A stretch of DNA of 64,000 bases from assembly GCF_010435965.1 (NCBI RefSeq), contig NZ_JAAGAA010000001.1, positions 248,001-312,000 on the forward strand, read 5' to 3'. The notes under the pieces were generated by a model. That model made no database searches. It had not been told where the DNA came from and worked only from the letters and a program-made list of their open reading frames with translations. Position 1 is the first letter of the stretch. Each line of letters opens with the position of its first letter. Source of the stretch: Crenobacter caeni. GTDB lineage: Bacteria > Pseudomonadota > Gammaproteobacteria > Burkholderiales > Chromobacteriaceae. This document shows positions 1 through 64,000 of the stretch, piece after piece. The position numbers and the translations under genes were made by a program.

Positions 1-1857
1 ATCGTCACCGGCGGCGTCGGCCCGAACGAGGAAGGCCGCGTCGCGCCGGGCGCGTCCATCCTCAACGACGAGGCCGAGGTGGCGCACCACCGCATCGTCA
101 CCGACGCCGTGCACGAGGCCGGCGGCAAGATCGCGCTGCAGATCCTGCACACCGGCCGCTACTCGTTCCAGGAGAACCTGGTGTCGGCGTCGCCGATCTG
201 CGCGCCGATCAACTTCTACCGTCCGCGCGAGCTGAGCGGCGACGACATCCTGCGCACCATCGCCGACTTTGCCGAGTGCGCGCGCCTCGCGCGGCTGGCC
301 GGCTACGACGGCGTCGAGGTGATGGGGTCGGAAGGCTATTTGATCAACCAGTTCCTCGCGCGGCATACCAATAAGCGTAGCGACGAGTGGGGCGGCAGCT
401 TCGAGAACCGCAGCCGCTTCGCGGTGGAGACCGTGAAGGCGGTGCGCCGCGCGGTCGGCGACGACTTCATCATCATCTACCGCCTGTCGATGCTCGACCT
501 GGTGAACGACGGCAGCAGCTGGGACGAGGTCGAGCAACTGGCGCTCTCGATCGAGGCGGCCGGCGCGACCATCATCAACACCGGCATCGGCTGGCACGAG
601 GCGCGGGTGCCGACCATCGCGACCATGGTGCCGCGCGCCGGCTTCGCGTGGGTGACCCGCCGTCTGATGGGCAAGGTGAAGATCCCGCTGGTGACCACCA
701 ACCGCATCAACACGCCGGATGTCGCCGAGGCGGTGCTCGCCGACGGCTGCGCCGACATGGTGTCGATGGCGCGGCCTTTCCTGGCCGACCCCGAGTTCGT
801 CAACAAGGCTGCCGAGGGCCGCGCCGACGAGATCAACACCTGCATCGGCTGCAACCAGGCCTGCCTCGACCATATCTTCCAGGGCAAGCTGACCAGCTGC
901 CTGGTGAACCCGCGCGCCTGCCGCGAGACCGAGCTCAACTACCTGCCAACGCCATCTCCCAAGAAGCTGGCGGTGGTCGGTGCCGGCCCGGCCGGCCTCG
1001 CCTTTGCCACCGTCGCCGCCGGGCGCGGCCATGACGTGACGCTGTTCGACGCCGCCGGCGAGATCGGCGGCCAGTTCAACGTCGCCAAGAAGATTCCGGG
1101 CAAGGAAGAGTTCTACGAGACGCTGCGCTACTTCGCGCGCCAGATCGACAAGACCGGCGTGACGCTGAAGCTTGACCAGCGCGTCGACGCGGACGCGCTG
1201 GCGGGTTTTGACGAGGTGGTGCTCGCCACCGGCATCGCGCCGCGCCTGCCGGCGATCCCCGGCATCGAGCACCCGAAGGTGCTGTCCTACCTCGACGTGC
1301 TCAAATACGGCAAGCCGGTCGGCGCGCGCGTCGCGATCATCGGCGCCGGCGGCATCGGTTTTGACACCGCCGAGTTCCTGACCCAGCAGGGCGAGTCGAC
1401 TTCGCTGAATGTCGAAGCGTTCATGCAGGAGTGGGGCGTCGACATGAGCGGCCAGAGCGCAGGCGGCCTGGCCGAGGGTGGCCCGCAGCCGCACGCGAGC
1501 GGCCGCGAGGTGTGGCTGTTGCAGCGCAAGAACAGCAAGGTCGGCGAGGGCCTGGGCAAGACCACCGGCTGGATCCACCGCGAGAGCCTGAAGATGAAGC
1601 GGGTGAACATGGTGTCGGGCGTGCAGTACGAGCGCATCGACGACGCCGGCCTCACCGTCACCGTCAAGGGCGAGACGCAGACGCTGCCGGTCGACAACGT
1701 GATCATTTGCGCCGGCCAGGACCCGCTGCGCGAACTTCTGGCGCCCTTGACCGAGCGCGGCGTGAAGGTGCACCTGATCGGCGGCGCCGACGTGGCCGCC
1801 GAACTCGACGCCAAGCGCGCGATCGACCAGGGCAGCCGCCTCGCCGCGGCGATCTGA
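1..1857 (+). CDS. fadH: NADPH-dependent 2,4-dienoyl-CoA reductase, 5' end missing
   Basis: Auxiliary beta-oxidation enzyme that reduces 2,4-dienoyl-CoA from unsaturated fatty acids with NADPH, using FMN, a 4Fe-4S cluster and FAD. The frame is open from the first base, so about 50 N-terminal residues lie outside the window; 618 residues are visible against about 670 for E. coli FadH. Seen: an old-yellow-enzyme barrel (GGKIALQILHTGRYS, GYDGVEVMGSEGYLINQFL), the cluster cysteines in CIGCNQAC near visible residue 281 plus SCLVNPRAC, a first Rossmann motif GAGPAGLAFA near 329, and a second, GAGGIGFDTAEF, near 448. The collinear match to FadH is very strong. It stands alone in this window and is followed by a terminator-like hairpin at 1902-1924. 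Confidence 0.96.
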   Translation: MVTGGVGPNEEGRVAPGASILNDEAEVAHHRIVTDAVHEAGGKIALQILHTGRYSFQENLVSASPICAPINFYRPRELSGDDILRTIADFAECARLARLAGYDGVEVMGSEGYLINQFLARHTNKRSDEWGGSFENRSRFAVETVKAVRRAVGDDFIIIYRLSMLDLVNDGSSWDEVEQLALSIEAAGATIINTGIGWHEARVPTIATMVPRAGFAWVTRRLMGKVKIPLVTTNRINTPDVAEAVLADGCADMVSMARPFLADPEFVNKAAEGRADEINTCIGCNQACLDHIFQGKLTSCLVNPRACRETELNYLPTPSPKKLAVVGAGPAGLAFATVAAGRGHDVTLFDAAGEIGGQFNVAKKIPGKEEFYETLRYFARQIDKTGVTLKLDQRVDADALAGFDEVVLATGIAPRLPAIPGIEHPKVLSYLDVLKYGKPVGARVAIIGAGGIGFDTAEFLTQQGESTSLNVEAFMQEWGVDMSGQSAGGLAEGGPQPHASGREVWLLQRKNSKVGEGLGKTTGWIHRESLKMKRVNMVSGVQYERIDDAGLTVTVKGETQTLPVDNVIICAGQDPLRELLAPLTERGVKVHLIGGADVAAELDAKRAIDQGSRLAAAI

Positions 1858-1901
1858 GCCAAAACCAGTCGGCGGGCCTGCCCCGCCTGACAGGCAACAG
1901 C

Positions 1902-1924
1902 CCCTGCGTGCGGTGCACGCAGGG
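1902..1924 (+). terminator. Hairpin downstream of fadH, possible terminator
   Basis: A perfect 10-bp stem, CCCTGCGTGC with GCACGCAGGG, and a 3-nt loop lie 45 bases after the fadH stop. The tract that follows (cttgtcttt) is only moderately T-rich, so termination efficiency is uncertain. Confidence 0.5.
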
Positions 1925-2303
1925 CTTGTCTTTGGCTATGTCGTAATTAAAAGTTGGTGGTGCTGTTGCTGACATTGCTGGCTGTTTTTGCGCCAGTCTC
2001 CCTTCCGCGTAGGCTCGCGCCGGCAACAAAGGCGCTGGCGAGGTCTTAAGCTGGCCCTTGTTCGAGCGATTCGACGGTAGCGAATCGCGAGTTGGCCAGC
2101 GCCTCGGCAGCGTTTTTGTTGACGGGGAAGTCGCGAGCCTTCGGGGGCGTTTGGGATGCAAGGGGCTTGTCGCGACAAGCCCCTTGCCCGTTCGCCGCGC
2201 GGAAGCGGCACTCAAACACGTCCGCGCAGCGGACACAAAACCCGGGTTCAACCTACCAACTTACAATTGGGATATCGCCCTGTCTTTATCCGGCGGCCGC
2301 GGT
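1925..2303. other. Intergenic region with a perfect 30-bp palindrome and a possible ORF remnant
   Basis: No intact gene was recognised between fadH and the tlpA-like gene. The region holds a 30-bp perfect palindrome at 2158-2187 (left half GCAAGGGGCTTGTCG). On the minus strand, from about 2180 down to 1947, there is a frame with protein-like composition (for example NAAEALANSRFATVESLEQ) interrupted by one TAA at 2048-2046. It could be a decayed gene or chance coding potential in high-GC DNA; I cannot assign a family. Confidence 0.4.
2158..2187. repeat. Perfect 30-bp palindrome
   Basis: GCAAGGGGCTTGTCG is followed immediately by its exact reverse complement, with the centre between 2172 and 2173. 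In RNA this would be a near loopless hairpin; in DNA it could be a dyad binding site or a cruciform. There is no T-run on either side, so it does not look like an ordinary terminator. Confidence 0.85.
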
Positions 2304-2801
2304 TTAAAGCCTGGGTTCGACCGCGTCCCTGAGGTTCTGCTCGGAGAGCTTGCCGGTCAGCCGCGCGACCACGCGGCCTTCGCGGTCGAGCACCACGGTG
2401 AACGGCAGGCCGCCTGCCTGGTTGCCCAGGGAGCGCATCAGCGCGAGGGTGTCGGCGTTGCCGACCAGGATCGGGTAGCGCACGCCAAGCGAACGCGCCA
2501 TCGCCGCCGCGCTTCTGGCGTCTTCCAGCGCGATGCCGACCACTTCGCCGCCTTTTGCCTGCCAGCGATTGCGCAGCCGCTCGAGCAGCGGCATTTCCTC
2601 GCGGCACGGCGCGCACCAGCTCGCCCAGAAGTTCACCACCACCACGCGGCCGCGGTAGTCGGCGAGCGTCTGCGTCTTCCCTGCGAGGGTGGCGAACGGC
2701 GTGGCGGTCAGCGCCGACGCCTGCGCTGCGGGGGCGGCGACCGCCAGCAGTGAAGACAGCAGGATTGCCAGTGGCAACAATCGTTTCGTTTTTCCAACCA
2801 T
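2304..2801 (-). CDS. TlpA-like periplasmic thiol:disulfide oxidoreductase
   Basis: A 165-residue protein with an N-terminal hydrophobic signal or anchor (about residues 7-28, ending near AAPAAQA) and a thioredoxin-like domain. The active site is WASWCAPC with cysteines at about 63 and 66, preceded by the VVVNFWA strand typical of the TlpA/ResA/DsbE group. It probably keeps exported thiols or apocytochrome cysteines reduced in the periplasm. The ATG at 2801 was chosen because it directly precedes the signal peptide and has AGGACA upstream; a longer frame exists but adds a non-signal-like leader. No cytochrome maturation genes are adjacent, so the substrate is unknown. A second TlpA-like gene lies at 16354. 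Confidence 0.88.
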
Positions 2802-2903
2802 GGTGACTATCTTGTCCTGTACGGGGGTGTCGGCGCGTCGGCCCGTCTGGCCGGCCAAACCTGTCGTGTTAGAATCACCGATTGATTTTGCTGCGGAGTG
2901 AGC

Positions 2904-3869
2904 ATGGCCATCCTAGTCTGCGGGGCGATCGCCTACGATACCCTGTTTTCGTTCGAAGACCGCTTCGACAGCCAGATCCTGCCCGACCAGCTGCACAAGA
3001 TCTCGACCACCTTCCTCGCGCCGACCATGCGCCGCGAGTTTGGCGGGCCGGCCGGCAATATCGCTTACAGCCTCGCCATGCTCGGCGAGAAGCCCATCCT
3101 GATGGGCGCGGTCGGCGAGGACTTCGCGCCCTACCGCCAGCACCTGAAGCACTTCGGCGTCGACGACCGTTTCGTGAAGGTGATCCCCGGCCAGTATACC
3201 CCGCAATGTTTCGGCATCGCCGACTGCGACGGCAACCAGCTGATGGCGTTCCACCCCGGCGCGATGAACTACGGCGACAGCAACCATATCGCCGACGTGC
3301 CCGACGCGGTCGACGTCGCCATCCTGTCGCCGGGCGGCCGTGCGGCCTTCCTGCAGCACTCGCGCGAACTCTACGCCGCGGGCATCCCCTTCGTGTTCGA
3401 CCCGGGCCAGGAGCTGCCGCTGCTGTCGGCCGACGAGATCCGCGAGATCGTCGAGATGGCGAGCTACCTCGCGATCAACGACTACGAGAGCGAGCTGATC
3501 CGCGAGCGCGCCGGGCTGACCCTCGACATGCTGCGCGCCAAGGTGAAGGCGCTGATCGTCACCCGCGGCTCCAAGGGCGCCGAGATCTACGCCGACGACA
3601 GCGTGCACCTGATCCCGCGCGTGCAGATGGACGCGCCGCCGATCGACCCGATGGGCTGCGGCGACGCCTTCCGCGCCGGCCTTCTGTACGGCATCCGCCA
3701 CGGCCTGGACTGGCGGGTGACCGGGCGTCTGGCCAACGTGATCGGCGCGATCAAGGTCACCAGCAACGGCCCGCAGAACCATTTCTTCGACTGGGAGAAA
3801 CTCGCCGGGCTGTACCTGGCGAGTTACGGCGAGGAATTGCCGCTGCCGCGGGGACGTGCCGGCGCTTGA
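2904..3869 (+). CDS. PfkB-family carbohydrate/adenosine kinase
   Basis: A 321-residue ribokinase-fold kinase. The N-terminal part carries the PfkB substrate signature (FGGPAGNIAYSLAMLG, about residues 46-61) and the C-terminal part has the ATP/anion-hole signature DPMGCGDAFRAG near residue 249, with the catalytic aspartate in GCGD. The opening MAILVCGAIAYDTL is typical of betaproteobacterial adenosine-kinase-like PfkB proteins, but the exact sugar or nucleoside cannot be read from sequence. ATG 2904 has GGAG nine bases upstream; a GTG two codons earlier is possible. It precedes gshA by 60 bases and may be cotranscribed. Confidence 0.88.
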   Translation: MAILVCGAIAYDTLFSFEDRFDSQILPDQLHKISTTFLAPTMRREFGGPAGNIAYSLAMLGEKPILMGAVGEDFAPYRQHLKHFGVDDRFVKVIPGQYTPQCFGIADCDGNQLMAFHPGAMNYGDSNHIADVPDAVDVAILSPGGRAAFLQHSRELYAAGIPFVFDPGQELPLLSADEIREIVEMASYLAINDYESELIRERAGLTLDMLRAKVKALIVTRGSKGAEIYADDSVHLIPRVQMDAPPIDPMGCGDAFRAGLLYGIRHGLDWRVTGRLANVIGAIKVTSNGPQNHFFDWEKLAGLYLASYGEELPLPRGRAGA

Positions 3870-3929
3870 AGTGCGCGGCCGGCGTCCCCATCATCACAAG
3901 ATTACAAATGACTGATCGATGGGAAAGCC

Positions 3930-5210
3930 ATGCCCGTACCGCATCTGACCACCGCCTTGCAGGGGCCCCTGCTCGAACTTGAGCGCCGCATCCTCGCCGC
4001 GCAGCCGCAGATCGAGCACTGGTTCAGGACCCGCTGGAACCAGCATGCGACCCCGTTCTACGGCTCGGTGGACCTGAGGAACAGCGGCTTCAAGCTCGCG
4101 CCGGTCGACATGAACCTGTTTCCCGGCGGCTTCAACAACCTGAACCCGGAGTTCCTGCCGCTGGCGGTGCAGGCCGCGCAAAGCGCGGTCGACAAGGTGT
4201 GCCCGGAAGCGCGTAGCCTGCTGCTGATCCCCGAGAACCACACCCGCAACACCTACTACCTGCAGAACGTCGCGACGCTGGTGCACATCTTCGAGCAGGC
4301 CGGGCTCAAGGTGCGCGTCGGCACACTGAACCCCGAAGTGACCGAGCCGACCAAGCTTTCCACCGCCAGCGGCGGCACGCTGACCGTCGAGCCCATCGTG
4401 CGCGCGGGCAACCGCCTGAAGCTCGCCGACGGCTTCGACCCCTGCGTCGTGCTGCTCAACAACGACTTGTCCGCCGGCATCCCGCCGCTGCTACAGAACC
4501 TCGAGCAGTCGCTGTTGCCGCCCCTGCACGCGGGCTGGGCGGTGCGCCGCAAGTCCAACCACTTCGCCGCGTACGACGAGGTCGCGCGCGAGTTCGCCGA
4601 GCTGATCTCGATCGACCAGTGGACGATCAACCCCTACTTCGAACAGTGCTCCGGCCTCGACTTCCACTCGCGCCAGGGCGAGGAGGCGCTGGCGGCGACC
4701 GTCGACGGGATGCTGGCGAAGATCCGTGCCAAGTACGCCGAGCACGGCATCGAGCAGGAGCCCTTCGTGATCGTCAAGGCCGACGCCGGCACCTACGGCA
4801 TGGGCGTGATGAGCGTGAAGAAGGGCGAGGAGGTGATCGGCCTCAACCGCAAGGCGCGCAACAAGATGTCGGTGGTGAAGGAGGGGCTGGAGGTCTCCGA
4901 GGTCATCGTGCAGGAAGGCGTGTACACCTTCGAGACGGTCAACGAGGCGGTCGCCGAGCCGGTGGTCTACATGATGGACCGCTACGTGATCGGCGGCTTC
5001 TACCGCGTGCACACCGGCCGCGGCATCGACGAGAACCTCAACGCGCCGGGCATGCACTTCGTACCGCTGACCTTCGAGTGCGCGTGCCTGCCGGACAAGC
5101 AGGGCGCGCCCGACTGCCCGCCCAACCGCTTCTACGCCTATGGCGTGATCGCCCGCCTCGCGCTGTTGGCCGCGGCGCTCGAACTCGAAGCGACCGACCC
5201 GGACGCCTGA
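3930..5210 (+). CDS. gshA: Glutamate--cysteine ligase (proteobacterial GshA type)
   Basis: First step of glutathione synthesis: ATP-dependent joining of glutamate and cysteine in the cytoplasm. The 426-residue protein belongs to the compact family first described from Acidithiobacillus and common in betaproteobacteria, distinct from the E. coli GshA family. Recognisable blocks are FYGSVDLRNSGFKLAPVDMN, FPGGFNNLN, IPENHTRNTYYL, VIVKADAGTYGMGVMSV and MMDRYVIGGFYRVHTGRG. ATG 3930 follows GGGAAAG. The next gene is gshB, 60 bases downstream, so both glutathione steps are probably one transcription unit. Confidence 0.95.
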   Translation: MPVPHLTTALQGPLLELERRILAAQPQIEHWFRTRWNQHATPFYGSVDLRNSGFKLAPVDMNLFPGGFNNLNPEFLPLAVQAAQSAVDKVCPEARSLLLIPENHTRNTYYLQNVATLVHIFEQAGLKVRVGTLNPEVTEPTKLSTASGGTLTVEPIVRAGNRLKLADGFDPCVVLLNNDLSAGIPPLLQNLEQSLLPPLHAGWAVRRKSNHFAAYDEVAREFAELISIDQWTINPYFEQCSGLDFHSRQGEEALAATVDGMLAKIRAKYAEHGIEQEPFVIVKADAGTYGMGVMSVKKGEEVIGLNRKARNKMSVVKEGLEVSEVIVQEGVYTFETVNEAVAEPVVYMMDRYVIGGFYRVHTGRGIDENLNAPGMHFVPLTFECACLPDKQGAPDCPPNRFYAYGVIARLALLAAALELEATDPDA

Positions 5211-5270
5211 GGCGCCCCAACCCTGCGGCCGGCATGACGCCGGCCCGTGCCCCCTATTGCGAGACCTGAC

Positions 5271-6218
5271 ATGCGCATCCTGTTCATCGCCGACCCGCTC
5301 GAGACCTTCAAAACTTACAAGGACACCACCTTTGCGATGATGGAGGCCGCGCACGCACGCGGGCATGCCTTCTCGTTCGCCGAGGCGGGGGACCTGTCCG
5401 TCGAGGGCGGCCGCGTGCTGGTTGACGCCAGCAGCGTCACCCTGACCGGCGACGACAAGGTCTGGTTCCGCAAGGAGCCGGCGCAGCGGCTGCCGCTGTC
5501 CGCGTTCAACTGCGTGGTGATGCGCAAGGACCCGCCGTTCGACCTCGAGTACCTGTACGCGACCCAGCTCTTCACGCTGGCCGAGCAGCAGGGCGTGAAG
5601 GTGTTCACCAGCGGGCAGGCGCTGCGCGACTTCAACGAGAAGCTCGCCATCCTCAAGTTCGCCGAGTGGACCGCGCCGACACTGGTCACCAGCAACAGCG
5701 CCCGCATCAAGGCCTTCGTACGCCAGCACCTGGACGTGATTGTCAAGCCGCTGGACGGCATGGGCGGCGCCGGCATCTTCCGGCTGCGCCCGGACGACGC
5801 CAACCTCAACGTGATCCTGGAGACCATCACCGGCCACGATACGCGCACGGTGATGGCGCAGCGCTATATCCCCGAGATCCGCGACGGCGACAAGCGCGTG
5901 CTGGTGATCGACGGCGTGCCGGTCGACTACGGCCTCGCGCGCATCCCGGCGGTCGGCGAGACGCGCGGCAACCTCGCCGCCGGCGGCCGTGGTGAGGCGC
6001 GCCCGCTGTCGGCGCGCGACCGCGCGATCGCCGAGGCGGTCGGCCCCGAACTCAAGCGCCGCGGCATCCTGCTCGCTGGGCTCGACGTGATCGGCGACTA
6101 CCTGACCGAAGTCAACGTGACGAGCCCGACCTGTTTCCGCGAGATCATGGACCAGACCGGCCTCGACGTGGCCGGCCTCTATATCGACGCGCTGGAGCGC
6201 GCCTGCGCCGGCGCATGA
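5271..6218 (+). CDS. gshB: Glutathione synthase
   Basis: Second step of glutathione synthesis: ligation of gamma-glutamylcysteine with glycine using ATP. It has 315 residues, the usual GshB size. The N-terminal substrate domain begins [20 protein letters not shown]; the ATP-grasp part includes [44 protein letters not shown] and a C-terminal [14 protein letters not shown] with metal-binding acidic and Asn residues. ATG 5271 was chosen over an in-frame upstream start at 5247 because it coincides with the family N-terminus. It overlaps apbE by 4 bases, indicating translational coupling. Confidence 0.97.
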
Positions 6219-7249
6219 GGGCGCTGGCGCTCGCCGCGCTCTTGTTGCTGTCGGCGTGCGGCGCGCGCGAACCCTACCGGCAGGAGGCGTACGCCTTCGG
6301 CACCCGCATCGAGGTGACGGTCGACGGCGCGGCCGAGGCTGACGCGCGCCGTGCGGTCGGCGCCGTGCTCGCCGACCTCGACGCGCTGCACAAGCGGCTG
6401 CACGCGTGGCAGCCGGGCTCCGAAATCGTCGCGATCAACGACGCGTTTGCGCGCGGCGAGCCGGCGCCGGTGAGCGCTGATCTTGCAGATTTGATCGCGC
6501 GCTCGCGCGCGATCGAGGCGGCGTCGGACGGGCTCTTCTCGCCGGCGATCGGCCGCCTGGTCAGGCTGTGGGGCTTTCACGCCGACAACTACGCGCCGGT
6601 CACGCCAGGCGCCGCCGAGCTTGCCGCGCTGGTCGGCGCCAAACCGCGCCTCTCCGACGTCAGCGTGCAGGGCGGGCGCATCGCCAGCAGCAAGCCCGAA
6701 GTCGCGCTCGACCTGGGCGGCGTCGCCAAGGGCTGGGCGCTCGAGCGCGCGTACGCGCGCCTCAAGGCGGCTGGCGTGCGCTCGGCGCTGGTCAATATCG
6801 GCGGCAACGTGATCGCGCTGGGGCAGAAGGCCGACGGCTCGCCGTGGACGGTCGGCATCCGCCACCCGCGCCGCAACGAGGCGATGGCGAGCGTCGAGCT
6901 GGCCGACGGCGAGGCGATCGGCACCTCGGGCGACTACCAGCGCTACTTCGAGGCGGGCGGCACGCGCCACTGCCACCTGGTCGACCCGCGCGACGGCAAC
7001 ACCGGCTGCGCGCTGCAGGCGGCGACCGTGCTCGCGTCGGGCGCGGGCGCCGGGCTCAAGTCGGACGCGGTGAGCAAGCCGCTCTATTTTGCCGGCCCCA
7101 AGCAGGCGGCCGCCTATGCCCGCAGGATGGGCGTGCGTGATATCCTGCTGGTCGACGGCGCCGGCGAAGCTTGGCTATCGCCTTCCTTCGCGCGCCGCAT
7201 CCACTGGCTGGTCAAACCCGCCGTCGTCCATACGCTGGAACAACCATGA
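6215..7249 (+). CDS. apbE: FAD:protein FMN transferase (ApbE lipoprotein)
   Basis: Covalently attaches FMN from FAD to threonines of exported flavoproteins such as Na+-NQR or Rnf subunits. It has 344 residues, with a lipoprotein signal [15 protein letters not shown] in which Cys15 is the predicted lipidation site, so it is anchored on the periplasmic side. ApbE features are [11 protein letters not shown], the [13 protein letters not shown] block, [10 protein letters not shown], and [10 protein letters not shown] near the C-terminus. It overlaps gshB by ATGA and overlaps dgkA by 4 bases at its own end. No target flavoprotein gene is in the window. Confidence 0.94.
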
Positions 7250-7626
7250 AGTCCGACTCCATCAGCCCGTTCAAGGGCAAAAGCGGCGTGCGCCGCCTGA
7301 TCAACGCCTTCGGCTACTCGCTCGCGGGCTACGCGGCCGCCTTCCGCCACGAGGCCGCGTTCCGCCAGCTCTTCCTGCTCGCGCTGGTGCTGGTGCCGGC
7401 AGCCTTCGTGTTCGACGTCAGCCGCGCCGAGCGCGCGCTGATGGTCGCCAGCGTGCTGCTGACGCTGGTGATCGAGCTGTTCAACTCGGCGATCGAGGCG
7501 GCGGTCGACCACACCTCGCTCGAGCGCCACCCGCTGGCCGGCCGCGCCAAGGACATGGGCAGCGCCGCCCAGCTGACCGGGCTTGTCATCGTCGCTGCGG
7601 TGTGGGGGCTGATCCTGCTGGGTTGA
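7246..7626 (+). CDS. dgkA: Diacylglycerol kinase
   Basis: Small integral-membrane kinase that phosphorylates diacylglycerol to phosphatidic acid, recycling lipid released during envelope biogenesis. It has 126 residues with three membrane segments (about 42-57, 64-82 and 110-125). The DAGK signature is seen as ELFNSAIEAAVD (about 77-88), followed by GRAKDMGSAAQ. The start at 7246 gives the normal length and a 4-base overlap with apbE; a longer in-frame start at 7171 would lie inside apbE and is rejected. Confidence 0.95.
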   Translation: MKSDSISPFKGKSGVRRLINAFGYSLAGYAAAFRHEAAFRQLFLLALVLVPAAFVFDVSRAERALMVASVLLTLVIELFNSAIEAAVDHTSLERHPLAGRAKDMGSAAQLTGLVIVAAVWGLILLG

Positions 7627-7695
7627 GCGCACCTCTTGCCATCGGCATGGCGGGCGGCTTAGGCTGGCCGTGACCGATCCACGAGGAGTTTGCCC

Positions 7696-8541
7696 ATGTT
7701 CCAGACCCTGATCAGCGGTGGGGCGCTGCACGCACTGCAGGCCGGCACCGCCCCGGCCGTGCTGCTCGACTGCCGTTTCCAGCTTGCCGACCCCGATTAC
7801 GGCACGCGCGCCTACGCCGCAGGCCACCTGCCCGGCGCGCACTACCTGCACCTCGACCACGACCTCTCCGGCGCCAAGACCGGCTGCAACGGCCGCCACC
7901 CGCTGCCAGAGCTTGCCACGCTCGCCGCGCGCCTCGCCGCGCTCGGCGTCGGCGACGGGCGGCAGGTGGTCGCCTACGACGACGCAGGCGGCATGTTCGC
8001 CGCGCGCGCGTGGTGGCTGCTGCGCCTCATGGGGCACGCCGAGGTCGCGGTGCTCGACGGCGGTGTCTCCACCTGGCTGGCAGCCGGCGGCGAGCTCGAC
8101 ACCGCCGTGCCGGCGGCGCAAGGCGCCGTATTCAGCCGGCGAGCGCCGCTGGAGGGCACGGTATCGTGTGCCGAAGTGCTGGCCAATCTCGCCGCGCCTG
8201 CCTTCATGGTGGTCGACGCGCGCGGTGCCGACCGTTTCGCCGGGCAGAACGAGACCATCGACCCGGTCGCCGGCCATATCCCCGGCGCGCGCAACCACCC
8301 GTTCATGCAGAACCTCGCAGCCGACGGCCGCTTCAAGGCGACGGAAACGCTCGCTGCCGAGTGGCGCCAGCTGTTCGCCGGCGTGCCGGCCGAGGCGGCC
8401 GTCCACCAGTGCGGCAGCGGGGTGACCGCCTGCCACAACCTGCTCGCGCTCGCGCATGCGGGCTTGCCCGGCGGCCGCCTGTACCCGGGCTCGTGGAGCG
8501 AATGGTGTAGCGACCCGGCGCGTCCGGTCGAGGCCGGCTGA
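7696..8541 (+). CDS. sseA: 3-mercaptopyruvate/thiosulfate sulfurtransferase, two rhodanese domains
   Basis: Transfers sulfur from mercaptopyruvate or thiosulfate to a thiol or cyanide acceptor. It has 281 residues with two rhodanese repeats: an inactive N-terminal domain (LLDCRFQLADPDYGTRAYAAGHLPGA) and a catalytic C-terminal domain with the six-residue loop CGSGVT, Cys about 239. That loop is more typical of mercaptopyruvate sulfurtransferases than of CRKGVT thiosulfate enzymes. ATG 7696 follows ACGAGGAG. It stands between dgkA and a cfa-like gene on the same strand. Confidence 0.93.
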   Translation: MFQTLISGGALHALQAGTAPAVLLDCRFQLADPDYGTRAYAAGHLPGAHYLHLDHDLSGAKTGCNGRHPLPELATLAARLAALGVGDGRQVVAYDDAGGMFAARAWWLLRLMGHAEVAVLDGGVSTWLAAGGELDTAVPAAQGAVFSRRAPLEGTVSCAEVLANLAAPAFMVVDARGADRFAGQNETIDPVAGHIPGARNHPFMQNLAADGRFKATETLAAEWRQLFAGVPAEAAVHQCGSGVTACHNLLALAHAGLPGGRLYPGSWSEWCSDPARPVEAG

Positions 8542-8614
8542 CGCGGGCGCTCTTTGCTTTCGTCGTGGTTTCGCCTATCCCGTATGGATGCAGGTACAGA
8601 CCACGGAGGCAGGC

Positions 8615-9835
8615 ATGCTCAAAACCTTGTTGCGGTCCTTGTTCGCCGGGCTAAACGGGCCGCGGCCATTCGCCGTCGAATACTGGGACGGCGACCGTAT
8701 CCTCTACGGGCAAGGTGAGCCCGCTTTCACGCTGCGCTTCACGCGCGAGCCCGACGGCGCGCCGGACGAGCCGGTCGTCTATCTGGGCGAGTGTTATATG
8801 GACGGCGCGCTCGAGATCGACGGCTCGTGGGATGCGTTACTCGCGACCATGGTCGCCGGCTCCGCCACGCTGATCGGGCGCGGCACCGGCAAGGCGCTGG
8901 GCTGGCTGGGCGAGAAACTCGCCGCGCGGCGCGAGCGGCAAAGCCACAACGTGCGCCACCATTACGACATCGGCAACGACTTCTACCGGCTGTGGCTGGA
9001 CGAGACGCTCACCTATTCGTGCGCGTACTTCCGTACGCCGGACGATACGCTGGAGGCCGCGCAGCGCAACAAGGTCGCGCTGTGCCTGGACAAGCTGGGC
9101 GTCGGCGAGGGCACGCGGCTGCTCGACATCGGCTGCGGCTGGGGCGAGATGGCGATCGCGGCGGCGCGCCGCGGTGCGCGGGTGGTCGGCATCACGCTGT
9201 CGCAGGAACAGCGCGCAGGCGCCTGCGAGCGCGTGCGCGCGGCCGGGCTGGAAGGGCGCGTCGACATCCGCCTGCAGGACTACCTCGACCTCGACGGCAA
9301 CGTCGAGCGCTTCGACCGGGTGGTCAGCGTCGGCATGTTCGAGCATGTCGGCCGCGGCCACCACCACGACTTCTTCGCGCGCGCGAGCGACGTGCTGGAA
9401 GAGGGCGGGCTGATGCTGCTGCATACCATTACCGGCCCCGAGAGCCGCGAGACCAACCCGTGGATAGAGAAATACATCTTTCCCGGTGGCTATATCCCGG
9501 CGCCGGAGACGCTGGTGTCGGCGCTGCCGGCGCACCGCTTCCAGCTGGTGCACATGGAGAGCCTGCGCCTGCACTACGCGCAGACCCTGCAGTGCTGGCT
9601 TAAGCGCTACAAGGCGGTGACGCCGCAGGTGCTCGCGATGTTCGACACGCGTTTCGAGCGCATGTGGACCATGTACCTGCGCGGCTGTTCGGCCGCCTTC
9701 CGTGCGGGCGATCTCGACATCCACCAGCTGCTGGTCTCCAAGGGCAACAACAACACCCTGCCGCGCGACTGGGGCTATCTGTACGGCGGCGGCGCTCCGC
9801 TTGACTGGGCCGGAGCCGCCGATTCACCGGGCTAG
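8615..9835 (+). CDS. cfa: Cyclopropane-fatty-acyl-phospholipid synthase family methyltransferase
   Basis: Methylates unsaturated acyl chains of membrane phospholipids with S-adenosylmethionine. It has 406 residues. After an N-terminal lipid-binding region, the conserved block HHYDIGNDFYRLWLDETLTYSCAYF is present, followed by SAM motif I LLDIGCGWGEMAI near residue 169, SVGMFEHVG and the C-terminal CFA sequence YAQTLQCWLKRY. ATG 8615 has GGAGG-like bases 8 nt upstream; an in-frame start inside the preceding gene is rejected. Its stop overlaps by 4 bases the convergent hydrolase gene. The exact product (cyclopropane or other methyl group) is not provable. Confidence 0.92.
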   Translation: MLKTLLRSLFAGLNGPRPFAVEYWDGDRILYGQGEPAFTLRFTREPDGAPDEPVVYLGECYMDGALEIDGSWDALLATMVAGSATLIGRGTGKALGWLGEKLAARRERQSHNVRHHYDIGNDFYRLWLDETLTYSCAYFRTPDDTLEAAQRNKVALCLDKLGVGEGTRLLDIGCGWGEMAIAAARRGARVVGITLSQEQRAGACERVRAAGLEGRVDIRLQDYLDLDGNVERFDRVVSVGMFEHVGRGHHHDFFARASDVLEEGGLMLLHTITGPESRETNPWIEKYIFPGGYIPAPETLVSALPAHRFQLVHMESLRLHYAQTLQCWLKRYKAVTPQVLAMFDTRFERMWTMYLRGCSAAFRAGDLDIHQLLVSKGNNNTLPRDWGYLYGGGAPLDWAGAADSPG

Positions 9836-10437
9836 CCGAGCATCAGCTGCTGCAGCAGCTTCTGGCCAGCCGGCCAGGCGCCAAGCCCGGCAGTGTCGCC
9901 CAGGTGTCCGGCGTCGCCCGCGTCGATCAGGCGCGCGCCCCAAGCGGCGGCCATCTGCGTCGCCTCGGCGAACGGACAGAACGGGTCGTTGCGGCTGGCG
10001 ACGACGATGGCCGGGCAGGGCAGGCGCTGCAGGCGTGGCGCGTCAAAGCCGCTGAAAGGCATCAAGGGGGTGCCGGCGGGCACGACCCCGGCGTCCGAGG
10101 CCGCCTCGTCCAAGATCGGCAGCGCGGGCGGCGCGACCAGCAGCAGGCCGTGCGCGCGCTTGCGCTCGGCGAGCGGGAGCGACAGTACCCAGTCGACGGC
10201 CGTGTGGCAGCCCAGGCTGTGCGCGGCGACCACCACCCGCCCCGGGCAGGCGGCGATGGCGGCGGTGAGCGCCGCGAGCCACGGACCGCGCTCGGGGGCG
10301 AACCAGTCGGGCATTTCGGCGCGGCAGGCGAGCGGGTAGCCCTTCTCCCAGCGCGTCTGCCAGTGCTGCGCGCCCGAACTGCCCCAGCCGGGCGCGGTGA
10401 CGAGGAATACCTCGTCGTCTTCGATCAGGCCGAACAT
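9832..10437 (-). CDS. RBBP9/YdeN-family alpha/beta hydrolase
   Basis: A 201-residue small serine hydrolase. The nucleophile elbow is HSLGC (Ser about 74), with the acid in SRNDPFCPF and the histidine in DAGHLGD, matching the RBBP9/YdeN (DUF1749/alpha-beta hydrolase) layout; W and G residues in APGWGSSGAQHWQ are also typical. No signal peptide is seen, so it is cytoplasmic. The substrate is unknown. Its start overlaps the end of xthA by 13 bases, so the two are probably cotranscribed. Confidence 0.85.
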   Translation of the reverse strand: MFGLIEDDEVFLVTAPGWGSSGAQHWQTRWEKGYPLACRAEMPDWFAPERGPWLAALTAAIAACPGRVVVAAHSLGCHTAVDWVLSLPLAERKRAHGLLLVAPPALPILDEAASDAGVVPAGTPLMPFSGFDAPRLQRLPCPAIVVASRNDPFCPFAEATQMAAAWGARLIDAGDAGHLGDTAGLGAWPAGQKLLQQLMLG

Positions 10438-11213
10438 GGCAGCGTGTACGCGTAGTCGACGATCAAGGGCGCGTGGTCTGAGAACTTCTCGCCCTTGTAC
10501 ACGCTGGCCGCGCGCGCCTTGTCCATCATCGACGGCGAGACGACGTGGTAGTCGATCCGCCAGCCGACGTCTTTCGCGTAGGCCTGGCCGCGGTTACTCC
10601 ACCAGGTATAGCCGGGCGTGTCCGGATACAGCGTGCGCCACACGTCGCACCAGCCGACGCGGCTGAACAAATCGCCTATCCATGCGCGCTCCTCGGGCAG
10701 GAAGCCCGAGTTCTTCAGGTTGCTCTTCCAGTTCTTCAGGTCGATCTCGTTATGCGCGATATTCCAATCGCCGCAGATCACCACGTCGCGCCCCTCGGCT
10801 ATCAGTTGGGTGAGGTGGGGCAGGAACACGTCGAGGAAGTCGAACTTCACCTGCTGGCGCTCATCCGAGCTCGAGCCGGAGGGCAGGTACAGCGAGATCA
10901 CGGTCAGGCGGCCGAAGTCCAGTCTGAGGTAGCGGCCCTCGGCGTCGATCCAGTCGACCCCCAGTCCCTCGATGACGGCGTCCGGTGTGTGGCGGGTGTA
11001 GACGCCGACGCCGCTGTAGCCCTTCTTTTCCGCGTAGTGGAAGTAGCCGGTCAGCCCGTCGGGCGCACGCATGCGCTCGGAGAGGTCGCCGGCCTGTGCC
11101 TTGAGTTCCTGCACGCAGACGATGTCGGCCGGTTCGCGGACCAGCCAGTCGAAGAAGCCCTTCTTGTCGGCGGAGCGGATGCCGTTGAGGTTGGCGCTGA
11201 TGACGCGGAGCAA
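10425..11213 (-). CDS. xthA: Exodeoxyribonuclease III
   Basis: AP endonuclease and 3'-5' exonuclease of base excision repair. It has 262 residues of the exonuclease-endonuclease-phosphatase fold: N-terminal SANLNGIRSA, metal-binding CVQELKAQ, YLPSGSSSDERQQVK, GDWNIAHNEIDLKNW, and the C-terminal catalytic RIDYHVVSP and FSDHAPLIVDY. It is transcribed divergently from pyrE across 74 bases and overlaps the hydrolase gene downstream. Confidence 0.95.
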   Translation of the reverse strand: MLRVISANLNGIRSADKKGFFDWLVREPADIVCVQELKAQAGDLSERMRAPDGLTGYFHYAEKKGYSGVGVYTRHTPDAVIEGLGVDWIDAEGRYLRLDFGRLTVISLYLPSGSSSDERQQVKFDFLDVFLPHLTQLIAEGRDVVICGDWNIAHNEIDLKNWKSNLKNSGFLPEERAWIGDLFSRVGWCDVWRTLYPDTPGYTWWSNRGQAYAKDVGWRIDYHVVSPSMMDKARAASVYKGEKFSDHAPLIVDYAYTLPCSA

Positions 11214-11287
11214 GGGGGGTCTCCCGTGGTATGCTTGCCGCCGTTTGGCCGCAAGGCTGTGGATAGAATTCAGAACGAGGGGTTTAT

Positions 11288-11932
11288 ATGAGCGATTTCC
11301 GCCAGGATTTCATCCGTTTCGCACTCGACAAGCAAGTGCTGAAGTTCGGTGAGTTCGTCACCAAGGCCGGCCGTCTGTCGCCGTATTTCTTCAACGCCGG
11401 CCTCTTTAACGACGGCGCGAGCACGCTCGCGCTGTCGCGTTTCTACGCGAAGTCCATCCTCGCCTCCGGCGTCGGCTTCGACATGTTGTTCGGCCCGGCG
11501 TACAAGGGCATCATCCTCGCCGCCGCCACCTCGATGGCACTGGCCGAAGAGGGCCGCAACGTGCCGTTCGCGTACAACCGCAAGGAAGCCAAGGACCACG
11601 GCGAGGGTGGCACCCTGGTCGGCGCGCCGCTCAAGGGGCGCGTGCTGATCATCGACGACGTGATCAGCGCCGGCACTTCAGTGCGCGAGTCGGTCGAACT
11701 GATCCGCAAGGCCGGCGCAGAGCCTGCCGGCGTCGCCATCGCGCTCGACCGCATGGAGCGCGGCACCGGTGCGCTGTCCGCGGTGCAGGAAGTCTCGCAG
11801 CAATACGGCCTGCCGGTGGTCGCGATCGCGACCCTGAAAGACCTGATGACCTTCATCGACGGCAGCGAGGCGCTCGCGGCGCACCGCGCGGCGGTCAAGG
11901 CCTACCGCGATACCTACGGCGTTGACGCCTGA
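11288..11932 (+). CDS. pyrE: Orotate phosphoribosyltransferase
   Basis: Pyrimidine biosynthesis: converts orotate and PRPP to orotidine monophosphate. It has 214 residues, with the N-terminal FALDKQVLKFGEFVTKAGRLSPYFFNAG typical of PyrE, the AYNRKEAKDHGEGG flexible catalytic loop, and the PRPP-binding motif VLIIDDVISAGTSV at about 118-131. ATG 11288 follows GAGGGG. No other pyr gene is nearby. The transcript runs into the nested palindromic element at 11938-12067. Confidence 0.97.
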   Translation: MSDFRQDFIRFALDKQVLKFGEFVTKAGRLSPYFFNAGLFNDGASTLALSRFYAKSILASGVGFDMLFGPAYKGIILAAATSMALAEEGRNVPFAYNRKEAKDHGEGGTLVGAPLKGRVLIIDDVISAGTSVRESVELIRKAGAEPAGVAIALDRMERGTGALSAVQEVSQQYGLPVVAIATLKDLMTFIDGSEALAAHRAAVKAYRDTYGVDA

Positions 11933-11937
11933 GCGCC

Positions 11938-12067
11938 TGTTCACGGTTTGCTGCGCATCGGCGATACGGCGTTAAAAACGGCTGCGAAATGCTCATGTAC
12001 GAGCTGTACATTCCGCTTTCTCAGCCGTTTTCGCCTTGTCTCGCGCTCGCTCGCGAGACCGTGAACA
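11938..12067. repeat. Nested inverted-repeat element downstream of pyrE
   Basis: Three concentric inverted repeats: an outer pair TGTTCACGGT (11938-11947) with ACCGTGAACA (12058-12067), a middle pair AAAACGGCTG (11975-11984) with CAGCCGTTTT (12022-12031), and an inner pair ATGTAC (11995-12000) with GTACAT (12006-12011). It lies between convergent genes and may serve as a bidirectional terminator. Its orderly structure resembles a dispersed palindromic element, but I see only one copy in this window. Confidence 0.75.
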
Positions 12068-12079
12068 CGCTCTGAGCTC

Positions 12080-12400
12080 TCAGTTGGCCGCCTGCTTCGC
12101 CTGCCACGCGGCGTCGAGGCGGGTGGCCGCGTCCTTGAGCGCGGCGTCGCTGGCGGCGGCCGCGCCCTGCGCTGCGGCCAGTTCGCCGTCGGCTTTTTGC
12201 AGCAGCGCCTGCGCGTCGATCACGCGCGCTTCGGCCATGCGGCGGGCCTCCTGGGCGGCGGCGAGCCGCTTCTGGCTGGCCGAGTGCTGGCTGTCGGCCT
12301 GCTGGTAGACCATCTGCGCGGAGAGCAGATCCTGGCTGGGGCCGGCAAGGCAGGGCAGGGAGGCGAGCGCGAAAAGCGCGGCGGCGAGCGGTCGGGTCAT
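12080..12400 (-). CDS. Small exported helical protein of unknown function
   Basis: A 106-residue protein with a clear signal peptide (MTRPLAAALFALASLPCLA, cleavage near GPSQ). The mature part is almost entirely Ala, Gln, Glu, Lys and Asp with heptad-like spacing (AAQEARRMAEARVIDAQALLQKADGELAAAQ), so it is probably one long amphipathic helix or coiled coil in the periplasm. It resembles DUF4398-type small lipoproteins in composition but has no lipobox. The function is not recognised. It converges on pyrE through the palindromic element. Confidence 0.7.
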   Translation of the reverse strand: MTRPLAAALFALASLPCLAGPSQDLLSAQMVYQQADSQHSASQKRLAAAQEARRMAEARVIDAQALLQKADGELAAAQGAAAASDAALKDAATRLDAAWQAKQAAN

Positions 12401-12454
12401 GCGTATAGGGTTCCTTGTATTATTCCTGCAAGCTTAACAGCCGCCGGCGCAAAC

Positions 12455-12487
12455 GAAAAACCCTCCGCAGGCGAACCTGGGAGGGTT
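12455..12487 (-). terminator. Terminator of the tRNA-Lys operon
   Basis: On the minus strand a long stem (AACCCTCC-CAGG, loop TTCG, CCTG-GGAGGGTT, with one bulged base) is followed by TTTC. It begins 5 bases after the CCA end of the last tRNA gene, so it should end the tRNA transcript. Confidence 0.85.
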
Positions 12488-12492
12488 GATCT

Positions 12493-12568
12493 TGGTGGGT
12501 CGTGCGGGATTCGAACCTGCGACCAACGGATTAAAAGTCCGCTGCTCTACCAGCTGAGCTAACGACCC
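12493..12568 (-). tRNA. tRNA-Lys (anticodon TTT), copy 4 of 4 in transcription order
   Basis: Read on the minus strand: GGGTCGT acceptor arm, D-arm AGCTCAGCTGGTAGAGC, anticodon loop CTTTTAA giving anticodon TTT, T-arm with GGTTCGAATCC, and encoded CCA. It is 76 nt including CCA and identical to the three upstream copies. Confidence 0.98.
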
Positions 12569-12590
12569 GAAAACGGGCGCCGGTGGTATG

Positions 12591-12666
12591 TGGTGGGTCG
12601 TGCGGGATTCGAACCTGCGACCAACGGATTAAAAGTCCGCTGCTCTACCAGCTGAGCTAACGACCC
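12591..12666 (-). tRNA. tRNA-Lys (anticodon TTT), copy 3 of 4
   Basis: Identical 76-nt sequence with encoded CCA. A 22-nt spacer separates it from the last copy. Confidence 0.98.
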
Positions 12667-12687
12667 CGGGATACCGGGCTTGCATTG

Positions 12688-12763
12688 TGGTGGGTCGTGC
12701 GGGATTCGAACCTGCGACCAACGGATTAAAAGTCCGCTGCTCTACCAGCTGAGCTAACGACCC
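12688..12763 (-). tRNA. tRNA-Lys (anticodon TTT), copy 2 of 4
   Basis: Identical 76-nt sequence with encoded CCA. A 21-nt spacer separates it from copy 3; the spacer contains a short GGTATCC/CGGGATACC-like self-complementary stretch. Confidence 0.98.
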
Positions 12764-12779
12764 CCGTGCCGGGTCTTGG

Positions 12780-12855
12780 TGGTGGGTCGTGCGGGATTCG
12801 AACCTGCGACCAACGGATTAAAAGTCCGCTGCTCTACCAGCTGAGCTAACGACCC
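12780..12855 (-). tRNA. tRNA-Lys (anticodon TTT), copy 1 of 4
   Basis: First gene of the tandem tRNA-Lys array on the minus strand, 76 nt with encoded CCA, 16-nt spacer to copy 2. The strong promoter lies about 65 bases upstream. Confidence 0.98.
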
Positions 12856-12921
12856 CCAAGGCATGGGCTTCTTGTCCCGAATCGGCTAGTTGCATGCCAA
12901 TCCAGATCAAGAGAGATCGAG

Positions 12922-12950
12922 ACTATACCGATTGCCCAAAGTTGCGTCAA
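12922..12950 (-). promoter_or_regulatory. Sigma-70 promoter of the tRNA-Lys operon
   Basis: On the minus strand TTGACG (12950-12945), a 17-base spacer, then TATAGT (12927-12922): a near-consensus promoter. Transcription should begin about 12915, leaving a leader of about 60 nt before the first tRNA. Confidence 0.85.
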
Positions 12951-13019
12951 GCTGTTTTGCGGTTGACGCCTTTTTATGTCACGGGCTGAACCTTGCAGGC
13001 TGTGCGCGTTCGAAACGCT

Positions 13020-13349
13020 TTAGTCCGTGCGGCTTGAAATCACCTGCCCGCTGACCCATGTAAGGTAGGCGGGCAGGCCAGCCGCGGCCTCCCAGGCGAC
13101 GATCTCCGGGACGTCGTACGGGTGCAGCGCCTGCAACCTCGCCTCGAGCGCCGGATACGCGCCGGCGGTGGTCTTGATCAGCAGCGGCACCTCGACGGCT
13201 TCCTCGACGGCGTCCTGCCAGCGGTAGACCGAGCGGCAGGGGGGCAACTGGTTCACGCAGGCGGCCAGGCGCTCGTCGATGAGCGTGCGGGCGATGCGGC
13301 CGGCGGTGACTTCGTCCGGCGTGTTGCAGATGACGAACATTATTTTCAT
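13020..13349 (-). CDS. cutA: Divalent-cation tolerance protein CutA
   Basis: Small trimeric cytoplasmic protein linked with copper and divalent metal tolerance; its molecular role is still debated. It has 109 residues with the family pattern CNTPDEVTAGRIARTLIDERLAACVNQ, SVYRWQDAVEEAVEVPLLIKT, and HPYDVPEIVAW. ATG 13349 gives MKIMFVICNT; an internal ATG three codons later is also possible. It is divergent from fxsA with only 15 bases between start codons, so their promoters must overlap each other's coding region. Confidence 0.94.
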   Translation of the reverse strand: MKIMFVICNTPDEVTAGRIARTLIDERLAACVNQLPPCRSVYRWQDAVEEAVEVPLLIKTTAGAYPALEARLQALHPYDVPEIVAWEAAAGLPAYLTWVSGQVISSRTD

Positions 13350-13364
13350 GCGTATCGGAGCCTC

Positions 13365-13817
13365 ATGCGCGCAATCCTGTTGTTGATTCTCGCCTACCCC
13401 TTCCTCGAGGTGGCGTCCCTTGTCTACATGGCCGACCATTTCGGCGGCGGCTTCGTGCTCGGCTGGGTCATCGTCAGCGCGCTGATCGGCGTGCTGATGC
13501 TGCGCAACCAGAAAGTCGGCGCCCTGCTGACGCTGGGCGCGGTGCTGCGCAAGCCGGGCGAAGTCTCGCTGTACGGCCTGTTGTGGCCGCTGCGCTTCCT
13601 GCTCGCCGGCGTGCTGTTCCTGATCCCCGGCTTCATCAGCGACGTGCTGGCCGTGCTGTTGCTGCTGCCCCTGAAGGGCCCCAGCCTGAAGGTGCCGCCG
13701 GCCGGCGGTTTCGGCGGCGGGAGCGGTCAGGCCGGCCCGGCCGGCGACGGCGCGATCGAGGGCGAATACACCCGCGTCGACGAGACGGTCGACCCCGACC
13801 GCAGGATTCACAAATAA
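13365..13817 (+). CDS. fxsA: FxsA-family membrane protein
   Basis: A 150-residue inner-membrane protein of the FxsA family (named for suppression of F exclusion of phage T7; physiological role unclear). Three to four hydrophobic segments: about 2-20, 28-45, 75-105. Typical family residues are YPFLEVASLVYMADHFGG, and the GVLFLIPGFISDVLAVLLLLP block. The C-terminal 35 residues are Gly-rich and charged, probably a flexible cytoplasmic tail. Its 3' end overlaps the convergent YggU gene by 10 bases. Confidence 0.92.
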   Translation: MRAILLLILAYPFLEVASLVYMADHFGGGFVLGWVIVSALIGVLMLRNQKVGALLTLGAVLRKPGEVSLYGLLWPLRFLLAGVLFLIPGFISDVLAVLLLLPLKGPSLKVPPAGGFGGGSGQAGPAGDGAIEGEYTRVDETVDPDRRIHK

Positions 13818-14104
13818 CCCAGACGAGCCGCGATTTCGTCGGCGTTAAGTGCAGTGTCGACGTCGACGAGCTTGTGCCGGTTCTTGTCGCCGGAAACCAG
13901 CACCACGTCGCGCCGCGCCGCGCCGAGCGTCTTGGCCAGCCACGCGATGAGCGCGGTATTGGCCTTGCCCTCGACCGGCGGCGCCGCCAGGCGGATCTTC
14001 AGCGCGCCGTCGTGTTCGCCCGCGCATTCCGTCTTGCGGGCGCCGGGCTGGATGTAGAGCGTCAGCCGGAAGCCGCCGGGGCGCGGCGTAAGCCAGGGTT
14101 TCAT
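13808..14104 (-). CDS. YggU/DUF167 family protein
   Basis: A 98-residue DUF167 protein: [46 protein letters not shown] followed by [17 protein letters not shown] are the conserved blocks. The biochemical function of the family is unknown. ATG 14104 gives the normal family length. It is convergent with fxsA (10-base overlap) and divergent from dps. Confidence 0.93.
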
Positions 14105-14182
14105 CTGCGTCAAATCGCGGTGGGGGCAAAGCGGGTATTTTAGTGCATCCCTGATCCAACCACTCACCAGAGGAGTCTTACC

Positions 14183-14647
14183 ATGGATATCGGCATTTCC
14201 AACCAGGACCGTACCGTCGTCGCCGAAGGCCTGTCGCGCGTGCTCGCCGACACCTACACGCTGTACCTGAAGACGCACAACTTCCACTGGAACGTCACCG
14301 GCCCGATGTTCCGTTCGCTGCACCTGATGTTCGAAGAGCAGTACACCGAACTGTCGACCGCCGTCGACCTGATCGCCGAGCGCATCCGCTCGCTCGACCA
14401 CTTCGCGCCGGGCAGCTACGCCGACTTCGCGCGCCTGACCTCGATCGAGGAAGCACGCGGCGTACCGGCAGCCGAGGAAATGATCGCGCAGCTGGTCGCC
14501 GGCCACGAGGCGGTGTGCCGTACCGCGCGCTCGCTGTTCGAGGCGGTCGAGCGTTGTGGCGACGAGGCGACGGCCGACCTGTTGACCCAGCGCCTGCAAC
14601 TGCACGAGAAGACCGCGTGGATGTTGCGCAGCCTGCTGGTGCGTTAA
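14183..14647 (+). CDS. dps: Dps family DNA-protection ferritin
   Basis: Forms dodecamers that oxidise and store iron and protect DNA in stationary phase or oxidative stress. It has 154 residues, with the inter-subunit ferroxidase ligands in [14 protein letters not shown] and the [12 protein letters not shown] helix. It lacks the long Lys-rich N-terminal tail of E. coli Dps, so DNA binding may be weak or indirect. ATG 14183 follows AGAGGAG. It is likely monocistronic. Confidence 0.94.
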
Positions 14648-14686
14648 ACTCGCGGGTATGACCCGTTCATTCCCTGGCGGCGGCGC

Positions 14687-15535
14687 GTGAGAGCGGCCGC
14701 CGCGCCTGCCGGCGCCGTTGCCCGCACCGGCAGCCCCATCCTGATCCAGCTCGCGATCGCCCTGTCGATCGCGCTGCATCTTGTGTTCCTTGCCGCGCCA
14801 GCGCTCAAGCACTGGCAGCCGGCCAAGCCGCAGGGGGCGCCCGCCTTGCACGTGAGCGTGCTGCACGCGCCGAGCGGCGAGAAACCCAAGCAGCCGGACG
14901 TGCTCGCCCAAGCGGACAGCGCGGGCGGAGGCGACGCCACGGCCGGTGCGCGGGCGAGTGCGCCGCCGGCGCCGCAAGCCTTGCAGGTTCCGGCCGAGGC
15001 CGGAGCCAAGGACGCCGATACAAGGCCACAGCGGCTGACCCGCCCGCAGGCAGCGCACAGCGTGGACGCGGGGCGTGCCGATCCGCTTAGCGCCGACACC
15101 CTGCTTGCGCAGGCGCGCGAACTGGCGGTGCCCGAAATCGGCGAGCGTGCCGAACGCTTCTCGCCGAACGACGCGGCGCCCAAGCGCGGCGTGTTCGGCG
15201 TCAACGCCTACGGTGTCGAGTGGGCGCGTTATGTCGAAGACTGGCGGATCAAGATCGAGCGGGTCGGCCGGCTCAATTACCCGGACGAGGCGCGCCGGCA
15301 GGGGGTATTCGGCAGCCTGCAGCTCAAGGTCGTGGTCGGCGCGGACGGCCGTCTGCTGTCCGTCGACGTCACGCGCAGTTCCGGCCACGCGCTGCTGGAC
15401 GACGCCGCGGTGCGCATCGTGCGCATGTCCGCCCCCTTCGCGCCTTTCCCCCCTGCGCTGGCGGCGAAATTCTCGTCGCTGCAGATCGCCCGCAAGTGGT
15501 CGTTCACCACTGACAACAGCCTGGCGGGCGGCTGA
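14687..15535 (+). CDS. Energy transducer TonB-like protein
   Basis: A 282-residue periplasm-spanning protein. One N-terminal membrane anchor (about residues 17-38, ILIQLAIALSIALHLVFLAAP), a Pro/Ala/Lys-rich linker (about 45-150), and a C-terminal TonB domain with YPDEARRQGVFGSLQLKVVVGADGRL and an ending near RKWSFTTDN. It would couple the proton-motive force to outer-membrane receptors, but no exbB/exbD or receptor gene is adjacent. The GTG at 14687 is the best available start; it lacks a strong Shine-Dalgarno, and an out-of-frame ATG 29 bases upstream opens a 10-codon mini-ORF ending over this GTG. Confidence 0.85.
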   Translation: MRAAAAPAGAVARTGSPILIQLAIALSIALHLVFLAAPALKHWQPAKPQGAPALHVSVLHAPSGEKPKQPDVLAQADSAGGGDATAGARASAPPAPQALQVPAEAGAKDADTRPQRLTRPQAAHSVDAGRADPLSADTLLAQARELAVPEIGERAERFSPNDAAPKRGVFGVNAYGVEWARYVEDWRIKIERVGRLNYPDEARRQGVFGSLQLKVVVGADGRLLSVDVTRSSGHALLDDAAVRIVRMSAPFAPFPPALAAKFSSLQIARKWSFTTDNSLAGG

Positions 15536-15551
15536 ACCTGGAGCCTTTCCC

Positions 15552-15911
15552 ATGTATGAAGTGAACCGTTCGCTGGTGCTGCTCAAGCCGCGCCAGCCCT
15601 TTGCCGACTGGCTGCTCGCGCTGCCCGGCCAGCAGGCCGACGTCACGCTGGACGCGCTGCGCGACAGCGCGAACGCGCTGTTGATCCCGGTCGCGGAAGA
15701 CCTTGACGAGATCGCCGCCCTGCTCGCCGAGCGCATGGACGACCTGTTCGAGGCGGAACTCGCCGACTGGTGCGACGATCAGACGCTGTGGCCGACGCCG
15801 CGCACGCTGGACGTCTTCCGCGCCTGGTTCGACGTCGAGATCCACCCGGTGGTGACCGACCTGGCCGACGCGCCGCTCGCGCGCGAAGCGTTCCGTCCGT
15901 TCGAATCCTGA
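15552..15911 (+). CDS. Conserved-looking acidic protein of unknown function
   Basis: A 119-residue protein with no signal peptide or membrane segment. It is strongly acidic in the middle (VAEDLDEIAALLAERMDDLFEAELADWCDD) and Trp-containing (LWPTPRTLDVFRAWFDVEIHPVVTDL). I do not recognise a functional domain. It sits 16 bases after the tonB-like gene and 23 bases before the thioesterase gene, all co-directional, so it is probably part of a small operon. Codon use matches the neighbours, supporting a real gene. Confidence 0.75.
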   Translation: MYEVNRSLVLLKPRQPFADWLLALPGQQADVTLDALRDSANALLIPVAEDLDEIAALLAERMDDLFEAELADWCDDQTLWPTPRTLDVFRAWFDVEIHPVVTDLADAPLAREAFRPFES

Positions 15912-15934
15912 GCCGACGCCAACAAGGAGAAACC

Positions 15935-16357
15935 ATGGCGCACCATCTCACGCGGATCAAGGTCCGCGGCTACCACCTCGACCTGTACAGCCACGTCAAC
16001 AACGCGCGTTACCTCGAGTTCCTCGAGGAGGCCCGCTGGACCTACTTCGAGGACCGGGCCGACCTGCCGGCCTTCCTCGCCTCGGGCATTGCGCTGGTGG
16101 TCGTCAACATCAACATCGACTACCGCCACGCGGCGACCATGGGCGACGAGCTGGAAATCCTGACCTCGGTCAAGTCGGTCGGCAACCGCTCGGCGGTGAT
16201 CCACCAGCGGGTGACCCTGGCCGGCAGCGGCCGGCTGGTTGCCGAGGCGGACGTGACCTTCGTTGCGTACGACAGCAAGCAAGGGCGCGCGGTACAGATC
16301 GAGGGCGAGCTCGCCACGCTGCTGTCCGGCCTGCAGCAAGCGGACGCGACGGCATGA
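15935..16357 (+). CDS. YbgC/FadM-like acyl-CoA thioesterase
   Basis: A 140-residue single-hotdog thioesterase. The 4HBT active-site segment is YHLDLYSHVNNARYLEFLEEARW, with the catalytic Asp at about 16 and the following HVNN. This pattern matches the YbgC/FadM group acting on short or long acyl-CoA; the exact substrate is not determinable. ATG 15935 follows AAGGAGA. The end overlaps the TlpA-like gene by 4 bases. Confidence 0.9.
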   Translation: MAHHLTRIKVRGYHLDLYSHVNNARYLEFLEEARWTYFEDRADLPAFLASGIALVVVNINIDYRHAATMGDELEILTSVKSVGNRSAVIHQRVTLAGSGRLVAEADVTFVAYDSKQGRAVQIEGELATLLSGLQQADATA

Positions 16358-16836
16358 AGCGGGGGCTGATCGCCGTCGTCCTGCTCGTGGTGCTCGCCGG
16401 GCTCGGTTATTTCGCGTTCTCGCGCAACGCCGCGCCCGACGTCAGTTACCGCACGCTGGACGGGCGGGTGCTGACGCAGGCGTCGCTCAGGGACAAGGTC
16501 GTGCTGGTGAACTTCTGGGCGACGTCCTGCCCGGGCTGCGTGAAGGAAATGCCCGAGATGAAGAAGATGTACCAGACACTTGCCCCCCAGGGGCTGGAGA
16601 TCGTCGCCGTGGCGATGAGCTACGACCCGCCGGCCTACGTGAAGACGTACGCCGAGAAGAACGCGCTGCCGTTCCCGGTCGCGCTCGACGCCGACGGCAG
16701 CGTCGCGCGTGCCTTCGGCGACGTGCAGCTGACGCCGACCACCTTCCTGATCGGCCGCGACGGCAAGGTGCTCAAGCGCTACGTCGGCGTGATGGATTTT
16801 GCCGAGGTCGAGCACCTGATCGCGCAGAACCTGTAA
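16354..16836 (+). CDS. TlpA-family membrane-anchored thioredoxin
   Basis: A 160-residue protein with an uncleaved-looking N-terminal anchor (residues 5-22) and a periplasmic thioredoxin domain. The active site is WATSCPGC, cysteines at about 59 and 62; the SCPGC dipeptide differs from the CAPC of the other TlpA-like protein at 2304. The cis-Pro loop is LTPTTFLIG. It is likely a periplasmic thiol reductant of unknown partner. It is translationally coupled to the thioesterase (ATGA overlap) and followed by a hairpin terminator. Confidence 0.9.
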   Translation: MKRGLIAVVLLVVLAGLGYFAFSRNAAPDVSYRTLDGRVLTQASLRDKVVLVNFWATSCPGCVKEMPEMKKMYQTLAPQGLEIVAVAMSYDPPAYVKTYAEKNALPFPVALDADGSVARAFGDVQLTPTTFLIGRDGKVLKRYVGVMDFAEVEHLIAQNL

Positions 16837-16860
16837 GGTAGCGCTACTGCTGAAAACGGA

Positions 16861-16885
16861 AAGGGCCGCCCACTGGGCGACCCTT
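16861..16885. terminator. Bidirectional hairpin terminator between tlpA-like gene and ntrX
   Basis: AAGGG-CGCCC and GGGCG-CCCTT form a stem around ACT with single-base bulges; it is flanked by A-rich bases on the left and CTTGT on the right. It lies between convergent genes and could serve both. Confidence 0.7.
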
Positions 16886-16903
16886 CTTGTGTGCGAGGCG
16901 GGC

Positions 16904-18172
16904 TTACTCTTCGGTCTGCTTGCGCGAGAAGCGCACGCCCAGCTGCTTGAGCTTGCGGTAGAGGTGGGTGCGCTCGAGGCCGACCTTCTGCGCGACCCGG
17001 CTCATATTGCCGTTCTCCAGCGCGATGTGGTGCTCGAAGTAGCGGCGCTCGAGCTGTTCGCGCAACTCGCGCAGCGGCAGCCCGAAGTCGAAGCCGGTTT
17101 CCTCGGCCGGTTTCTCGTGGCGGAACTGCGAGAGCACCTTGTTGACCTCGGGCGCGTCGATGCTGTCGGTCTCCGCGGTCAGCGCCAGGCTCTTGATGAT
17201 GCTCTTGAGCTGTTCGAGGTTGCCCGGCCAGTCGTACTGGCGCAGCGCGTTGAGCGCGGAGGTGGTCAGCCGGCGCGCCGGCACCTGCCTGGACTCGATC
17301 AGCTCGGTCAGCAGCTGCTCGGCGATGAACATCACGTCCTCGGTGTGGTCCTTCAGCGGCGGGATCGGCACGATCACGCTTGAGAGTGCGGTGAGCAGGC
17401 GGTTATCGCATTCCGGGTCGACCAGCAGCTCCTGCAGCGGGCGGCTGCACGAGCAGATCAGGCGCACGTTGAAGCGGTCGAGCTTGGAGAGCAGGAATAG
17501 CAGGCCCTGCTGCGCGCGGCGGTTGTACTGGCCGATCTCGGCCAGGTAGAGCACGCCGTTGTTGGCTTTCTGCAACAGCTCGAGCGGCGCGTCGGACAGC
17601 TGCTCGGGCTTGCCCGGCGTGATCCACGGCGTGTTGCCGCTGTGGAAGTAGCGGGCGACCAGCTCGAAACCCGAGCCAGGCTCACCGGTCAGCAGGATGG
17701 GTGCCTTGACCTTGCTGACGCGCTCGAGCTGGCGCTTGAGCTCCTGGATCGGTTCGCTCTTGCCCAGCTTGTCGAGGCTGAGCGAGGTATTGGCCTGCAT
17801 GTCGCCGTACTTGAGCGCGCGCTGCACGGTCGACAGCAGCTTCTGCAGCGCGATCGGCTTCTCGAGGAAGTCGAACGCGCCGATGCGGGTCGCCTCGACC
17901 GCGGTGTCGATGCTGGCGTGGCCGGACATCATCACCACCGGCATGGTCAGCTGGCCGGACTTGGCCCACTCCTTGAGCAGGGTCACGCCGTCGCAATCCG
18001 GCATCCAGATATCGAGCAGCACCAGCGCCGGCCGCGTCTGCGACCTCAGCTGGCGCGCGACTTCGGCGTTTTCCGCCAGCGCGACCGTATAGCCTTCGTC
18101 CTGCAGGATTTCTGACAACAGTTCGCGGATGCCGACTTCATCGTCGACGATCAGGATATCGCTGCTTCGCAT
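16904..18172 (-). CDS. ntrX: Response regulator NtrX with a degenerate AAA+ domain
   Basis: A 422-residue NtrC-family regulator paired with NtrY. The receiver domain (1-120) is intact: D10/D11, phospho-acceptor D54 in LLDIWMPD, and K105 in FLEKP. The central domain (about 140-330) is degenerate: the Walker A region is GEPGSGFE (163-170) with Phe in place of Lys, the Walker B region is GVLYLAEIG instead of LFLDEIG, and the GAFTGA loop that contacts sigma-54 is missing because the segment between them is short. The C-terminal Fis-type helix-turn-helix (NMSRVAQKVGLERTHLYRKLKQLG) is intact. It therefore probably binds DNA and regulates without activating sigma-54 RNA polymerase. It overlaps ntrY by 22 bases. 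Confidence 0.92.
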   Translation of the reverse strand: MRSSDILIVDDEVGIRELLSEILQDEGYTVALAENAEVARQLRSQTRPALVLLDIWMPDCDGVTLLKEWAKSGQLTMPVVMMSGHASIDTAVEATRIGAFDFLEKPIALQKLLSTVQRALKYGDMQANTSLSLDKLGKSEPIQELKRQLERVSKVKAPILLTGEPGSGFELVARYFHSGNTPWITPGKPEQLSDAPLELLQKANNGVLYLAEIGQYNRRAQQGLLFLLSKLDRFNVRLICSCSRPLQELLVDPECDNRLLTALSSVIVPIPPLKDHTEDVMFIAEQLLTELIESRQVPARRLTTSALNALRQYDWPGNLEQLKSIIKSLALTAETDSIDAPEVNKVLSQFRHEKPAEETGFDFGLPLRELREQLERRYFEHHIALENGNMSRVAQKVGLERTHLYRKLKQLGVRFSRKQTEE

Positions 18173-20280
18173 TCATGCTCCAATAACGGGAAGGACACCA
18201 GGACGCGCGCGCCCCCCGTCTCCCGGTTGGCCAGCGTGATCTGGCCCTGGTGTTCTTCGACGATCTTCTTTACCACCGCGAGCCCGAGGCCGGTGCCCTT
18301 GCTCTTGCTGGTGACGTAGGGTTCGAAGGCGCGTGCGAGGATGTCGGGCGCGAAACCCGCGCCGTTGTCCTCGACAATGACCCTTGCCAGATGGCCGTCG
18401 CTTCGGCTGCTAATGTGTATCATCGGAATGCCAACGTCAAGAACGGCGTCTTTGGCATTCAATAACAGGTTATGCAGGACCTGCCTGAGCAGCGCGGCGT
18501 CGCCCATGATGGGCAAAGGCTGCGTGGCCAGCTCGGCGACGACCGGCACGTCGCCCTCGTACAGCGCCAGCACTTCGCCGACCAGCGTGTTCAGTTCCAG
18601 CGGTTGCAGCTTGATCTTCGGCGCGCGCGCGTAGTCGCGGAACGCGTCGACCATGCGCTTGAGCGCGGCGACCTGCTTGACGATGGTGTCGGTCGCCCGC
18701 TCGAGCATCGCCGCGTCGGCGCCCTCGAGCTTGGGCGAGAGCTTCATCGCCAGCCGTTCGGCCGACAACTGGATCGGCGTGAGCGGGTTGCGGATCTCGT
18801 GCGCGAGGCGCTTGGCGACCTCGCCCCACGCGGCGTCGCGCTGTGCGCGGGCCAGGTCTGTGATGTCGTCGAACACCGCGACGCAGCCGCCCTGCGACTG
18901 CTCGGGCAGGCGGGAGACGCGCACCAGCAGCGTGCGGGCGCCTGCCGCGTGCGCGTACTCGATCTGCTGCTGCCACTCGTCGCGCTGGACGGGGCGCGTC
19001 TCGACCACCTCGACCAGCGTGGTCAGGGTCGGCACCTGCGCAGGCCACTGGGTCAGCGCGAACGGCGCGAGCTCGGAGAAGTCCACACCCAGAATGCGTC
19101 CGGCGCTCGAGTTGGCGGCGCGCAGGTGGCCGCCGCGGTCGAACGCGATCACGCCGGCGGTCAGGTTGGCGAGGATGCTCTCAAGGTAGAGCTTGCTGTC
19201 CTCGAGCTGGCGGCGGCTCTCGTCGGCGGTATGGCGCGCCTCTTCCAGCTGCTGGGTCATCCGGTTGAACATCGAGGTGAGGATGCCCAGCTCGTCGCGC
19301 CGGTAGACCGGGTGGCGGCGCGAGAAGTCGCCCTGCGCGACCGCGCGGGTGCCGGCGGCCAGCTCGGAGAGCGGCGCCGACATCCGCTCGGAGAAGTACA
19401 GCGCGAAGGCGAGCGCGGCGGTGATCGCCATCAGGAAGACCAGCGCCAGCGTCATCATGTAAAAGTCCTGCATGCCGTCGCGCGCGAGCAGGAGCTGGCT
19501 GTATTCGGCGCGCGCGTCCTCGATCAGCTCGGCGTCGCGCGCGATCGCCTCCGGCGCCGGTTGCACCAGCTGCAGCACGCGCAGCTCGCCGTTGGCGTAG
19601 TCGCGGTACGCGAGCTGGACCTTGAGGACGATGCGCCCGCCGCGGCCGGTCTCGATCGCCTGTCTGGGCTCCCTGGGCTGGAGCGCGCGCAGCTCGTTCG
19701 CAGGCGGGCGTTCGGGCCGGTAGCTCAGCTCGTCGGGGCCGGCAAACGCGATTAGGCTGCCGTCGCGGGCGAACACGGCGATTTCCTGCACGTCGAGCTG
19801 TTCGTGCAGGCGTAGCAGGCGGGCGCCCAGCATCGGCTCGGGTAGCTCGGCGATGTCGTTGCCGACCACCCGCGCCTTGCGCGACAGGTCGGTCAGCACG
19901 TAGCCCAGCGCGTTGCGGCCGAGGTCGAGGCCGCGGTCGAGCGCGTTCTCGACGCGCACGTTGAACCAGCTCTCGATGCTGCGGGTGAGGAACTGGGCGG
20001 ACACGGTAAAAACCAGCATGCCCGGCACCAGCGCGGCCAGCGAGAACATCACCACCAGTTTCTGGGTGAGCTTGGCGCCGAATACCCGCGTCTTCACGCG
20101 CCGGCGCAGGCGCACGAGCTGGCGCACGACCAGCCCTACTAGGCCGGCCAGCACGGCCGCGTTCAGCGCGAACACCGGCCAGTAGTAGTCGGACAGCACC
20201 GAGGTGTTGCCGGTGGCCAGCGCGAGCAGGTAGAGCAGGGCGAGGATGACGACGCCGGTGGCGATCAGCGGGGTGCGCAT
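18151..20280 (-). CDS. ntrY: Sensor histidine kinase NtrY
   Basis: A 709-residue membrane sensor. N-terminal membrane segments (about 5-25, 33-55, 75-100), a periplasmic or extracytoplasmic region to about 300, a further membrane segment (MMTLALVFLMAITAALAFALYF), HAMP, PAS (about 390-460), a HisKA box with LAHEIRNPLTPIQLSAERLA (phospho-His about 494), and an ATPase domain with HNLLLNAKDAV, VEDNGAGFA and KGTGLGLAVVKKIVEEHQG. NtrYX pairs are linked with nitrogen or redox/respiratory control. ATG 20280 was chosen because it directly precedes the first membrane helix; the long upstream extension falls in the preceding gene. Confidence 0.94.
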   Translation of the reverse strand: MRTPLIATGVVILALLYLLALATGNTSVLSDYYWPVFALNAAVLAGLVGLVVRQLVRLRRRVKTRVFGAKLTQKLVVMFSLAALVPGMLVFTVSAQFLTRSIESWFNVRVENALDRGLDLGRNALGYVLTDLSRKARVVGNDIAELPEPMLGARLLRLHEQLDVQEIAVFARDGSLIAFAGPDELSYRPERPPANELRALQPREPRQAIETGRGGRIVLKVQLAYRDYANGELRVLQLVQPAPEAIARDAELIEDARAEYSQLLLARDGMQDFYMMTLALVFLMAITAALAFALYFSERMSAPLSELAAGTRAVAQGDFSRRHPVYRRDELGILTSMFNRMTQQLEEARHTADESRRQLEDSKLYLESILANLTAGVIAFDRGGHLRAANSSAGRILGVDFSELAPFALTQWPAQVPTLTTLVEVVETRPVQRDEWQQQIEYAHAAGARTLLVRVSRLPEQSQGGCVAVFDDITDLARAQRDAAWGEVAKRLAHEIRNPLTPIQLSAERLAMKLSPKLEGADAAMLERATDTIVKQVAALKRMVDAFRDYARAPKIKLQPLELNTLVGEVLALYEGDVPVVAELATQPLPIMGDAALLRQVLHNLLLNAKDAVLDVGIPMIHISSRSDGHLARVIVEDNGAGFAPDILARAFEPYVTSKSKGTGLGLAVVKKIVEEHQGQITLANRETGGARVLVSFPLLEHECEAAIS

Positions 20281-20284
20281 GGCG

Positions 20285-20866
20285 TCAGCTGCGCACCTTG
20301 ACGTCGGTCCACGGCGAGGACAGCGCCCAGTCGCGGTCGCCCAGCGCGCCCAGCTGGAAGGGGCGCGGCAGCGCACCGGTGTCCAGCGCCAGCCGCACGC
20401 GGCCCTGCGCGCGGCGCGCGTCGGCCTCGCTCCAGTCGGCAACGTCGAGCACCGCCCAGCCGGCGATATTGCCGAGTGCCGACAGCGCCTCGTCCAGCGT
20501 CGCGTAGTACTTGGACAGCGAACCTATGGTCAGCCGGTAGCGGTTGGTGAAGCGGTAGTACGACAGCTTGAATTCGAGGCGTGCGGTCGGCTCGAACCAA
20601 CTGGTCAGGTCGTAGTAGTACGCGTAGCCGCGCGGGCGGGTGAGCTCGAACTGCAGCTCGAAGGTCAGCGGGACCCCCTGTTGCAGCGCGTCCTGCAGCA
20701 CCGGCGGCAGCGTGGTGTGGAAACGGGTCGACAGCTGCAGCTTGTGCTCGGCCAGCTCGAGCTCGGCCCGGCGCACCTCGACCCCGTCGGCGCGCGCCAA
20801 GCCCATGCCGGCGACAAGCAGCAGCAGGCTAAGACTTTTCAAGCAGCGCGTAATAAAAGCCGTCAT
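20285..20866 (-). CDS. DUF4390 exported protein
   Basis: A 193-residue protein with a signal peptide (CLKSLSLLLLVAGMGLARA, cleavage near residue 26). The mature part matches the DUF4390 pattern seen next to NtrYX in betaproteobacteria: LQLSTRFHTTLPPVLQDALQQGVPLTFELQFEL, YYYDLTSWF, YRFTNRYRLTIGSL. The function is unknown. It overlaps rsmB by 38 bases and ends 4 bases before ntrY, so rsmB-DUF4390-ntrY-ntrX is very likely one transcript. Confidence 0.9.
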   Translation of the reverse strand: MTAFITRCLKSLSLLLLVAGMGLARADGVEVRRAELELAEHKLQLSTRFHTTLPPVLQDALQQGVPLTFELQFELTRPRGYAYYYDLTSWFEPTARLEFKLSYYRFTNRYRLTIGSLSKYYATLDEALSALGNIAGWAVLDVADWSEADARRAQGRVRLALDTGALPRPFQLGALGDRDWALSSPWTDVKVRS

Positions 20867-22079
20867 GGTCGGGGTCGGGCAGCAGCTGTTCCGCGTGCGC
20901 CAAGCTGGCGTCGGGGTGGCGTTCGAGGAAGGCTTCGATTTGTCCGGCATTCTCCTCCGGCATAATCGAGCACGTAGCGTAAAGCATTTTGCCACCCGAG
21001 GCGAGCAGCGGCCACAGCGCGTCGACCAGCACGCGCTGCTGGCGGGCCAGTTCGGCAAAGTCGCTTGGGCGGCGCAGCCACTTGATGTCGGGGTGGCGGC
21101 GCACCACGCCGGAGGCCGTGCACGGCACGTCGGCGAGGATGCGGTCGAACGGCCGGCCGTCCCACCACGACGCGGGCTCCGCCGCGCTGCCCAGGGCCAG
21201 CTTTGCGGCCAGGTGCAGGCGCTCGAGGTTTTCCTGCACGCGGGGCAGGCGCGCCGCGTCGATCTCGACCGCGGTCATCTCGACGTCGGCGAGCTCGAGC
21301 AGGTGGCAGGTCTTGCCGCCGGGGGCCGCGCACGCGTCGAGCACGCGCATGCCGTGTTCCGGGGCGAGCAGTTGCGCCGCCCTCTGCGCGCCGAAGTCCT
21401 GCACCGAGACCCGGCCTTCGGCAAAGCCCGGCAGCTCGCGTACCGGCACCGGCTTGTCCAGTCTCACAGCGTGGCTGCCCAGCGCCTGGCCGGACAGGCC
21501 GGCTGCGGCGAGTTCGGCGAGGTAGCCCTGCGCGTCGCCGTGGCGCGCGTTGACGCGCAACGTCATCGGCGGGTGGGTATTGCTTGCCTCGAGCACGCGC
21601 TGCCAGTCCTGCGGGTAAGCCGCGCGCAGCGCGCGTATCCACCAGTGCGGGTGGTTGTAGCGCGCCTCGTCGTTTTGCAGCGCCTGTTCGCGCAGCGACT
21701 CGGCGTTGCGTTGGTAGTTGCGCAGCACACCGTTGACTAAGCCTTTGAGGCGGCCGCCGGCGACGCGGCCGGCATGCTTGACCGCGTGGTCGACCACCGC
21801 GTAGGGCGCGGCGCGCGTGTACGTCAGCTGGTAGAGCGCGACCAGGAGCAGATATTCGATCCGTTTTTCCGGTAGCGCGCGCGGCACCAGAAGGCGCAGC
21901 AAAGCGGAGAGCTCGCCGCGGTGGCGCAATACGCCGTAGCTGATGTCCTGTACGGCGCCGCGCGTCGGCGCCGACAGGTCGGCGTCGGGGCGCAGCAAGC
22001 GCGCGAACGCCTCGGTCAGCGTGCGGCCGTTGTCGACCATTTCGATGGCCTGGACGGCCAGTTCCTGCGTGCGGTGCAT
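20829..22079 (-). CDS. rsmB: 16S rRNA (cytosine(967)-C(5))-methyltransferase
   Basis: Methylates C967 of 16S rRNA. It has 416 residues: an N-terminal NusB-like RNA-binding domain (about 1-140, with VLRHRGELSALL and VDHAVKHAGR...LVNGVLRN) and a Rossmann methyltransferase domain with CAAPGGKTCHLLEL, ADVPCTASGVVRRHPDIKW (motif IV Cys), and YATCSIMPEEN (catalytic motif VI Cys). It is the first gene after htpX, separated by only 20 bases. Confidence 0.96.
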   Translation of the reverse strand: MHRTQELAVQAIEMVDNGRTLTEAFARLLRPDADLSAPTRGAVQDISYGVLRHRGELSALLRLLVPRALPEKRIEYLLLVALYQLTYTRAAPYAVVDHAVKHAGRVAGGRLKGLVNGVLRNYQRNAESLREQALQNDEARYNHPHWWIRALRAAYPQDWQRVLEASNTHPPMTLRVNARHGDAQGYLAELAAAGLSGQALGSHAVRLDKPVPVRELPGFAEGRVSVQDFGAQRAAQLLAPEHGMRVLDACAAPGGKTCHLLELADVEMTAVEIDAARLPRVQENLERLHLAAKLALGSAAEPASWWDGRPFDRILADVPCTASGVVRRHPDIKWLRRPSDFAELARQQRVLVDALWPLLASGGKMLYATCSIMPEENAGQIEAFLERHPDASLAHAEQLLPDPDHDGFYYALLEKS

Positions 22080-22099
22080 GCTTGTCCTTGTCGGCGGGC

Positions 22100-22948
22100 C
22101 TAGCCGCCGCGTGCGATGGCCTGCAGGCGGGCGATGCGCTCGGCCGTCTGCGGGTGGGTACGAAACAGGTTGTCGAAGCCGGCGCCCGCGAGCGGGTTGA
22201 CGATCATCATCTGCGCGGTCTCCGGATGGGCTTCGGCGGCGGGCAGCACAATGCCGCGCGCGTAGTGCTCGATCTTGGCGAGCGCGCTGGCCAGCGCGAG
22301 CGGGTCGCCGCTGATCTGTGCGCCGCCACGGTCGGCCTCGAATTCGCGTGCGCGCGAGATCGCCATCTGGATCAGGCTGGCCGCCAGCGGGGCCAAGAGC
22401 GCGACCAGGAGGCCGGCGATCGGGTTGACCGGGCGGCCGTGCTCGTCGCGCCCGCCGAAGAACATCGCGAAGTTGGCGAGCGCGGACACTGCGCCTGCCA
22501 TCGTCGCCGACACCGTCGAGATCAGCGTGTCGCGGTGGGCGACATGCGCGAGCTCGTGCGCCATCACGCCGCGCAATTCACGATAGTCGAGCAGGCGCAG
22601 GATGCCGGTGGTCGCCGCCACCGCCGCGTGGGCGGGGTCGCGGCCGGTGGCGAACGCATTGGGCTGGTCCTCGTGGATCACGTAGACGCGCGGCATCGGC
22701 AGTCCGGCGCGCGCGGCCAGTTCGGCGACCATGCCGTAGAACTCGGGCGCGCTGGCGGCGCTGACCTCCTCGGCGTTGTACATGCGCAACACCATTTGGT
22801 CGGAATTCCACCACGCCCACACGTTCATCGCGCCACCGAAGGCGAGCGCGACGAGCATGCCGCCGCGCCCGCCTATCATCGCGCCGATCACGCCGAACAG
22901 CGCGACGATGGCCGCCATCAGAAGCGTGGTCTTCAGCGTACCGTTCAT
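22100..22948 (-). CDS. htpX: Membrane zinc metalloprotease HtpX
   Basis: Inner-membrane quality-control protease acting with FtsH-type systems on damaged membrane proteins. It has 282 residues with two N-terminal membrane helices (about 7-45), the zinc motif [13 protein letters not shown] (HExxH near residue 138), two further hydrophobic segments (about 150-200), and the third zinc ligand in [11 protein letters not shown]. It overlaps fmt by 4 bases. Confidence 0.95.
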
Positions 22949-23862
22949 GCGCCCAGTCTCAGGTCCTGCAGTGCGCGCCCGGCGACGAAGTCGCGCGCGG
23001 CCAGGCGCTTGCCGCCGGCCGCCTGCAGTTCGGTCAGGCAGGCCAGGCCCTGGCCGCAGCCGACCAGCACGCCGTCGGCGCCGGCGCTCACCACCACGCC
23101 GGGCTCGGCGTCGCCGGGCAGCGCGTGCGCCATCCACAGCTTCAGCGTCTCGCCGTTCAGGAGGGTGTGCGCGCCGGGCGCCGGGTTGTACGCGCGGATC
23201 GCACGGGCGACCGTTTCGGCGTCCAGCGTCCAGTCGACGCGCGCCTCTTCCTTACTCAGCTTGTGCGCGTAGGTGACGCCCGCCTCGTCCTGCTTTTGCG
23301 GCGCCAGCGCGTCGAGCCGGGACAGCGCGTCGACGATGGCGTGCGCGCCGAGCGCGGCGAGCCTCTCGTGCAGGCTGGCCGCGGTCTCGTCTGCCGCGAT
23401 AGTCAGCGGATGCACGCTCAGCATGTCGCCGGTGTCGAGCCCGGCGTCCATCTGCATGATGGTGATGCCGGTCTCCTGGTCGCCGGCGAGCAGCGCACGC
23501 TGGATCGGCGCGGCGCCGCGCCAGCGCGGCAACAGCGAGGCGTGGATGTTCAGGCAGCCGCGGCGCGGGGTGTCCAGCACCGCCTGCGGCAGGATCAGCC
23601 CGTACGCGGCGACCACCATCACCTCGGCGCCGACCTCGGCGAGCATCGCCTGCGCGTCGGCATTCCTCAGCGTGGTCGGTTGCTCGACGCGCAGGCCGTG
23701 TTCGAGCGCGAGCGCCTTGACCGGGCTGGGCTTCAGTTTCATGCCGCGGCCCGCCGGTCGGTCGGGCTGGGTCAGCACCAGCGCGATGTCGTGGCCGGCC
23801 TCAATCAGTGCGTCCAGCGCGCGCGCCGCGAATTCGGGCGTCCCCGCAAAAATCAGTCTCAT
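22945..23862 (-). CDS. fmt: Methionyl-tRNA formyltransferase
   Basis: Formylates initiator Met-tRNA with 10-formyl-tetrahydrofolate. It has 305 residues: N-terminal [16 protein letters not shown], the catalytic region with [41 protein letters not shown], and a C-terminal tRNA-binding domain with [13 protein letters not shown] 23862 gives the canonical [11 protein letters not shown]; a longer in-frame start is rejected. It forms the usual def-fmt pair, here followed by htpX-rsmB-ntrYX. Confidence 0.97.
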
Positions 23863-23932
23863 TCTGGCTTCCTCGAAAACGCGACGGGACACGACCGCGC
23901 GTGTCCCGTCGTCAGGCAGGGCCAAGCCCGCC

Positions 23933-24436
23933 TTACAGATTGTGTTTTTCGCGCTTCTTCAGCTTGGTCAGGATGCGGCCCTGCTTCAACTGCGACAGGT
24001 ATTCGACGAACACCTTGCCGTCGAGGTGGTCGATCTCGTGCTGGATGCAGATTGCCAAGAGGCCGTCGGTGTCGATTTCGAACGGCTGGCCGTCGCGGTC
24101 CAGCGCGCGCACCTTCACGCGCTCGGCACGGTTGACCTTGTCGTAGATGCCGGGCACCGACAGGCAGCCTTCTTCATAGACGGTCTGCCCGTGCTTCTCG
24201 ATGATCTCGGGGTTGATGAACGCGGTCAGCCCCGACTTGTCTTCGCTGGTGTCGATCACGACGACTCGGCGGTGCACGTCGACCTGAGTCGCGGCGAGGC
24301 CGATGCCGCGGCTGGCGTACATGGTGTCGGCCATGTCGTCGACGAGGCGACGCACCTCGTCGTCGACCTTGTCCACCGCTTGCGCGACCGTGTGCAGCCG
24401 CGGGTCGGGGTATTGCAGGATAGTAAGGAGAGCCAT
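23933..24436 (-). CDS. def: Peptide deformylase
   Basis: Removes the formyl group from nascent proteins. It has 167 residues with all three motifs: [16 protein letters not shown] and QHEIDHLDG (metal ligands Cys and two His). ATG 24436 has a good AAGGAG upstream. It lies divergent from the lysM gene and heads the leftward def-fmt block. Confidence 0.98.
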
Positions 24437-24485
24437 AAGCGCCGATTCCGTCACGATGGGGTGCGTCGCGCACCCGAAAATTGGG

Positions 24486-24503
24486 ATACCATCCCTCTGG
24501 TAT
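24486..24503. promoter_or_regulatory. Dyad in the def/lysM divergent promoter region
   Basis: ATACCA, six bases, TGGTAT forms a small perfect inverted repeat about midway between the two divergent start codons (24436 and 24566). It could be an operator; this is inference from position only. Confidence 0.3.
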
Positions 24504-24565
24504 GTAACACGCCGCAGTTTGATGCGTTTTGGTGTCGATGGAAGACCAGATGGGGATACTGACCG

Positions 24566-25567
24566 ATGTTTAAAGCCATTATACCGCTGATGCTCTCGCT
24601 GGGCCTGTCCGGGCTCGCCGCGGCGGATACCCTGCAATTGCGGCCGGACGCGCCCGAGCGCTACGTGGTCAAGCGCGGGGATACCTTGTGGGCGATTTCC
24701 GGGCGTTACCTGAACAGCCCGTGGAAGTGGCCGAGGCTGTGGCAGATGAACCGCGCCGAGATCAAGGACCCGCACTGGATCTACCCGGGCGACGTGCTGG
24801 TGCTCGACCGCGCCAGCGGCAGGCTGCGGCTGGAGAAGGGGCCGCGCACGGTCAAACTCTCGCCACACGCGCGGGTGGTCGACGGCGCGATCAGCAGCAT
24901 TCCCGCCTCGCGCATCGCGGCGCTGCTCGAGCGGCCGCTGGTGATCGACGAGGCGGCGTTCAAGGCATCGCCGCGCATCGTCGCCGGCCCGGACGAGCGG
25001 CTGATGCTCGCGCAGGGCAACACCGTCTACGCGCAGCCCTTGCCGGAAGACGGCCGCTGGCAGTCCTTCCGCCCCGGGCGTGAACTGAAGGACCCGAAAA
25101 CGGGCGAGCGCCTCGGTTACGAGGCGGTCTACACCGGCGACCTCGAGGTGAAGGCGCAGGGCGCCGACGTCAGTACGCTCATTGTGCGCAGCAATGTCGA
25201 GGAAATCGCCGTCGGTGACCGCCTGATCAAGTATGCGTCGACGCCGGTCCTCAATTACGTGCCGCGCGAGGCGCCGGCCGGAACGGGCGGTCAGGTGGTC
25301 GCCGTGTACGGCGGTGCGATCGACGCCGCGCAGTACGACAGTGTCGCGATCAACCGCGGCGCGCGCGACGGCGCCGAGGTCGGCTACGTGTTCGGCGTCT
25401 ACAAGGCGCCACGGCTGATCAAGGTCGACGGCAAGGCGGTGACGCTGCCGGCGCCGTCGGTCGGCCGCCTGTTCGTCTACCGCGTGTTCGACCGCGTCTC
25501 TTACGGCCTGCTGCTCGACACCACGCAGGCGGTCACCGTCGGCGACACGCTCGGCCAGCCCGAATGA
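24566..25567 (+). CDS. LysM-domain exported protein
   Basis: A 333-residue protein with a signal peptide (about 1-20, ending LAAA) and one LysM peptidoglycan-binding domain near residues 33-82 ([17 protein letters not shown]...PGDVLVLD). The long C-terminal part has no recognised domain. Homologues occupy this place before dprA in many betaproteobacteria. It probably binds septal or sacculus peptidoglycan in the periplasm. Its end overlaps dprA by 4 bases. Confidence 0.92.
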
Positions 25568-26658
25568 GCGAACGCTCGGCCTGGGCGACGCTGGCGCTGA
25601 CGCCGGGCGTGGGGCCGGCCGCCTTCCTGCGCCTGATCGAGCGTTTCGGCAGCGCCAGCGCAGCGCTCGGCGCCGGGCGTACGGCGTGGTCCACGCTGGT
25701 GCCGCGCGAGACCGCCGACGCGCTGGCCGCCGAGGCCGGGGCGGCCGCCGCCGAGGCGGCGCTCGCCTGGTCGGAACAGGAAGGTTGCTTCCTGCTGACC
25801 CTGCTCGACGACGACTACCCCGAGCGGCTCGCGCAATCGCCGTCGCCGCCGCCACTGCTGTTCGGGCGCGGCCGGCGCGAACTCTTGGCGCGCGACATGC
25901 TGGCGGTGGTCGGTAGCCGCAAGGCGAGCGCGCAGGGCGCGCAAAGCGCGCACGCATTCGCCCGCGCGCTGTCGGCGCAGGGCTACACGGTGGTCAGCGG
26001 GCTCGCCGCCGGCATCGATGCCGCCGCCCACCAGGGCGCGCTGGAAGCCCTTGGCGCCAGCATCGCTGTGGTCGGCACCGGCATCGACCGCGTCTACCCG
26101 GCATCCAACCGCGCGCTCGCTCACCGGCTGGCGAGCGAGGGGCTGATCCTGTCCGAATTCGCGCTGGGTTCGGGGCCGCTGGCCGCGCACTTTCCGCAGC
26201 GCAACCGCATCATCGCCGGCCTGTGCCGCGGCTGCCTGGTGGTCGAGGCCGGCACCGAGTCCGGCTCGCTGATCACCGCGCGCCTCGCGCTCGAGGCCGG
26301 CCGCGAGGTGATGGCGGTGCCCGGCTCCATCCTCAGCCCGCTCTCGCGCGGCTGCCACCGGCTGATCCGCGAGGGCGCGCGGCTGGTCGAGTCGGCCGAC
26401 GACATCTTCGACGAGGTCGGCCGTCCCGCCTTGCCGCCTGCTGCAGACGCGCCCGTCGCGACGGCGGCGGAAGAGGACGGGGACGACGCCGCGTGCACGG
26501 CGATTCTCGACGCGATGGGCTTCGACCCGGTCGACCTCGACACCCTGCTCGGGCGGGTCGGGTTGACGGCTGCGGCGATTTACCCGATGCTTCTTGCGCT
26601 TGAAATGCAGGGCAGGGTGGCCGTGCTCGGTGGCAACCGCTACCAACGACTGTCCTGA
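25564..26658 (+). CDS. dprA: DNA-processing protein DprA
   Basis: Loads RecA on incoming single-stranded DNA during natural transformation. It has 364 residues: an N-terminal helix-hairpin region ([19 protein letters not shown]), the central Rossmann-like domain with [84 protein letters not shown], and a C-terminal winged-helix (about 300-364). Together with the type IV pilin genes at 58.4 kb it suggests competence. It is translationally coupled to the lysM gene. Confidence 0.96.
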
Positions 26659-26681
26659 GCTGCCCGTCCCTAAGGCCCCCG

Positions 26682-27131
26682 ATGTTTGACGTTCTGACTT
26701 TTCTCTTCGAACAATACGACGACCCGTCCAGCTGTCCGGGGCGTGACGACCTGACCCGCGAACTCGAGGCCGCCGGCTTCGAGAGCGAAGAGATAGGCGA
26801 CGCGCTCGACTGGTTTGACGGAATCCGTCCAGAGGCGTTTGCCGGTTTGAAGGAGTCGGGTGGCGTGCGCATCTACAGCGACTACGAGCTCGAACTGCTG
26901 TCGTGCGAGGTGCGCGGTTTCATCTGTTTTCTTGAGGATAACGGCGCGCTCGACGCCGCCCAGCGCGAACTGGTGATCGACCGCCTGCTGGCGCTGCCGT
27001 CCGACGAGATCACGCCGGCGGTGGTGAGGCTGGTCGCGCTGCTGGTGCTGTGGCGCGAGCAGGCGGAGTTGCCGCTGTTGGTCGGTGAGGAATTGCTCTC
27101 GGCGGTGCACGGTGAACCGACCATGCAATAA
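26682..27131 (+). CDS. smg: Smg (DUF494) family protein
   Basis: A 149-residue, acidic, helical DUF494 protein beginning MFDVLTFLFEQYDD, with VRIYSDYELELLSCEVRGFICFLED in the middle. The family is regularly found between dprA and topA, as here, but its function is not established. It is followed by a hairpin terminator at 27220-27250. Confidence 0.93.
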   Translation: MFDVLTFLFEQYDDPSSCPGRDDLTRELEAAGFESEEIGDALDWFDGIRPEAFAGLKESGGVRIYSDYELELLSCEVRGFICFLEDNGALDAAQRELVIDRLLALPSDEITPAVVRLVALLVLWREQAELPLLVGEELLSAVHGEPTMQ

Positions 27132-27219
27132 GTTTGTCGTAGGGTGCGTGCGCTTGCAGTCTGCATGTCTGTGGGCTTACCATGCGCGCCCTTGCCGGTC
27201 CTGGCCGGCCGATGTGATC

Positions 27220-27250
27220 AAGAGTGCAGCCTTGCGCTCTTGTTTTGTTT
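27220..27250 (+). terminator. Terminator after smg
   Basis: AAGAGTGCA and TGCGCTCTT pair (one G-U) around GCCT, followed by GTTTTGTTT. It should end the lysM-dprA-smg transcript, leaving topA with its own promoter. Confidence 0.8.
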
Positions 27251-27306
27251 GATGGATACCGGATGTGTTCGCCCGCCCGTTGCGGGTAAAGGAAGACGAC
27301 CTAGAC

Positions 27307-29610
27307 ATGCCTTCTAGCCTCCTGATCGTCGAGTCGCCCTCCAAGGCGAAGACGCTGAAAAAATACCTGGGCAGTGACTTTGAAGTCCTTGCTTCGTACG
27401 GTCACGTCCGCGACCTGGTGCCGAAGAACGGCGCGGTCGACCCGGACCACGACTTCGCGATGAAGTACCAGCTGATCGCGCGCAACAGCAAGCATGTCGA
27501 CGCGATCGTCTCCGCGGTGCGCGACGCCGACCATGTCTACCTGGCAACTGACCCGGACCGCGAAGGCGAGGCCATCTCCTGGCACCTGACCGAGATCCTG
27601 GCCGGCAAGAAGCTGCTCAAGGGCAAGACGGTGCAGCGCGTGGTGTTCCACGAGATCACCAAGAACGCGGTGCTCGACGCGATCGCCCACCCGCGCGAGA
27701 TCTCGCAGGACCTGGTCGACGCGCAGCAGGCGCGCCGTGCGCTCGACTACCTGGTTGGCTTCAACCTGTCGCCTCTGCTGTGGAAGAAGATCCGCCGCGG
27801 CCTGTCGGCCGGGCGGGTGCAAAGCCCGGCGCTGCGCCTGATCTGCGAGCGCGAGAACGAGATTCGCGCGTTCACCGAGCAGGAGTACTGGTCGGTGCAC
27901 CTCGACAGCCACAAGGGGCGCACCCGCTTCACCGCCAAGCTCACCCAGCTGGACGGCCAGAAGCTCGACCAGTTCGCGCTGCCCGACGAGGCCGCGCAAG
28001 CCGCGGCGCTCGCGCGCCTCGCCGGCCACGAGGCGCGGGTCGCCAGCGTCGAGAAGAAGAAGAAGACGCGTAACCCGGTCGCGCCGTTCACCACCTCGAC
28101 GCTGCAGCAGGAGGCGGTGCGCAAGCTGGGCATGACCACCGATCGCGCGATGCGCACGGCGCAGCAGCTGTACGAGGGCGTCGATATCGGCCAGGGCACC
28201 GTCGGCCTGATCACCTATATGCGTACCGACTCGGTCGCGCTGGCCGCGGAGGCGGTCACCGAGATCCGCCACTACATCGAGCACAAGTTCGAGCCGGACT
28301 TCCTGCCTAAGAACCCGGTCACCTTCAAGAACAAGGCGAAGAACGCGCAGGAAGCGCACGAGGCGATCCGTCCGACCTCGGTGTACCGCTCGCCCGAGCA
28401 GCTCAAGCCCTTCCTGACCAGCGACCAGTTCAAGCTGTACGACATGATCTGGAAGCGCACGCTGTCCTGCCAGATGGCACCGGCCAAGTTCGATACCACC
28501 ACCGTCGACATTGCGGTCGGTGACGGCGTGTTCCGCGTCAGCGGCCAGGTACAGACCTTCGCCGGCTTCCTCGCCGTGTACGAGGAGGATGTCGACGACG
28601 CCGAGGACGAAGACAATGCCAAGCTGCCGGCTCTGGTCGAGGGCGACGTGCTGCCGGTAGACAAGCTGTACGGCGAGCAGCACTTCACGCAGCCGCCGCC
28701 GCGCTTCTCGGAAGCTAGCCTGGTCAAGGCGCTCGAAGAGTTCGGCATCGGCCGCCCGTCGACCTACGCGAGCATCATCTCGACGCTGAAGGATCGCGAG
28801 TACGTGATCCTCGACAAGAAGCGCTTCGTGCCGACCGACACCGGCGAGATCGTCAACAAGTTCCTGACCGAGCACTTCGCGCAGTACGTCGACTACAACT
28901 TCACCGCCAAGCTGGAAAACCAGCTCGACGAGATTGCCGGCGGCGACCGCAAGTGGGTGCCGGTGATGGACAGCTTCTGGAAGGGTTTCAAGAAGCAGAT
29001 CGAGGAGAAGGAAGGGATCTCGCGCGAGTCGATCACCACCGAGCAGCTCGACGAGGCGTGCCCCAAGTGCGGCAAGCCGCTGAACATCCGCTTCGGCAAG
29101 CGCGGGCGCTTCATCGGTTGTACCGGCTACCCGGAGTGCGATTACACGCGCAACCTGAACGAGACCGCCGAGGAGGCCGCCGAGGCCGAGGCGCCGGAAA
29201 TCGTCGAAGGCCGGGTGTGCCCGAAAGACGGTGGCCAGCTGGTGATCAAGAAGGGCCGCTACGGCAAGTTCATCGGCTGCGCGAACTATCCGAAGTGCAA
29301 GCATATCGAGCCGCTGGAGAAGCCCAAGGACACCGGCGTCGAGTGCCCGGAGTGCAAACAGGGGCACCTGATCGAGCGCAAGAGCCGTTACGGCAAGCTG
29401 TTCTACTCGTGCAACCGCTATCCGGACTGCAAGTACGCGACGTGGAACCCGCCGATTGCCGAGCCCTGCCCGAAGTGCGGCTGGCCGATCCTGACCATCA
29501 AGACTACCAAGCGGCGCGGCACCGAGAAGGTCTGCCCGCAGAAGGAGTGCGGCTACGCCGAGCAGATCGCGCCGCCGGAGGGCAAGGAAGCGCCGCCTGC
29601 CGAGGCTTGA
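27307..29610 (+). CDS. topA: DNA topoisomerase I with four C-terminal zinc fingers
   Basis: Relaxes negative supercoils. It has 767 residues. The Toprim domain at the N-terminus starts LLIVESPSKAKTLKKYLG and includes ATDPDREGEAISWHL; the catalytic tyrosine is about residue 304 in GLITYMRTDS. The C-terminus holds four Cys4 zinc-ribbon repeats (CPKCGKPL...YPEC, CPKDGGQL...YPKC, CPECKQGHL...YPDC, CPKCGWPIL...KEC); in the second repeat one position is Asp, so it may not bind zinc. ATG 27307 matches the family start MPSSLLIVESPSKAK. Confidence 0.98.
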   Translation: MPSSLLIVESPSKAKTLKKYLGSDFEVLASYGHVRDLVPKNGAVDPDHDFAMKYQLIARNSKHVDAIVSAVRDADHVYLATDPDREGEAISWHLTEILAGKKLLKGKTVQRVVFHEITKNAVLDAIAHPREISQDLVDAQQARRALDYLVGFNLSPLLWKKIRRGLSAGRVQSPALRLICERENEIRAFTEQEYWSVHLDSHKGRTRFTAKLTQLDGQKLDQFALPDEAAQAAALARLAGHEARVASVEKKKKTRNPVAPFTTSTLQQEAVRKLGMTTDRAMRTAQQLYEGVDIGQGTVGLITYMRTDSVALAAEAVTEIRHYIEHKFEPDFLPKNPVTFKNKAKNAQEAHEAIRPTSVYRSPEQLKPFLTSDQFKLYDMIWKRTLSCQMAPAKFDTTTVDIAVGDGVFRVSGQVQTFAGFLAVYEEDVDDAEDEDNAKLPALVEGDVLPVDKLYGEQHFTQPPPRFSEASLVKALEEFGIGRPSTYASIISTLKDREYVILDKKRFVPTDTGEIVNKFLTEHFAQYVDYNFTAKLENQLDEIAGGDRKWVPVMDSFWKGFKKQIEEKEGISRESITTEQLDEACPKCGKPLNIRFGKRGRFIGCTGYPECDYTRNLNETAEEAAEAEAPEIVEGRVCPKDGGQLVIKKGRYGKFIGCANYPKCKHIEPLEKPKDTGVECPECKQGHLIERKSRYGKLFYSCNRYPDCKYATWNPPIAEPCPKCGWPILTIKTTKRRGTEKVCPQKECGYAEQIAPPEGKEAPPAEA

Positions 29611-29630
29611 GCAGCTCCCGAAAAAAACGC

Positions 29631-29657
29631 TTGCACGCCTGTTCGCTGGCCTATATT
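29631..29657 (+). promoter_or_regulatory. Possible promoter of a small RNA after topA
   Basis: TTGCAC (29631-29636) and TATATT (29652-29657) are 15 bases apart, somewhat short, and are preceded by an A-run (29621-29627). Transcription would start about 29664, just before the hairpin array. Confidence 0.4.
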
Positions 29658-29659
29658 GG

Positions 29660-29776
29660 GTGGGCGGGCGCGGTAGGCCCGCCTTGAAAGTGCCGGAATC
29701 TTTCCCGGCCATTACGGTTCAGGTGACGAACCGGAATGCCTCAGGGCAAAAAACGCCGCCTTCGGGCGGCGTTTTT
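29660..29776 (+). ncRNA. Candidate small RNA or structured leader with four hairpins
   Basis: Between topA and the next gene four hairpins follow one another: GGCGGGC/GCCCGCC (29662-29683), GCCGG/CCGGC (29692-29709), CGGTTC/GAACCG (29715-29733), and a strong intrinsic terminator AAACGCCGCC-TTCG-GGCGGCGTTT (29751-29774) with a T-run. There is a possible promoter upstream and no open reading frame. It could be a free small RNA of about 115 nt, or a terminated leader controlling the membrane-protein gene at 29813. It does not resemble SRP RNA, 6S RNA, tmRNA or a riboswitch that I recognise. Confidence 0.5.
29751..29776 (+). terminator. Strong intrinsic terminator
   Basis: A 10-bp GC-rich stem, TTCG tetraloop and GTTTTTC tail. 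It ends either topA, the candidate small RNA, or both, 37 bases before the next start codon. Confidence 0.92.
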
Positions 29777-29812
29777 CATTTGGTGGCTGCAAGACCTGCT
29801 GAGGGGGAACCG

Positions 29813-30196
29813 ATGAAACCCGACAGCCGTTTCTATTTCACCGGCTCGGCCGTGCTGACGCTGTTCTTCCTGTTGACCGGCCAGTGGCTGCTCTTGGTAC
29901 TGCCGTTCTTCGTGATGCTGTACGGCGTGTTCGTCGCCGACCGAGAGCAGTACGAGGCGATGGACGAGATGGCGATGCAGATGCTGGTGCCGCGGGCGAG
30001 CCGGCCGGCCATGCTCTCGCACGAGCGCTTCGAGTGCCACGAGCTCTTGTTCGTCCATGCCGGCTGCCCAGTTTACCGCTACCTCTGCACGCACCAGGAG
30101 TGCTGGGCGCTGGCCGGCGCGGCAGGCGAGGTCGACTGCGAAGGCGAAGCGATCACGGTGTTTCCGGGCTTCGTCTACCAGCGCCGCTCGGCCTGA
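29813..30196 (+). CDS. Small membrane protein of unknown function
   Basis: A 127-residue protein. Two adjacent hydrophobic segments (about 9-24 and 25-42: AVLTLFFLLTGQWLLLVLPFFVMLYGVFV) form a hairpin in the membrane, followed by a cytoplasmic or periplasmic domain of about 80 residues with five cysteines (FECHELLF, AGCPVYRYLCTHQECWALAG, VDCEGEA). The cysteine spacing suggests metal binding or disulfides, but no family is recognised. ATG 29813 has GAGGGGGAA upstream. It converges with the HIT gene, one base apart. Confidence 0.78.
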   Translation: MKPDSRFYFTGSAVLTLFFLLTGQWLLLVLPFFVMLYGVFVADREQYEAMDEMAMQMLVPRASRPAMLSHERFECHELLFVHAGCPVYRYLCTHQECWALAGAAGEVDCEGEAITVFPGFVYQRRSA

Positions 30197-30197
30197 G

Positions 30198-30596
30198 TCA
30201 GGCGGTCAGCGCAGCCTGCAGGCGTTCAGCGAGGTTTTCGGGCGCCGGCGGCTGCCCGGCGCGCGCCGGAGCGGCCCAGATCGGCGCCGGGAAGTGCGCG
30301 TCGGCGGCAAAGCGCGGGATCACGTGCCAGTGCAGGTGTGGTACCACGTTGCCTAGGCTTGCCAGGTTGACCTTGTCCGGATTCAGTACTTCGCGCACCG
30401 CGCGTTCGGTTTTCAGCACCCACTCTAGCAGGTAGCGCGCGTCCTCGGGCACAAGGTCGGTCATCTCGCGCACATGCGCGTTCCAGATGACCCGGCAGAA
30501 GCCCGGATAGCTGGCATCGTCGACCAGGATCACGCGCAGGCGCTCGTCTCGGTACAGGATGTCGCCGCTTTCGCGGCAGAGTTCGCACGGTTGCAT
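30198..30596 (-). CDS. HIT-family hydrolase
   Basis: A 132-residue histidine-triad protein that likely hydrolyses nucleotidyl phosphoramidates or dinucleotides. The triad is HLHWHV near residue 91. An N-terminal CELC pair (residues 4-7) is typical of the proteobacterial subgroup and may bind zinc. ATG 30596 follows GAAGGAGA. The physiological substrate is not determinable. Confidence 0.92.
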   Translation of the reverse strand: MQPCELCRESGDILYRDERLRVILVDDASYPGFCRVIWNAHVREMTDLVPEDARYLLEWVLKTERAVREVLNPDKVNLASLGNVVPHLHWHVIPRFAADAHFPAPIWAAPARAGQPPAPENLAERLQAALTA

Positions 30597-30723
30597 GGTG
30601 TCTCCTTCAGGGGGGCTGGCCGATTGTACGCCGCCGGACGAGCCAAGGCATGACGTCTGCTATACTCGCCCGGTAGCAGGCACTCGCCCAACATGGGCAT
30701 GACCTGCAAAACCGAGGTATACC

Positions 30724-32040
30724 GTGAGTCTTGCCAACAATCTTTTGATCATTGCGTTGCTGATCGCGTGCAGCGCATTTTTTTCGGTGTCTGAAATCTC
30801 GCTGGCTGCGGCGCGCAAGATCCGCCTGCGCCAGATGGCCGACGACGGCCACATCAACGCCGCGCGCGTGCTGCGCCTGCAGGAGCAGCCGGGCCACTTC
30901 TTTACCGTCGTTCAGATCGGCCTGAACGCCGTCGCCATCCTCGGCGGTATCCTGGGCGAGGCGGCGTTCACGCCGACTTTCGCCGCGCTGTTCAGGCTGG
31001 TGACCGACGCGCCGTGGGTGGGTGCGGTCAGCTTTGCCTGCTCCTTCATGCTGGTCACGTCCCTGTTCATCCTGATCGCCGATCTGATGCCAAAGCGGCT
31101 GGCGATGAACTTCCCCGAGGCGATCGCGGTACGCGTGGTGCGGCCGATGCTGTTCTGCGTGCGGCTGCTGCTGCCCCTGGTGTGGTTCTTCAACGGGTTG
31201 GCCAACGCGGTGTTCCGCCTGTTCGGCGTGCCGCTGTCGCGCAAGGACGAGATCACCTCCGACGACATCTTCGCGGTGGTCGACGCCGGCGCCGAGGCCG
31301 GCGTGCTGCACAAGAGCGAGCACCAGGTGATCGAGAACGTGTTCGAGCTGGAAAGCCGCACCGTCCCCTCGGCGATGACGCAGCGCGAGAGCATCGTGTT
31401 CTTCAGCCTCGACGAGCCGGCCGACAGCATCAAGTCGAAGATCTCAGAACAGCCGCACTCCAAGTTCCTGGTGTGCGACCACTCGATCGACAGCGTGATC
31501 GGCTACGCCGACTCCAAGGACATCCTGCGCCGGGTGCTGTCGGGCGAGCGCTTGTCGCTGAAGGAGCAGGGGATGATCAAGACGGTGCTGATGATTCCCG
31601 ACACCCTGTCGCTGTCCGAGGTGCTCGAGCGCTTCAAGACCACCCGCGAGGACTTCGCTGTCATCCTCAACGAGTACGCGCTGGTCGTCGGCATCATCAC
31701 GCTGAACGACGTGATGAGCACGGTGATGGGCGATTTGATCGGGCAGAACGTCGAGGAGCAGATCGTCAAGCGCGACGAGTACTCGTGGCTGGTCGACGGC
31801 ATGACGCCGGTCGAGGACGTGCTGCGCGCGCTCGAACTGGACAGCCTGCCGGACGACGACAACTACGAGACGGTTGCCGGCTTCATGATGTACATGCTGC
31901 GCAAGATCCCGCGGCGCACCGACTGCGTGGTGTGGGAAGGCTACAAGTTCGAGGTGGTCGACATCGACAACCACAAGATCGACCAGATCCTGGTCACCCG
32001 CCAGGACGCGGCCGCCAAGCCTGAGCCAAGTTTGGCCTAG
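30724..32040 (+). CDS. CNNM/CBS-domain transporter-like membrane protein (CorC/HlyC family)
   Basis: A 438-residue protein: an N-terminal DUF21/CNNM membrane domain with three to four helices (about 5-22, 60-80, 100-120, 135-155; FFSVSEISLAAARKIRLRQM is typical), a pair of CBS domains (about 210-335; MTQRESIVFFSLDEP and FAVILNEYALVVGIITLNDV), and a C-terminal CorC_HlyC domain ending in VVDIDNHKIDQILVTR. Family members are linked to magnesium or cobalt efflux. GTG 30724 has GAGGT upstream. Older hemolysin names are not supported. Confidence 0.92.
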   Translation: MSLANNLLIIALLIACSAFFSVSEISLAAARKIRLRQMADDGHINAARVLRLQEQPGHFFTVVQIGLNAVAILGGILGEAAFTPTFAALFRLVTDAPWVGAVSFACSFMLVTSLFILIADLMPKRLAMNFPEAIAVRVVRPMLFCVRLLLPLVWFFNGLANAVFRLFGVPLSRKDEITSDDIFAVVDAGAEAGVLHKSEHQVIENVFELESRTVPSAMTQRESIVFFSLDEPADSIKSKISEQPHSKFLVCDHSIDSVIGYADSKDILRRVLSGERLSLKEQGMIKTVLMIPDTLSLSEVLERFKTTREDFAVILNEYALVVGIITLNDVMSTVMGDLIGQNVEEQIVKRDEYSWLVDGMTPVEDVLRALELDSLPDDDNYETVAGFMMYMLRKIPRRTDCVVWEGYKFEVVDIDNHKIDQILVTRQDAAAKPEPSLA

Positions 32041-32097
32041 CGCAAGTTTTGCCTGCCGCCCATGCGCTAGAGTGGGCGTTTTGCAGCGGAGAAAAGC

Positions 32098-32799
32098 ATG
32101 AGCGGTAACCCGCCTGAATTCCGGCCCGCTCCGTATTACGACGGGGTTCCGGACTATATGGTCGACGTCTACGACTGGGCGTACGTCAACCCCGCCAAGG
32201 CGCGCCTGCTCGACCGCAACATCGTGGTCAGCACCCTGCTGTTCCTCAACGACCAGCGGCTGATGCGCCGCTACCTTGCGTGTATCCGTCCGGGGAGCCG
32301 CGTATGGCAGGTCGCGCATGTGTACGGCGACCTGGTGTCGCGCGCCGCGCAGGCGGTGGGGCCAGACGGCCGTTTCGTGCTGACCGACATCACGCCGGTG
32401 CAGGTCGAACACGCGCTGAAGAAGCTCGCGCCGTACCCGCAGGCCGAAGTGGTGCGTGCCGACGCGTCGAACTGGCAGGCCGACGAGCCGTTCGACCTGG
32501 TATGCAGTTTCTTCCTCCTGCACGAGGTGCCGGACGAATTGAAGGCGGCCATCGTCGACAATATGCTCGCGCAGGTCGCGCCCGGCGGCGAACTGGTGTT
32601 CGTCGACTACCACCGGCCGCGGCCGTGGCAGCCGATCGGCTGGCTGCTCAAGTACGTGAACCGCTGGCTCGAGCCGTTCGCCGAGGCACTGTGGGACAAG
32701 GACATCGCCGACTACGCGACACGCAAGGACGACTTCGTGTGGCAGAAGGAAACCATCTTCGGTGGCGTCTATCAGATCGTCCGCGTGCGTTTGCGCTGA
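32098..32799 (+). CDS. rquA: Rhodoquinone biosynthesis methyltransferase-like protein RquA
   Basis: A 233-residue protein of the class I SAM-methyltransferase fold that matches the RquA pattern known from Rhodospirillum: YMVDVYDWAYVNP near the start, QVAHVYGDL in place of a classical motif I, DITPVQVEHALKKL, SFFLLHEVPDELK, FVDYHRPRPWQP, and a C-terminal KETIFGGVYQIVRV. RquA converts ubiquinone to rhodoquinone, the low-potential quinone used for fumarate reduction. No fumarate reductase gene is in the window. ATG 32098 follows GGAGAAA. If not RquA it would be a close UbiE-like relative. Confidence 0.82.
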   Translation: MSGNPPEFRPAPYYDGVPDYMVDVYDWAYVNPAKARLLDRNIVVSTLLFLNDQRLMRRYLACIRPGSRVWQVAHVYGDLVSRAAQAVGPDGRFVLTDITPVQVEHALKKLAPYPQAEVVRADASNWQADEPFDLVCSFFLLHEVPDELKAAIVDNMLAQVAPGGELVFVDYHRPRPWQPIGWLLKYVNRWLEPFAEALWDKDIADYATRKDDFVWQKETIFGGVYQIVRVRLR

Positions 32800-32823
32800 A
32801 CCGCCAGCCGCGCATCCATAAGC

Positions 32824-32850
32824 AAAGCCCCGCCGAAGCGGGGCTTTGTT
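32824..32850. terminator. Bidirectional terminator between rquA and fpr
   Basis: AAAGCCCCGC-CGAA-GCGGGGCTTT, a perfect 10-bp stem with A/T flanks on both sides, between convergent genes. Confidence 0.92.
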
Positions 32851-32865
32851 GCGTGGCGCGAGCGA

Positions 32866-33651
32866 TTACTTCTCGACGAAGGCCCGCTCGATCGCGTAGT
32901 GGCCGGGCTCGCCCATGCGCGGGCTTTCTACGTAGCCCATGCCGTCGAGGATGTGGCACAGGTCGTCGAGCATCGCCGGGCTGCCGCAGATCAGCACGCG
33001 GTCGTTCTCGGGGCTCATCTGCGGCAGGCCGATGTCGGCACACAGCTTGCCCGAGGTGATCAGGTCGGTCAGCCGGCCCTGGTTGCGGAAGGGTTCGCGG
33101 GTGACGGTCGGGTAGTAGATCAGCTTCTCGCGCACGATGTCGCCGAAGAACTCGTTGTCCGGCAGCTCGCGGGTGATGAAGTCTTCGTAGGCGAGTTCGT
33201 TCTTGTAGCGCACGCCGTGGGTGAGGATCACCTTCTCGTAACGCTCGTACACCTCCGGGTCCTGGATGATGGACATGAAGGGCGCAAGGCCAGTACCGGT
33301 TGAGAGCAGGTACAGGTTCTTGCCGGGCAACAGGTTGTCCTGCACCAGCGTGCCGGTCGGCTTGCGGCTGATCAGCACGGTGTCGCCTTCTTTGAGGTGC
33401 TGCAGGCGCGAGGTCAGAGGGCCGTCCTGCACCTTGATGCTGAAGAATTCGAGGTATTCGGTGTAGTTAGCGCTGGCGACCGAGTACGCGCGCATCAGGG
33501 GCTTGCCGTTCACTTCTAGGCCGATCATCACGAACTGGCCGTTGATGAAGCGCAACCCTTCGTCGCGGGTACAGGTGAACGAGAACAGCGTGTCGTTCCA
33601 GTGGTGGACGCTGAGCACGCGCTCGGCGGTCATATTGGATGGAATTGCCAT
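32866..33651 (-). CDS. fpr: Ferredoxin/flavodoxin--NADP+ reductase
   Basis: FAD enzyme moving electrons between NADPH and ferredoxin or flavodoxin. It has 261 residues: the FAD-binding segment RAYSVASANYTEYLEFFSIKV, the NADP-binding STGTGLAPFMSII, LTHGVRYKNELAY, and ICGSPAMLDDL. The C-terminus is ERAFVEK, the extended type seen in subclass I proteobacterial FPRs, where the tail contacts FAD. In relatives it is induced by oxidative stress; no such site is identified here. Confidence 0.95.
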   Translation of the reverse strand: MAIPSNMTAERVLSVHHWNDTLFSFTCTRDEGLRFINGQFVMIGLEVNGKPLMRAYSVASANYTEYLEFFSIKVQDGPLTSRLQHLKEGDTVLISRKPTGTLVQDNLLPGKNLYLLSTGTGLAPFMSIIQDPEVYERYEKVILTHGVRYKNELAYEDFITRELPDNEFFGDIVREKLIYYPTVTREPFRNQGRLTDLITSGKLCADIGLPQMSPENDRVLICGSPAMLDDLCHILDGMGYVESPRMGEPGHYAIERAFVEK

Positions 33652-33970
33652 GCGATGGTCACTCTCTTGTTCTTCGGTTCCGGCCGCGGCCGCATCGAGG
33701 GCATGTTAGTCGGCGGCAGCGGTGGCGAGAACGATTTGTTTTCGCTGAAATTATGATTTTGGGTTATTAGGCGGCGTGCGCTCAGGCGTTTTCCGCCTAA
33801 GGGCGGGGTGTTGTCGCTGCGCCGCCGCATAGGATATGCCTGTCCCCGCCGCTTGGCCATATTCAAGCCTATGTCATTTGTTGTGGCATGGTTTTTCTGC
33901 AGGCTATACCGCACAAATGGAAGCGCGTGCTCTCGTGTTAAGCTGGGGGCTTTCCGCGGATTCTTGCCCG
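33652..33970. other. Divergent intergenic region between fpr and the MATE gene
   Basis: A 319-base region without a convincing gene. It is AT-richer in the middle (33735-33775), as expected for promoters, and holds a small inverted repeat AGGCG-TTTTC-CGCCT at 33784-33798. A weak promoter-like pair toward the MATE gene is TTGTGG with TATACC about 18 bases later, near 33880-33910. Promoter assignments are uncertain. Confidence 0.45.
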
Positions 33971-35323
33971 ATGTCCCGCCCCGACGACGCTGCCGAGCGC
34001 TTCTGGCGCTACGCCCTCCCTTCCATCCTGGCCATGCTGGTGACCGGCTGCTACGTGGTGGTCGACGGTGTCTTCGTTGGCCATTACGTCGGCCCGATGG
34101 GGCTTGCCGCGATCAACCTCGCCTACCCCCTGGTGATGGTGCAGGTCGGCGTCGCCGCCATGCTGAGCATGGGTGCGTCAACCCGCATCGCGCTGCTGCT
34201 GGGCGAGGGGCGGCACGCTGCGGCGGGGCGGGTGCTGGTGGCTGCCGCGCTGCTGGCGCTGCTGTTGGGCGGGCTGCTTGCGTTGGGCGGGCTTGTCTGG
34301 CTGGACGACTGGCTGATCCTGTTGGGCGCCGGCGGGGACGCGGTGCTGCGGGCCGAGGCGCGTGCCTACCTTGTCTGGATGCTGGGCGGCAGCCCCCTGT
34401 TGTGCGCACAGATGCTGGCGACCTATCTGCTGCGCAACGACGGCCGGCCGCGGCTGGCGACAGGGCTGATGGTGGCCTCGACCCTGCTCAACATCGGCTT
34501 TGACTACTGGTTTGTCGGCGTGCTCGGCCACGGCCTGGCCGGCTCGGCACAGGCTTCGCTGATCGCGATGGGGGTTGTCGTCGCCGCGGCCCTGGTTTAT
34601 TTCGGCTCGGCACGCGCCGGCCTGCGCCCGGTCATGGGGCGGATGGGCAAACTGCCGGCGCGGATGGCCGACATCGTGCGGCTGGGCGCGTCCAGCCTGC
34701 TGATGGAGCTGAACCTGGCGCTGGTGCTGTTTGCGCACAACCAGCAGTTGCTGGTGTACGGCGGTACCGAAGGCGTCGCCGCGTACGCGGTCGCCGGCTA
34801 CACCGAGATGGTGTTCACCCTGGTCGCGCACGGCCTCGCGCTGGGCATGCAGCCCTTGCTGGGGCAGGCAGTCGGCGGCGGGCGCCCCGGTGAGGCGCGC
34901 GCGGTGCTGCGCTACGGGCTGTGCACGGTAGCAATGCTGGCATTTGGCGTATGGGCGGTGGTCCAGCTGTTTGCCGGCAGCATCGCCCGCCTGTATGTCG
35001 CTGCCGGCGATACGGCACTGCTCGCGGCGAGCGCGCACGCGCTGCGCCTCAACCTGAGCGCGCTGCCGTTCGACGGCCTGGCGATCGTCGGCACCCTCGC
35101 CTTGCAATCGATGGCCGCGACGCGGCAGGCGCTCGCGCTGACGCTGGGCAAGACCGTGCTGCTCATGCCCGCGCTGTACGGCCTGCCCTTGTGGCTGGCA
35201 CTCGACGGCGTGTGGCTGGCGATGCCGCTCGTCAACCTCGTGCTCGGCGGCGCGACGGCGTATCTGCTGTGGCGGCAGTGGCAAAGGCTGGGTGCGTCCG
35301 CGCCGCAGCCACAGCCCGCCTGA
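33971..35323 (+). CDS. MATE-family multidrug/metabolite efflux transporter
   Basis: A 450-residue protein with about 12 membrane segments in two homologous halves. MATE features are PSILAMLVTGCYVVVDGVFVGHYVG near the N-terminus, GMGASTRIA-like AMLSMGASTRIALLLGEG, and the second-half repeat LGASSLLMELNLALVLF...AVAGYTEMVF. It resembles the MepA-like branch. It exports drugs or metabolites with Na+ or H+; the substrate is unknown. ATG 33971 gives an N-terminus (MSRPDDAAERFWRYALPS) typical of the family; longer starts are rejected. Confidence 0.9.
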   Translation: MSRPDDAAERFWRYALPSILAMLVTGCYVVVDGVFVGHYVGPMGLAAINLAYPLVMVQVGVAAMLSMGASTRIALLLGEGRHAAAGRVLVAAALLALLLGGLLALGGLVWLDDWLILLGAGGDAVLRAEARAYLVWMLGGSPLLCAQMLATYLLRNDGRPRLATGLMVASTLLNIGFDYWFVGVLGHGLAGSAQASLIAMGVVVAAALVYFGSARAGLRPVMGRMGKLPARMADIVRLGASSLLMELNLALVLFAHNQQLLVYGGTEGVAAYAVAGYTEMVFTLVAHGLALGMQPLLGQAVGGGRPGEARAVLRYGLCTVAMLAFGVWAVVQLFAGSIARLYVAAGDTALLAASAHALRLNLSALPFDGLAIVGTLALQSMAATRQALALTLGKTVLLMPALYGLPLWLALDGVWLAMPLVNLVLGGATAYLLWRQWQRLGASAPQPQPA

Positions 35324-35327
35324 AGCG

Positions 35328-35876
35328 TCAGGCAGCCAGCTCGGCGAGGGGCAATACGCGCACCGGCGCGCCGGGCGTATCGAGGTTGGCCCACACCCAG
35401 TTGCAGTGCCCGATCAGCGTGTCGCCGCCGATATGCGGCCTGTCCTTGCCGGCATGCGCGTCGGCGATCACCGTCACCGCGTAGCCCTGCATCGCCGCGC
35501 TGCGTACCGTGCTGTCGACGCAGAAGTCGCTGGCGTAGCCGGCGATCCACAGGTCGCTGACCCCGAGCGATTCCAGCGTCGCCTTGAGCGAGGTCCGGCA
35601 GAAGGCGTCGGCCGCCGTCTTGCTGATGACCGTATCGCTGTCTTCGCGCGCGAGCGCGCCGTGCAGCTGCCAGGTATCGCTGCCCGGTGCCAGCGGGCTG
35701 CCGGCCGCGCCGTCGTGCTGCACGAAGATCACCGGCATGGCGCGCTTGCGGGCGAGCGAGATGGCCGCGTTGATCGTGCTGATGAGCGACGCAGCGCGTG
35801 TGACCAGCGGCGGCCCGTCTATCAGGCCCTGCTGGACGTCGATGACAAGCAGCGCGGCGCGCGAGGGATTGGGCAT
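35328..35876 (-). CDS. Isochorismatase-like cysteine hydrolase
   Basis: A 182-residue protein of the isochorismatase/nicotinamidase fold. The catalytic triad is suggested by Asp in LLVIDVQQG, Lys in VISKTAADAF, and Cys in GYASDFCVDSTVRSA. The HNCV-like and metal-binding residues of true nicotinamidases are not obvious, so the substrate is unknown. Its stop is 4 bases from the convergent MATE gene stop. Confidence 0.88.
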   Translation of the reverse strand: MPNPSRAALLVIDVQQGLIDGPPLVTRAASLISTINAAISLARKRAMPVIFVQHDGAAGSPLAPGSDTWQLHGALAREDSDTVISKTAADAFCRTSLKATLESLGVSDLWIAGYASDFCVDSTVRSAAMQGYAVTVIADAHAGKDRPHIGGDTLIGHCNWVWANLDTPGAPVRVLPLAELAA

Positions 35877-35894
35877 GGTACTTCCTGACAAGAA

Positions 35895-35918
35895 AATGGC
35901 CACCCGAAGGTGGCCATT
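35895..35918 (-). terminator. Terminator downstream of the FAD/Fe-S oxidoreductase gene
   Basis: A perfect 10-bp stem AATGGCCACC/GGTGGCCATT with a 4-base loop, followed on the minus strand by TTCTTG. It lies 8 bases after the stop of the large oxidoreductase gene. Confidence 0.85.
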
Positions 35919-35926
35919 GCGAGGAT

Positions 35927-38900
35927 TTACAGCAGTACGCGTTCGACACCGCCGTTCCGCGCGTTGTCGACGTAGTCCTTCATCCAGTTCTCTCCCAGCA
36001 CGTGGCGGGCGATCTCGACCACGATGTAGTCGGCCTCGGTGCCGGTGTCCGGGCTGTAGCGGCTCAAACCCTGCAGGCAGGAGGGGCACGAGGTGAGGAT
36101 CTTCACCGGCTTGTCGGTCTCGCCCAGCGCCGCCAGGCCCTTGTTGATTTCCTCTTCCTTCCTGAAGCGCACCTGCGTCGCGATATCCGGCCGCGCGGCG
36201 GCGAAGGTGCCCGACTCGCCGCAGCAGCGGTCGTTCAGCGCGACGTCCCCGCCCATCAGCTCGTTGACCACCTTGATCGGCTGGTAGGCCTTCATCGGTG
36301 TGTGGCAGGGGTCGTGGTACATGTACTTCTGCCCGGCGACGCCTTCCAGCTTCACGCCCTTTTCCATCAGGAACTCGTGGATGTCGATGATGCGGCAGCC
36401 CGGGAAGATCTCCTCGAAGCGGTACTTGGCGAGCTGGTCGTAGCAGGTGCCGCAGCTGACCACCACCGTCTTGATGTCGAGGTAGTTCAGCGTGTTGGCG
36501 ACGCGGTGGAACAGCACGCGGTTCTCGGTGGTGATCGCGTCGCCCTTGTCGGCGTAGCCGGACGCCGCCTGCGGGTAGCCGCAGCACAGGTAGCCTGGCG
36601 GCAGCACGGTCTGCACGCCGGCATGCCACAGCATCGCCTGCGTGGCGAGGCCGACCTGGCTGAACAGGCGCTCCGAGCCGCAGCCGGGGAAGTAGAACAC
36701 CGCCTCGGCGTCCTCGGCGACCTTGGGGTTGCGGATCACCGGCACCACGTTGGCGTCCTCGACGTCCAACAGTGCGCGCGCGGTCTTCTTGGGCAGGCCG
36801 CCGGGCATCGGCTTGTTGATGAAGTGGATCACCTGCGCCTTCACTTCGGGCTTGCCGACGGTCGCCGGCGGCTGCGCCATCTGCGCGCCGGCGAGGCCGA
36901 AGCGGCGGGCGAGGCTGGTGCCGAAGCGCTGCGCGCGGTAGCCCCACTCGATCACGCCCTTGCGCATCGCGCGGATGGTGGTCGGGTCCTTGGCGGTGAG
37001 GAAGGCCATGCCGACGGCGGTGCCCGGGTTGAACTTCTTCTGCCCGGTCTTCCTGAGGAAGTTGCGCATCGCGACCGACACGTCGCCGAAGTCGATCTTC
37101 ACCGGGCACGGCTTCACGCAGCGGTGGCAGACCGTGCAGTGGTCGGCCACATCCGACAGCTCCTCGAAATGCTTGAGCGAGACGCCGCGCCGGGTCTGCT
37201 CCTCGTACAGGAAGGCTTCGGTCAACAGGCCGACGCCGAGGATCTTGTTGCGCGGGCTGTAGAGCAGGTTGGCGCGCGGCACGTGGGTCGAGCACACCGG
37301 CTTGCACTTGCCGCAGCGCAGGCAGTCCTTGACCATGTCCGAGATCGCGCCGATGTCGGACGCCTCGAGGATCAGCGACTCGGCACCCAGCAGCTCGAAC
37401 GACGGCGTGTACGCCATCGTGAGGTCCGCCCCCGGCAGCAGCTTGCCGCGGTTGAAGTGACCGTTGGGGTCGACGCGCGCCTTGTAGTCGCGGAAGGGCT
37501 GGATTTCGTCGTCGGTCAGGAACTCCAGCTTGGTGATGCCGATGCCGTGCTCGCCGGAGATCACGCCGTTCAGGCTGCGCGCGAGCGCCATGATGCGGGC
37601 GACCGCGCGGTGCGCGGCCTGCAGCATGTCGTAGTCGTCGGAGTTGACCGGCAGGTTGGTGTGCACGTTGCCGTCGCCCGCGTGCATGTGCAGCGCGACG
37701 AACACCCGGCTTCGGAGCACTTTCTGGTGCTGCTCGCGCAGGCCGGCGACGATGTCGCTGTACGCCTTGCCGGAGAACAGCGTTTCCAGTTCGGCCAACA
37801 GTTCGCTCTTCCAGCTGACCCTCAGCGCGAAGTCGCGCAGCGCGACGAACACGCTGCTGGAAGCAGGCAGCTCGCGCTCGAGGGGCGCCACCGGCCAGCG
37901 TGCGCGGTAGTCGGACAGCGGCGCGTCGAGGTTGTCGAGCAGCCACTGCCAGCGCTCGCGGGTCGCGGCAAGCAGTTCGAGCGCGTCGGCGCGGCGCTCG
38001 CCGATGATCTCGTCGCTGGCGAGGTCAACGCCCTGCTTGTCGACGGGCAGGCGGCCGTGTAACCAGTCGGCGAGCGTGTCGACGAGTTTCAGCTTGTTGC
38101 CGATCGACAGCTCGATATTGATGCGCTCGATGCCGTCGGAGTAGTCGCCCAGCCTGTCCAGCGGGATCACCACGTCCTCGTTGATCTTGAACGCGTTGGT
38201 GTGGCGGGCGATCGCCGCGGTGCGCGAGCGGTCGAGCCAGAATTTCTTGCGCGCCTCGGCGGTGACCGCGATGAAGCCCTCGCCGGTGCGTGCGTTGGCG
38301 AAGCGCACCACCGCGCTCGCCGCCTCGCCGACCGCTGTCTCGTCGTCGCTGACGATGTCGGCGATCAGTACCATCTTCGGCCGGCCGCGGCCCTTGGCCT
38401 TGGTCGCGTAGTCGACCGCGCGCACGTAGCGCCAGTCGAGGTGCTCGAGGCCGGCGAGGCGGACACCGGCGGCCAAGCCCGCGCCGCCGGGTTTGAAGTA
38501 GTCGGTGATCTCGACGATGGCCGGCGTCGCCTCGGCGACGGTGCCGAAGAACTCGAGGCAGACGGTGCGGGTGTGCGCCGGCATCTTGTGCAGCACCCAG
38601 CGGCAGCTGGTGATGATGCCGTCGCAGCCTTCCTTCTGCACGCCGGGCAGGCCGGCGAGGAACTTGTCGGTCACGTCCTTGCCGAGACCCACTTTGCGGA
38701 ACGCGCTGCCGGGGATCACCAGCTCGCGCCGGTCGATCACGGTCTTCAGGTCGTCCTGCAATCGGGTGACGCGGAAGGTCGCGGTGTCGACGTCGTGGAT
38801 CTTGCCGTAGTTGTGGCCGACGCGTTCGATCTCCATCCATACGCCGTCGGCGTCGACCATCCGCCACGAGGCGAGGTTGTCGAGCGCGGTGCCCCACAGC

Positions 38901-39769
38901 ACGGCCTTCTTGCCGCCGGCGTTCATCGCGACGTTGCCGCCGACGCACGACGCCTCGGCCGAGGTCGGGTCGACCGCGAACACGAGACCGGCGGCGGACG
39001 CCGCCTCGGACACCCGCGCGGTGACCACGCCGGCGCCGCAGGCGATGGTCGCGTGGTGACCCGAGAGCCCCGGCAGGGCGATATGTTCGACGCCCTGGTG
39101 GCGGTCGAGCTTCTCGGTGTTGATCACCGCGCTCTTGCGGTCGAGCGGGACGGCGCCGCCGGTGTAACCGGTGCCGCCGCCACGCGGGATGATGGTCAGC
39201 CCGAGCTCGATGCAGCCGCGCACCAGGGGTGCGATCTCGGCCTCGCTGTCCGGGCTCAGCACCACGAACGGGTACTCGACGCGCCAGTCGGTCGCGTCGG
39301 TCACGTGCGAGACGCGGGCGAGCCCGTCGAACAGGATGTTGTCGCGGCGGGTGTGGCGGCCCAGCCGCTTGAGCACGCGCGCACGCAAGGCGCGGGTCTC
39401 GTCGAACTGGGTCTCGAAGCGCACCACCGCGTCGCGGGTGGCGGTCACCAGCGCGCCGACCTTCTCGTTGCCCTCGCGGCGCTTTTCGATCTCGGAGAGT
39501 CGGTGGCGCATCGCGCTGGCCAGCGCCGACAGGCGGCTGGGGTTGTCCAACAGGTCGTCGACCAGGTAGGGGTTGCGGTCGACCACCCAGATGTCGCCGA
39601 GCACTTCGAACAGCATGCGCGCGGAGCGGCCGGTGCGCCGCTCGGAACGCAGGCTGTCGAGCAACTGCCACATCGGCTCGCCCAGCAGGCGGATCACGAT
39701 CTCGCGGTCCGAGTACGAGGTGTAGTTGTAGGGGATTTCGCGCAGGCGAGGCTGGTCGGGGGCGTTCAT
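35927..39769 (-). CDS. Giant FAD-linked oxidase fused to an Fe-S (GlpC/LldE-like) reductase domain
   Basis: A 1280-residue fusion. N-terminal DUF3683-type region (about 1-150), an FAD-binding type 4 (PCMH) domain with [23 protein letters not shown] and [28 protein letters not shown], an FAD-oxidase C-terminal domain ending with [22 protein letters not shown] and [14 protein letters not shown], then two 4Fe-4S ferredoxin motifs ([11 protein letters not shown] and [11 protein letters not shown]), and two CCG cysteine-rich domains ([10 protein letters not shown]...[14 protein letters not shown]...CCGESG). It oxidises a 2-hydroxy acid such as D-lactate, probably passing electrons to the quinone pool. 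ATG 39769 was chosen over a TTG five codons earlier. Confidence 0.9.
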
Positions 39770-39861
39770 CGGGCTACCGGTCAAGAACCATGGAATGCCA
39801 TGATTCTAACGCATGTGCTGCAGCGCGATAAACGCCGATGACGTAAGGGAATTGCGCGGCG

Positions 39862-40845
39862 TCAGCCGCGGACTTGCGCCAGTTGTGCGGCGAGCGAGAC
39901 CGCCTCGAACAGGCTGCCCGGGTGGGCGCGGCCGCTGCCGGCCAATTCCAGCGCGGTGCCGTGGTCGACCGAGGTGCGCACGATGGGCAGGCCGAGCGTC
40001 ACGTTGACGCCGGCGCCGAAGCTCGCGTACTTGAGCACCGGCAGCCCCTGGTCGTGGTACATCGCGAGCACCGCGTCGGCGTCCTTGAGCCGCGCAGGGT
40101 TGAACAGCGTGTCGGCCGGCAGCGGGCCGACGAGGTCCATGCCCTTGGCGCGCAGGCGGCGCAGCACCGGCTCGATCACATCGATTTCCTCGCGGCCGAG
40201 GTGGCCGCCTTCGCCCGCGTGCGGGTTGAGCCCGGCGACCAGGATGCGCGGAGAGGCGATGCCGAACTTGTGCACGAGGTCGGCGTGCAGGATGGCGATC
40301 ACCTCGGCGAGGCTGTCGGCGGTGATCGCGTCGGCGACTTCGCGCAGCGGCAGGTGGGTGGTCGCCAGCGCGACGCGCAGGCCGCCGCCCGCGAGCATCA
40401 TCACGACCTTGGGCGTGCCGGTGCGCTCGGCGAGGTATTCGGTATGTCCGGAGAACGGCACGCCGGCGTCGTTGATCACGCCCTTGTGCACCGGCGCGGT
40501 GACCATGCCGGCAAAGCGGCCGGCGACGCAGCCGTCGATCGCCGCGTCCAGCGTCGCGAGCACGTAGGAGGCATTGGCCGTATCGAGCACGCCCGGCCGG
40601 GCGGGCGCGGCAAGCGGCACGTGCAGCACCTCGAGCGTGCCGGCGGGCGGTGGCGGGCGGTCCGGCTGCCAGTCGGCTAGCGGCACAGAGAGCCCGAGCG
40701 CTTGCGCGCGTTCGGCGAGCAGCGCGCGGTCGGCGACGACCACGCAGCGCGCGCCGTTGTCGCGGCCCGCGAGCGCGAGCACGAGGTCGGGGCCGATGCC
40801 GGCGGGCTCGCCGGCGGTGACGGCCAGGGTCGCTTGCATCCGCAT
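39862..40845 (-). CDS. pdxA: 4-hydroxythreonine-4-phosphate dehydrogenase
   Basis: Vitamin B6 biosynthesis: oxidises 4-phosphohydroxy-threonine with NAD. It has 327 residues with [13 protein letters not shown], the metal-site His residues in [13 protein letters not shown] and [14 protein letters not shown], and [38 protein letters not shown]. It follows surA after 4 bases, so lptD-surA-pdxA form one operon. In many relatives rsmA (ksgA) follows; here it does not. Confidence 0.97.
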
Positions 40846-40849
40846 GGCC

Positions 40850-42142
40850 TTAGTCGTCGCTCAGCTTGTCCTCGATATACGCCGAGTCCTTCAGCTGCTG
40901 CAGCCAGTCCTGGTAAGCCTGTTCGGCCTTGCGCTGGCGGATTTCCTGCTTGACCGCGGCCTTTTCGCGCTCGCCGGAGACGTCCTGCGTACGGGTATTC
41001 TCCAGGCGGATCAGGTGGTAGCCGAACGGCGAGCGCACCGGCGCGCTGGTTTCGCCGGGCTTGAGCGCGAGCATGGCACGCTCGAACTCGGGGACGGTGT
41101 CGCCCTTGTTCATCCAGCCCAGGTCGCCGCCTTGCGGCGCGCTGCCGTCCTCGGAGAAGCGGCGGGCGAGTTCGTCGAACTTGGCGCCCTGCTGCAGGCG
41201 GTCGCGCACCTGCTCGATGCGCGTGCGCGCGTCGGCTTCGGATACCGCCTCGTTGGTGCGGATCAGGATATGGCGGACGCGGTATTGCTCGACCATCTGC
41301 GGCGCCGAGCGGTCGCGTTTCTCGATCAGCTGGAAGAGATAAAAGCCGGACGGCGTGCGCACCACGTCGGTGTGCTGGCCGGGCGCGAGCGCGTCAAGCA
41401 GGCCGACCAGCTCCGGCGGCAGCGCGCTGCTGCCGCGCCAGCCGATCTCGCCGCCGGCGAGCGCGTTCTTGGCGTCCGAGTAGCTGGCGGCGACCTGCGC
41501 GAACGGCTTGCCGGCGGCAAGGTCAGCCTGCGCGCGGCCGATCTTCTGGCGCGCGGCGTCGATCTGCTTGGCGTCGGCGCGTTCGGGAACACTGACCAGG
41601 ATGTTGGCGATGCGGTACTCGGCGCGCTTGGCGTTCTGCGCGCTGGCGAGCACCTGCTCGACCTCCTGGTCCGACACGTTTGCCTGGCTGCTGGCGACAC
41701 GCTCGCGCAGCCGCTCGAGCAGCACTTCCTTGCGCAGGTTCTCGCGGAAGGCCGCGTAGTCGGTGCCGTCCTTGGCCAGACGCGCGCGCAGGCCGGCCAC
41801 GTCGGTGCCGTTCTGGCGGGCAAGGCGGGAGACGACGTCGTCCAGTTCGCCGTCGCCGACGCGCACGCCGTTGCTGGCCGCGTACTGCAGCTGCAGCTTC
41901 TCGAGCAGCAGCTGGTCGAGCACCTGCCGTTGCAGCACGGCGGCAGGCGGCAGCGGCACGCCCTGGCGCTTGAGGCCGGCTTCGACCTGCGCGAGGCGCG
42001 CGTTGACGTCGGAGAGGGTCACCGCGTCCTTGCCGACGACGGCGACGATGCGGTCGACGGTGGTGACGGCGGCGCTGGCGGGCAGGGTGAAAACGCCTGC
42101 GAGGCAGGCGGCGATCAGGGTTCTTTTCATGGCGCGGTTCAT
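40850..42142 (-). CDS. surA: Periplasmic chaperone and peptidyl-prolyl isomerase SurA
   Basis: Escorts unfolded outer-membrane proteins, including LptD, across the periplasm. It has 430 residues: a signal peptide (about 1-24), an N-terminal SurA domain ([27 protein letters not shown]), two parvulin domains (about 165-270 with [11 protein letters not shown], and 275-380 with [18 protein letters not shown]...[17 protein letters not shown]), and a C-terminal helix. ATG 42142 overlaps the lptD stop (ATGA); a second ATG four codons later is also possible. Confidence 0.95.
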
Positions 42143-44340
42143 TCGTTGGTCTTGCTGTATCCGGGGATGGCGAGGCGCAGTTTGTCGGCGACCGAGCCGG
42201 TGCTCGACAGGTCTTTCAGTTCGAGCTGGAACATCACGCCGGTCTTGAACTCGTCGATATCGGTCAGGTAGCGCTGGCCGACCATGCGGAAGGTCCAGCA
42301 GCCGGCGTTGTACTCGAAGCCGGCCAGCGTGTCGAACGCCTGCTTGGCGGCCAGCGAGTACTCGACGCGGCCGACGCCGTACAGCTGGCGGGTGATCGGC
42401 CACTGCGCGGCGAGTTCGACCTGGCGGGTCGGGTACTCGAAGGTCTGGCCGTTGATGGTGACCTGCTCGTCGCGGTCGTAGCGGTAGCGCATGCTGACCG
42501 TCTTGCCGGCGGCCGGCTTGTAGTAGACGCCGACGTGGTACTTCTCGGTACGGCTGTCTTCCGGGTTGTACTGGATCGCGCCGTCGAGCCGCCAGTCGCG
42601 GGTAAGGTCGCCGCCGACGGTGGCGAGGATGTCGGAGACGTTGTCTCGGCTGCGTTCGGCTTCGCCAGGCAGCGTGACGCGGTCCTTCTCGAAATAGAAG
42701 CGCTGGCCGACGCCGACGCGTAGCCGCTCGAGGCCGCTCTCGTTGTCGATGTAGCGCGAGGTCACCGCCGCCGTCAGCTGGTTGGCCTCGTTGATGCGGT
42801 CCCAGCCCGAGTAGCGGTTCTCGGTGAACAGCTGCGTCCAGTCGAAGTCGGTGGTCGCGCTGTCGAAGTTGGGTAGCGCGCTCTGGTCGCGGTACGGGAT
42901 GTTCACGTAGTAGAGGCGCGGCTCCAGCGTCTGCGTGTGCGCGTGGCCGCCGAACTCGGAGTCGCGCTCGAAGTAGAGGCCGGAGTCGACGCTGAAGGTC
43001 GGCGTAGTCACGGTCTTGCTGCGCTCGACCTGGCGGGTCGGGTCGCTGGCGTAACGCCAGGCGTCGAGGTCGTAGCGGCGGTAGTTGACACCGACCTTGG
43101 GTTCGACGAAGCCCCAGCTCGCGTCGGCGCGCCACGCCAGCTGCGGGTAGACCATCAGGCGGTTGCCTTCCTGCAGGTCCGGGTGCGAGAAGCGGGTCGC
43201 CTCGGAGAGCAGCTGCCAGCGGAAACCGGCCGGCAGTGCCTGGCCGCCGTTCAATTGCAGCTGCGGCAGCCGCGCGTACGGGATCAGGTCGCCGCGGGCG
43301 TCGTCGATCAGCGTCTGGTAGCGCTGCGCGCGCAGGAACACGCTGCCCCAGCCGAGGTTGTAGCTGGTCCACGCCTGGCGCTCGAGGTTGTCGCTGGACA
43401 CCTGCGCGAGGCGGTCGCTGAAGTCGTCGAAGTAGTCGTTGTCCGACACGTAGCTGCCGCCGTAGCCCCACGACCAGTTGCTGGCGAGTTGCTGCTGGTG
43501 CTCGCCCTTCCACAGGTAGCGGTGGGTATCGGTTTCCTTGTCTTCGATCTGTTCGGTGTACAGGGTGCCGGTGTAGCCGGGCTGAAGGTAGCGGAACTCG
43601 CCGCCGAGCATCAGGCCGCGCTTGGCGATGTAGCGCGGGAACAGTGTCGCGTCGTAGTTGGGCGCGATGTTCCAGTAATAGGGCAGCGTGATGTCGAGCC
43701 CGTTGCTGCCGGTGGAGAGCGTCGGAAACAGCAGGCCGGACTTGCGCGCGCCGTCCAGCGGAAAGTCGATCCACGGCGTGTAGAGCACCGGCACACCGCC
43801 CAGGTACAGCCGGGCGTTACGCGCGACGCCGATATTGCTGCGGTAGTCGGCGTCGATGGTGGTCGCCTTCAGGTACCACGACTCGTCGCCCGGGTCGCAG
43901 GTGTTGGCGGTGGTGCGGCCCAGTTCGTAGTGCTTGTCGCCGAGGATGCGCAGCTTTTCGCTCTTGCCGCGCAGCACGCCGCCGCCCTGGTTGAACGCGA
44001 AGGTTGCGTCATCCGCCTCGCCTTGCCGGCTCTGCATCGAGTAGTCGAGACGCCGGCTCACGATGTCGCTGCCCGGCTGCGTCATCTGCACGCGGTCGCC
44101 GGCCTGCACCAGTTCGCCCTTGTCGACGTAGTAATCGAGCCAGTCCGAAGTGACTTTCTGGTCGTCGCGCACGGCGACGACGTTGCCGCGCGCCTTCAAT
44201 TCCTTGTCCATCTGGCCGTCCATCGCGTCGGCGGTGACGGTCAGCGTGCCCGGCGGCAGGGTTTCGGCGAACAGGGGGGCTGCCGGGAACAGCAGGGCGA
44301 CGGTGGCGGCGATGACGGTTGGGCGGAAGTTGGCTGGCAT
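42139..44340 (-). CDS. lptD: LPS-assembly outer-membrane protein LptD
   Basis: Outer-membrane beta-barrel that inserts lipopolysaccharide in the outer leaflet together with LptE. It has 733 residues: a signal peptide (about 1-25), an N-terminal OstA jelly-roll (ADAMDGQMDKELKARGNVVAVRDDQKVTSDWLDYYVDK), and a long barrel with the family sequence LYTPWIDFPLDGARKSGLLFPT and YYWNIAPNYDATLFPRYIAKRG. Cysteines are seen near the N-terminus (NTCDPGD) and the C-terminus (NAGCWTFRM), fewer than the four of E. coli LptD. It is divergent from amgK. Confidence 0.95.
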   Translation of the reverse strand: MPANFRPTVIAATVALLFPAAPLFAETLPPGTLTVTADAMDGQMDKELKARGNVVAVRDDQKVTSDWLDYYVDKGELVQAGDRVQMTQPGSDIVSRRLDYSMQSRQGEADDATFAFNQGGGVLRGKSEKLRILGDKHYELGRTTANTCDPGDESWYLKATTIDADYRSNIGVARNARLYLGGVPVLYTPWIDFPLDGARKSGLLFPTLSTGSNGLDITLPYYWNIAPNYDATLFPRYIAKRGLMLGGEFRYLQPGYTGTLYTEQIEDKETDTHRYLWKGEHQQQLASNWSWGYGGSYVSDNDYFDDFSDRLAQVSSDNLERQAWTSYNLGWGSVFLRAQRYQTLIDDARGDLIPYARLPQLQLNGGQALPAGFRWQLLSEATRFSHPDLQEGNRLMVYPQLAWRADASWGFVEPKVGVNYRRYDLDAWRYASDPTRQVERSKTVTTPTFSVDSGLYFERDSEFGGHAHTQTLEPRLYYVNIPYRDQSALPNFDSATTDFDWTQLFTENRYSGWDRINEANQLTAAVTSRYIDNESGLERLRVGVGQRFYFEKDRVTLPGEAERSRDNVSDILATVGGDLTRDWRLDGAIQYNPEDSRTEKYHVGVYYKPAAGKTVSMRYRYDRDEQVTINGQTFEYPTRQVELAAQWPITRQLYGVGRVEYSLAAKQAFDTLAGFEYNAGCWTFRMVGQRYLTDIDEFKTGVMFQLELKDLSSTGSVADKLRLAIPGYSKTNE

Positions 44341-44379
44341 GTGCGTCTGGGGACGTGTGGTAAGCCCGGAAAATGAAGG

Positions 44380-44397
44380 TACAATCGCACAATTGTA
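44380..44397. promoter_or_regulatory. Inverted repeat between lptD and amgK
   Basis: TACAAT, six bases, ATTGTA, lying between the two divergent start codons (44340 and 44420). Each arm resembles a -10 box for one direction, and the dyad could also be an operator. No good -35 partner is obvious, so this is tentative. Confidence 0.4.
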
Positions 44398-44419
44398 TCA
44401 ATCTCGCAATGAAGCCACC

Positions 44420-46676
<2,257 letters not shown>

Positions 46677-46745
46677 CCTGGCACGGGCGGCGCGCGCCGT
46701 CTGTGGCACAATGCTTTCCTTCTGTTTTCCATAAGGATGTCCCGC

Positions 46746-47339
46746 ATGATCGGACGCCTGAGCGGTACCCTCGTTGAAAAGCAGCCGCCGCAGATCGTGA
46801 TCGACGCCGGCGGCGTCGGCTACGAGGTCGACGTGCCGATGAACACCTTCTACCAGTTGCCGGCGACCGGGGCGAAGGTCTCGCTGTTCACCCATCTGGT
46901 GGTGCGCGAGGACGCGCACCTCATGTTCGGATTCGCCAGCCGCGACGAGCGCGAGGCGTTCCGCCGCCTGATCAAGGTCTCCGGCATCGGCGCGCGCATC
47001 GCGCTGGCCATCCTCTCCGGCATGACTTGCGACGAGCTGGCGGTCGCGGTCGCCGCCGAGGATGTCAAGCGCCTGTCGGCGGTGCCCGGCATCGGCAAGA
47101 AGACGGCCGAGCGCCTGGTGCTCGAATTGCGCGGCAAGCTCGCCACCGGCGCGCTACTTTCCACGCCGGGCGGGCTGCCGCTCGCGACCACGCCGGACGA
47201 GAAGTCCGACATCGTCTCGGCGCTGCTCGCGCTCGGGTACAACGAGAAGGAGGCCGCCGCCGCGGTCAAGCCGCTGCCGGTGGATGTCGGCGTGAGCGAC
47301 GGCGTGCGCCTCGCGCTTAAGAACCTGATGAAAGGCTGA
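46746..47339 (+). CDS. ruvA: Holliday junction DNA helicase subunit RuvA
   Basis: Binds Holliday junctions and recruits RuvB. It has 197 residues: N-terminal OB-fold ([28 protein letters not shown]), two helix-hairpin-helix motifs ([14 protein letters not shown] and [21 protein letters not shown]), and the C-terminal RuvB-binding domain ([17 protein letters not shown]). ATG 46746 has AAGGAT upstream. Four bases separate it from the NYN-protein gene. Confidence 0.97.
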
Positions 47340-47343
47340 CCCC

Positions 47344-48096
47344 ATGGCCAACGTCGCGGTATTGATCGACGCGGACAACGTCTCCCCCAACTGGATCGAG
47401 GACGTGCTGGAAGAAGCAGGCAAGCTTGGCGTGCTCGCGCTCAAGCGCGTGTACGGCGACTTCAGCAAGCACGACAAGGCGTGGCGCACGCTGTGCGCGC
47501 GCTTCGCAATCCACCCGATCCAGCAGTTCCCCAATACCAAGGGCAAGAACGCGTCCGACATCTCGATGGTGATCGACGCGATGGATTTGCTGCACTCGGG
47601 CCGCTTCCAGAGCTTCTGCCTGGTCTCCAGCGACAGCGACTTCTCGCGCCTGGCGACCCGCTTGCGCGAGGACGGCATCGAGGTGTGGGGCTTCGGCGAG
47701 GAGAAGACCCCCGGCGCCTTCGTCAACGCGTGCAGCAAGTTCGTCTACGTCGAGGTGCTGGCCGAAGAGGCCGAGCCCGAGTCGGAAGCGGTGAAGCCGG
47801 AGGCCGGCAAGGCACCGGAGGCGCCGCAGCGCGTGCTGCGCCCGCTCGACAAGAAGCTGCGCGCCCAGTTCAAGAAGGCGATCGAGGCCTCGGGCGACGA
47901 CGAGGGCTGGGCGGACCTGGGCGGCGCCAACAGCCTGCTCGGGCAGTGGATGCCGGACTTCGACCCGCGCAACTACGGCTACCGCAAGATTTCCGAGCTG
48001 GTCGAGAAGTCCGGCTGGTTCGAGGTGAAGAAGGCGGCGCAGGGGCGCGGCGGCGTGTTTATCCGCCTGAAGGCCGGCAACGGCAAGAAAAAGTAG
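47344..48096 (+). CDS. NYN-domain RNase-like protein with OST-HTH/LOTUS domain
   Basis: A 250-residue protein. The N-terminal NYN (PIN-like) domain has the expected acidic residues: AVLIDADNVSP, KRVYGDFS, NASDISMVIDAMDLLHSG, LVSSDSDFSRLATRLRE, and VWGFGEEKTPGAF. An acidic linker (about 140-165) leads to a C-terminal OST-HTH/LOTUS domain (KLRAQFKKAIEASGDDEGWADLGGANSLLGQ...YGYRKISELVE). Such proteins are predicted RNases or RNA-binding regulators. It stands between ruvA and ruvB and is probably in the same transcript. Confidence 0.92.
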   Translation: MANVAVLIDADNVSPNWIEDVLEEAGKLGVLALKRVYGDFSKHDKAWRTLCARFAIHPIQQFPNTKGKNASDISMVIDAMDLLHSGRFQSFCLVSSDSDFSRLATRLREDGIEVWGFGEEKTPGAFVNACSKFVYVEVLAEEAEPESEAVKPEAGKAPEAPQRVLRPLDKKLRAQFKKAIEASGDDEGWADLGGANSLLGQWMPDFDPRNYGYRKISELVEKSGWFEVKKAAQGRGGVFIRLKAGNGKKK

Positions 48097-48101
48097 GCCA
48101 A

Positions 48102-48290
48102 GTAGGGTAGGTTAGCCCCGAAGGGGCGTAACCCACCAATGGGGCGTCTCTAGTGGTGGGTTACGGCCTGCGGCCTAACCCACCCTACCTCTGAGCGCGG
48201 CAAGCAAAGCGGCGCGAAGGAATGAGTGGCGTAACCCACCACCGGCAGCCACCTTGGTGGGTTACGGCCTGAGGCCTAATCCACCCTACC
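48102..48290. repeat. Dispersed palindromic repeat family A, composite copy
   Basis: Core units resemble GTAGGGTGGGTTAG...CGTAACCCACC. Unit 1 (48102-48138) and unit 2 (48153-48189) are inverted relative to each other around about 14 bases, giving a hairpin with arms of about 36 bp. A further partial inverted pair spans 48229-48290. Related copies are at 59362-59394 and 61606-61786. This fills most of the 254-base gap between the NYN gene and ruvB. Confidence 0.85.
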
Positions 48291-48350
48291 TCACGATCTC
48301 ACGACCTCGCTCACAGCAGCCGGCACCGGTGCCGGCGCGGCAGGAAGCAG

Positions 48351-49385
48351 ATGATAGAAACCGACAACCTCAGCGGCGGCGCGCCCAAGCGCATCGTCAC
48401 CCAGCAATCCGTCTCCAGCCAGGAAGAGGCGCTCGAGCGCGCGCTGCGCCCCAAGCTGCTCGACGAGTACGTCGGGCAGAAGAAGGCGCGCGAGCAGCTG
48501 GAGATCTTCATCGAGGCGGCCAAGAAGCGCGGCGAGGCGCTCGACCACGTGTTGCTGTTCGGCCCGCCGGGCCTGGGCAAGACCACGCTCGCGCATATCG
48601 TCGCGCGCGAACTGGGGGTCAACCTCAGGCAGACCTCGGGGCCGGTGCTCGAGCGCGCCGGGGATCTGGCCGCACTGCTGACCAACCTCGAGCCGCACGA
48701 CGTGCTGTTCATCGACGAGATCCACCGGCTAAGCCCGGTGGTCGAGGAGATCCTCTACCCGGCGCTGGAGGACTACCAGATCGACATCATGATCGGCGAG
48801 GGTCCGGCGGCGCGTTCGGTGAAGATCGACCTGCCGCCGTTCACGCTGATCGGCGCGACCACCCGCGCCGGCATGCTGACCAACCCGCTGCGCGACCGCT
48901 TCGGCATCGTCGCGCGGCTGGAGTTTTACAGCGCAGAGGAACTCACCCGCATCGTCAGCCGCTCGGCGGGCCTCTTGGACGTCACCATGGGCGAGGACGG
49001 CGCGTTCGAGGTGGCCAGGCGTTCGCGCGGCACGCCGCGCATCGCCAACCGGCTGCTTCGGCGGGTACGCGATTACGCCGAGGTGCGCGCCGACGGCGTG
49101 GTCAGCGCACAGGTGGCCGACGCCGCGCTGGCGATGCTGGACGTCGACCCGGCTGGCCTCGACGTGATGGACCGCAAGCTGTTGCAGGCCATCCTCGAGA
49201 AGTTCGGCGGCGGGCCGGTCGGCCTCGACAACGTCGCCGCCGCGATCGGCGAGTCGACCGACACCATCGAGGACGTGATCGAGCCCTATTTGATCCAGCA
49301 GGGCTACCTGCAGCGCACGCCGCGCGGGCGGATGGCCACCGCGTTGGCATTTACTCACTTCGGCCTGCCGCTGAGGGAGGGCTGA
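48351..49385 (+). CDS. ruvB: Holliday junction branch-migration ATPase RuvB
   Basis: Motor of branch migration. It has 344 residues: [24 protein letters not shown], Walker [15 protein letters not shown], Walker [11 protein letters not shown], sensor 1 [20 protein letters not shown], and the arginine/sensor 2 region [20 protein letters not shown], with a C-terminal winged helix ([12 protein letters not shown]). It is separated from ruvA by the NYN gene and family A repeats. The amidotransferase gene begins 1 base after its stop. Confidence 0.98.
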
Positions 49386-49386
49386 C

Positions 49387-50106
49387 ATGCAGCGGCTGAT
49401 CATCAAGACGGGTTCGGCCCTGCCTGCGCTGCGCGAGCAGCTCGGCGACTACGAGGACTGGATCGCCGCCGGGCTGGGGGAGGGCGGCTGGCGGGTGGTC
49501 GACGCGATGGTGGGCGAAGTGTTGCCACCGCCCGCCGCGGTCGCCGGCGTGGTCATCACCGGCTCGCCGGCGATGGTCAGCGACCGTGCGCCGTGGAGCG
49601 TGGCGCTGGCCGCCTGGCTAAGAGGCGCGCACGCGGCGCGCGTGCCGCTCTTGGGTATCTGCTACGGCCACCAGTTGCTGGCCGACGCGCTGGGTGGCGA
49701 GGTCGGCTACCACCCGGCCGGGCCGGAAGTCGGCTTTGCCCGCGTGAAGCTTACTGCCGCCGCCGGCGCCGACCCGCTGTTCGGCGGCCTGCCGGCGTCG
49801 TTCGACGCGGCGGTGATCCACTGGCAGAGCGTGCTGCGCCTGCCACCGGGGACGGTGCGCCTGGCCGGTAACGATTTCGAGCCCAACCACGCGTTCCGGC
49901 TCGGCGAGAGCGTCGGCGTGCAGTTCCACCCGGAATTCAGCGCCGCGGCGATCCGCGGCTACCTCGACTTGCTGGCAGAACGCCTCGCCGGCGAGGGGCT
50001 GGACGCCCGCAGCCTTGCTGCCTACCCGGACGACCTTACCGCCGCCGCCGGCTTGCTGCGCCGTTTCGCGGTGCGGGTGCGCGACGGCGTGGCGCGACCG
50101 GCGTAG
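49387..50106 (+). CDS. Class I glutamine amidotransferase-like protein
   Basis: A 239-residue protein of the GMP-synthase-type GATase domain. The nucleophile elbow is GICYGHQLLADALGG (Cys about 94), the oxyanion residues are in VITGSPAMVSD, and His/Glu are in VGVQFHPEFS. No synthetase domain is attached. Relatives may act on gamma-glutamyl compounds, but the acceptor is unknown. The gene starts one base after ruvB and probably shares its transcript. Confidence 0.9.
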   Translation: MQRLIIKTGSALPALREQLGDYEDWIAAGLGEGGWRVVDAMVGEVLPPPAAVAGVVITGSPAMVSDRAPWSVALAAWLRGAHAARVPLLGICYGHQLLADALGGEVGYHPAGPEVGFARVKLTAAAGADPLFGGLPASFDAAVIHWQSVLRLPPGTVRLAGNDFEPNHAFRLGESVGVQFHPEFSAAAIRGYLDLLAERLAGEGLDARSLAAYPDDLTAAAGLLRRFAVRVRDGVARPA

Positions 50107-50144
50107 AATTCCGTTGAGATTTTTAATTTGCTAGGGATAAACGT

Positions 50145-50534
50145 ATGTTTTATGCGCTACTCGGAGCGACCCTGCTGGTCGCCCTGCTGACCTCGCTTGC
50201 GACCGCCAAGTTCTTCGACGGCGCGGTCGGCAAGATCCTGTCGCGCATCGTGGGTGACGAGCTGGCCGACCCGTGGCGGCGTTACCTGCGTTTCGCGGTG
50301 ATGGTCGTCGGCGTGTCCGGCGGCGTGCGGCTGTGGGAGCTTGAAAAGTACGTGACCGCCAGCCGCGAGTCGGCCGCGCTCGAACTGAACGGCATGCGCT
50401 GGACGCTGGAAATCTACCGCACGCTGATCGAGACCCTGCAGTCGATCGCGTGGGTGATGCTGCTGTTTTTCCTTGCCGCGATGATCGCCTACGTGATCGT
50501 GCGCGCGATCGAGATGCGGCAGGACCATCGCTGA
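50145..50534 (+). CDS. Small inner-membrane protein of unknown function
   Basis: A 129-residue protein with hydrophobic segments at about 2-20, 49-63 and 98-121 (IAWVMLLFFLAAMIAYVIVRAIEM). The middle part is soluble and charged. No family is recognised. ATG 50145 has AGGGAT upstream. It is followed 23 bases later by a strong terminator, so it ends the ruv-distal transcript. Confidence 0.75.
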   Translation: MFYALLGATLLVALLTSLATAKFFDGAVGKILSRIVGDELADPWRRYLRFAVMVVGVSGGVRLWELEKYVTASRESAALELNGMRWTLEIYRTLIETLQSIAWVMLLFFLAAMIAYVIVRAIEMRQDHR

Positions 50535-50556
50535 GCAGATCCCGGCCATCCGGCAG

Positions 50557-50583
50557 GCGCCCCGCAAGCGGGGCGCTTTTTTT
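50557..50583 (+). terminator. Strong intrinsic terminator
   Basis: GCGCCCCGC-AA-GCGGGGCGC stem followed by seven T. It ends the transcript of the small membrane-protein gene. Confidence 0.95.
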
Positions 50584-50844
50584 GCGCGTTTAGCTTCGTT
50601 TTTATTCGATTATTGCGCGTTATTTTTCATTTTCGGCATTTAAGGCAAGTGTTGGGTGGGTAGCGTTCGAAGCGGCAACGGTTTTGGCACCATGGGCTAA
50701 ATGTTTGAAGAAAATATTATTCTAATGTAATTTGACGCTAATGTTTTGCTTCGGGCAGACTGGTTCCAATCCCGCCGCCCGGCGGGGCGTCCCACCAACA
50801 GGCCGGCCACTGCCGCCGGCCGGTACCTGTCCGAAAGGGATTGC
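50584..50844. other. abgT upstream region with AT-rich promoter and two leader hairpins
   Basis: The region is markedly AT-rich at 50585-50750, unlike its surroundings. After the promoter at 50705-50733 the predicted leader contains two stable hairpins: CCCGCCG/CGGCGGG (50771-50786) and GGCCGGC/GCCGGCC (50801-50821), the second ending about 24 bases before the start codon. No small ORF with a ribosome-binding site was seen. The hairpins may modulate translation; this is inference. Confidence 0.6.
50705..50733 (+). promoter_or_regulatory. Likely sigma-70 promoter of abgT
   Basis: TTGAAG (50705-50710), 17-base AT-rich spacer, TAATTT (50728-50733). The predicted start near 50740 gives a leader of about 105 nt. 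Confidence 0.5.
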
Positions 50845-52395
50845 ATGGAAGAAGTGATTCAACAGGCGGCGCCGCAGGCGCCGCGTGGCCTGGTCGACCG
50901 CATGCTCGATACCATCGAGCGCGTCGGCAACCGCCTGCCCGATCCGGTGACGCTGTTCATCGGCCTGACCCTGCTGGTGTTCGTCGGCAGTTACTTTGCC
51001 GCCGAGGCCGGCCTGTCCGCGCTCAAGCCCGGCAGCGGCGAAACCATCGTGCCGGTGTCGCTGATGAGCGCCGACGCGATCCGCGCGTGGATCGTCGACG
51101 CGCCCAGGCATTTCGCGCTGTTCCCGCCGCTGGCGACCGTGCTGGTCGCCATGCTCGGCGTCGGCGTCGCCGAGCGCAGCGGCCTGCTCGCCGCCTTGCT
51201 CGGCCGGCTGGTTGCCTGCTCGCCGCGCGTGCTGTTGACCCCGATCATCGTGTTCATCGGCGTGCTCTCCAACGTCGCGGCCGACGTCGGCTACGTGGTG
51301 GTGGTGCCGCTCTCCGCGATGCTGTTCGCCGCGTCCGGCCGCCACCCGATCGCGGGTCTCGCCGCCGCGTTCGCCGGCGTCTCCGGCGGCTTCTCGGCCA
51401 ACATCCTGCTCTCCACGCTCGATCCGATGCTCGCCGGCATTTCCGAAGCGGCCGCGCATATCGTCGACCCGGCGTACACGGTGAGCGCGGTGGCCAACTA
51501 CACCTTCATGGCCGCCTCCACCGTCACCGTCGCGCTGCTGGCGTGGTACGTGACCGACCGCGTGATCGAACCGCGCCTGCCGGCGTGGCGCGACCAGGGC
51601 GGCGAAGAAATGCAGCGCTGCTCGGCCTCCGAGGCGCGCGGCATGCGCTTTGCCGGCATCGCCTTCGCGGTGCTGCTGGGCCTGATCCTGTGGGCGACGC
51701 TGCCGGAAGGCGCGCTGCTGCGCAACCCCGAGACCGGCGGCTTCGTGCCTTCGCCCTTGATTAACGGCGTGGTGATCCTGATCATGCTGGTGTTCCTGAT
51801 CCCGGGCATCGCCTACGGCGTCGGCACCCGCACCTACAAGAGTGACCGCGACGTCGCCCGCGCCATGTCGCAGAGCATGTCGGACATGGGCTACTATCTG
51901 GTGCTGGCGTTTTTCGCCGCGCAGTTCATCGCGCTGTTCGCCGACAGCAAGCTCGGCCTGATCCTCGCGATCAACGGCGCCGAGGCGTTGCAGGCGCTGG
52001 GCCTGTCCGGCCTGCCGCTTCTGCTGCTGTTCGTGCTGCTGACCGGCTTCATCAACCTGTTCATCGGCTCGGCGTCGGCCAAGTGGGCGCTGCTCGCGCC
52101 CATCTTCGTGCCGATGCTGATGCTGACTGGCTTCTCGCCGGAGGCGACCCAGCTCGCGTACCGCATCGGCGACTCGGTGACCAACATCATCACCCCGCTG
52201 ATGGTGTACTTCCCGATGGTGCTGGTGATGGCCAAGCGTTACCTGCCCGAATATGGCCTGGGTAACCTGATCGCGCTGATGCTGCCCTACTCGGTGGTGT
52301 TCATGGTCGGCTGGAGCGTGATGCTTGCGGCGTGGCTGGCGTTGGGCCTGCCGATCGGCCCGGGCGTCTCGACTTTCCTGCCGGTCGCCGGCTGA
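50845..52395 (+). CDS. abgT: AbgT/MtrF-family transporter
   Basis: A 516-residue inner-membrane transporter of the AbgT family, whose members import p-aminobenzoyl-glutamate or export sulfonamides (Neisseria MtrF, Alcanivorax YdaH). About nine to ten membrane segments. Family blocks are DRMLDTIERVGNRLPDPVTLF, VLSNVAADVGYVVVVPLSAMLF, GFSANILLSTLDPMLAGISE, INLFIGSASAKWALLAPIFVPM, and RIGDSVTNIITPLMVYFPMVL. ATG 50845 has AAGGGA upstream. No mtrCDE efflux genes are adjacent. Confidence 0.93.
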   Translation: MEEVIQQAAPQAPRGLVDRMLDTIERVGNRLPDPVTLFIGLTLLVFVGSYFAAEAGLSALKPGSGETIVPVSLMSADAIRAWIVDAPRHFALFPPLATVLVAMLGVGVAERSGLLAALLGRLVACSPRVLLTPIIVFIGVLSNVAADVGYVVVVPLSAMLFAASGRHPIAGLAAAFAGVSGGFSANILLSTLDPMLAGISEAAAHIVDPAYTVSAVANYTFMAASTVTVALLAWYVTDRVIEPRLPAWRDQGGEEMQRCSASEARGMRFAGIAFAVLLGLILWATLPEGALLRNPETGGFVPSPLINGVVILIMLVFLIPGIAYGVGTRTYKSDRDVARAMSQSMSDMGYYLVLAFFAAQFIALFADSKLGLILAINGAEALQALGLSGLPLLLLFVLLTGFINLFIGSASAKWALLAPIFVPMLMLTGFSPEATQLAYRIGDSVTNIITPLMVYFPMVLVMAKRYLPEYGLGNLIALMLPYSVVFMVGWSVMLAAWLALGLPIGPGVSTFLPVAG

Positions 52396-52410
52396 CCGGC
52401 CCTCTCCCTG

Positions 52411-52507
52411 CCCTCACCACCAACCCCTCTCCCGCAAGCGGGCGAGGGGAGTGCGAGATCCTTCTCCCGCTTGCGGGAGAAGGTGGCGCGCAGCGCCGGA
52501 TGAGGGC
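52411..52507 (+). repeat. Dispersed repeat family B, copy 1
   Basis: Contains CCCTCACC..., a hairpin CTCTCCCGC-AA-GCGGGCGAG, a second hairpin CCTTCTCCCGC-TT-GCGGGAGAAGG, then GGCGCGCAGCGCC-GGATGAGGG. It is in the gap after abgT and ends about 16 bases from the stop codon of the DUF559 gene. Confidence 0.9.
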
Positions 52508-52522
52508 CGCCGGACGAGGGCG

Positions 52523-52852
52523 CTATGCCTGCAGTTGCCGCAGGATATCGGCGAGCACGTCATCGGTGCGCGTCAGGATGTCGTGGTTCCAGTAATGCAG
52601 CACGCGCAGGCCGCAAGCCTGCAAAGCTAGGTCTCGGTGCAAATCGGCTGCGTCGCCGTGCTGGCTGCCGTCCGCCTCGACGGCGAGCCTTTTTTCGAGA
52701 CAGATGAAGTCGATGATGTAGCCGGCCACCGGGTACTGGCGGCGGAACTTGTGGCCGCCCAGCCTGCGGTCACGCAGGTGTAGCCATAGCAGGCGTTCGG
52801 CGTCGGTCTGCTGGGCACGCAGGGCGCGCGCCAGTGGGGTCAGGCGGGACAT
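52523..52852 (-). CDS. DUF559 endonuclease-domain protein
   Basis: A 109-residue protein of the DUF559 (Vsr/restriction-endonuclease-like) family. The start LTPLARALRAQQTDAERLLWLHLRDRRLGGHKFRRQYPVAGYIIDFICLEKRLAVEADGSQH is shown in parts by QTDAERLLWLHLRDRRLGG, FRRQYPVAGYIIDFIC and LAVEADGSQH, which contain the D-ExE/Q-like residues expected for a PD-(D/E)XK-type fold. ATG 52852 fits the family start; an in-frame ATG 9 codons upstream is possible. Both sides of the gene are directly bounded by same-orientation copies of repeat family B. The biological role is unknown. Confidence 0.88.
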   Translation of the reverse strand: MSRLTPLARALRAQQTDAERLLWLHLRDRRLGGHKFRRQYPVAGYIIDFICLEKRLAVEADGSQHGDAADLHRDLALQACGLRVLHYWNHDILTRTDDVLADILRQLQA

Positions 52853-52901
52853 GGTTTGGGCCGTCGTGGACAACTGCATTGACCGTAGCAGCTGGCGTGC
52901 C

Positions 52902-53010
52902 GGCCCTCACCTCGCCCTCACCCCCGGCCCCTCTCCCGCAAGCGGGCGAGGGGAGGGCCGTGATCCTTCTCCCTTCGGGAGAAGGTGGCGCGTAGCGCCG
53001 GATGAGGGCT
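52902..53010 (+). repeat. Dispersed repeat family B, copy 2
   Basis: Same arrangement and orientation as copy 1: CCCTCACC units, hairpin CTCTCCCGC-AA-GCGGGCGAG, hairpin CTTCTCCC-TT-CGGGAGAAG, then GGCGCGTAGCGCC-GGATGAGGG. Its last bases touch the stop codon of the downstream (leftward) binding-protein gene at 53009-53011. Confidence 0.9.
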
Positions 53011-54082
53011 AGCCGCCTACCTTCACCTGCGACCACACGCGGTTCAGTTCGCGGCGCGACTTCACGTCGAGGTCCTTCAGCGGGATGTAGCGGCCCTTGG
53101 CCGGGTCGAGCGTGATCACCGGGTTCGCCTTGATCGCGGGCAAGAAGTGGGCGCGGGCGGTGGTGACCGGGTTGGTCGCGCCGATCTGGTTGGAGATCTC
53201 CGCCGCGTTCTTGCCGTCGAGCATGAAGTCGATGAACTTGTGCGCGAGGTCCGGGCGCGCGGCGCTCTTGAGGATGGTCATGTTGTCGACCGCCAGGATG
53301 TTGCCTTCCTTCTGCGGCTGGTAAGCCAGTGCGAACGGACGCTTGGCCTTCTTGGCGTCCTGCTGCGCTTGAAAGAGGTCGTTCGAGTAGCCGTGGGCGA
53401 CCCAGATGTTGCCGACGGTCAGCTCCTTGATGTAGCTCTGGTTGTTGAACGCGGCCCAGTAGGGCTTGGCCTTCTTGATCACGTCGGCAGCGGCCTTGAG
53501 GTCGGCACTGTTGGTGCTGTTGGGGTCTTTACCCAGGTACATCAGCGCGGCGGACATCAGCTCGCGCTGGCTGTCGAGCACCGTCACCTTGCCCTTGATC
53601 TTGGCGAGCACCGCCGGATCGAAGACCAGTGCCCAGCTGTTCGCCTTGTCCAGCACGCCGGCCTTTTTCAGCGCGGTCTCGTTGTAGCCCAGCAGCGTCA
53701 GCGTCACCACGGTCGGCGCGGCGTACTGGTTGCCCGGGTCGAACGGCGCGTTGATCTTCAGGTAGCCCGCGTCGAGGTGCTTCCAGTTGGGCACCTTGCG
53801 CTTGTCGATCGGCTGCAGCTTGCCCTGCTTGAGCAGGGTGTTCACGGCGAAGGCGGTCGGGAACACCATGTCGTAGCCCTTGGCGCCGGCGGAGAGCTTG
53901 GCGAGCATTTCCTCGTTGTCGCCGTAGTAGTCCTGCACCAGCTTGCACTTGCAGTACGCCTCGAAGCGCTTGGCCGTCTCGGCCGACAGCGCGTTGTTCC
54001 AGTTGTAGATGTGCAGGACGTCCTGTGCGCTCGCAGCGCCTGCGGACAGTGCCAGAAGAGCCGAGATGGCCAACCGTTTCAT
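53009..54082 (-). CDS. Periplasmic polyamine-type ABC transporter binding protein
   Basis: A 357-residue solute-binding protein of the PotD/PotF family with a signal peptide (about 1-19). The mature N-terminus DVLHIYNWNNALSAETAKRFEAYCKCKLVQDYYGDNEEMLAKL is typical in sections IYNWNN and DYYGDNEEMLAKL, as are YDMVFPTAFAVNTLLKQGKL and NYLAVDNMTILK-like ILAVDNMTILK. The ligand may be putrescine or spermidine. No ATPase or permease genes are adjacent in the window, so it is an orphan binding protein. ATG 54082 starts the signal peptide. Confidence 0.88.
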   Translation of the reverse strand: MKRLAISALLALSAGAASAQDVLHIYNWNNALSAETAKRFEAYCKCKLVQDYYGDNEEMLAKLSAGAKGYDMVFPTAFAVNTLLKQGKLQPIDKRKVPNWKHLDAGYLKINAPFDPGNQYAAPTVVTLTLLGYNETALKKAGVLDKANSWALVFDPAVLAKIKGKVTVLDSQRELMSAALMYLGKDPNSTNSADLKAAADVIKKAKPYWAAFNNQSYIKELTVGNIWVAHGYSNDLFQAQQDAKKAKRPFALAYQPQKEGNILAVDNMTILKSAARPDLAHKFIDFMLDGKNAAEISNQIGATNPVTTARAHFLPAIKANPVITLDPAKGRYIPLKDLDVKSRRELNRVWSQVKVGG

Positions 54083-54258
54083 ACCGTGAAGTCCTCTTTC
54101 CGAGTCGTTTGAAAAACAAAATCCCTGCACCGCAGGCGCGGGCAGGGAGCGAGTCAGGTGCCGGCCATGCGCCGGCCGGGCCGTGGCGGCTCGATCGGGT
54201 GCAGGCAGGCGTTAGCCGCGGGGCGCTGGCCGTCGCGGCGGGTCAGGTGGTGCGTCAT

Positions 54259-55377
54259 TCAGAGCGAAACCATATTGTCGCGGTGGATCAGCTCGGGCTC
54301 GACCAGATAGCCCAAGATGCCCTCGATGTCGCGGGTCGGGCGGCGCATGATCAGGCGCGCCTCTTCCGAGCCGTAGTTGGCGAGCCCGCGCGCGACTTCG
54401 GCGCCGTTGTCGTCGACGCAGGCGACCACGTCGCCGCGCAGGAAACGCCCGTCGACGCGGGTGACGCCGACCGGCAGCAGGCTGGTGCCGCGTTCGCGCA
54501 GCGCGCGCGCCGCGCCTTCGTCCACCGTCAGCGTGCCGGCCAGCTGCAGGTGGTCGGCCATCCACTGCTTGCGTGCGGCCATGCGGGTGGTCGGTGCGGT
54601 CAGCTGGGTGCCGATCGCCTCGCCGTCGGCCAGGCGCGACAGTACCTGCGCCTCGCGCCCGCAGGCGATCACCGTGCTCGCGCCTGAGCGTGCGGCGCGC
54701 CGTGCGGCGAGCACCTTGGTCAGCATGCCGCCGGTGCCGACGCTGGAGCCGGCGCCGCCGGCCATCTCTTCCAGCGCGGGGTCGCCCGCCTCGGCCTCGT
54801 GCACGAAGCGCGCGTCCGGGTGCTTGCGCGGGTCGGCGGTGTAGAGGCCTTGCTGGTCGGTCAGGATCAGCAGCGCGTCGGCCTCGATCAGATTGGTCAC
54901 CAGCGCGCCCAGCGTGTCGTTGTCGCCGAAGCGGATCTCGGCGGTGACCACCGTGTCGTTCTCGTTGATGATCGGCACCACGCCCAGCGCGAGCAGGGTG
55001 GCAAGCGTGGTACGCGCGTTCAGGTAGCGGGTGCGGTCGGCCAGGTCTTCATGGGTGAGTAGCACCTGCGCGGTGCGGATGCCGTGCTCACCGAAAGCGT
55101 GCTCGTACGCTTCGCACAGCCCCATCTGGCCGACAGCCGCCGCCGCCTGCAATTCGTGCACCGCCTTCGGCCGTTTGGCCCAGCCCAGGCGCTGGCAACC
55201 CTCGGCGATCGCGCCGCTGGAGACCAGCAACACCTGCTTGCCGCGGCGCTTGAGTTCGGCGATCTCGCCGGCCCAGCGCGCGAGCGCGCCGTGGTCGAGG
55301 CCGCGGCCGTCGTTGGTGACCAGGCTGGAGCCGACCTTGATGACCAGACGGTCGGCGGTGTGGATGGCGGATTGCAT
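54259..55377 (-). CDS. proB: Glutamate 5-kinase
   Basis: First step of proline biosynthesis. It has 372 residues: amino-acid-kinase domain ([78 protein letters not shown]) and a C-terminal PUA domain (about 285-372). ATG 55377 opens [16 protein letters not shown]. The usual upstream obgE is absent; here a PilZ-like gene precedes it. Confidence 0.97.
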
Positions 55378-55445
55378 GGGGTGGACGACCGCTTGTGTGC
55401 AAAGCGCAAAGTTTACCCAAAAAAGCGGGGGGCGGGCAGCACCGG

Positions 55446-56804
55446 CTAAGCGCCTGCGCGGTGTTCGATCAGCTGGTAGAGCGGCGTCTGCCGCGCGACG
55501 CGCAGCGGGTAGGCGCGCGCGCGCACGCCGTGGCCGACCAAGAGGCACGGCGCGAGGCGGTTGAACACTCGCCCGGCGAGCAGCACCAGCGGCGGATGCT
55601 GAGGGTGCTCGAGCGAGAGCGCGAGCTGCGAGCGGCCGCTCTTCGGCTCGACCACCATCAGCGGCTCGACGCGGCGCGCGACGATCTCCAGGCCGACGCG
55701 GGTGTCCATGTCGTCGCCGTAACGCACCCAGCGCACCAGCGCGCCCTGCCAGTTTTGCCCGCGCGCGCGCCACAGCACGAATTCGCCGGCACGCAGCGCG
55801 TGGCCCGGTGCGCTGCCGGCGAGCGACAGGCCGCTGCCGCTCAGGTCGACCACCGTCAGGTTGACTGGTGAGGCCGGCGCCGGCCGCTGCAGCAGCCGCG
55901 CGCGGTGTTCGAGTTCTTCCTCGTCGTGGCCGGTATCCGGGAAGTGCCAGCGCCCGCCGTTGGCAAGGTGCCAGCAGGCAGCGAGCCCGGCGACCAGCTC
56001 GACGCTGCCGCGCCCCCTCTCGCGCACCTCGCGGCGCATCGGCCGGCTGCGCAGGTCGGTCAGCAGCGTCTGGTAGAGTTCGGCGTCGTCCTGCGCGTCG
56101 GCCGTGCCCTCGCGGGCCAGGCTCAGCGAGCGCTCGCGCAGCCAGTCGGCCAGCGCCGCGGTGTCGAGCAGCGGGGGCGTGCCCGGCATGAGGCCCAACA
56201 GCGGCGAGACCTGCACCGCTAGCGCGGCGAGCTTGTGCTGCTGCGCGGGCGAGAGGCGCTGGGTGTCGACCATGCCGATCAGGCGCAGCGCCTTGTAGGC
56301 GAGCGCGTCCGCGTCGACGTTCAGCTCCCCGGCGAGCCGATGCAGCGCGTGCGCGTTGTCCCAAAAGTCGTCCGGCAGCGGGTGGTAACCGGTGAGGTGG
56401 GCGAGCGCGACGTCCTGCATCGCCAGCTGCGCGGTGCCGATCACATGTGATGCGCGCGTGCTGTCGTGCGCGCGCAGCGCCTCGTCCACCGCGCGGAGCA
56501 ACACGGCGAGCCGCCCCTGCGCGAGCCGCCTGGCGAGCCACGCCGCCTCGCGGGCGCGCGGCGCGGTCGAGAGTTCGCGCAGGCGCAGCTCGCCCTGCAG
56601 CCATTCGGCCGCCTGCGCGCACGCGTCCTGCAGCGCGGCGTAACGGTTCAGCCGCTCAACCGGCGGCAGCGGCGCCGCGGCCAGCGTCTCCAAAAGGCCG
56701 GGCAGCGTGCGCGAGAGCACCGCCGGCGGCGAGCGCAACGCGTCGTCGCACTGCAGCGCGAAGTCGGGCGGAGTGGCGGACAGCAGGGCAGGGAGCAGCA
56801 GCAT
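55446..56804 (-). CDS. PilZ-like C-terminal domain protein of unknown function
   Basis: A 452-residue, mostly helical, Ala/Leu/Arg-rich protein. The C-terminal 140 residues look like a PilZ fold: an RLLQR segment (RxxxR) near 307-313 followed by [11 protein letters not shown], which fits the (D/N)xSxxG motif for cyclic di-GMP binding, then [33 protein letters not shown]. The N-terminal 300 residues are helical repeats without a recognised domain. It begins 6 bases after the bioA stop. Cyclic di-GMP binding is inference. Confidence 0.75.
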
Positions 56805-56810
56805 GCGGGT

Positions 56811-58154
56811 CTACGGTAGTGCGACTGCGGTGGTCTGCGCGCCTGCCGGCAGCGCGTCCAGCACGCCGGTAAGCGCATCGGCCAGCGCGGCCATCTCGGC
56901 GGCGCTCACCACATACGGCGGCATCAGGTAGACGGTCTGCCCGATCGGCCGCAACAAGAAGCCCGCCGCGAGCATCCGCTCGAAACAGAGCCCGGCAAAA
57001 CCCGCCGGCGCGCAGGGCACGTCGAACGCCCAGATCTGCCCGGTGTGGCGGAAGCCCTTCACCGCCGGGTGGGCGGTGAGCGGTGCGAGCGCCGCGCTGA
57101 TCTCTTTTTCGCGTACGCGGTTGCGCGCGAGCACGTCGTCGGACTCGAAAATGTCGAGCACGGCAAGCGCGGCAGCGCACGCCGCCGCGTTGCCGGTGTA
57201 GCTGTGCGAGTGCAAAAAGCCGCGGGTGACGTCGTCGTCGTAGAACGCCGCGTAAATGTCGTCGGTCGACAGCACGCAGGAGAGCGGCAGCGTGCCGCCG
57301 GTGATGCCCTTGGAGAGGCATAACAAATCGGGGCGGATGCCGGCCTGCTCACACGCGAACAGCGTACCGGTGCGCCCGAAGCCGACCGCGATCTCGTCGG
57401 CGATCAGGTGCACGCGGTAGCGGTCGCACAGCGTGCGTGCCTGGCGCAGGTATTCGGCGTCGTACATCACCATGCCTGCAGCGCCCTGCACCAGGGGCTC
57501 GACGACAAGCGCGGCGATCTCGTGGTGGTGCTTGGACAGCAGGTTGTCTAGCGACACCGCCGCGCGGCGCGCCACATCTGCTGCGCTCTCCCCTGCGCGC
57601 GCCTGCCGTGCGTCAGGGGTCGGTACCGTGAAGTTTTGCCGGATCAGGGGCGCGTAGGTAGCGGAAAACAGCGGCACGTCGGTCACCGCCAGCGCGCCGG
57701 CGCTCTCGCCGTGGTAGCTGCCCGTAAGCGACACGAAACGGGTCTTAGTCGGCTCGCCCATGTTCTTCCAGTAATGGAAGCTCATCTTCAGCGCGATCTC
57801 GGTGGCCGAGGCGCCGTCCGACGCGTAAAAGGCGTGCCCGAGGCCGGTGAGCGCGGCGAGCCGCTCGGAGAGCTCGACCACCGGGCGGTGGGTGAAGCCC
57901 GCCAGCATCACGTGGTCGAGCGTCTCCAGCTGGCGCACGATGGCGGCGCGGATACGCTGCTCCTTGTGGCCGAACAGGTTGACCCACCACGACGACACCG
58001 CATCCAGGATGCGCCGCCCGTCGAAGTCGACGAGGTAGGCGCCGTCGGCGGAGGCCACCGGCACGATGGGCAGCGACTCGTGCCGTTTCATCTGCGTGCA
58101 CGGGTGCCAGACGGCGGCGCGGCTGCGCGCCAGGTAGTCTTGGTTGTCGCTCAA
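56811..58154 (-). CDS. bioA: Adenosylmethionine--8-amino-7-oxononanoate aminotransferase
   Basis: Biotin biosynthesis: PLP enzyme forming 7,8-diaminopelargonate. It has about 447 residues with VWHPCTQMKRHESLPIVPV, DAVSSWWVNLFGHKEQRIRAAI, SLTGSYHGESAGALAVTDV, LIADEIAVGFGRTGTLFACE, and PLP lysine in LCLSKGITGGTLPLS. The TTG at 58154 was chosen because it has AGGGAGCG about 7 bases upstream and matches the family length; an ATG ten codons earlier (58184) is the alternative. No other bio genes are nearby. Confidence 0.95.
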   Translation of the reverse strand: MSDNQDYLARSRAAVWHPCTQMKRHESLPIVPVASADGAYLVDFDGRRILDAVSSWWVNLFGHKEQRIRAAIVRQLETLDHVMLAGFTHRPVVELSERLAALTGLGHAFYASDGASATEIALKMSFHYWKNMGEPTKTRFVSLTGSYHGESAGALAVTDVPLFSATYAPLIRQNFTVPTPDARQARAGESAADVARRAAVSLDNLLSKHHHEIAALVVEPLVQGAAGMVMYDAEYLRQARTLCDRYRVHLIADEIAVGFGRTGTLFACEQAGIRPDLLCLSKGITGGTLPLSCVLSTDDIYAAFYDDDVTRGFLHSHSYTGNAAACAAALAVLDIFESDDVLARNRVREKEISAALAPLTAHPAVKGFRHTGQIWAFDVPCAPAGFAGLCFERMLAAGFLLRPIGQTVYLMPPYVVSAAEMAALADALTGVLDALPAGAQTTAVALP

Positions 58155-58410
58155 CGTGCGCTCCCTGCGGATGGATGGCGGCATCTTAGCATGCCGCCGC
58201 CGGCCGTCTGCGCCCGCCGGCCAATGTTGATCCAGCGCAAGTGCGGTGTAGGTTTCCCGCCACAAGTCGCCGGTCATGCGGTAGCATCCTATAAATGGCG
58301 TTTGCATTTAACGGGGGGTTTCTGCCAGTGTTGCTGACAGATGCTGCGCAAGGCACCAACGTCATGGCAAAATGCCGGCACACGAAGCAGACGCTTGGCA
58401 TAATTTGCGT
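58155..58410. other. bioA/pilin divergent intergenic region
   Basis: 256 bases with no gene. It contains a sequence with the spacing of a sigma-54 site, TGGCAA-N5-CGGCA at 58365-58380, but the -12 element is poor. No clear sigma-70 promoter toward the pilin gene was found. Confidence 0.35.
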
Positions 58411-58845
58411 ATGCAAAAAGGTTACACTCTGATCGAGCTGATGATCGCGGTCGCCATCATCGGCATCCTTGCCGCGGTCGCCATCGTCGCGTATGTGGAC
58501 TACAGCCGGCGCGCGCAGGTCGCGGCCGCGCTGTTCGAGACCGAGCCGATGCGCCGTGCGATCGACGTACAGCACGCGACGGGTGAGGGCTGGCCACAGG
58601 GCAACGCGTCGGCAGGCTTCGCCGGCTACCAGAGCCACACCATCGCGCAGGTCGCGGTGCAGCCAGCTGCCGGCGCGCGGCCCATGACGCTGGAAGTGAC
58701 GCTTGCGGCGCCCTGGGTCGCCAGCGGCGCGAAGCTCGAGCTGTACCCGGACAGCGCGAGCGGCGGCTACAACTGGCGCTGCAGCAGCGACCGGGCCAAG
58801 AATCTGTTCGCCTTGCTGCCGGCCAGTTGCCGGGACGGCGGTTAG
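58411..58845 (+). CDS. Type IV pilin-like protein (minor pilin)
   Basis: A 144-residue prepilin. A short leader MQKG is followed by [24 protein letters not shown]: Tyr replaces the usual Phe at position +1, and Glu5 is present. The C-terminal disulfide pair is suggested by WRCSS...LPASC, forming a typical D-region loop. It has no obvious Shine-Dalgarno. It is followed 58 bases later by the major-pilin-like gene. It may be a minor or alternative pilin. Confidence 0.87.
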
Positions 58846-58903
58846 GCAAGTAGTACCCTTTGAAAAACGGCAGCGGTTCTTATTCACCTGGGAGGTTAGC
58901 AAC

Positions 58904-59335
58904 ATGAAACGTGTACAACAGGGCTTTACCCTGATCGAACTGATGATCGTGGTGGCGATCATCGGTATTCTCGCGGCAGTCGCGATTCCGGCGTATCAGA
59001 ACTACACGGCTAAAGCGAAAATTTCGGCATCGCTCGCTGAGCTGGCTGCAGCTAAAACACCTATCGAAGTAGCCCTTAATGAAGGGACAGATGTCACTGA
59101 TGCCACTTCTTTGGCAGCTGTGGGTGTTGCATCTGCTACTGGCAATTGCAACATTTCCATCACTAAAGCAAATAATGCCTACACGCTGAAGTGCGATGTG
59201 CAAAAGGCGCCGACGTCTTTAGGTACTCCTAAGGTCGCTCTGACTAGGACTGCTTCTGGTGTGTGGAATTGCTCCACTACGGTCACTGCCGATTATTCGC
59301 CTAAGGGTTGTACCGCAGGTGCGACCATTAACTAA
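58904..59335 (+). CDS. pilA: Major type IV pilin (PilA/PilE-like)
   Basis: A 143-residue prepilin: leader MKRVQQG, then [32 protein letters not shown], the canonical pilin helix with Glu5. The globular part has four cysteines: GNCNISI, LKCDVQ, WNCSTT and KGCTAG. The last 280 bases are clearly AT-richer than neighbouring genes and use codons such as AAA, CCT, GCT, TCT, suggesting an imported allele. Good Shine-Dalgarno GGGAGG. The name pilA versus pilE cannot be decided. Confidence 0.93.
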
Positions 59336-59361
59336 TGATTTAAAATGAAACAAGGTAGTGC

Positions 59362-59394
59362 GTAGGGTGGATTAGCCGCCACGCGGCGTAACCC
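59362..59394 (+). repeat. Dispersed repeat family A, single unit
   Basis: GTAGGGTGGATTAGCC-GCCACGC-GGCGTAACCC: one unit of the family seen at 48102-48290 and 61606-61786, between pilA and its terminator. Confidence 0.8.
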
Positions 59395-59410
59395 TTCGTC
59401 TATGTTGATC

Positions 59411-59436
59411 AAGACACCACCTTCGGGTGGTGTCTT
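59411..59436 (+). terminator. Terminator after the pilin genes
   Basis: AAGACACCACC-TTCG-GGTGGTGTCTT, a perfect 11-bp stem with a TTCG loop. There is little T-run (TTACC), but it lies 75 bases after pilA and 27 before pglL. Confidence 0.8.
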
Positions 59437-59462
59437 ACCATCCAGCCCTTCCGGTTTTTCCC

Positions 59463-61466
59463 ATGAACCGAATGTCGTCCGTCCTAGCTGCGCCGCTGGC
59501 CGCCGGGCCTGTGCTTCCCTTGTCCGCGCTGCCGGTTGCCCTTCTCGCCATCCTGCCGTTCCTGTTGTGGTTGCGCTTCGCACCGGATGGCGACCTGCTC
59601 GCCAACGCGCTGGCACTGCTGCTGGCGGTTGCCCTGGTACTCGCCTGCCTGCCGCGGATGGGGGGCGAACTGGTACTGCGCCCGGGTTTGCTTGCGGCGG
59701 CGGCGCTGACGCTGGCTGCCTTGCCGGCGCTCGCCGGCGCGCCTTACCCGGGCGTCGCACTCGGGCAACTGGCGACGGTGTGGCTGGCGGCGCTCGCCGC
59801 GCAGGCGGTGGCGACCCTGCCGCGCGGCGCGGTGCTCGCTGCCTTGGCTTGGGGGCTGTTCGCCGGCGGTGTGCTGCAACTGTTGATCGGCGCCGCGCAG
59901 GTGTTCCAGCTGGCGCAGCCGTGGGGCTTGTGGTTTGTGGTGTCGGACGGACTGGGCACGCTGTTCGGCAACCTTGCCCAGCGCAACCAGTATGCCAACT
60001 ACCTGACGCTCGCGCTGGTATCGCTTTGCTGGCTCGTCGCGCGCCGGCGCCTGCCGGCGTGGCTGTTCGTATTGCTGGCAGCGCTGTTTGCGTTGTTCCT
60101 GGCGTGGTCGGCGTCGCGGCTGGTGATCGTCTTCGCGCTGGGGTTGAGCTTGCTGGCGGCGGGGCTGTATCTGGCCGGCCGCCGCGCCCTCACCCCCGCC
60201 CTCACCCCCGGCCCCTCTCCCGCCAGTGGGAGAGGGGAGGGCATCGTGGAGTATTTGCCGGCAGATCCTTCTACCGCTGGCGGGAGTGGGGCGTGCAGGG
60301 TGGATCGTTTACCGGCAGGAAGCGGGCCGACAGTTCCTTCTCCCGCAGGCGGGAGAAGGTGGCGCGCAGCGCCGGATGAGGGCTCGGCGCTCACCCGCAT
60401 GGCGGCCGCGCTCGGCTTCGCCATCGTACTGATCGCGCTGTGCCAGTTGTTTACCAGCCAGATCAACGCGGGGCTGTCCCTGCTCGGCCTGCCGGTCGAC
60501 CTGCAAAGCGGCGCCGGGCGCTTCATGGATGGCGGCTTTGGCGCGCGCCGCTGGATCGAGTGGCAGAAGGCGTGGCAGGTATTCGTCGCCCACCCGCTGA
60601 CCGGTGTCGGCCTCGGCGGTTACGCCGCGCAGTCGGTCGTGCTGGAGCCTGCGTTCGCCGGCGAGTGGTCCGAGAGCTGGCTGTTCACCCACTGCCACAG
60701 CATCGTGCTGCAGCTGCTCGCCGAAACCGGCCTCACCGGCACGCTGGCGGTGGCGGTGGCGCTCATGTGGGCGTTTTTGCCGTGGTTCCGGCGGCAGAAC
60801 ATCGGCGCCGACGCGCTGCTGGTGCTCGGCCTCGCGCTGGTGCTGCTCGGGCACAGCCTGCTCGAGTACCCGCTGTGGTACGCGAGCTTCCTGATGGTGT
60901 TCGCGGTGCTGGTCGGCGTCAGCCCCGCCGCCGGCTGGGCGTTGCCGGTGCGCGCGTCCTTGCGCCGCGTCGGCGCGCTGCTGCTGGTGCTGGTCATCGC
61001 CGGCCAGACGCTCATCGGCGTGACGCATTACTTCGACTGGGTGAAGTGGGTGGTGCCGAGCAGCGACGCGCGCGAGAACAAGGCGCGCATCGAGGCGCTG
61101 CTTGTGCAGGGCGCGAACCCGTCGTGGAGCTACGACGCCGACCAGTTGCTGTCGAACTACCTGGGCGGCGACGCCGCGCACCTCATGCTCAAGCAGCCGC
61201 TGTTCGAGCGCCTCGCCGCATACCGGCCGTATCCGGCGACGCTGACCAAGCTTGCCATGCTGCGCGCGCACGCGGGCGACGCAGCGGGGGCCCGCGACGC
61301 GCTGCGCCGCGCGGTCGCCGCTTACCCGGCGACGGTACCGGGCATCGCGGAGACCCTCGCGCAGGAAAAAGCCCCAGCGCTGGCACCCCTGCAGGCGATG
61401 GCCGCGCGCGCGCATGAGGCCTACCAGCAGCACGGCCCACTCGCTGCCGCACGCACGGTGCGCTGA
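59463..61466 (+). CDS. pglL: PglL/PilO-type protein O-oligosaccharyltransferase (with in-frame repeat insertion)
   Basis: A 667-residue polytopic membrane enzyme that transfers glycans from lipid carriers to pilin or other exported proteins. Wzy_C/PglL features: LFGNLAQRNQYANYLTLALV (about 165-183), WIEWQKAWQVFVAHPLTGVGLGGY, HCHSIVLQLLAETGLTGTLAV (periplasmic catalytic loop with His), and LLEYPLWYASFLMV. Residues about 242-306 are encoded by a copy of repeat family B, giving an alien loop (ALTPALTPGPSPASGRGEG, PAGGRRWRAAPDEGS) between two helices; the frame stays open. The neighbouring pilins are natural substrates. A paralogue follows. Confidence 0.9.
   Translation: MNRMSSVLAAPLAAGPVLPLSALPVALLAILPFLLWLRFAPDGDLLANALALLLAVALVLACLPRMGGELVLRPGLLAAAALTLAALPALAGAPYPGVALGQLATVWLAALAAQAVATLPRGAVLAALAWGLFAGGVLQLLIGAAQVFQLAQPWGLWFVVSDGLGTLFGNLAQRNQYANYLTLALVSLCWLVARRRLPAWLFVLLAALFALFLAWSASRLVIVFALGLSLLAAGLYLAGRRALTPALTPGPSPASGRGEGIVEYLPADPSTAGGSGACRVDRLPAGSGPTVPSPAGGRRWRAAPDEGSALTRMAAALGFAIVLIALCQLFTSQINAGLSLLGLPVDLQSGAGRFMDGGFGARRWIEWQKAWQVFVAHPLTGVGLGGYAAQSVVLEPAFAGEWSESWLFTHCHSIVLQLLAETGLTGTLAVAVALMWAFLPWFRRQNIGADALLVLGLALVLLGHSLLEYPLWYASFLMVFAVLVGVSPAAGWALPVRASLRRVGALLLVLVIAGQTLIGVTHYFDWVKWVVPSSDARENKARIEALLVQGANPSWSYDADQLLSNYLGGDAAHLMLKQPLFERLAAYRPYPATLTKLAMLRAHAGDAAGARDALRRAVAAYPATVPGIAETLAQEKAPALAPLQAMAARAHEAYQQHGPLAAARTVR
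60187..60382 (+). repeat. Dispersed repeat family B, copy 3, inside pglL
   Basis: CCCTCACCCCC twice, hairpin CTCTCCCGCC-GGGAGAGGGG, a middle segment with CCTTCTACCGC-GGCGGGAG, hairpin CCTTCTCCCGC-AG-GCGGGAGAAGG, then GGCGCGCAGCGCC-GGATGAGGG. Orientation is the same as copies 1 and 2. It lies wholly within the pglL reading frame. Confidence 0.92.
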
Positions 61467-61508
61467 CGGACGTTGTCTATCGGTGTGCCGTTGCCGGCGC
61501 CGTCGTTG

Positions 61509-61600
61509 GATGCCTTCTCCCGCCAGCGGGAGAAGGTGGCGCGCAGCGCCGGATGAGGGCGCAGCCCCGCCACCCTCACCCCCGGCCCCTCTGCTGCCAG
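61509..61600 (+). repeat. Dispersed repeat family B, copy 4, rearranged
   Basis: The right half (CCTTCTCCCGCC-AGCGGGAGAAGG-TGGCGCGCAGCGCC-GGATGAGGG) comes first, then the left half (CACCCTCACCCCCGGCCCCTCT). The order is permuted relative to copies 1-3. Confidence 0.85.
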
Positions 61601-61605
61601 CAAGG

Positions 61606-61786
61606 GGGGGTTAGCCTCTAGGAGGCGTAACCCACCACCACACAAAGCCATTTTGCGGGATGGCGTTTTAATCGCGGCTTTGCCCGCCGCGTCTAATGGT
61701 GGGTTACACAGCCCATTCCCGCGCGCCGCTTCGCTTGCCGTGCCTATCGGTGGGTTACGCCGACGTTGTCGGCTAACCCACCCTAC
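61606..61786. repeat. Dispersed repeat family A, composite copy
   Basis: Unit GGGGTTAGCC-TCTAGGA-GGCGTAACCCACCACC (61606-61640), an inverted partial unit TGGTGGGTTACA (61697-61708), and a full inverted unit CGGTGGGTTACGCCGACGTT-GTCGGCTAACCCACCCTAC (61748-61786). Large inverted repeats result, as at 48102-48290. Confidence 0.85.
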
Positions 61787-61841
61787 ACGGCCACATGGGT
61801 ACGTTACAATATCCGCCTTGTCTGATTTCCCCTTGCACAAC

Positions 61842-63614
61842 ATGCAATCAAGATCCCTGCTGGCAGGCTTGGCGCTGGCCCTGTGGGCGGCCGTCGCCGC
61901 CGTGCCGTTTCTGTCGCGCATCCATTACCTGCCGCTGCCGCAATGGTTCGGCGAGATGAACGTGGTGTGGCTGACGCACGCCGCCCTGTTGCCGCTGGCG
62001 CTGCGTGACGGTTTGTCGGCCTTTGGCGCGCTGCCGCGCACCACGCTGTGGCTATTGTTGCTGGCGCTCGTGTGGGCTGTGCAGCCCCTGTGGGTGCCAC
62101 TGGCCTTTCCGGGGCTGAACGCGGCCACCGCCTGGGCGTTCGTGCTGCTTGCGCTGCTTGGCCTGCTCACGCAGCGGCTGCGCGAGATCTACGGCGACGA
62201 GGCGGTGTACCTGCGCTTCGCGCAGGCGCTGCTGGTCGGCACCGTGCTGCAGAGCTTGATCGGCTTCGCGCAGGTGACCGGCCTCGCGCAGGTGATGGGC
62301 GGCGTGCTGTTTTACGATGCGGCGCACCCGACCAGCAATGTGTTCGGCCACCTCGGCCAGCGCAACCAGTACGCGCACTACCTGGCGTGGGGGGGCGCCG
62401 CAGCGGCCTACCTGTGGGCGCGGCGCAGGCTGGGTACCTGCTGGGCGGTGGCGGCGGTGGCGTGGCTCGCGCTCTCCATGGCGTGGGCGGGGTCGCGCAC
62501 GGTGCTGCTCTACGCGGCGGCGTTCCTCGCGCTGGCGCTCATCTGGGCGCTGCGGGTGCGCGACGCGGAGGGGCGGCGCTTTGCGGGCGCCTTGGCGGCG
62601 GCGGCGTTTGCCGTGATCGCGTTGCAGTTTGCGCTGCCGTGGGTGAACCAGCTGTTCGCCGGCGGCGCCGTGGAGAGTGGGGTCGAACGCATCGCGGCTG
62701 CGGGCGGCGAGGGGATGAACTCGCGCCGTTTCGCCGAGTGGCACAAGGCGTGGCTGGTGTTCGGCGATTACCCGCTGTTCGGCGCCGGCTGGTCGCAGTT
62801 TGCCGCGCACAGCGTCGCCCTGCAGATGCGGCCCGAGTTTGCCGAGGCAGCGTTCAATAGCGGGCTGTTTGCCAACAGCCACAACCTGGTGCTGCAGCTA
62901 TTGGCCGAGACCGGCGTGGTCGGTACCGGCGCGGTGCTGCTGGGCTTCGCTTGGCTCATGTGGCCGTTCTTTGGCCGAGGCATGGCGGCGCGCCACCTAC
63001 TGCCGGTGGCGATGCTGGCGGTCACGCTGATCCACAGCCAGGTCGAGTATCCGCTGTGGTATCTGTACTTTCCGGCGGTGGCGGTGGTCGCGCTGTCGCT
63101 GTCTCCCGCGCCTTCGCTGCGCGCGCCGCTTGTTGTAAAGCTGGGGCTAGCGGGGCTGATGCTTATGCTTGTCTGGTTGTCGGTCGCAGCGTGGCCGCGT
63201 TACCGCGAGCTGGTCAGCCTCTACACGCCGCCCTACAACGCCGAGCTGCGCGCCAGGAACCAGACGCGGCTCGCCGCGATCGTCGAAAACGAACCGATGT
63301 TCGCCTTCCACGCGCTGAACACGCTGGACAACTACCTGCGGGCCGACCGCGAGCAGCTGCAGCAAAAGCGCGCGTGGATGACGCGGCTTGCCGCGTTTCG
63401 CCCCTACCCGGACGTACTGCTGAAGAAGGCGCAACTCGAGGCACTGGCGGGCGACACGGCGCAGGCGCGGCAGACACTGGCGTACGCGCTCGCGTCGTTC
63501 CCGACCTACGCGCCGCGCTTCATGGCGACACTCGCCGGCAGCGAGCCCGCGTGGACGGTGCTGTACGAGGATGCCAGCGCGGCGCGCGCGCGGCTGCCCG
63601 AGCGTTACCGCTAA
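61842..63614 (+). CDS. pglL: Second PglL/Wzy-type oligosaccharyltransferase
   Basis: A 590-residue paralogue of the protein at 59463, with the same order: VFGHLGQRNQYAHYLAWGG, RRFAEWHKAWLVFGDYPLFGAGWSQF, NSHNLVLQLLAETGVVGTGAVL, SQVEYPLWYLYFPAVAVVAL, and a periplasmic C-terminal tail with Tyr/Arg-rich helices. It lacks the repeat-derived loop; its equivalent cytoplasmic segment is short (RVRDAEGRRFAG). It may glycosylate pilins or join O-antigen. ATG 61842 was chosen over upstream in-frame non-ATG starts. Confidence 0.88.
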   Translation: MQSRSLLAGLALALWAAVAAVPFLSRIHYLPLPQWFGEMNVVWLTHAALLPLALRDGLSAFGALPRTTLWLLLLALVWAVQPLWVPLAFPGLNAATAWAFVLLALLGLLTQRLREIYGDEAVYLRFAQALLVGTVLQSLIGFAQVTGLAQVMGGVLFYDAAHPTSNVFGHLGQRNQYAHYLAWGGAAAAYLWARRRLGTCWAVAAVAWLALSMAWAGSRTVLLYAAAFLALALIWALRVRDAEGRRFAGALAAAAFAVIALQFALPWVNQLFAGGAVESGVERIAAAGGEGMNSRRFAEWHKAWLVFGDYPLFGAGWSQFAAHSVALQMRPEFAEAAFNSGLFANSHNLVLQLLAETGVVGTGAVLLGFAWLMWPFFGRGMAARHLLPVAMLAVTLIHSQVEYPLWYLYFPAVAVVALSLSPAPSLRAPLVVKLGLAGLMLMLVWLSVAAWPRYRELVSLYTPPYNAELRARNQTRLAAIVENEPMFAFHALNTLDNYLRADREQLQQKRAWMTRLAAFRPYPDVLLKKAQLEALAGDTAQARQTLAYALASFPTYAPRFMATLAGSEPAWTVLYEDASAARARLPERYR

Positions 63615-63628
63615 GGAAGCGGGCATGC

Positions 63629-63659
63629 AAAACGGCGACCCATCGGGTCGCCGTTTTTT
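63629..63659. terminator. Bidirectional terminator between pglL and rpoH
   Basis: AAAACGGCGACCC-ATC-GGGTCGCCGTTTT with a T-run on the plus strand and an A-run on the left, so it can serve both convergent genes. Confidence 0.95.
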
Positions 63660-63676
63660 ACGGGAGGCGTAGCGGC

Positions 63677-64000
63677 TTACGCGGCTAGCGCGGCCTTCAT
63701 CTTCTGCAGTGCCTTCGCCTCGATCTGGCGGATGCGCTCGGCGGATACGCCGAATTCGGCGGCCAGCTCGTGCAGCGTCGCGCCGCTGTCGTCGGCCAGC
63801 CAGCGTGCCTCGACGATGCGGCGGCTGCGCGCGTCAAGCGACGCGAGCGCCTCGTGCAGGCCTTCGCTCTGCAGGCGGTCGACCGCCTTCTTCTCGATCT
63901 GGCGCACCGGCTCGTGCTCGCTGTCGGCGAGCCAGTCGATCGGCGCGTAGCCGTCGTCGTCACCGTCGTCGGCCAACAGCGCGATGTCCTGCCCGGTCAT
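63677..64000 (-). CDS. rpoH: RNA polymerase heat-shock sigma factor RpoH, 3' part
   Basis: The visible 107 residues are the C-terminal part of sigma-32; the gene continues beyond the window. Region 3 remnant MTGQDIALLADDGDDDG resembles the E. coli SGQD segment, and region 4 is LDARSRRIVEARWLADDSGATLHELAAEFGVSAERIRQIEAKALQKMK, visible as ARSRRIVEARWLADD and the -35 helix FGVSAERIRQIEAKAL. RpoH directs heat-shock genes. The true start lies outside. Confidence 0.95.
   Translation of the reverse strand: MTGQDIALLADDGDDDGYAPIDWLADSEHEPVRQIEKKAVDRLQSEGLHEALASLDARSRRIVEARWLADDSGATLHELAAEFGVSAERIRQIEAKALQKMKAALAA

Follow-up and report, generated by a model that had tools for sequence, protein, structure and literature searches.

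Results

An intergenic-type palindromic repeat is translated within pglL1

The window, that is, the whole 64,000-nucleotide stretch of DNA analysed here, carries two neighbouring O-oligosaccharyltransferase paralogues, a small DUF559 gene, and several copies of a dispersed palindromic repeat, family B (Table 1). The first paralogue, pglL1, hosts one of these copies within its coding sequence. Its frame runs uninterrupted from the ATG at 59463 to the stop codon at 61464-61466 and encodes 667 aa, with Pfam scores of 82.6 bits (PF11846), 48.6 bits (PF04932) and 29.6 bits (PF15864). A PglL sequence profile (31 relatives) matched the solved oligosaccharyltransferase 9rmk (E 2.7e-94) and a second structure, 7tpg.

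Table 1. Features of the locus and their positions in the window.
Feature	Position	Strand	Basis
Family B copy (L+R), one side of the DUF559 gene	52387..52507	+	
DUF559 gene, 118 aa, EDxHD/Vsr-like endonuclease family; putative mobiliser	52523..52879	-	PF04480, 123 bits
Family B copy (L+R), other side of the DUF559 gene	52891..53009	+	
pglL1, O-oligosaccharyltransferase (Wzy_C, Wzy_C_2, PglL_A), host of the insert	59463..61466	+	Pfam matches
In-frame insert, 69 codons, residues 242-310	60186..60392	+	alignment to empty orthologues
Duplicated tip (12 nt) of the left unit	60187..60198	+	sequence; G000/G001 alignment
Left unit L: CCCTCACCCC tail and CCCTCTCCC..GGGAGAGGG hairpin, translated LTPGPSPASGRGEG	60199..60242	+	
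Degenerate middle hairpin, resembling a decayed right unit	~60264..60307	+	inspection only
Right unit R: CCTTCTCCC..GGGAGAAGG hairpin, GGCGC..GCGCC hairpin, GGATGAGGG tail, translated PSPAGGRRWRAAPDEG	60336..60382	+	
Family B copy in the pglL1-pglL2 intergenic region (R followed by a degraded L)	61509..61610	+	
pglL2, paralogue without the insert	61842..63614	+	sequence, Pfam

The original prediction was that a full family B repeat of the intergenic type lies inside pglL1 and is read in frame as a loop of about 65 residues, which the paralogue lacks. The sequence bears out the repeat and its translation, and alignment confirms that pglL2 has no such loop. The loop is longer than proposed, at 69 codons, and besides two full hairpin units it contains a decayed third. 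Because the repeat has few stop codons (three of the six frames of the insert have none) and a length that fits the frame, it can be translated in pglL. Compared with the window's own genome (G000), the insert in the sister genome G001 is 6 bp shorter, exactly at the duplicated tip; the left units of the two differ at 1 of 44 nt. Folded as RNA, the insert reaches -117.3 kcal/mol (z = -4.4), a stability equalled by none of 200 shuffles. An Rfam search of 59300-62000 returned nothing at the insert, the sole match in that interval being a sub-threshold radC RNA (19.7 bits, the gathering score being 40).

We examined the position of the insert in a structural model of PglL (mean pLDDT 86.8). Helices at residues 220-243 and 306-329 border the loop, and residues 257-296 score below 50 almost throughout. 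The insert is thus predicted to be a disordered loop joining two membrane helices within an intact fold, in line with the proposal that the flanking helices stay in register. A fold search with the model gave no meaningful match (best E 0.05, TM ~0.1), so the topology is drawn from the model together with an argued periplasmic location of the catalytic loop. As the insert lies opposite that loop, it probably faces the cytoplasm, away from the catalytic loop.

The insert is confined to one genus among the sequences compared

All four genomes that GTDB places in this genus (Crenobacter and Craterilacuibacter; G000 to G003) have the pglL insert. The gene is open in each, with loops of 69, 67, 49 and 90 codons; the G003 loop exceeds that of G002 by 41 codons overall, including an extra left-type segment. 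The position of the units and their left-to-right order are common to all four. As had been anticipated, the loop is missing elsewhere: none of the 26 PglL orthologues that were read in the family's other genera has it, nor does any of them carry the same loop in DNA unlike the repeat, these 26 being the best-scoring other-genus genomes among 57 and not a random sample. By this distribution, the pglL insertion is old and ancestral to the genus. The original prediction also took this copy to show that the repeat is mobile; since the copy is shared by all four species and is not recent, it is no proof of mobility now.

The suggestion that the repeat can add loops to proteins fared better. An S9 peptidase contains a half-copy, translated in the same reading frame as in pglL, in 4/4 genomes of the genus and in 0/26 others (again the best-scoring of the 57). 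Of 20 exact left-unit matches in the four genomes, 7 lie within pglL or the S9 peptidase. Further in-frame copies occur in mfd of Xanthomonas sacchari, in a urea carboxylase gene (uca) of an Azospirillum and in an hrpB-like ORF, the comparison with empty orthologues covering pglL and the S9 peptidase. The reading frame is identical in pglL, the S9 peptidase and mfd, and the hrpB-like and uca copies lie in the opposite orientation.

Family B is a dispersed repeat made of two hairpin units, with a pyrimidine 5' arm, a purine 3' arm and tips of the form CCCTCAYCC/GGRTGAGGG. Set beside MITEs, which end in terminal inverted repeats, family B has tips (CCCTCACCC and GGATGAGGG or GGGTGAGGG) complementary at 8-9 of 9 positions, but units are also found singly. 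Searched against the whole genome, the insert had 16 match rows at E < 1e-4; two of these are opposite strands of one site, which leaves 15 other places. Without gaps, pglL 60332-60383 agrees with the intergenic copies at 52456, 61509 and 52958 at 49/52, 47/52 and 39/52 positions, respectively. A search of a phage collection with the repeat gave no match, and 2 of 5426 E. coli genomes had one (~35 nt).

DUF559 genes lie beside palindromes of this class

The DUF559 gene of the window lies between two family B copies. Its modelled fold matches 3hrl and the homing endonuclease I-Bth0305I (3r3p: Foldseek E 2.5e-4, TMt 0.73; profile E 2.8e-4); matches to the Vsr structures 1vsr and 1cw0 are weak (E 0.13-0.17). 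Six residues (E, D, E, D, H, D) are invariant in 40/40 aligned DUF559 sequences. With these residues and the I-Bth0305I fold, the protein has the features of an EDxHD homing endonuclease and is a predicted nuclease. An excerpt of one report describes a DUF559 member of Caulobacter, VsrA, as a proposed mismatch-repair enzyme (PMC12907096).

In 72 other genomes of the class, the DUF559 match reached at least E 1e-20; we surveyed the 60 that scored highest, leaving out 12, in a class sample that includes draft and incomplete genomes. A Y-R palindrome, with a pyrimidine (Y) and a purine (R) arm, lies within 600 bp of 45/60 DUF559 genes, against 0/29 RAYT loci; the other 15 regions have none with arms of at least 9 inside 600 bp. 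The exact core of the repeat occurs within 300 bp of 33/60 DUF559 genes and of 26/381 other ORFs (p 9e-18), the latter being longest-ORF calls of at least 100 codons and not annotated genes. Depending on definition, the core is near 38/60 (within 600 bp of the domain), 35/60 (within 600 bp, either before the domain or beyond the stop of the ORF) or 33/60 (300 bp), and its density is 1.47 per kb near DUF559 and 0.07 per kb far from it. The reversed motif is enriched there as well (44 near, 21 far), but it is contained in the same palindromes and was discarded as a control; thus, the other ORFs and the RAYT loci served instead. These RAYT loci are the 30 best-scoring minus that of the window's own genome (L327), with positions derived from locus length, an estimate that is off for loci close to the end of a contig (L326, L333 and L341 at least). 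A Y1_Tnp match on contig C5 of G000 was considered as a RAYT and rejected, its ORF being mostly IS66 transposase.

Outside the class, a Y-R palindrome is present at 8 of 10 named DUF559 loci and absent from two cyanobacterial ones; the ten were a hand-made choice among 30 listed of 41 records, and the fraction is not a rate. In two Sinorhizobium plasmids, the DUF559 gene is flanked by Y-R palindromes. Five genomes of the class carry the right unit, one of which (G226) has no DUF559 match.

Within the genus, the DUF559 block varies in presence. The segment at 52396-53010 of G000 corresponds in G001 to ~70 bp with a terminator-like hairpin, which is not a clean empty site; no clear target-site duplication was seen at two presence/absence sites. 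G001 and G002 have repeats and no DUF559 match at E 0.001, so repeats in these two genomes would have spread in the past or would do so in trans. This last observation also fits a different relationship, in which the repeats are a target invaded by homing DUF559 genes and not something that DUF559 spreads. REPs, according to an excerpt of PMC1525189, are known targets of insertion sequences, and DUF559 has a mobile-intron endonuclease among its relatives. However, the repeat-bounded DUF559 genes of G000 and G003 sit at two different loci, the 280 bp examined at the DUF559-free site of G002 contain no perfect hairpin with arms of at least 8, and several DUF559 loci have at least two repeat units on a single side. 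We therefore consider invasion of pre-existing repeats rather unlikely. Mobility of the family is suggested by the presence and absence of the DUF559 block between sister species and by subfamily switching of the pglL copy, described below.

The pglL hairpins have switched subfamily between clades

We compared the insert with the rest of pglL in two species pairs. In G002/G003, dS is 0.084 in the insert and 0.628 in the rest of the gene (Fisher p 8e-6), with dN of 0.078 and 0.098, respectively. For G000/G001, the corresponding values are 0.161 and 0.264 for dS (p 0.23) and 0.081 and 0.051 for dN. The low dS of the insert is thus significant in one of the two pairs only. Mismatches between G000 and G001 gather in the spacer that contains the degenerate middle hairpin (13/91 positions, against 4/95 in the hairpin units; p 0.021). 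Between the two clades of the genus, the hairpin stems are compensated. Template switching within one hairpin could also yield compensated arms, without exchange between copies.

Right units fall into two subfamilies at three linked sites. Among 24 units, defined as pattern matches in the examined sequence of the four genomes and with linkage counted by pattern, 16 are T/A/A, 8 are C/G/G and none is mixed. Beyond the genus, the rule is broken, 3 of 14 right units being T/G/G. Crenobacter has the T/A/A form of the right unit in pglL and Craterilacuibacter the C/G/G form, showing that this copy switched subfamily between the clades; one orthologous copy elsewhere has the C/G/G form in G001 as well as in G002.

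If the clade-specific sequences had instead arisen by independent insertions of different units into one loop, and not by conversion of an old copy, the extra left-type segment of G003 relative to G002 would find a ready explanation. Yet all four inserts share their position and their left-to-right order of units, and we judge repeated insertion to be rather improbable. Selection on mRNA or DNA structure, for example for a translational pause during membrane insertion, might also keep the hairpin perfect, as the low synonymous divergence in G002/G003, the stable fold (z -4.4) and the compensated stems would lead one to expect. This seems a poor account of the data: the change between clades took three linked sites, one of them outside the stem, to an existing subfamily, the loop ranges from 49 to 90 codons between species, and the 26 orthologues read outside the genus manage without the hairpin.

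Discussion

It is very improbable that family B was moved by the RAYT transposase of the same genome: a full RAYT does lie ~1.7 kb from family B copies (G000:C11:22916-23446; NF047646, 211 bits), but it is bordered on both sides by GTAG-type repeats (GTAGGGTGGGTTAG..) and not by family B, another gene, which we take to be pgk, separates it from those copies, the listed left and right units of family B have no GTAG tag, and the windows examined at the 29 RAYT loci of the class contained neither the core nor a Y-R palindrome.

We regard it as highly probable that the pglL loop goes back to a single ancestral insertion whose frame was kept by selection and whose hairpins were exchanged with other copies, with DUF559 as the putative agent of spread. 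A repeat of a widespread family would have landed once, in the common ancestor of Crenobacter and Craterilacuibacter, at a short loop between two membrane helices. There it is translated as a loop that is hydrophilic, disordered and probably on the cytoplasmic side. The frame would be maintained by selection acting on the catalytic part further downstream; the peptide itself is under weak constraint, and the loop would be neutral for its host protein. From the switch of subfamily and the low dS of the insert, we infer that the hairpin DNA has been kept sharp by exchange with, or rewriting from, other copies. Spread of the family would most likely proceed through the DUF559 (EDxHD/Vsr-like) endonuclease, which may cut at or near such palindromes and be copied together with them by repair, in the fashion of a homing endonuclease.

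More broadly, and tentatively, DUF559 proteins may be enzymes dedicated to moving a large class of Y-arm/R-arm palindromes that spans phyla, a homing-endonuclease counterpart of the RAYT/REP pairing. Each enzyme would travel between cognate copies and rewrite or seed others by cutting and repair, loops such as that of PglL being by-products. We give this a little less than even weight. If true, the link would supply a mobiliser for repeats that have no RAYT, and a biological role for a family still labelled as being of 'unknown function'. The pairing of a 118-residue protein with a hairpin of ~45 bp is small enough for a direct test.

In-frame palindromes are themselves known. The RPE of Rickettsia (Ogata 2000, 2002), as excerpts of later papers describe them, are palindromes tolerated in frame within unrelated conserved proteins (PMC10969869, PMC2229807, PMC3733652). 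Like the RPE in these excerpts, family B is found both between genes and in frame inside unrelated proteins, and its inserts in pglL and the S9 peptidase are absent from orthologues outside the lineage; the hosts differ, and the likeness is one of kind and not of compared sequence. GTAG and CGTC REPs have likewise been reported inside ORFs of several species, many of them replication or repair genes (Di Nocera and colleagues 2013, PMC3733652, in part), and family B has a copy in a repair gene, mfd. Unlike the GTAG REPs so described, family B lacks the GTAG tag, and none of the 29 RAYT loci examined in the class has it alongside. With such cases in Rickettsia and among GTAG/CGTC REPs, the pglL case by itself brings a membrane glycosyltransferase, and another repeat family, into a known kind.

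The strong tie between the palindrome class and DUF559 is another matter, and was unexpected. As in a REPtron, where a RAYT is flanked by its REPs, a small gene, here for a predicted nuclease, is flanked by a dispersed palindrome; the enzyme, however, is of the DUF559/EDxHD type and not a tyrosine transposase. It is I-Bth0305I (3r3p) that DUF559 resembles, in its fold match and its invariant E, D, H and D, a comparison drawn from residues and fold, and the likeness to Vsr (1vsr, 1cw0) is weak. A resemblance of family B to the rhizobial RIME elements and to the E. coli box C is likely as well. RIME elements of rhizobia are named in an excerpt of PMC2573895. Plasmid records with sequences like the right unit number 171, and Rhizobium or Sinorhizobium accounts for 143, a further point of likeness to RIME.

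Structure and age of the pglL insert

The original prediction placed a family B repeat in frame within pglL, and we find the reading frame open along the whole gene of Crenobacter caeni (G000; genome of 3.40 Mb, window in contig C11). As RNA, the insert block folds far better than shuffled sequences (z -4.4). The insert is present, at an identical position and with identical unit order, in 4/4 genomes of the GTDB genus, the others being the nearest named relatives Crenobacter intestini (NZ_STGJ01000002.1; G001), Craterilacuibacter sinensis (G002) and Craterilacuibacter sp. RT1T (G003). In 26/26 orthologues read from other genera the loop is absent and only a few residues join the two helices; these come from the 26 top-scoring genomes among 57 outside the genus, each of which had a match. 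Thus, the insertion predates the Crenobacter/Craterilacuibacter split. The gene is open in all four genomes, and loop sizes differ (G000, 69 codons; G001, 67; G002, 49; G003, 90). Directly 5' of pglL1, at 58372-59335, are two ORFs that we take to be type IV pilin-like, plausible substrates of the oligosaccharyltransferase.

Positions of the pglL insert and of copies inside other genes (window positions unless a locus handle, L, is given)
Feature	Position	Remark
PglL-type O-oligosaccharyltransferase gene	59463-61466
Family B repeat in pglL		coding sequence of PglL residues 242-310
Left unit (L) of pglL insert	60199-60242
Decayed middle hairpin of pglL insert		between left and right units
Right unit (R) of pglL insert	60336-60382
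S9 (prolyl oligopeptidase family) peptidase half-copy	L031 (G000:C11:213113), L099, L084, L155	frame as in PglL
mfd copy	L185:1501-1620, Xanthomonas sacchari NZ_CP010410	unit order R then L

We modeled PglL with AlphaFold2 on 31 sequences (mean pLDDT 86.8; at least 90 for 463/667 residues). The model has helices at residues 220-243 and 306-329, and pLDDT falls below 50 at residues 257-268 and 270-296. As the catalytic Wzy_C loop (about 330-413) comes after the next helix, this model places it across the membrane from the insert. Glycan transfer is periplasmic, and so the insert loop should, by this topology, be cytoplasmic.

Evolution of the insert

Between the two Craterilacuibacter genomes, the insert has a synonymous divergence of 0.084, versus 0.628 for the rest of pglL (p 8e-6; about 3/38 versus 199/467 sites changed), while nonsynonymous divergence is alike (0.078 and 0.098). 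These divergences indicate that the conserved level in the insert is the DNA, not the peptide. The two Crenobacter genomes show a synonymous trend in the same direction that is not significant (p 0.23).

All 24 right units matched by pattern in the examined sequence of the four genus genomes fall into two subfamilies at three linked sites, none of them mixed; outside the genus, 3/14 right units carry another combination. Crenobacter and Craterilacuibacter carry different subfamilies at the pglL right unit, whereas a repeat copy orthologous between G001 (L095) and G002 (L076), adjoining a gene we take to be pgk, has an unchanged subfamily. We read the change in pglL as replacement from other repeat copies. 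Template switching within the hairpin would leave the third of these sites unaccounted for, since its position is outside the stem concerned.

Copies in other genes and genomes

In-frame palindromes are already known, as passages of earlier papers record (PMC3733652, PMC10969869, PMC2229807, PMC6649704). Here, an S9 peptidase (Peptidase_S9, 148.6 bits) carries an in-frame left half-unit, translated LTPxPSPxGRG, in 4/4 genus genomes versus 0/26 others read. The mfd gene of Xanthomonas sacchari holds both units in frame, translated in the frame used in PglL (VPSPTGRRWREAPDEG, LTPTPLPGGEG). In a urea carboxylase gene of Azospirillum a copy has the other orientation and is stop-free to the gene end. 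Among 12 right-unit places in four other genomes of the class, only one, in G225, is deep in a recognizable long ORF, presumably a HrpB-like helicase. The exact right-unit pattern occurs in 5/369 class genomes and its reverse in none of the genomes listed; the left-unit pattern occurs in 9/61 family genomes and its reverse in one. Such a patchy distribution of units is as expected if the element were mobile or transferred.

DUF559 genes and palindromes

Family B copies stand on both sides of the window's DUF559 gene, and at the site of G000 52396-53010 C. intestini has about 70 bp, including a terminator-like hairpin. In G003, family B copies likewise lie on both sides of a DUF559 gene, here at another locus, where G002 lacks any perfect hairpin with arms of at least 8. 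Stand-alone full-domain DUF559 genes occur in 12/61 family genomes, 9/12 with a perfect hairpin of this type within 600 bp. Of the remaining three loci, one (G057) has exact left-unit matches beside DUF559, one is truncated where its contig ends, and one (G028) has no hairpin of this type within 600 bp.

Across the class, 73/369 genomes have DUF559 at E 1e-20 or better, and we surveyed one locus each from 60. As nearest genes give 49 groups among them, most are separate places. The core TCTCCC-N2-10-GGGAGA occurs at 1.47 per kb within 600 bp of DUF559 (102 in 69,578 bases) versus 0.07 per kb further away (49 in 709,081 bases). Regions with a core near DUF559 number 38/60, compared to a mean of 2.0 and a maximum of 7 in 1000 draws of random equal-size windows inside the same 60 regions, all of which had room for the window. 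Within 300 bp, the core accompanies 33/60 DUF559 genes versus 26/381 other ORFs (p 9e-18), and any perfect hairpin with arms of at least 9 accompanies 50/60 versus 78/381 (p 3e-21). Loci that lack the core often have variant hairpins, such as CCCTCCCCC..GGGGGAGGG or CCCCTCTTT..AAAGAGGGG. The 5' arm is all-pyrimidine in 111/145 hairpins near DUF559 and all-purine in none, versus 54/160 and one far from it. The tip motif CCCTCAYCC lies within 600 bp of 27/60 DUF559 genes; far from them it occurs 29 times in 577,923 bases. At genome level, DUF559 is present in 4/5 right-unit genomes (all except G226) versus 69/364 others (p 0.006).

Outside the class, we hand-picked ten plasmid-collection loci among 30 listed of 41 DUF559-matching records. 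Here, 8/10 have a palindrome with a pyrimidine 5' and a purine 3' arm (Y-R; arms of at least 8) within 600 bp (Azospirillum 2, Sinorhizobium 2, Shinella 1, Sphingomonas 1, Deinococcus 2); two cyanobacterial loci have none by this measure. Our search of the open-access literature, with most subscription papers and preprints outside its coverage, did not find the DUF559-palindrome link, which may be in print elsewhere.

A rival candidate mobilizer is a REP-associated transposase (RAYT). Y-R palindromes lie within 600 bp in 45/60 DUF559 regions versus 0/29 RAYT loci of the class, where any hairpin by the same measure is found in 5/29. The RAYT of C. caeni (NF047646, 211 bits) neighbors GTAG-type repeats, not family B. 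As this complete gene (L114:4801-5797, contig C11, outside the window) has GTAG-type repeats on both sides, the genome holds two separate palindrome systems.

Proposed mechanism

A DUF559 profile built from 40 sequences has matches to 3hrl (E 5.9e-42) and to 3r3p (E 2.8e-4), a mobile-intron protein, and E28, D57, E68, D70, H74 and D79 are invariant in 40/40. The structural model (pLDDT 87.5) matches 3hrl and I-Bth0305I at E <0.001; some mitoribosomal proteins and PvuRts1I rank ahead of Vsr (E 0.13-0.17) and TnsA (E about 1). One paper classes a Thermosynechococcus DUF559 gene in the EDxHD homing family (PMC9403480); another proposes for Caulobacter VsrA, a DUF559 protein, a role in T:G mismatch repair (PMC12907096), which differs in involving no mobility.

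We propose that an extruded palindrome, or a matching target, would be cut or nicked by the DUF559 enzyme, either within it or close by. If a copy with the repeat then served as repair template, the palindrome, sometimes with the DUF559 gene, could reach the cut site, and the same repair would homogenize existing copies. Inside most genes such a palindrome would be lost; it might be retained in frame-compatible loops, as in PglL.

Additional observations

At L276 (G409), one right-type unit lies on each side of a DUF559 gene, the two in inverted orientation, making this a candidate compact mobile unit. Repeats of the GGGTGGGTTAG..CTAACCCACC type, like those around RAYT, occur at window 48097-48292, 59357-59398 (following a pilin-like ORF) and 61596-61637 (abutting family B). 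One ORF at L001 (G000:C5:86475) fuses part of a Y1_Tnp domain to the C-terminus of an IS66-type transposase. Finally, four near-identical tRNA-like stretches stand in tandem at window 12481-12856, with a spacing of 92-98 bp.
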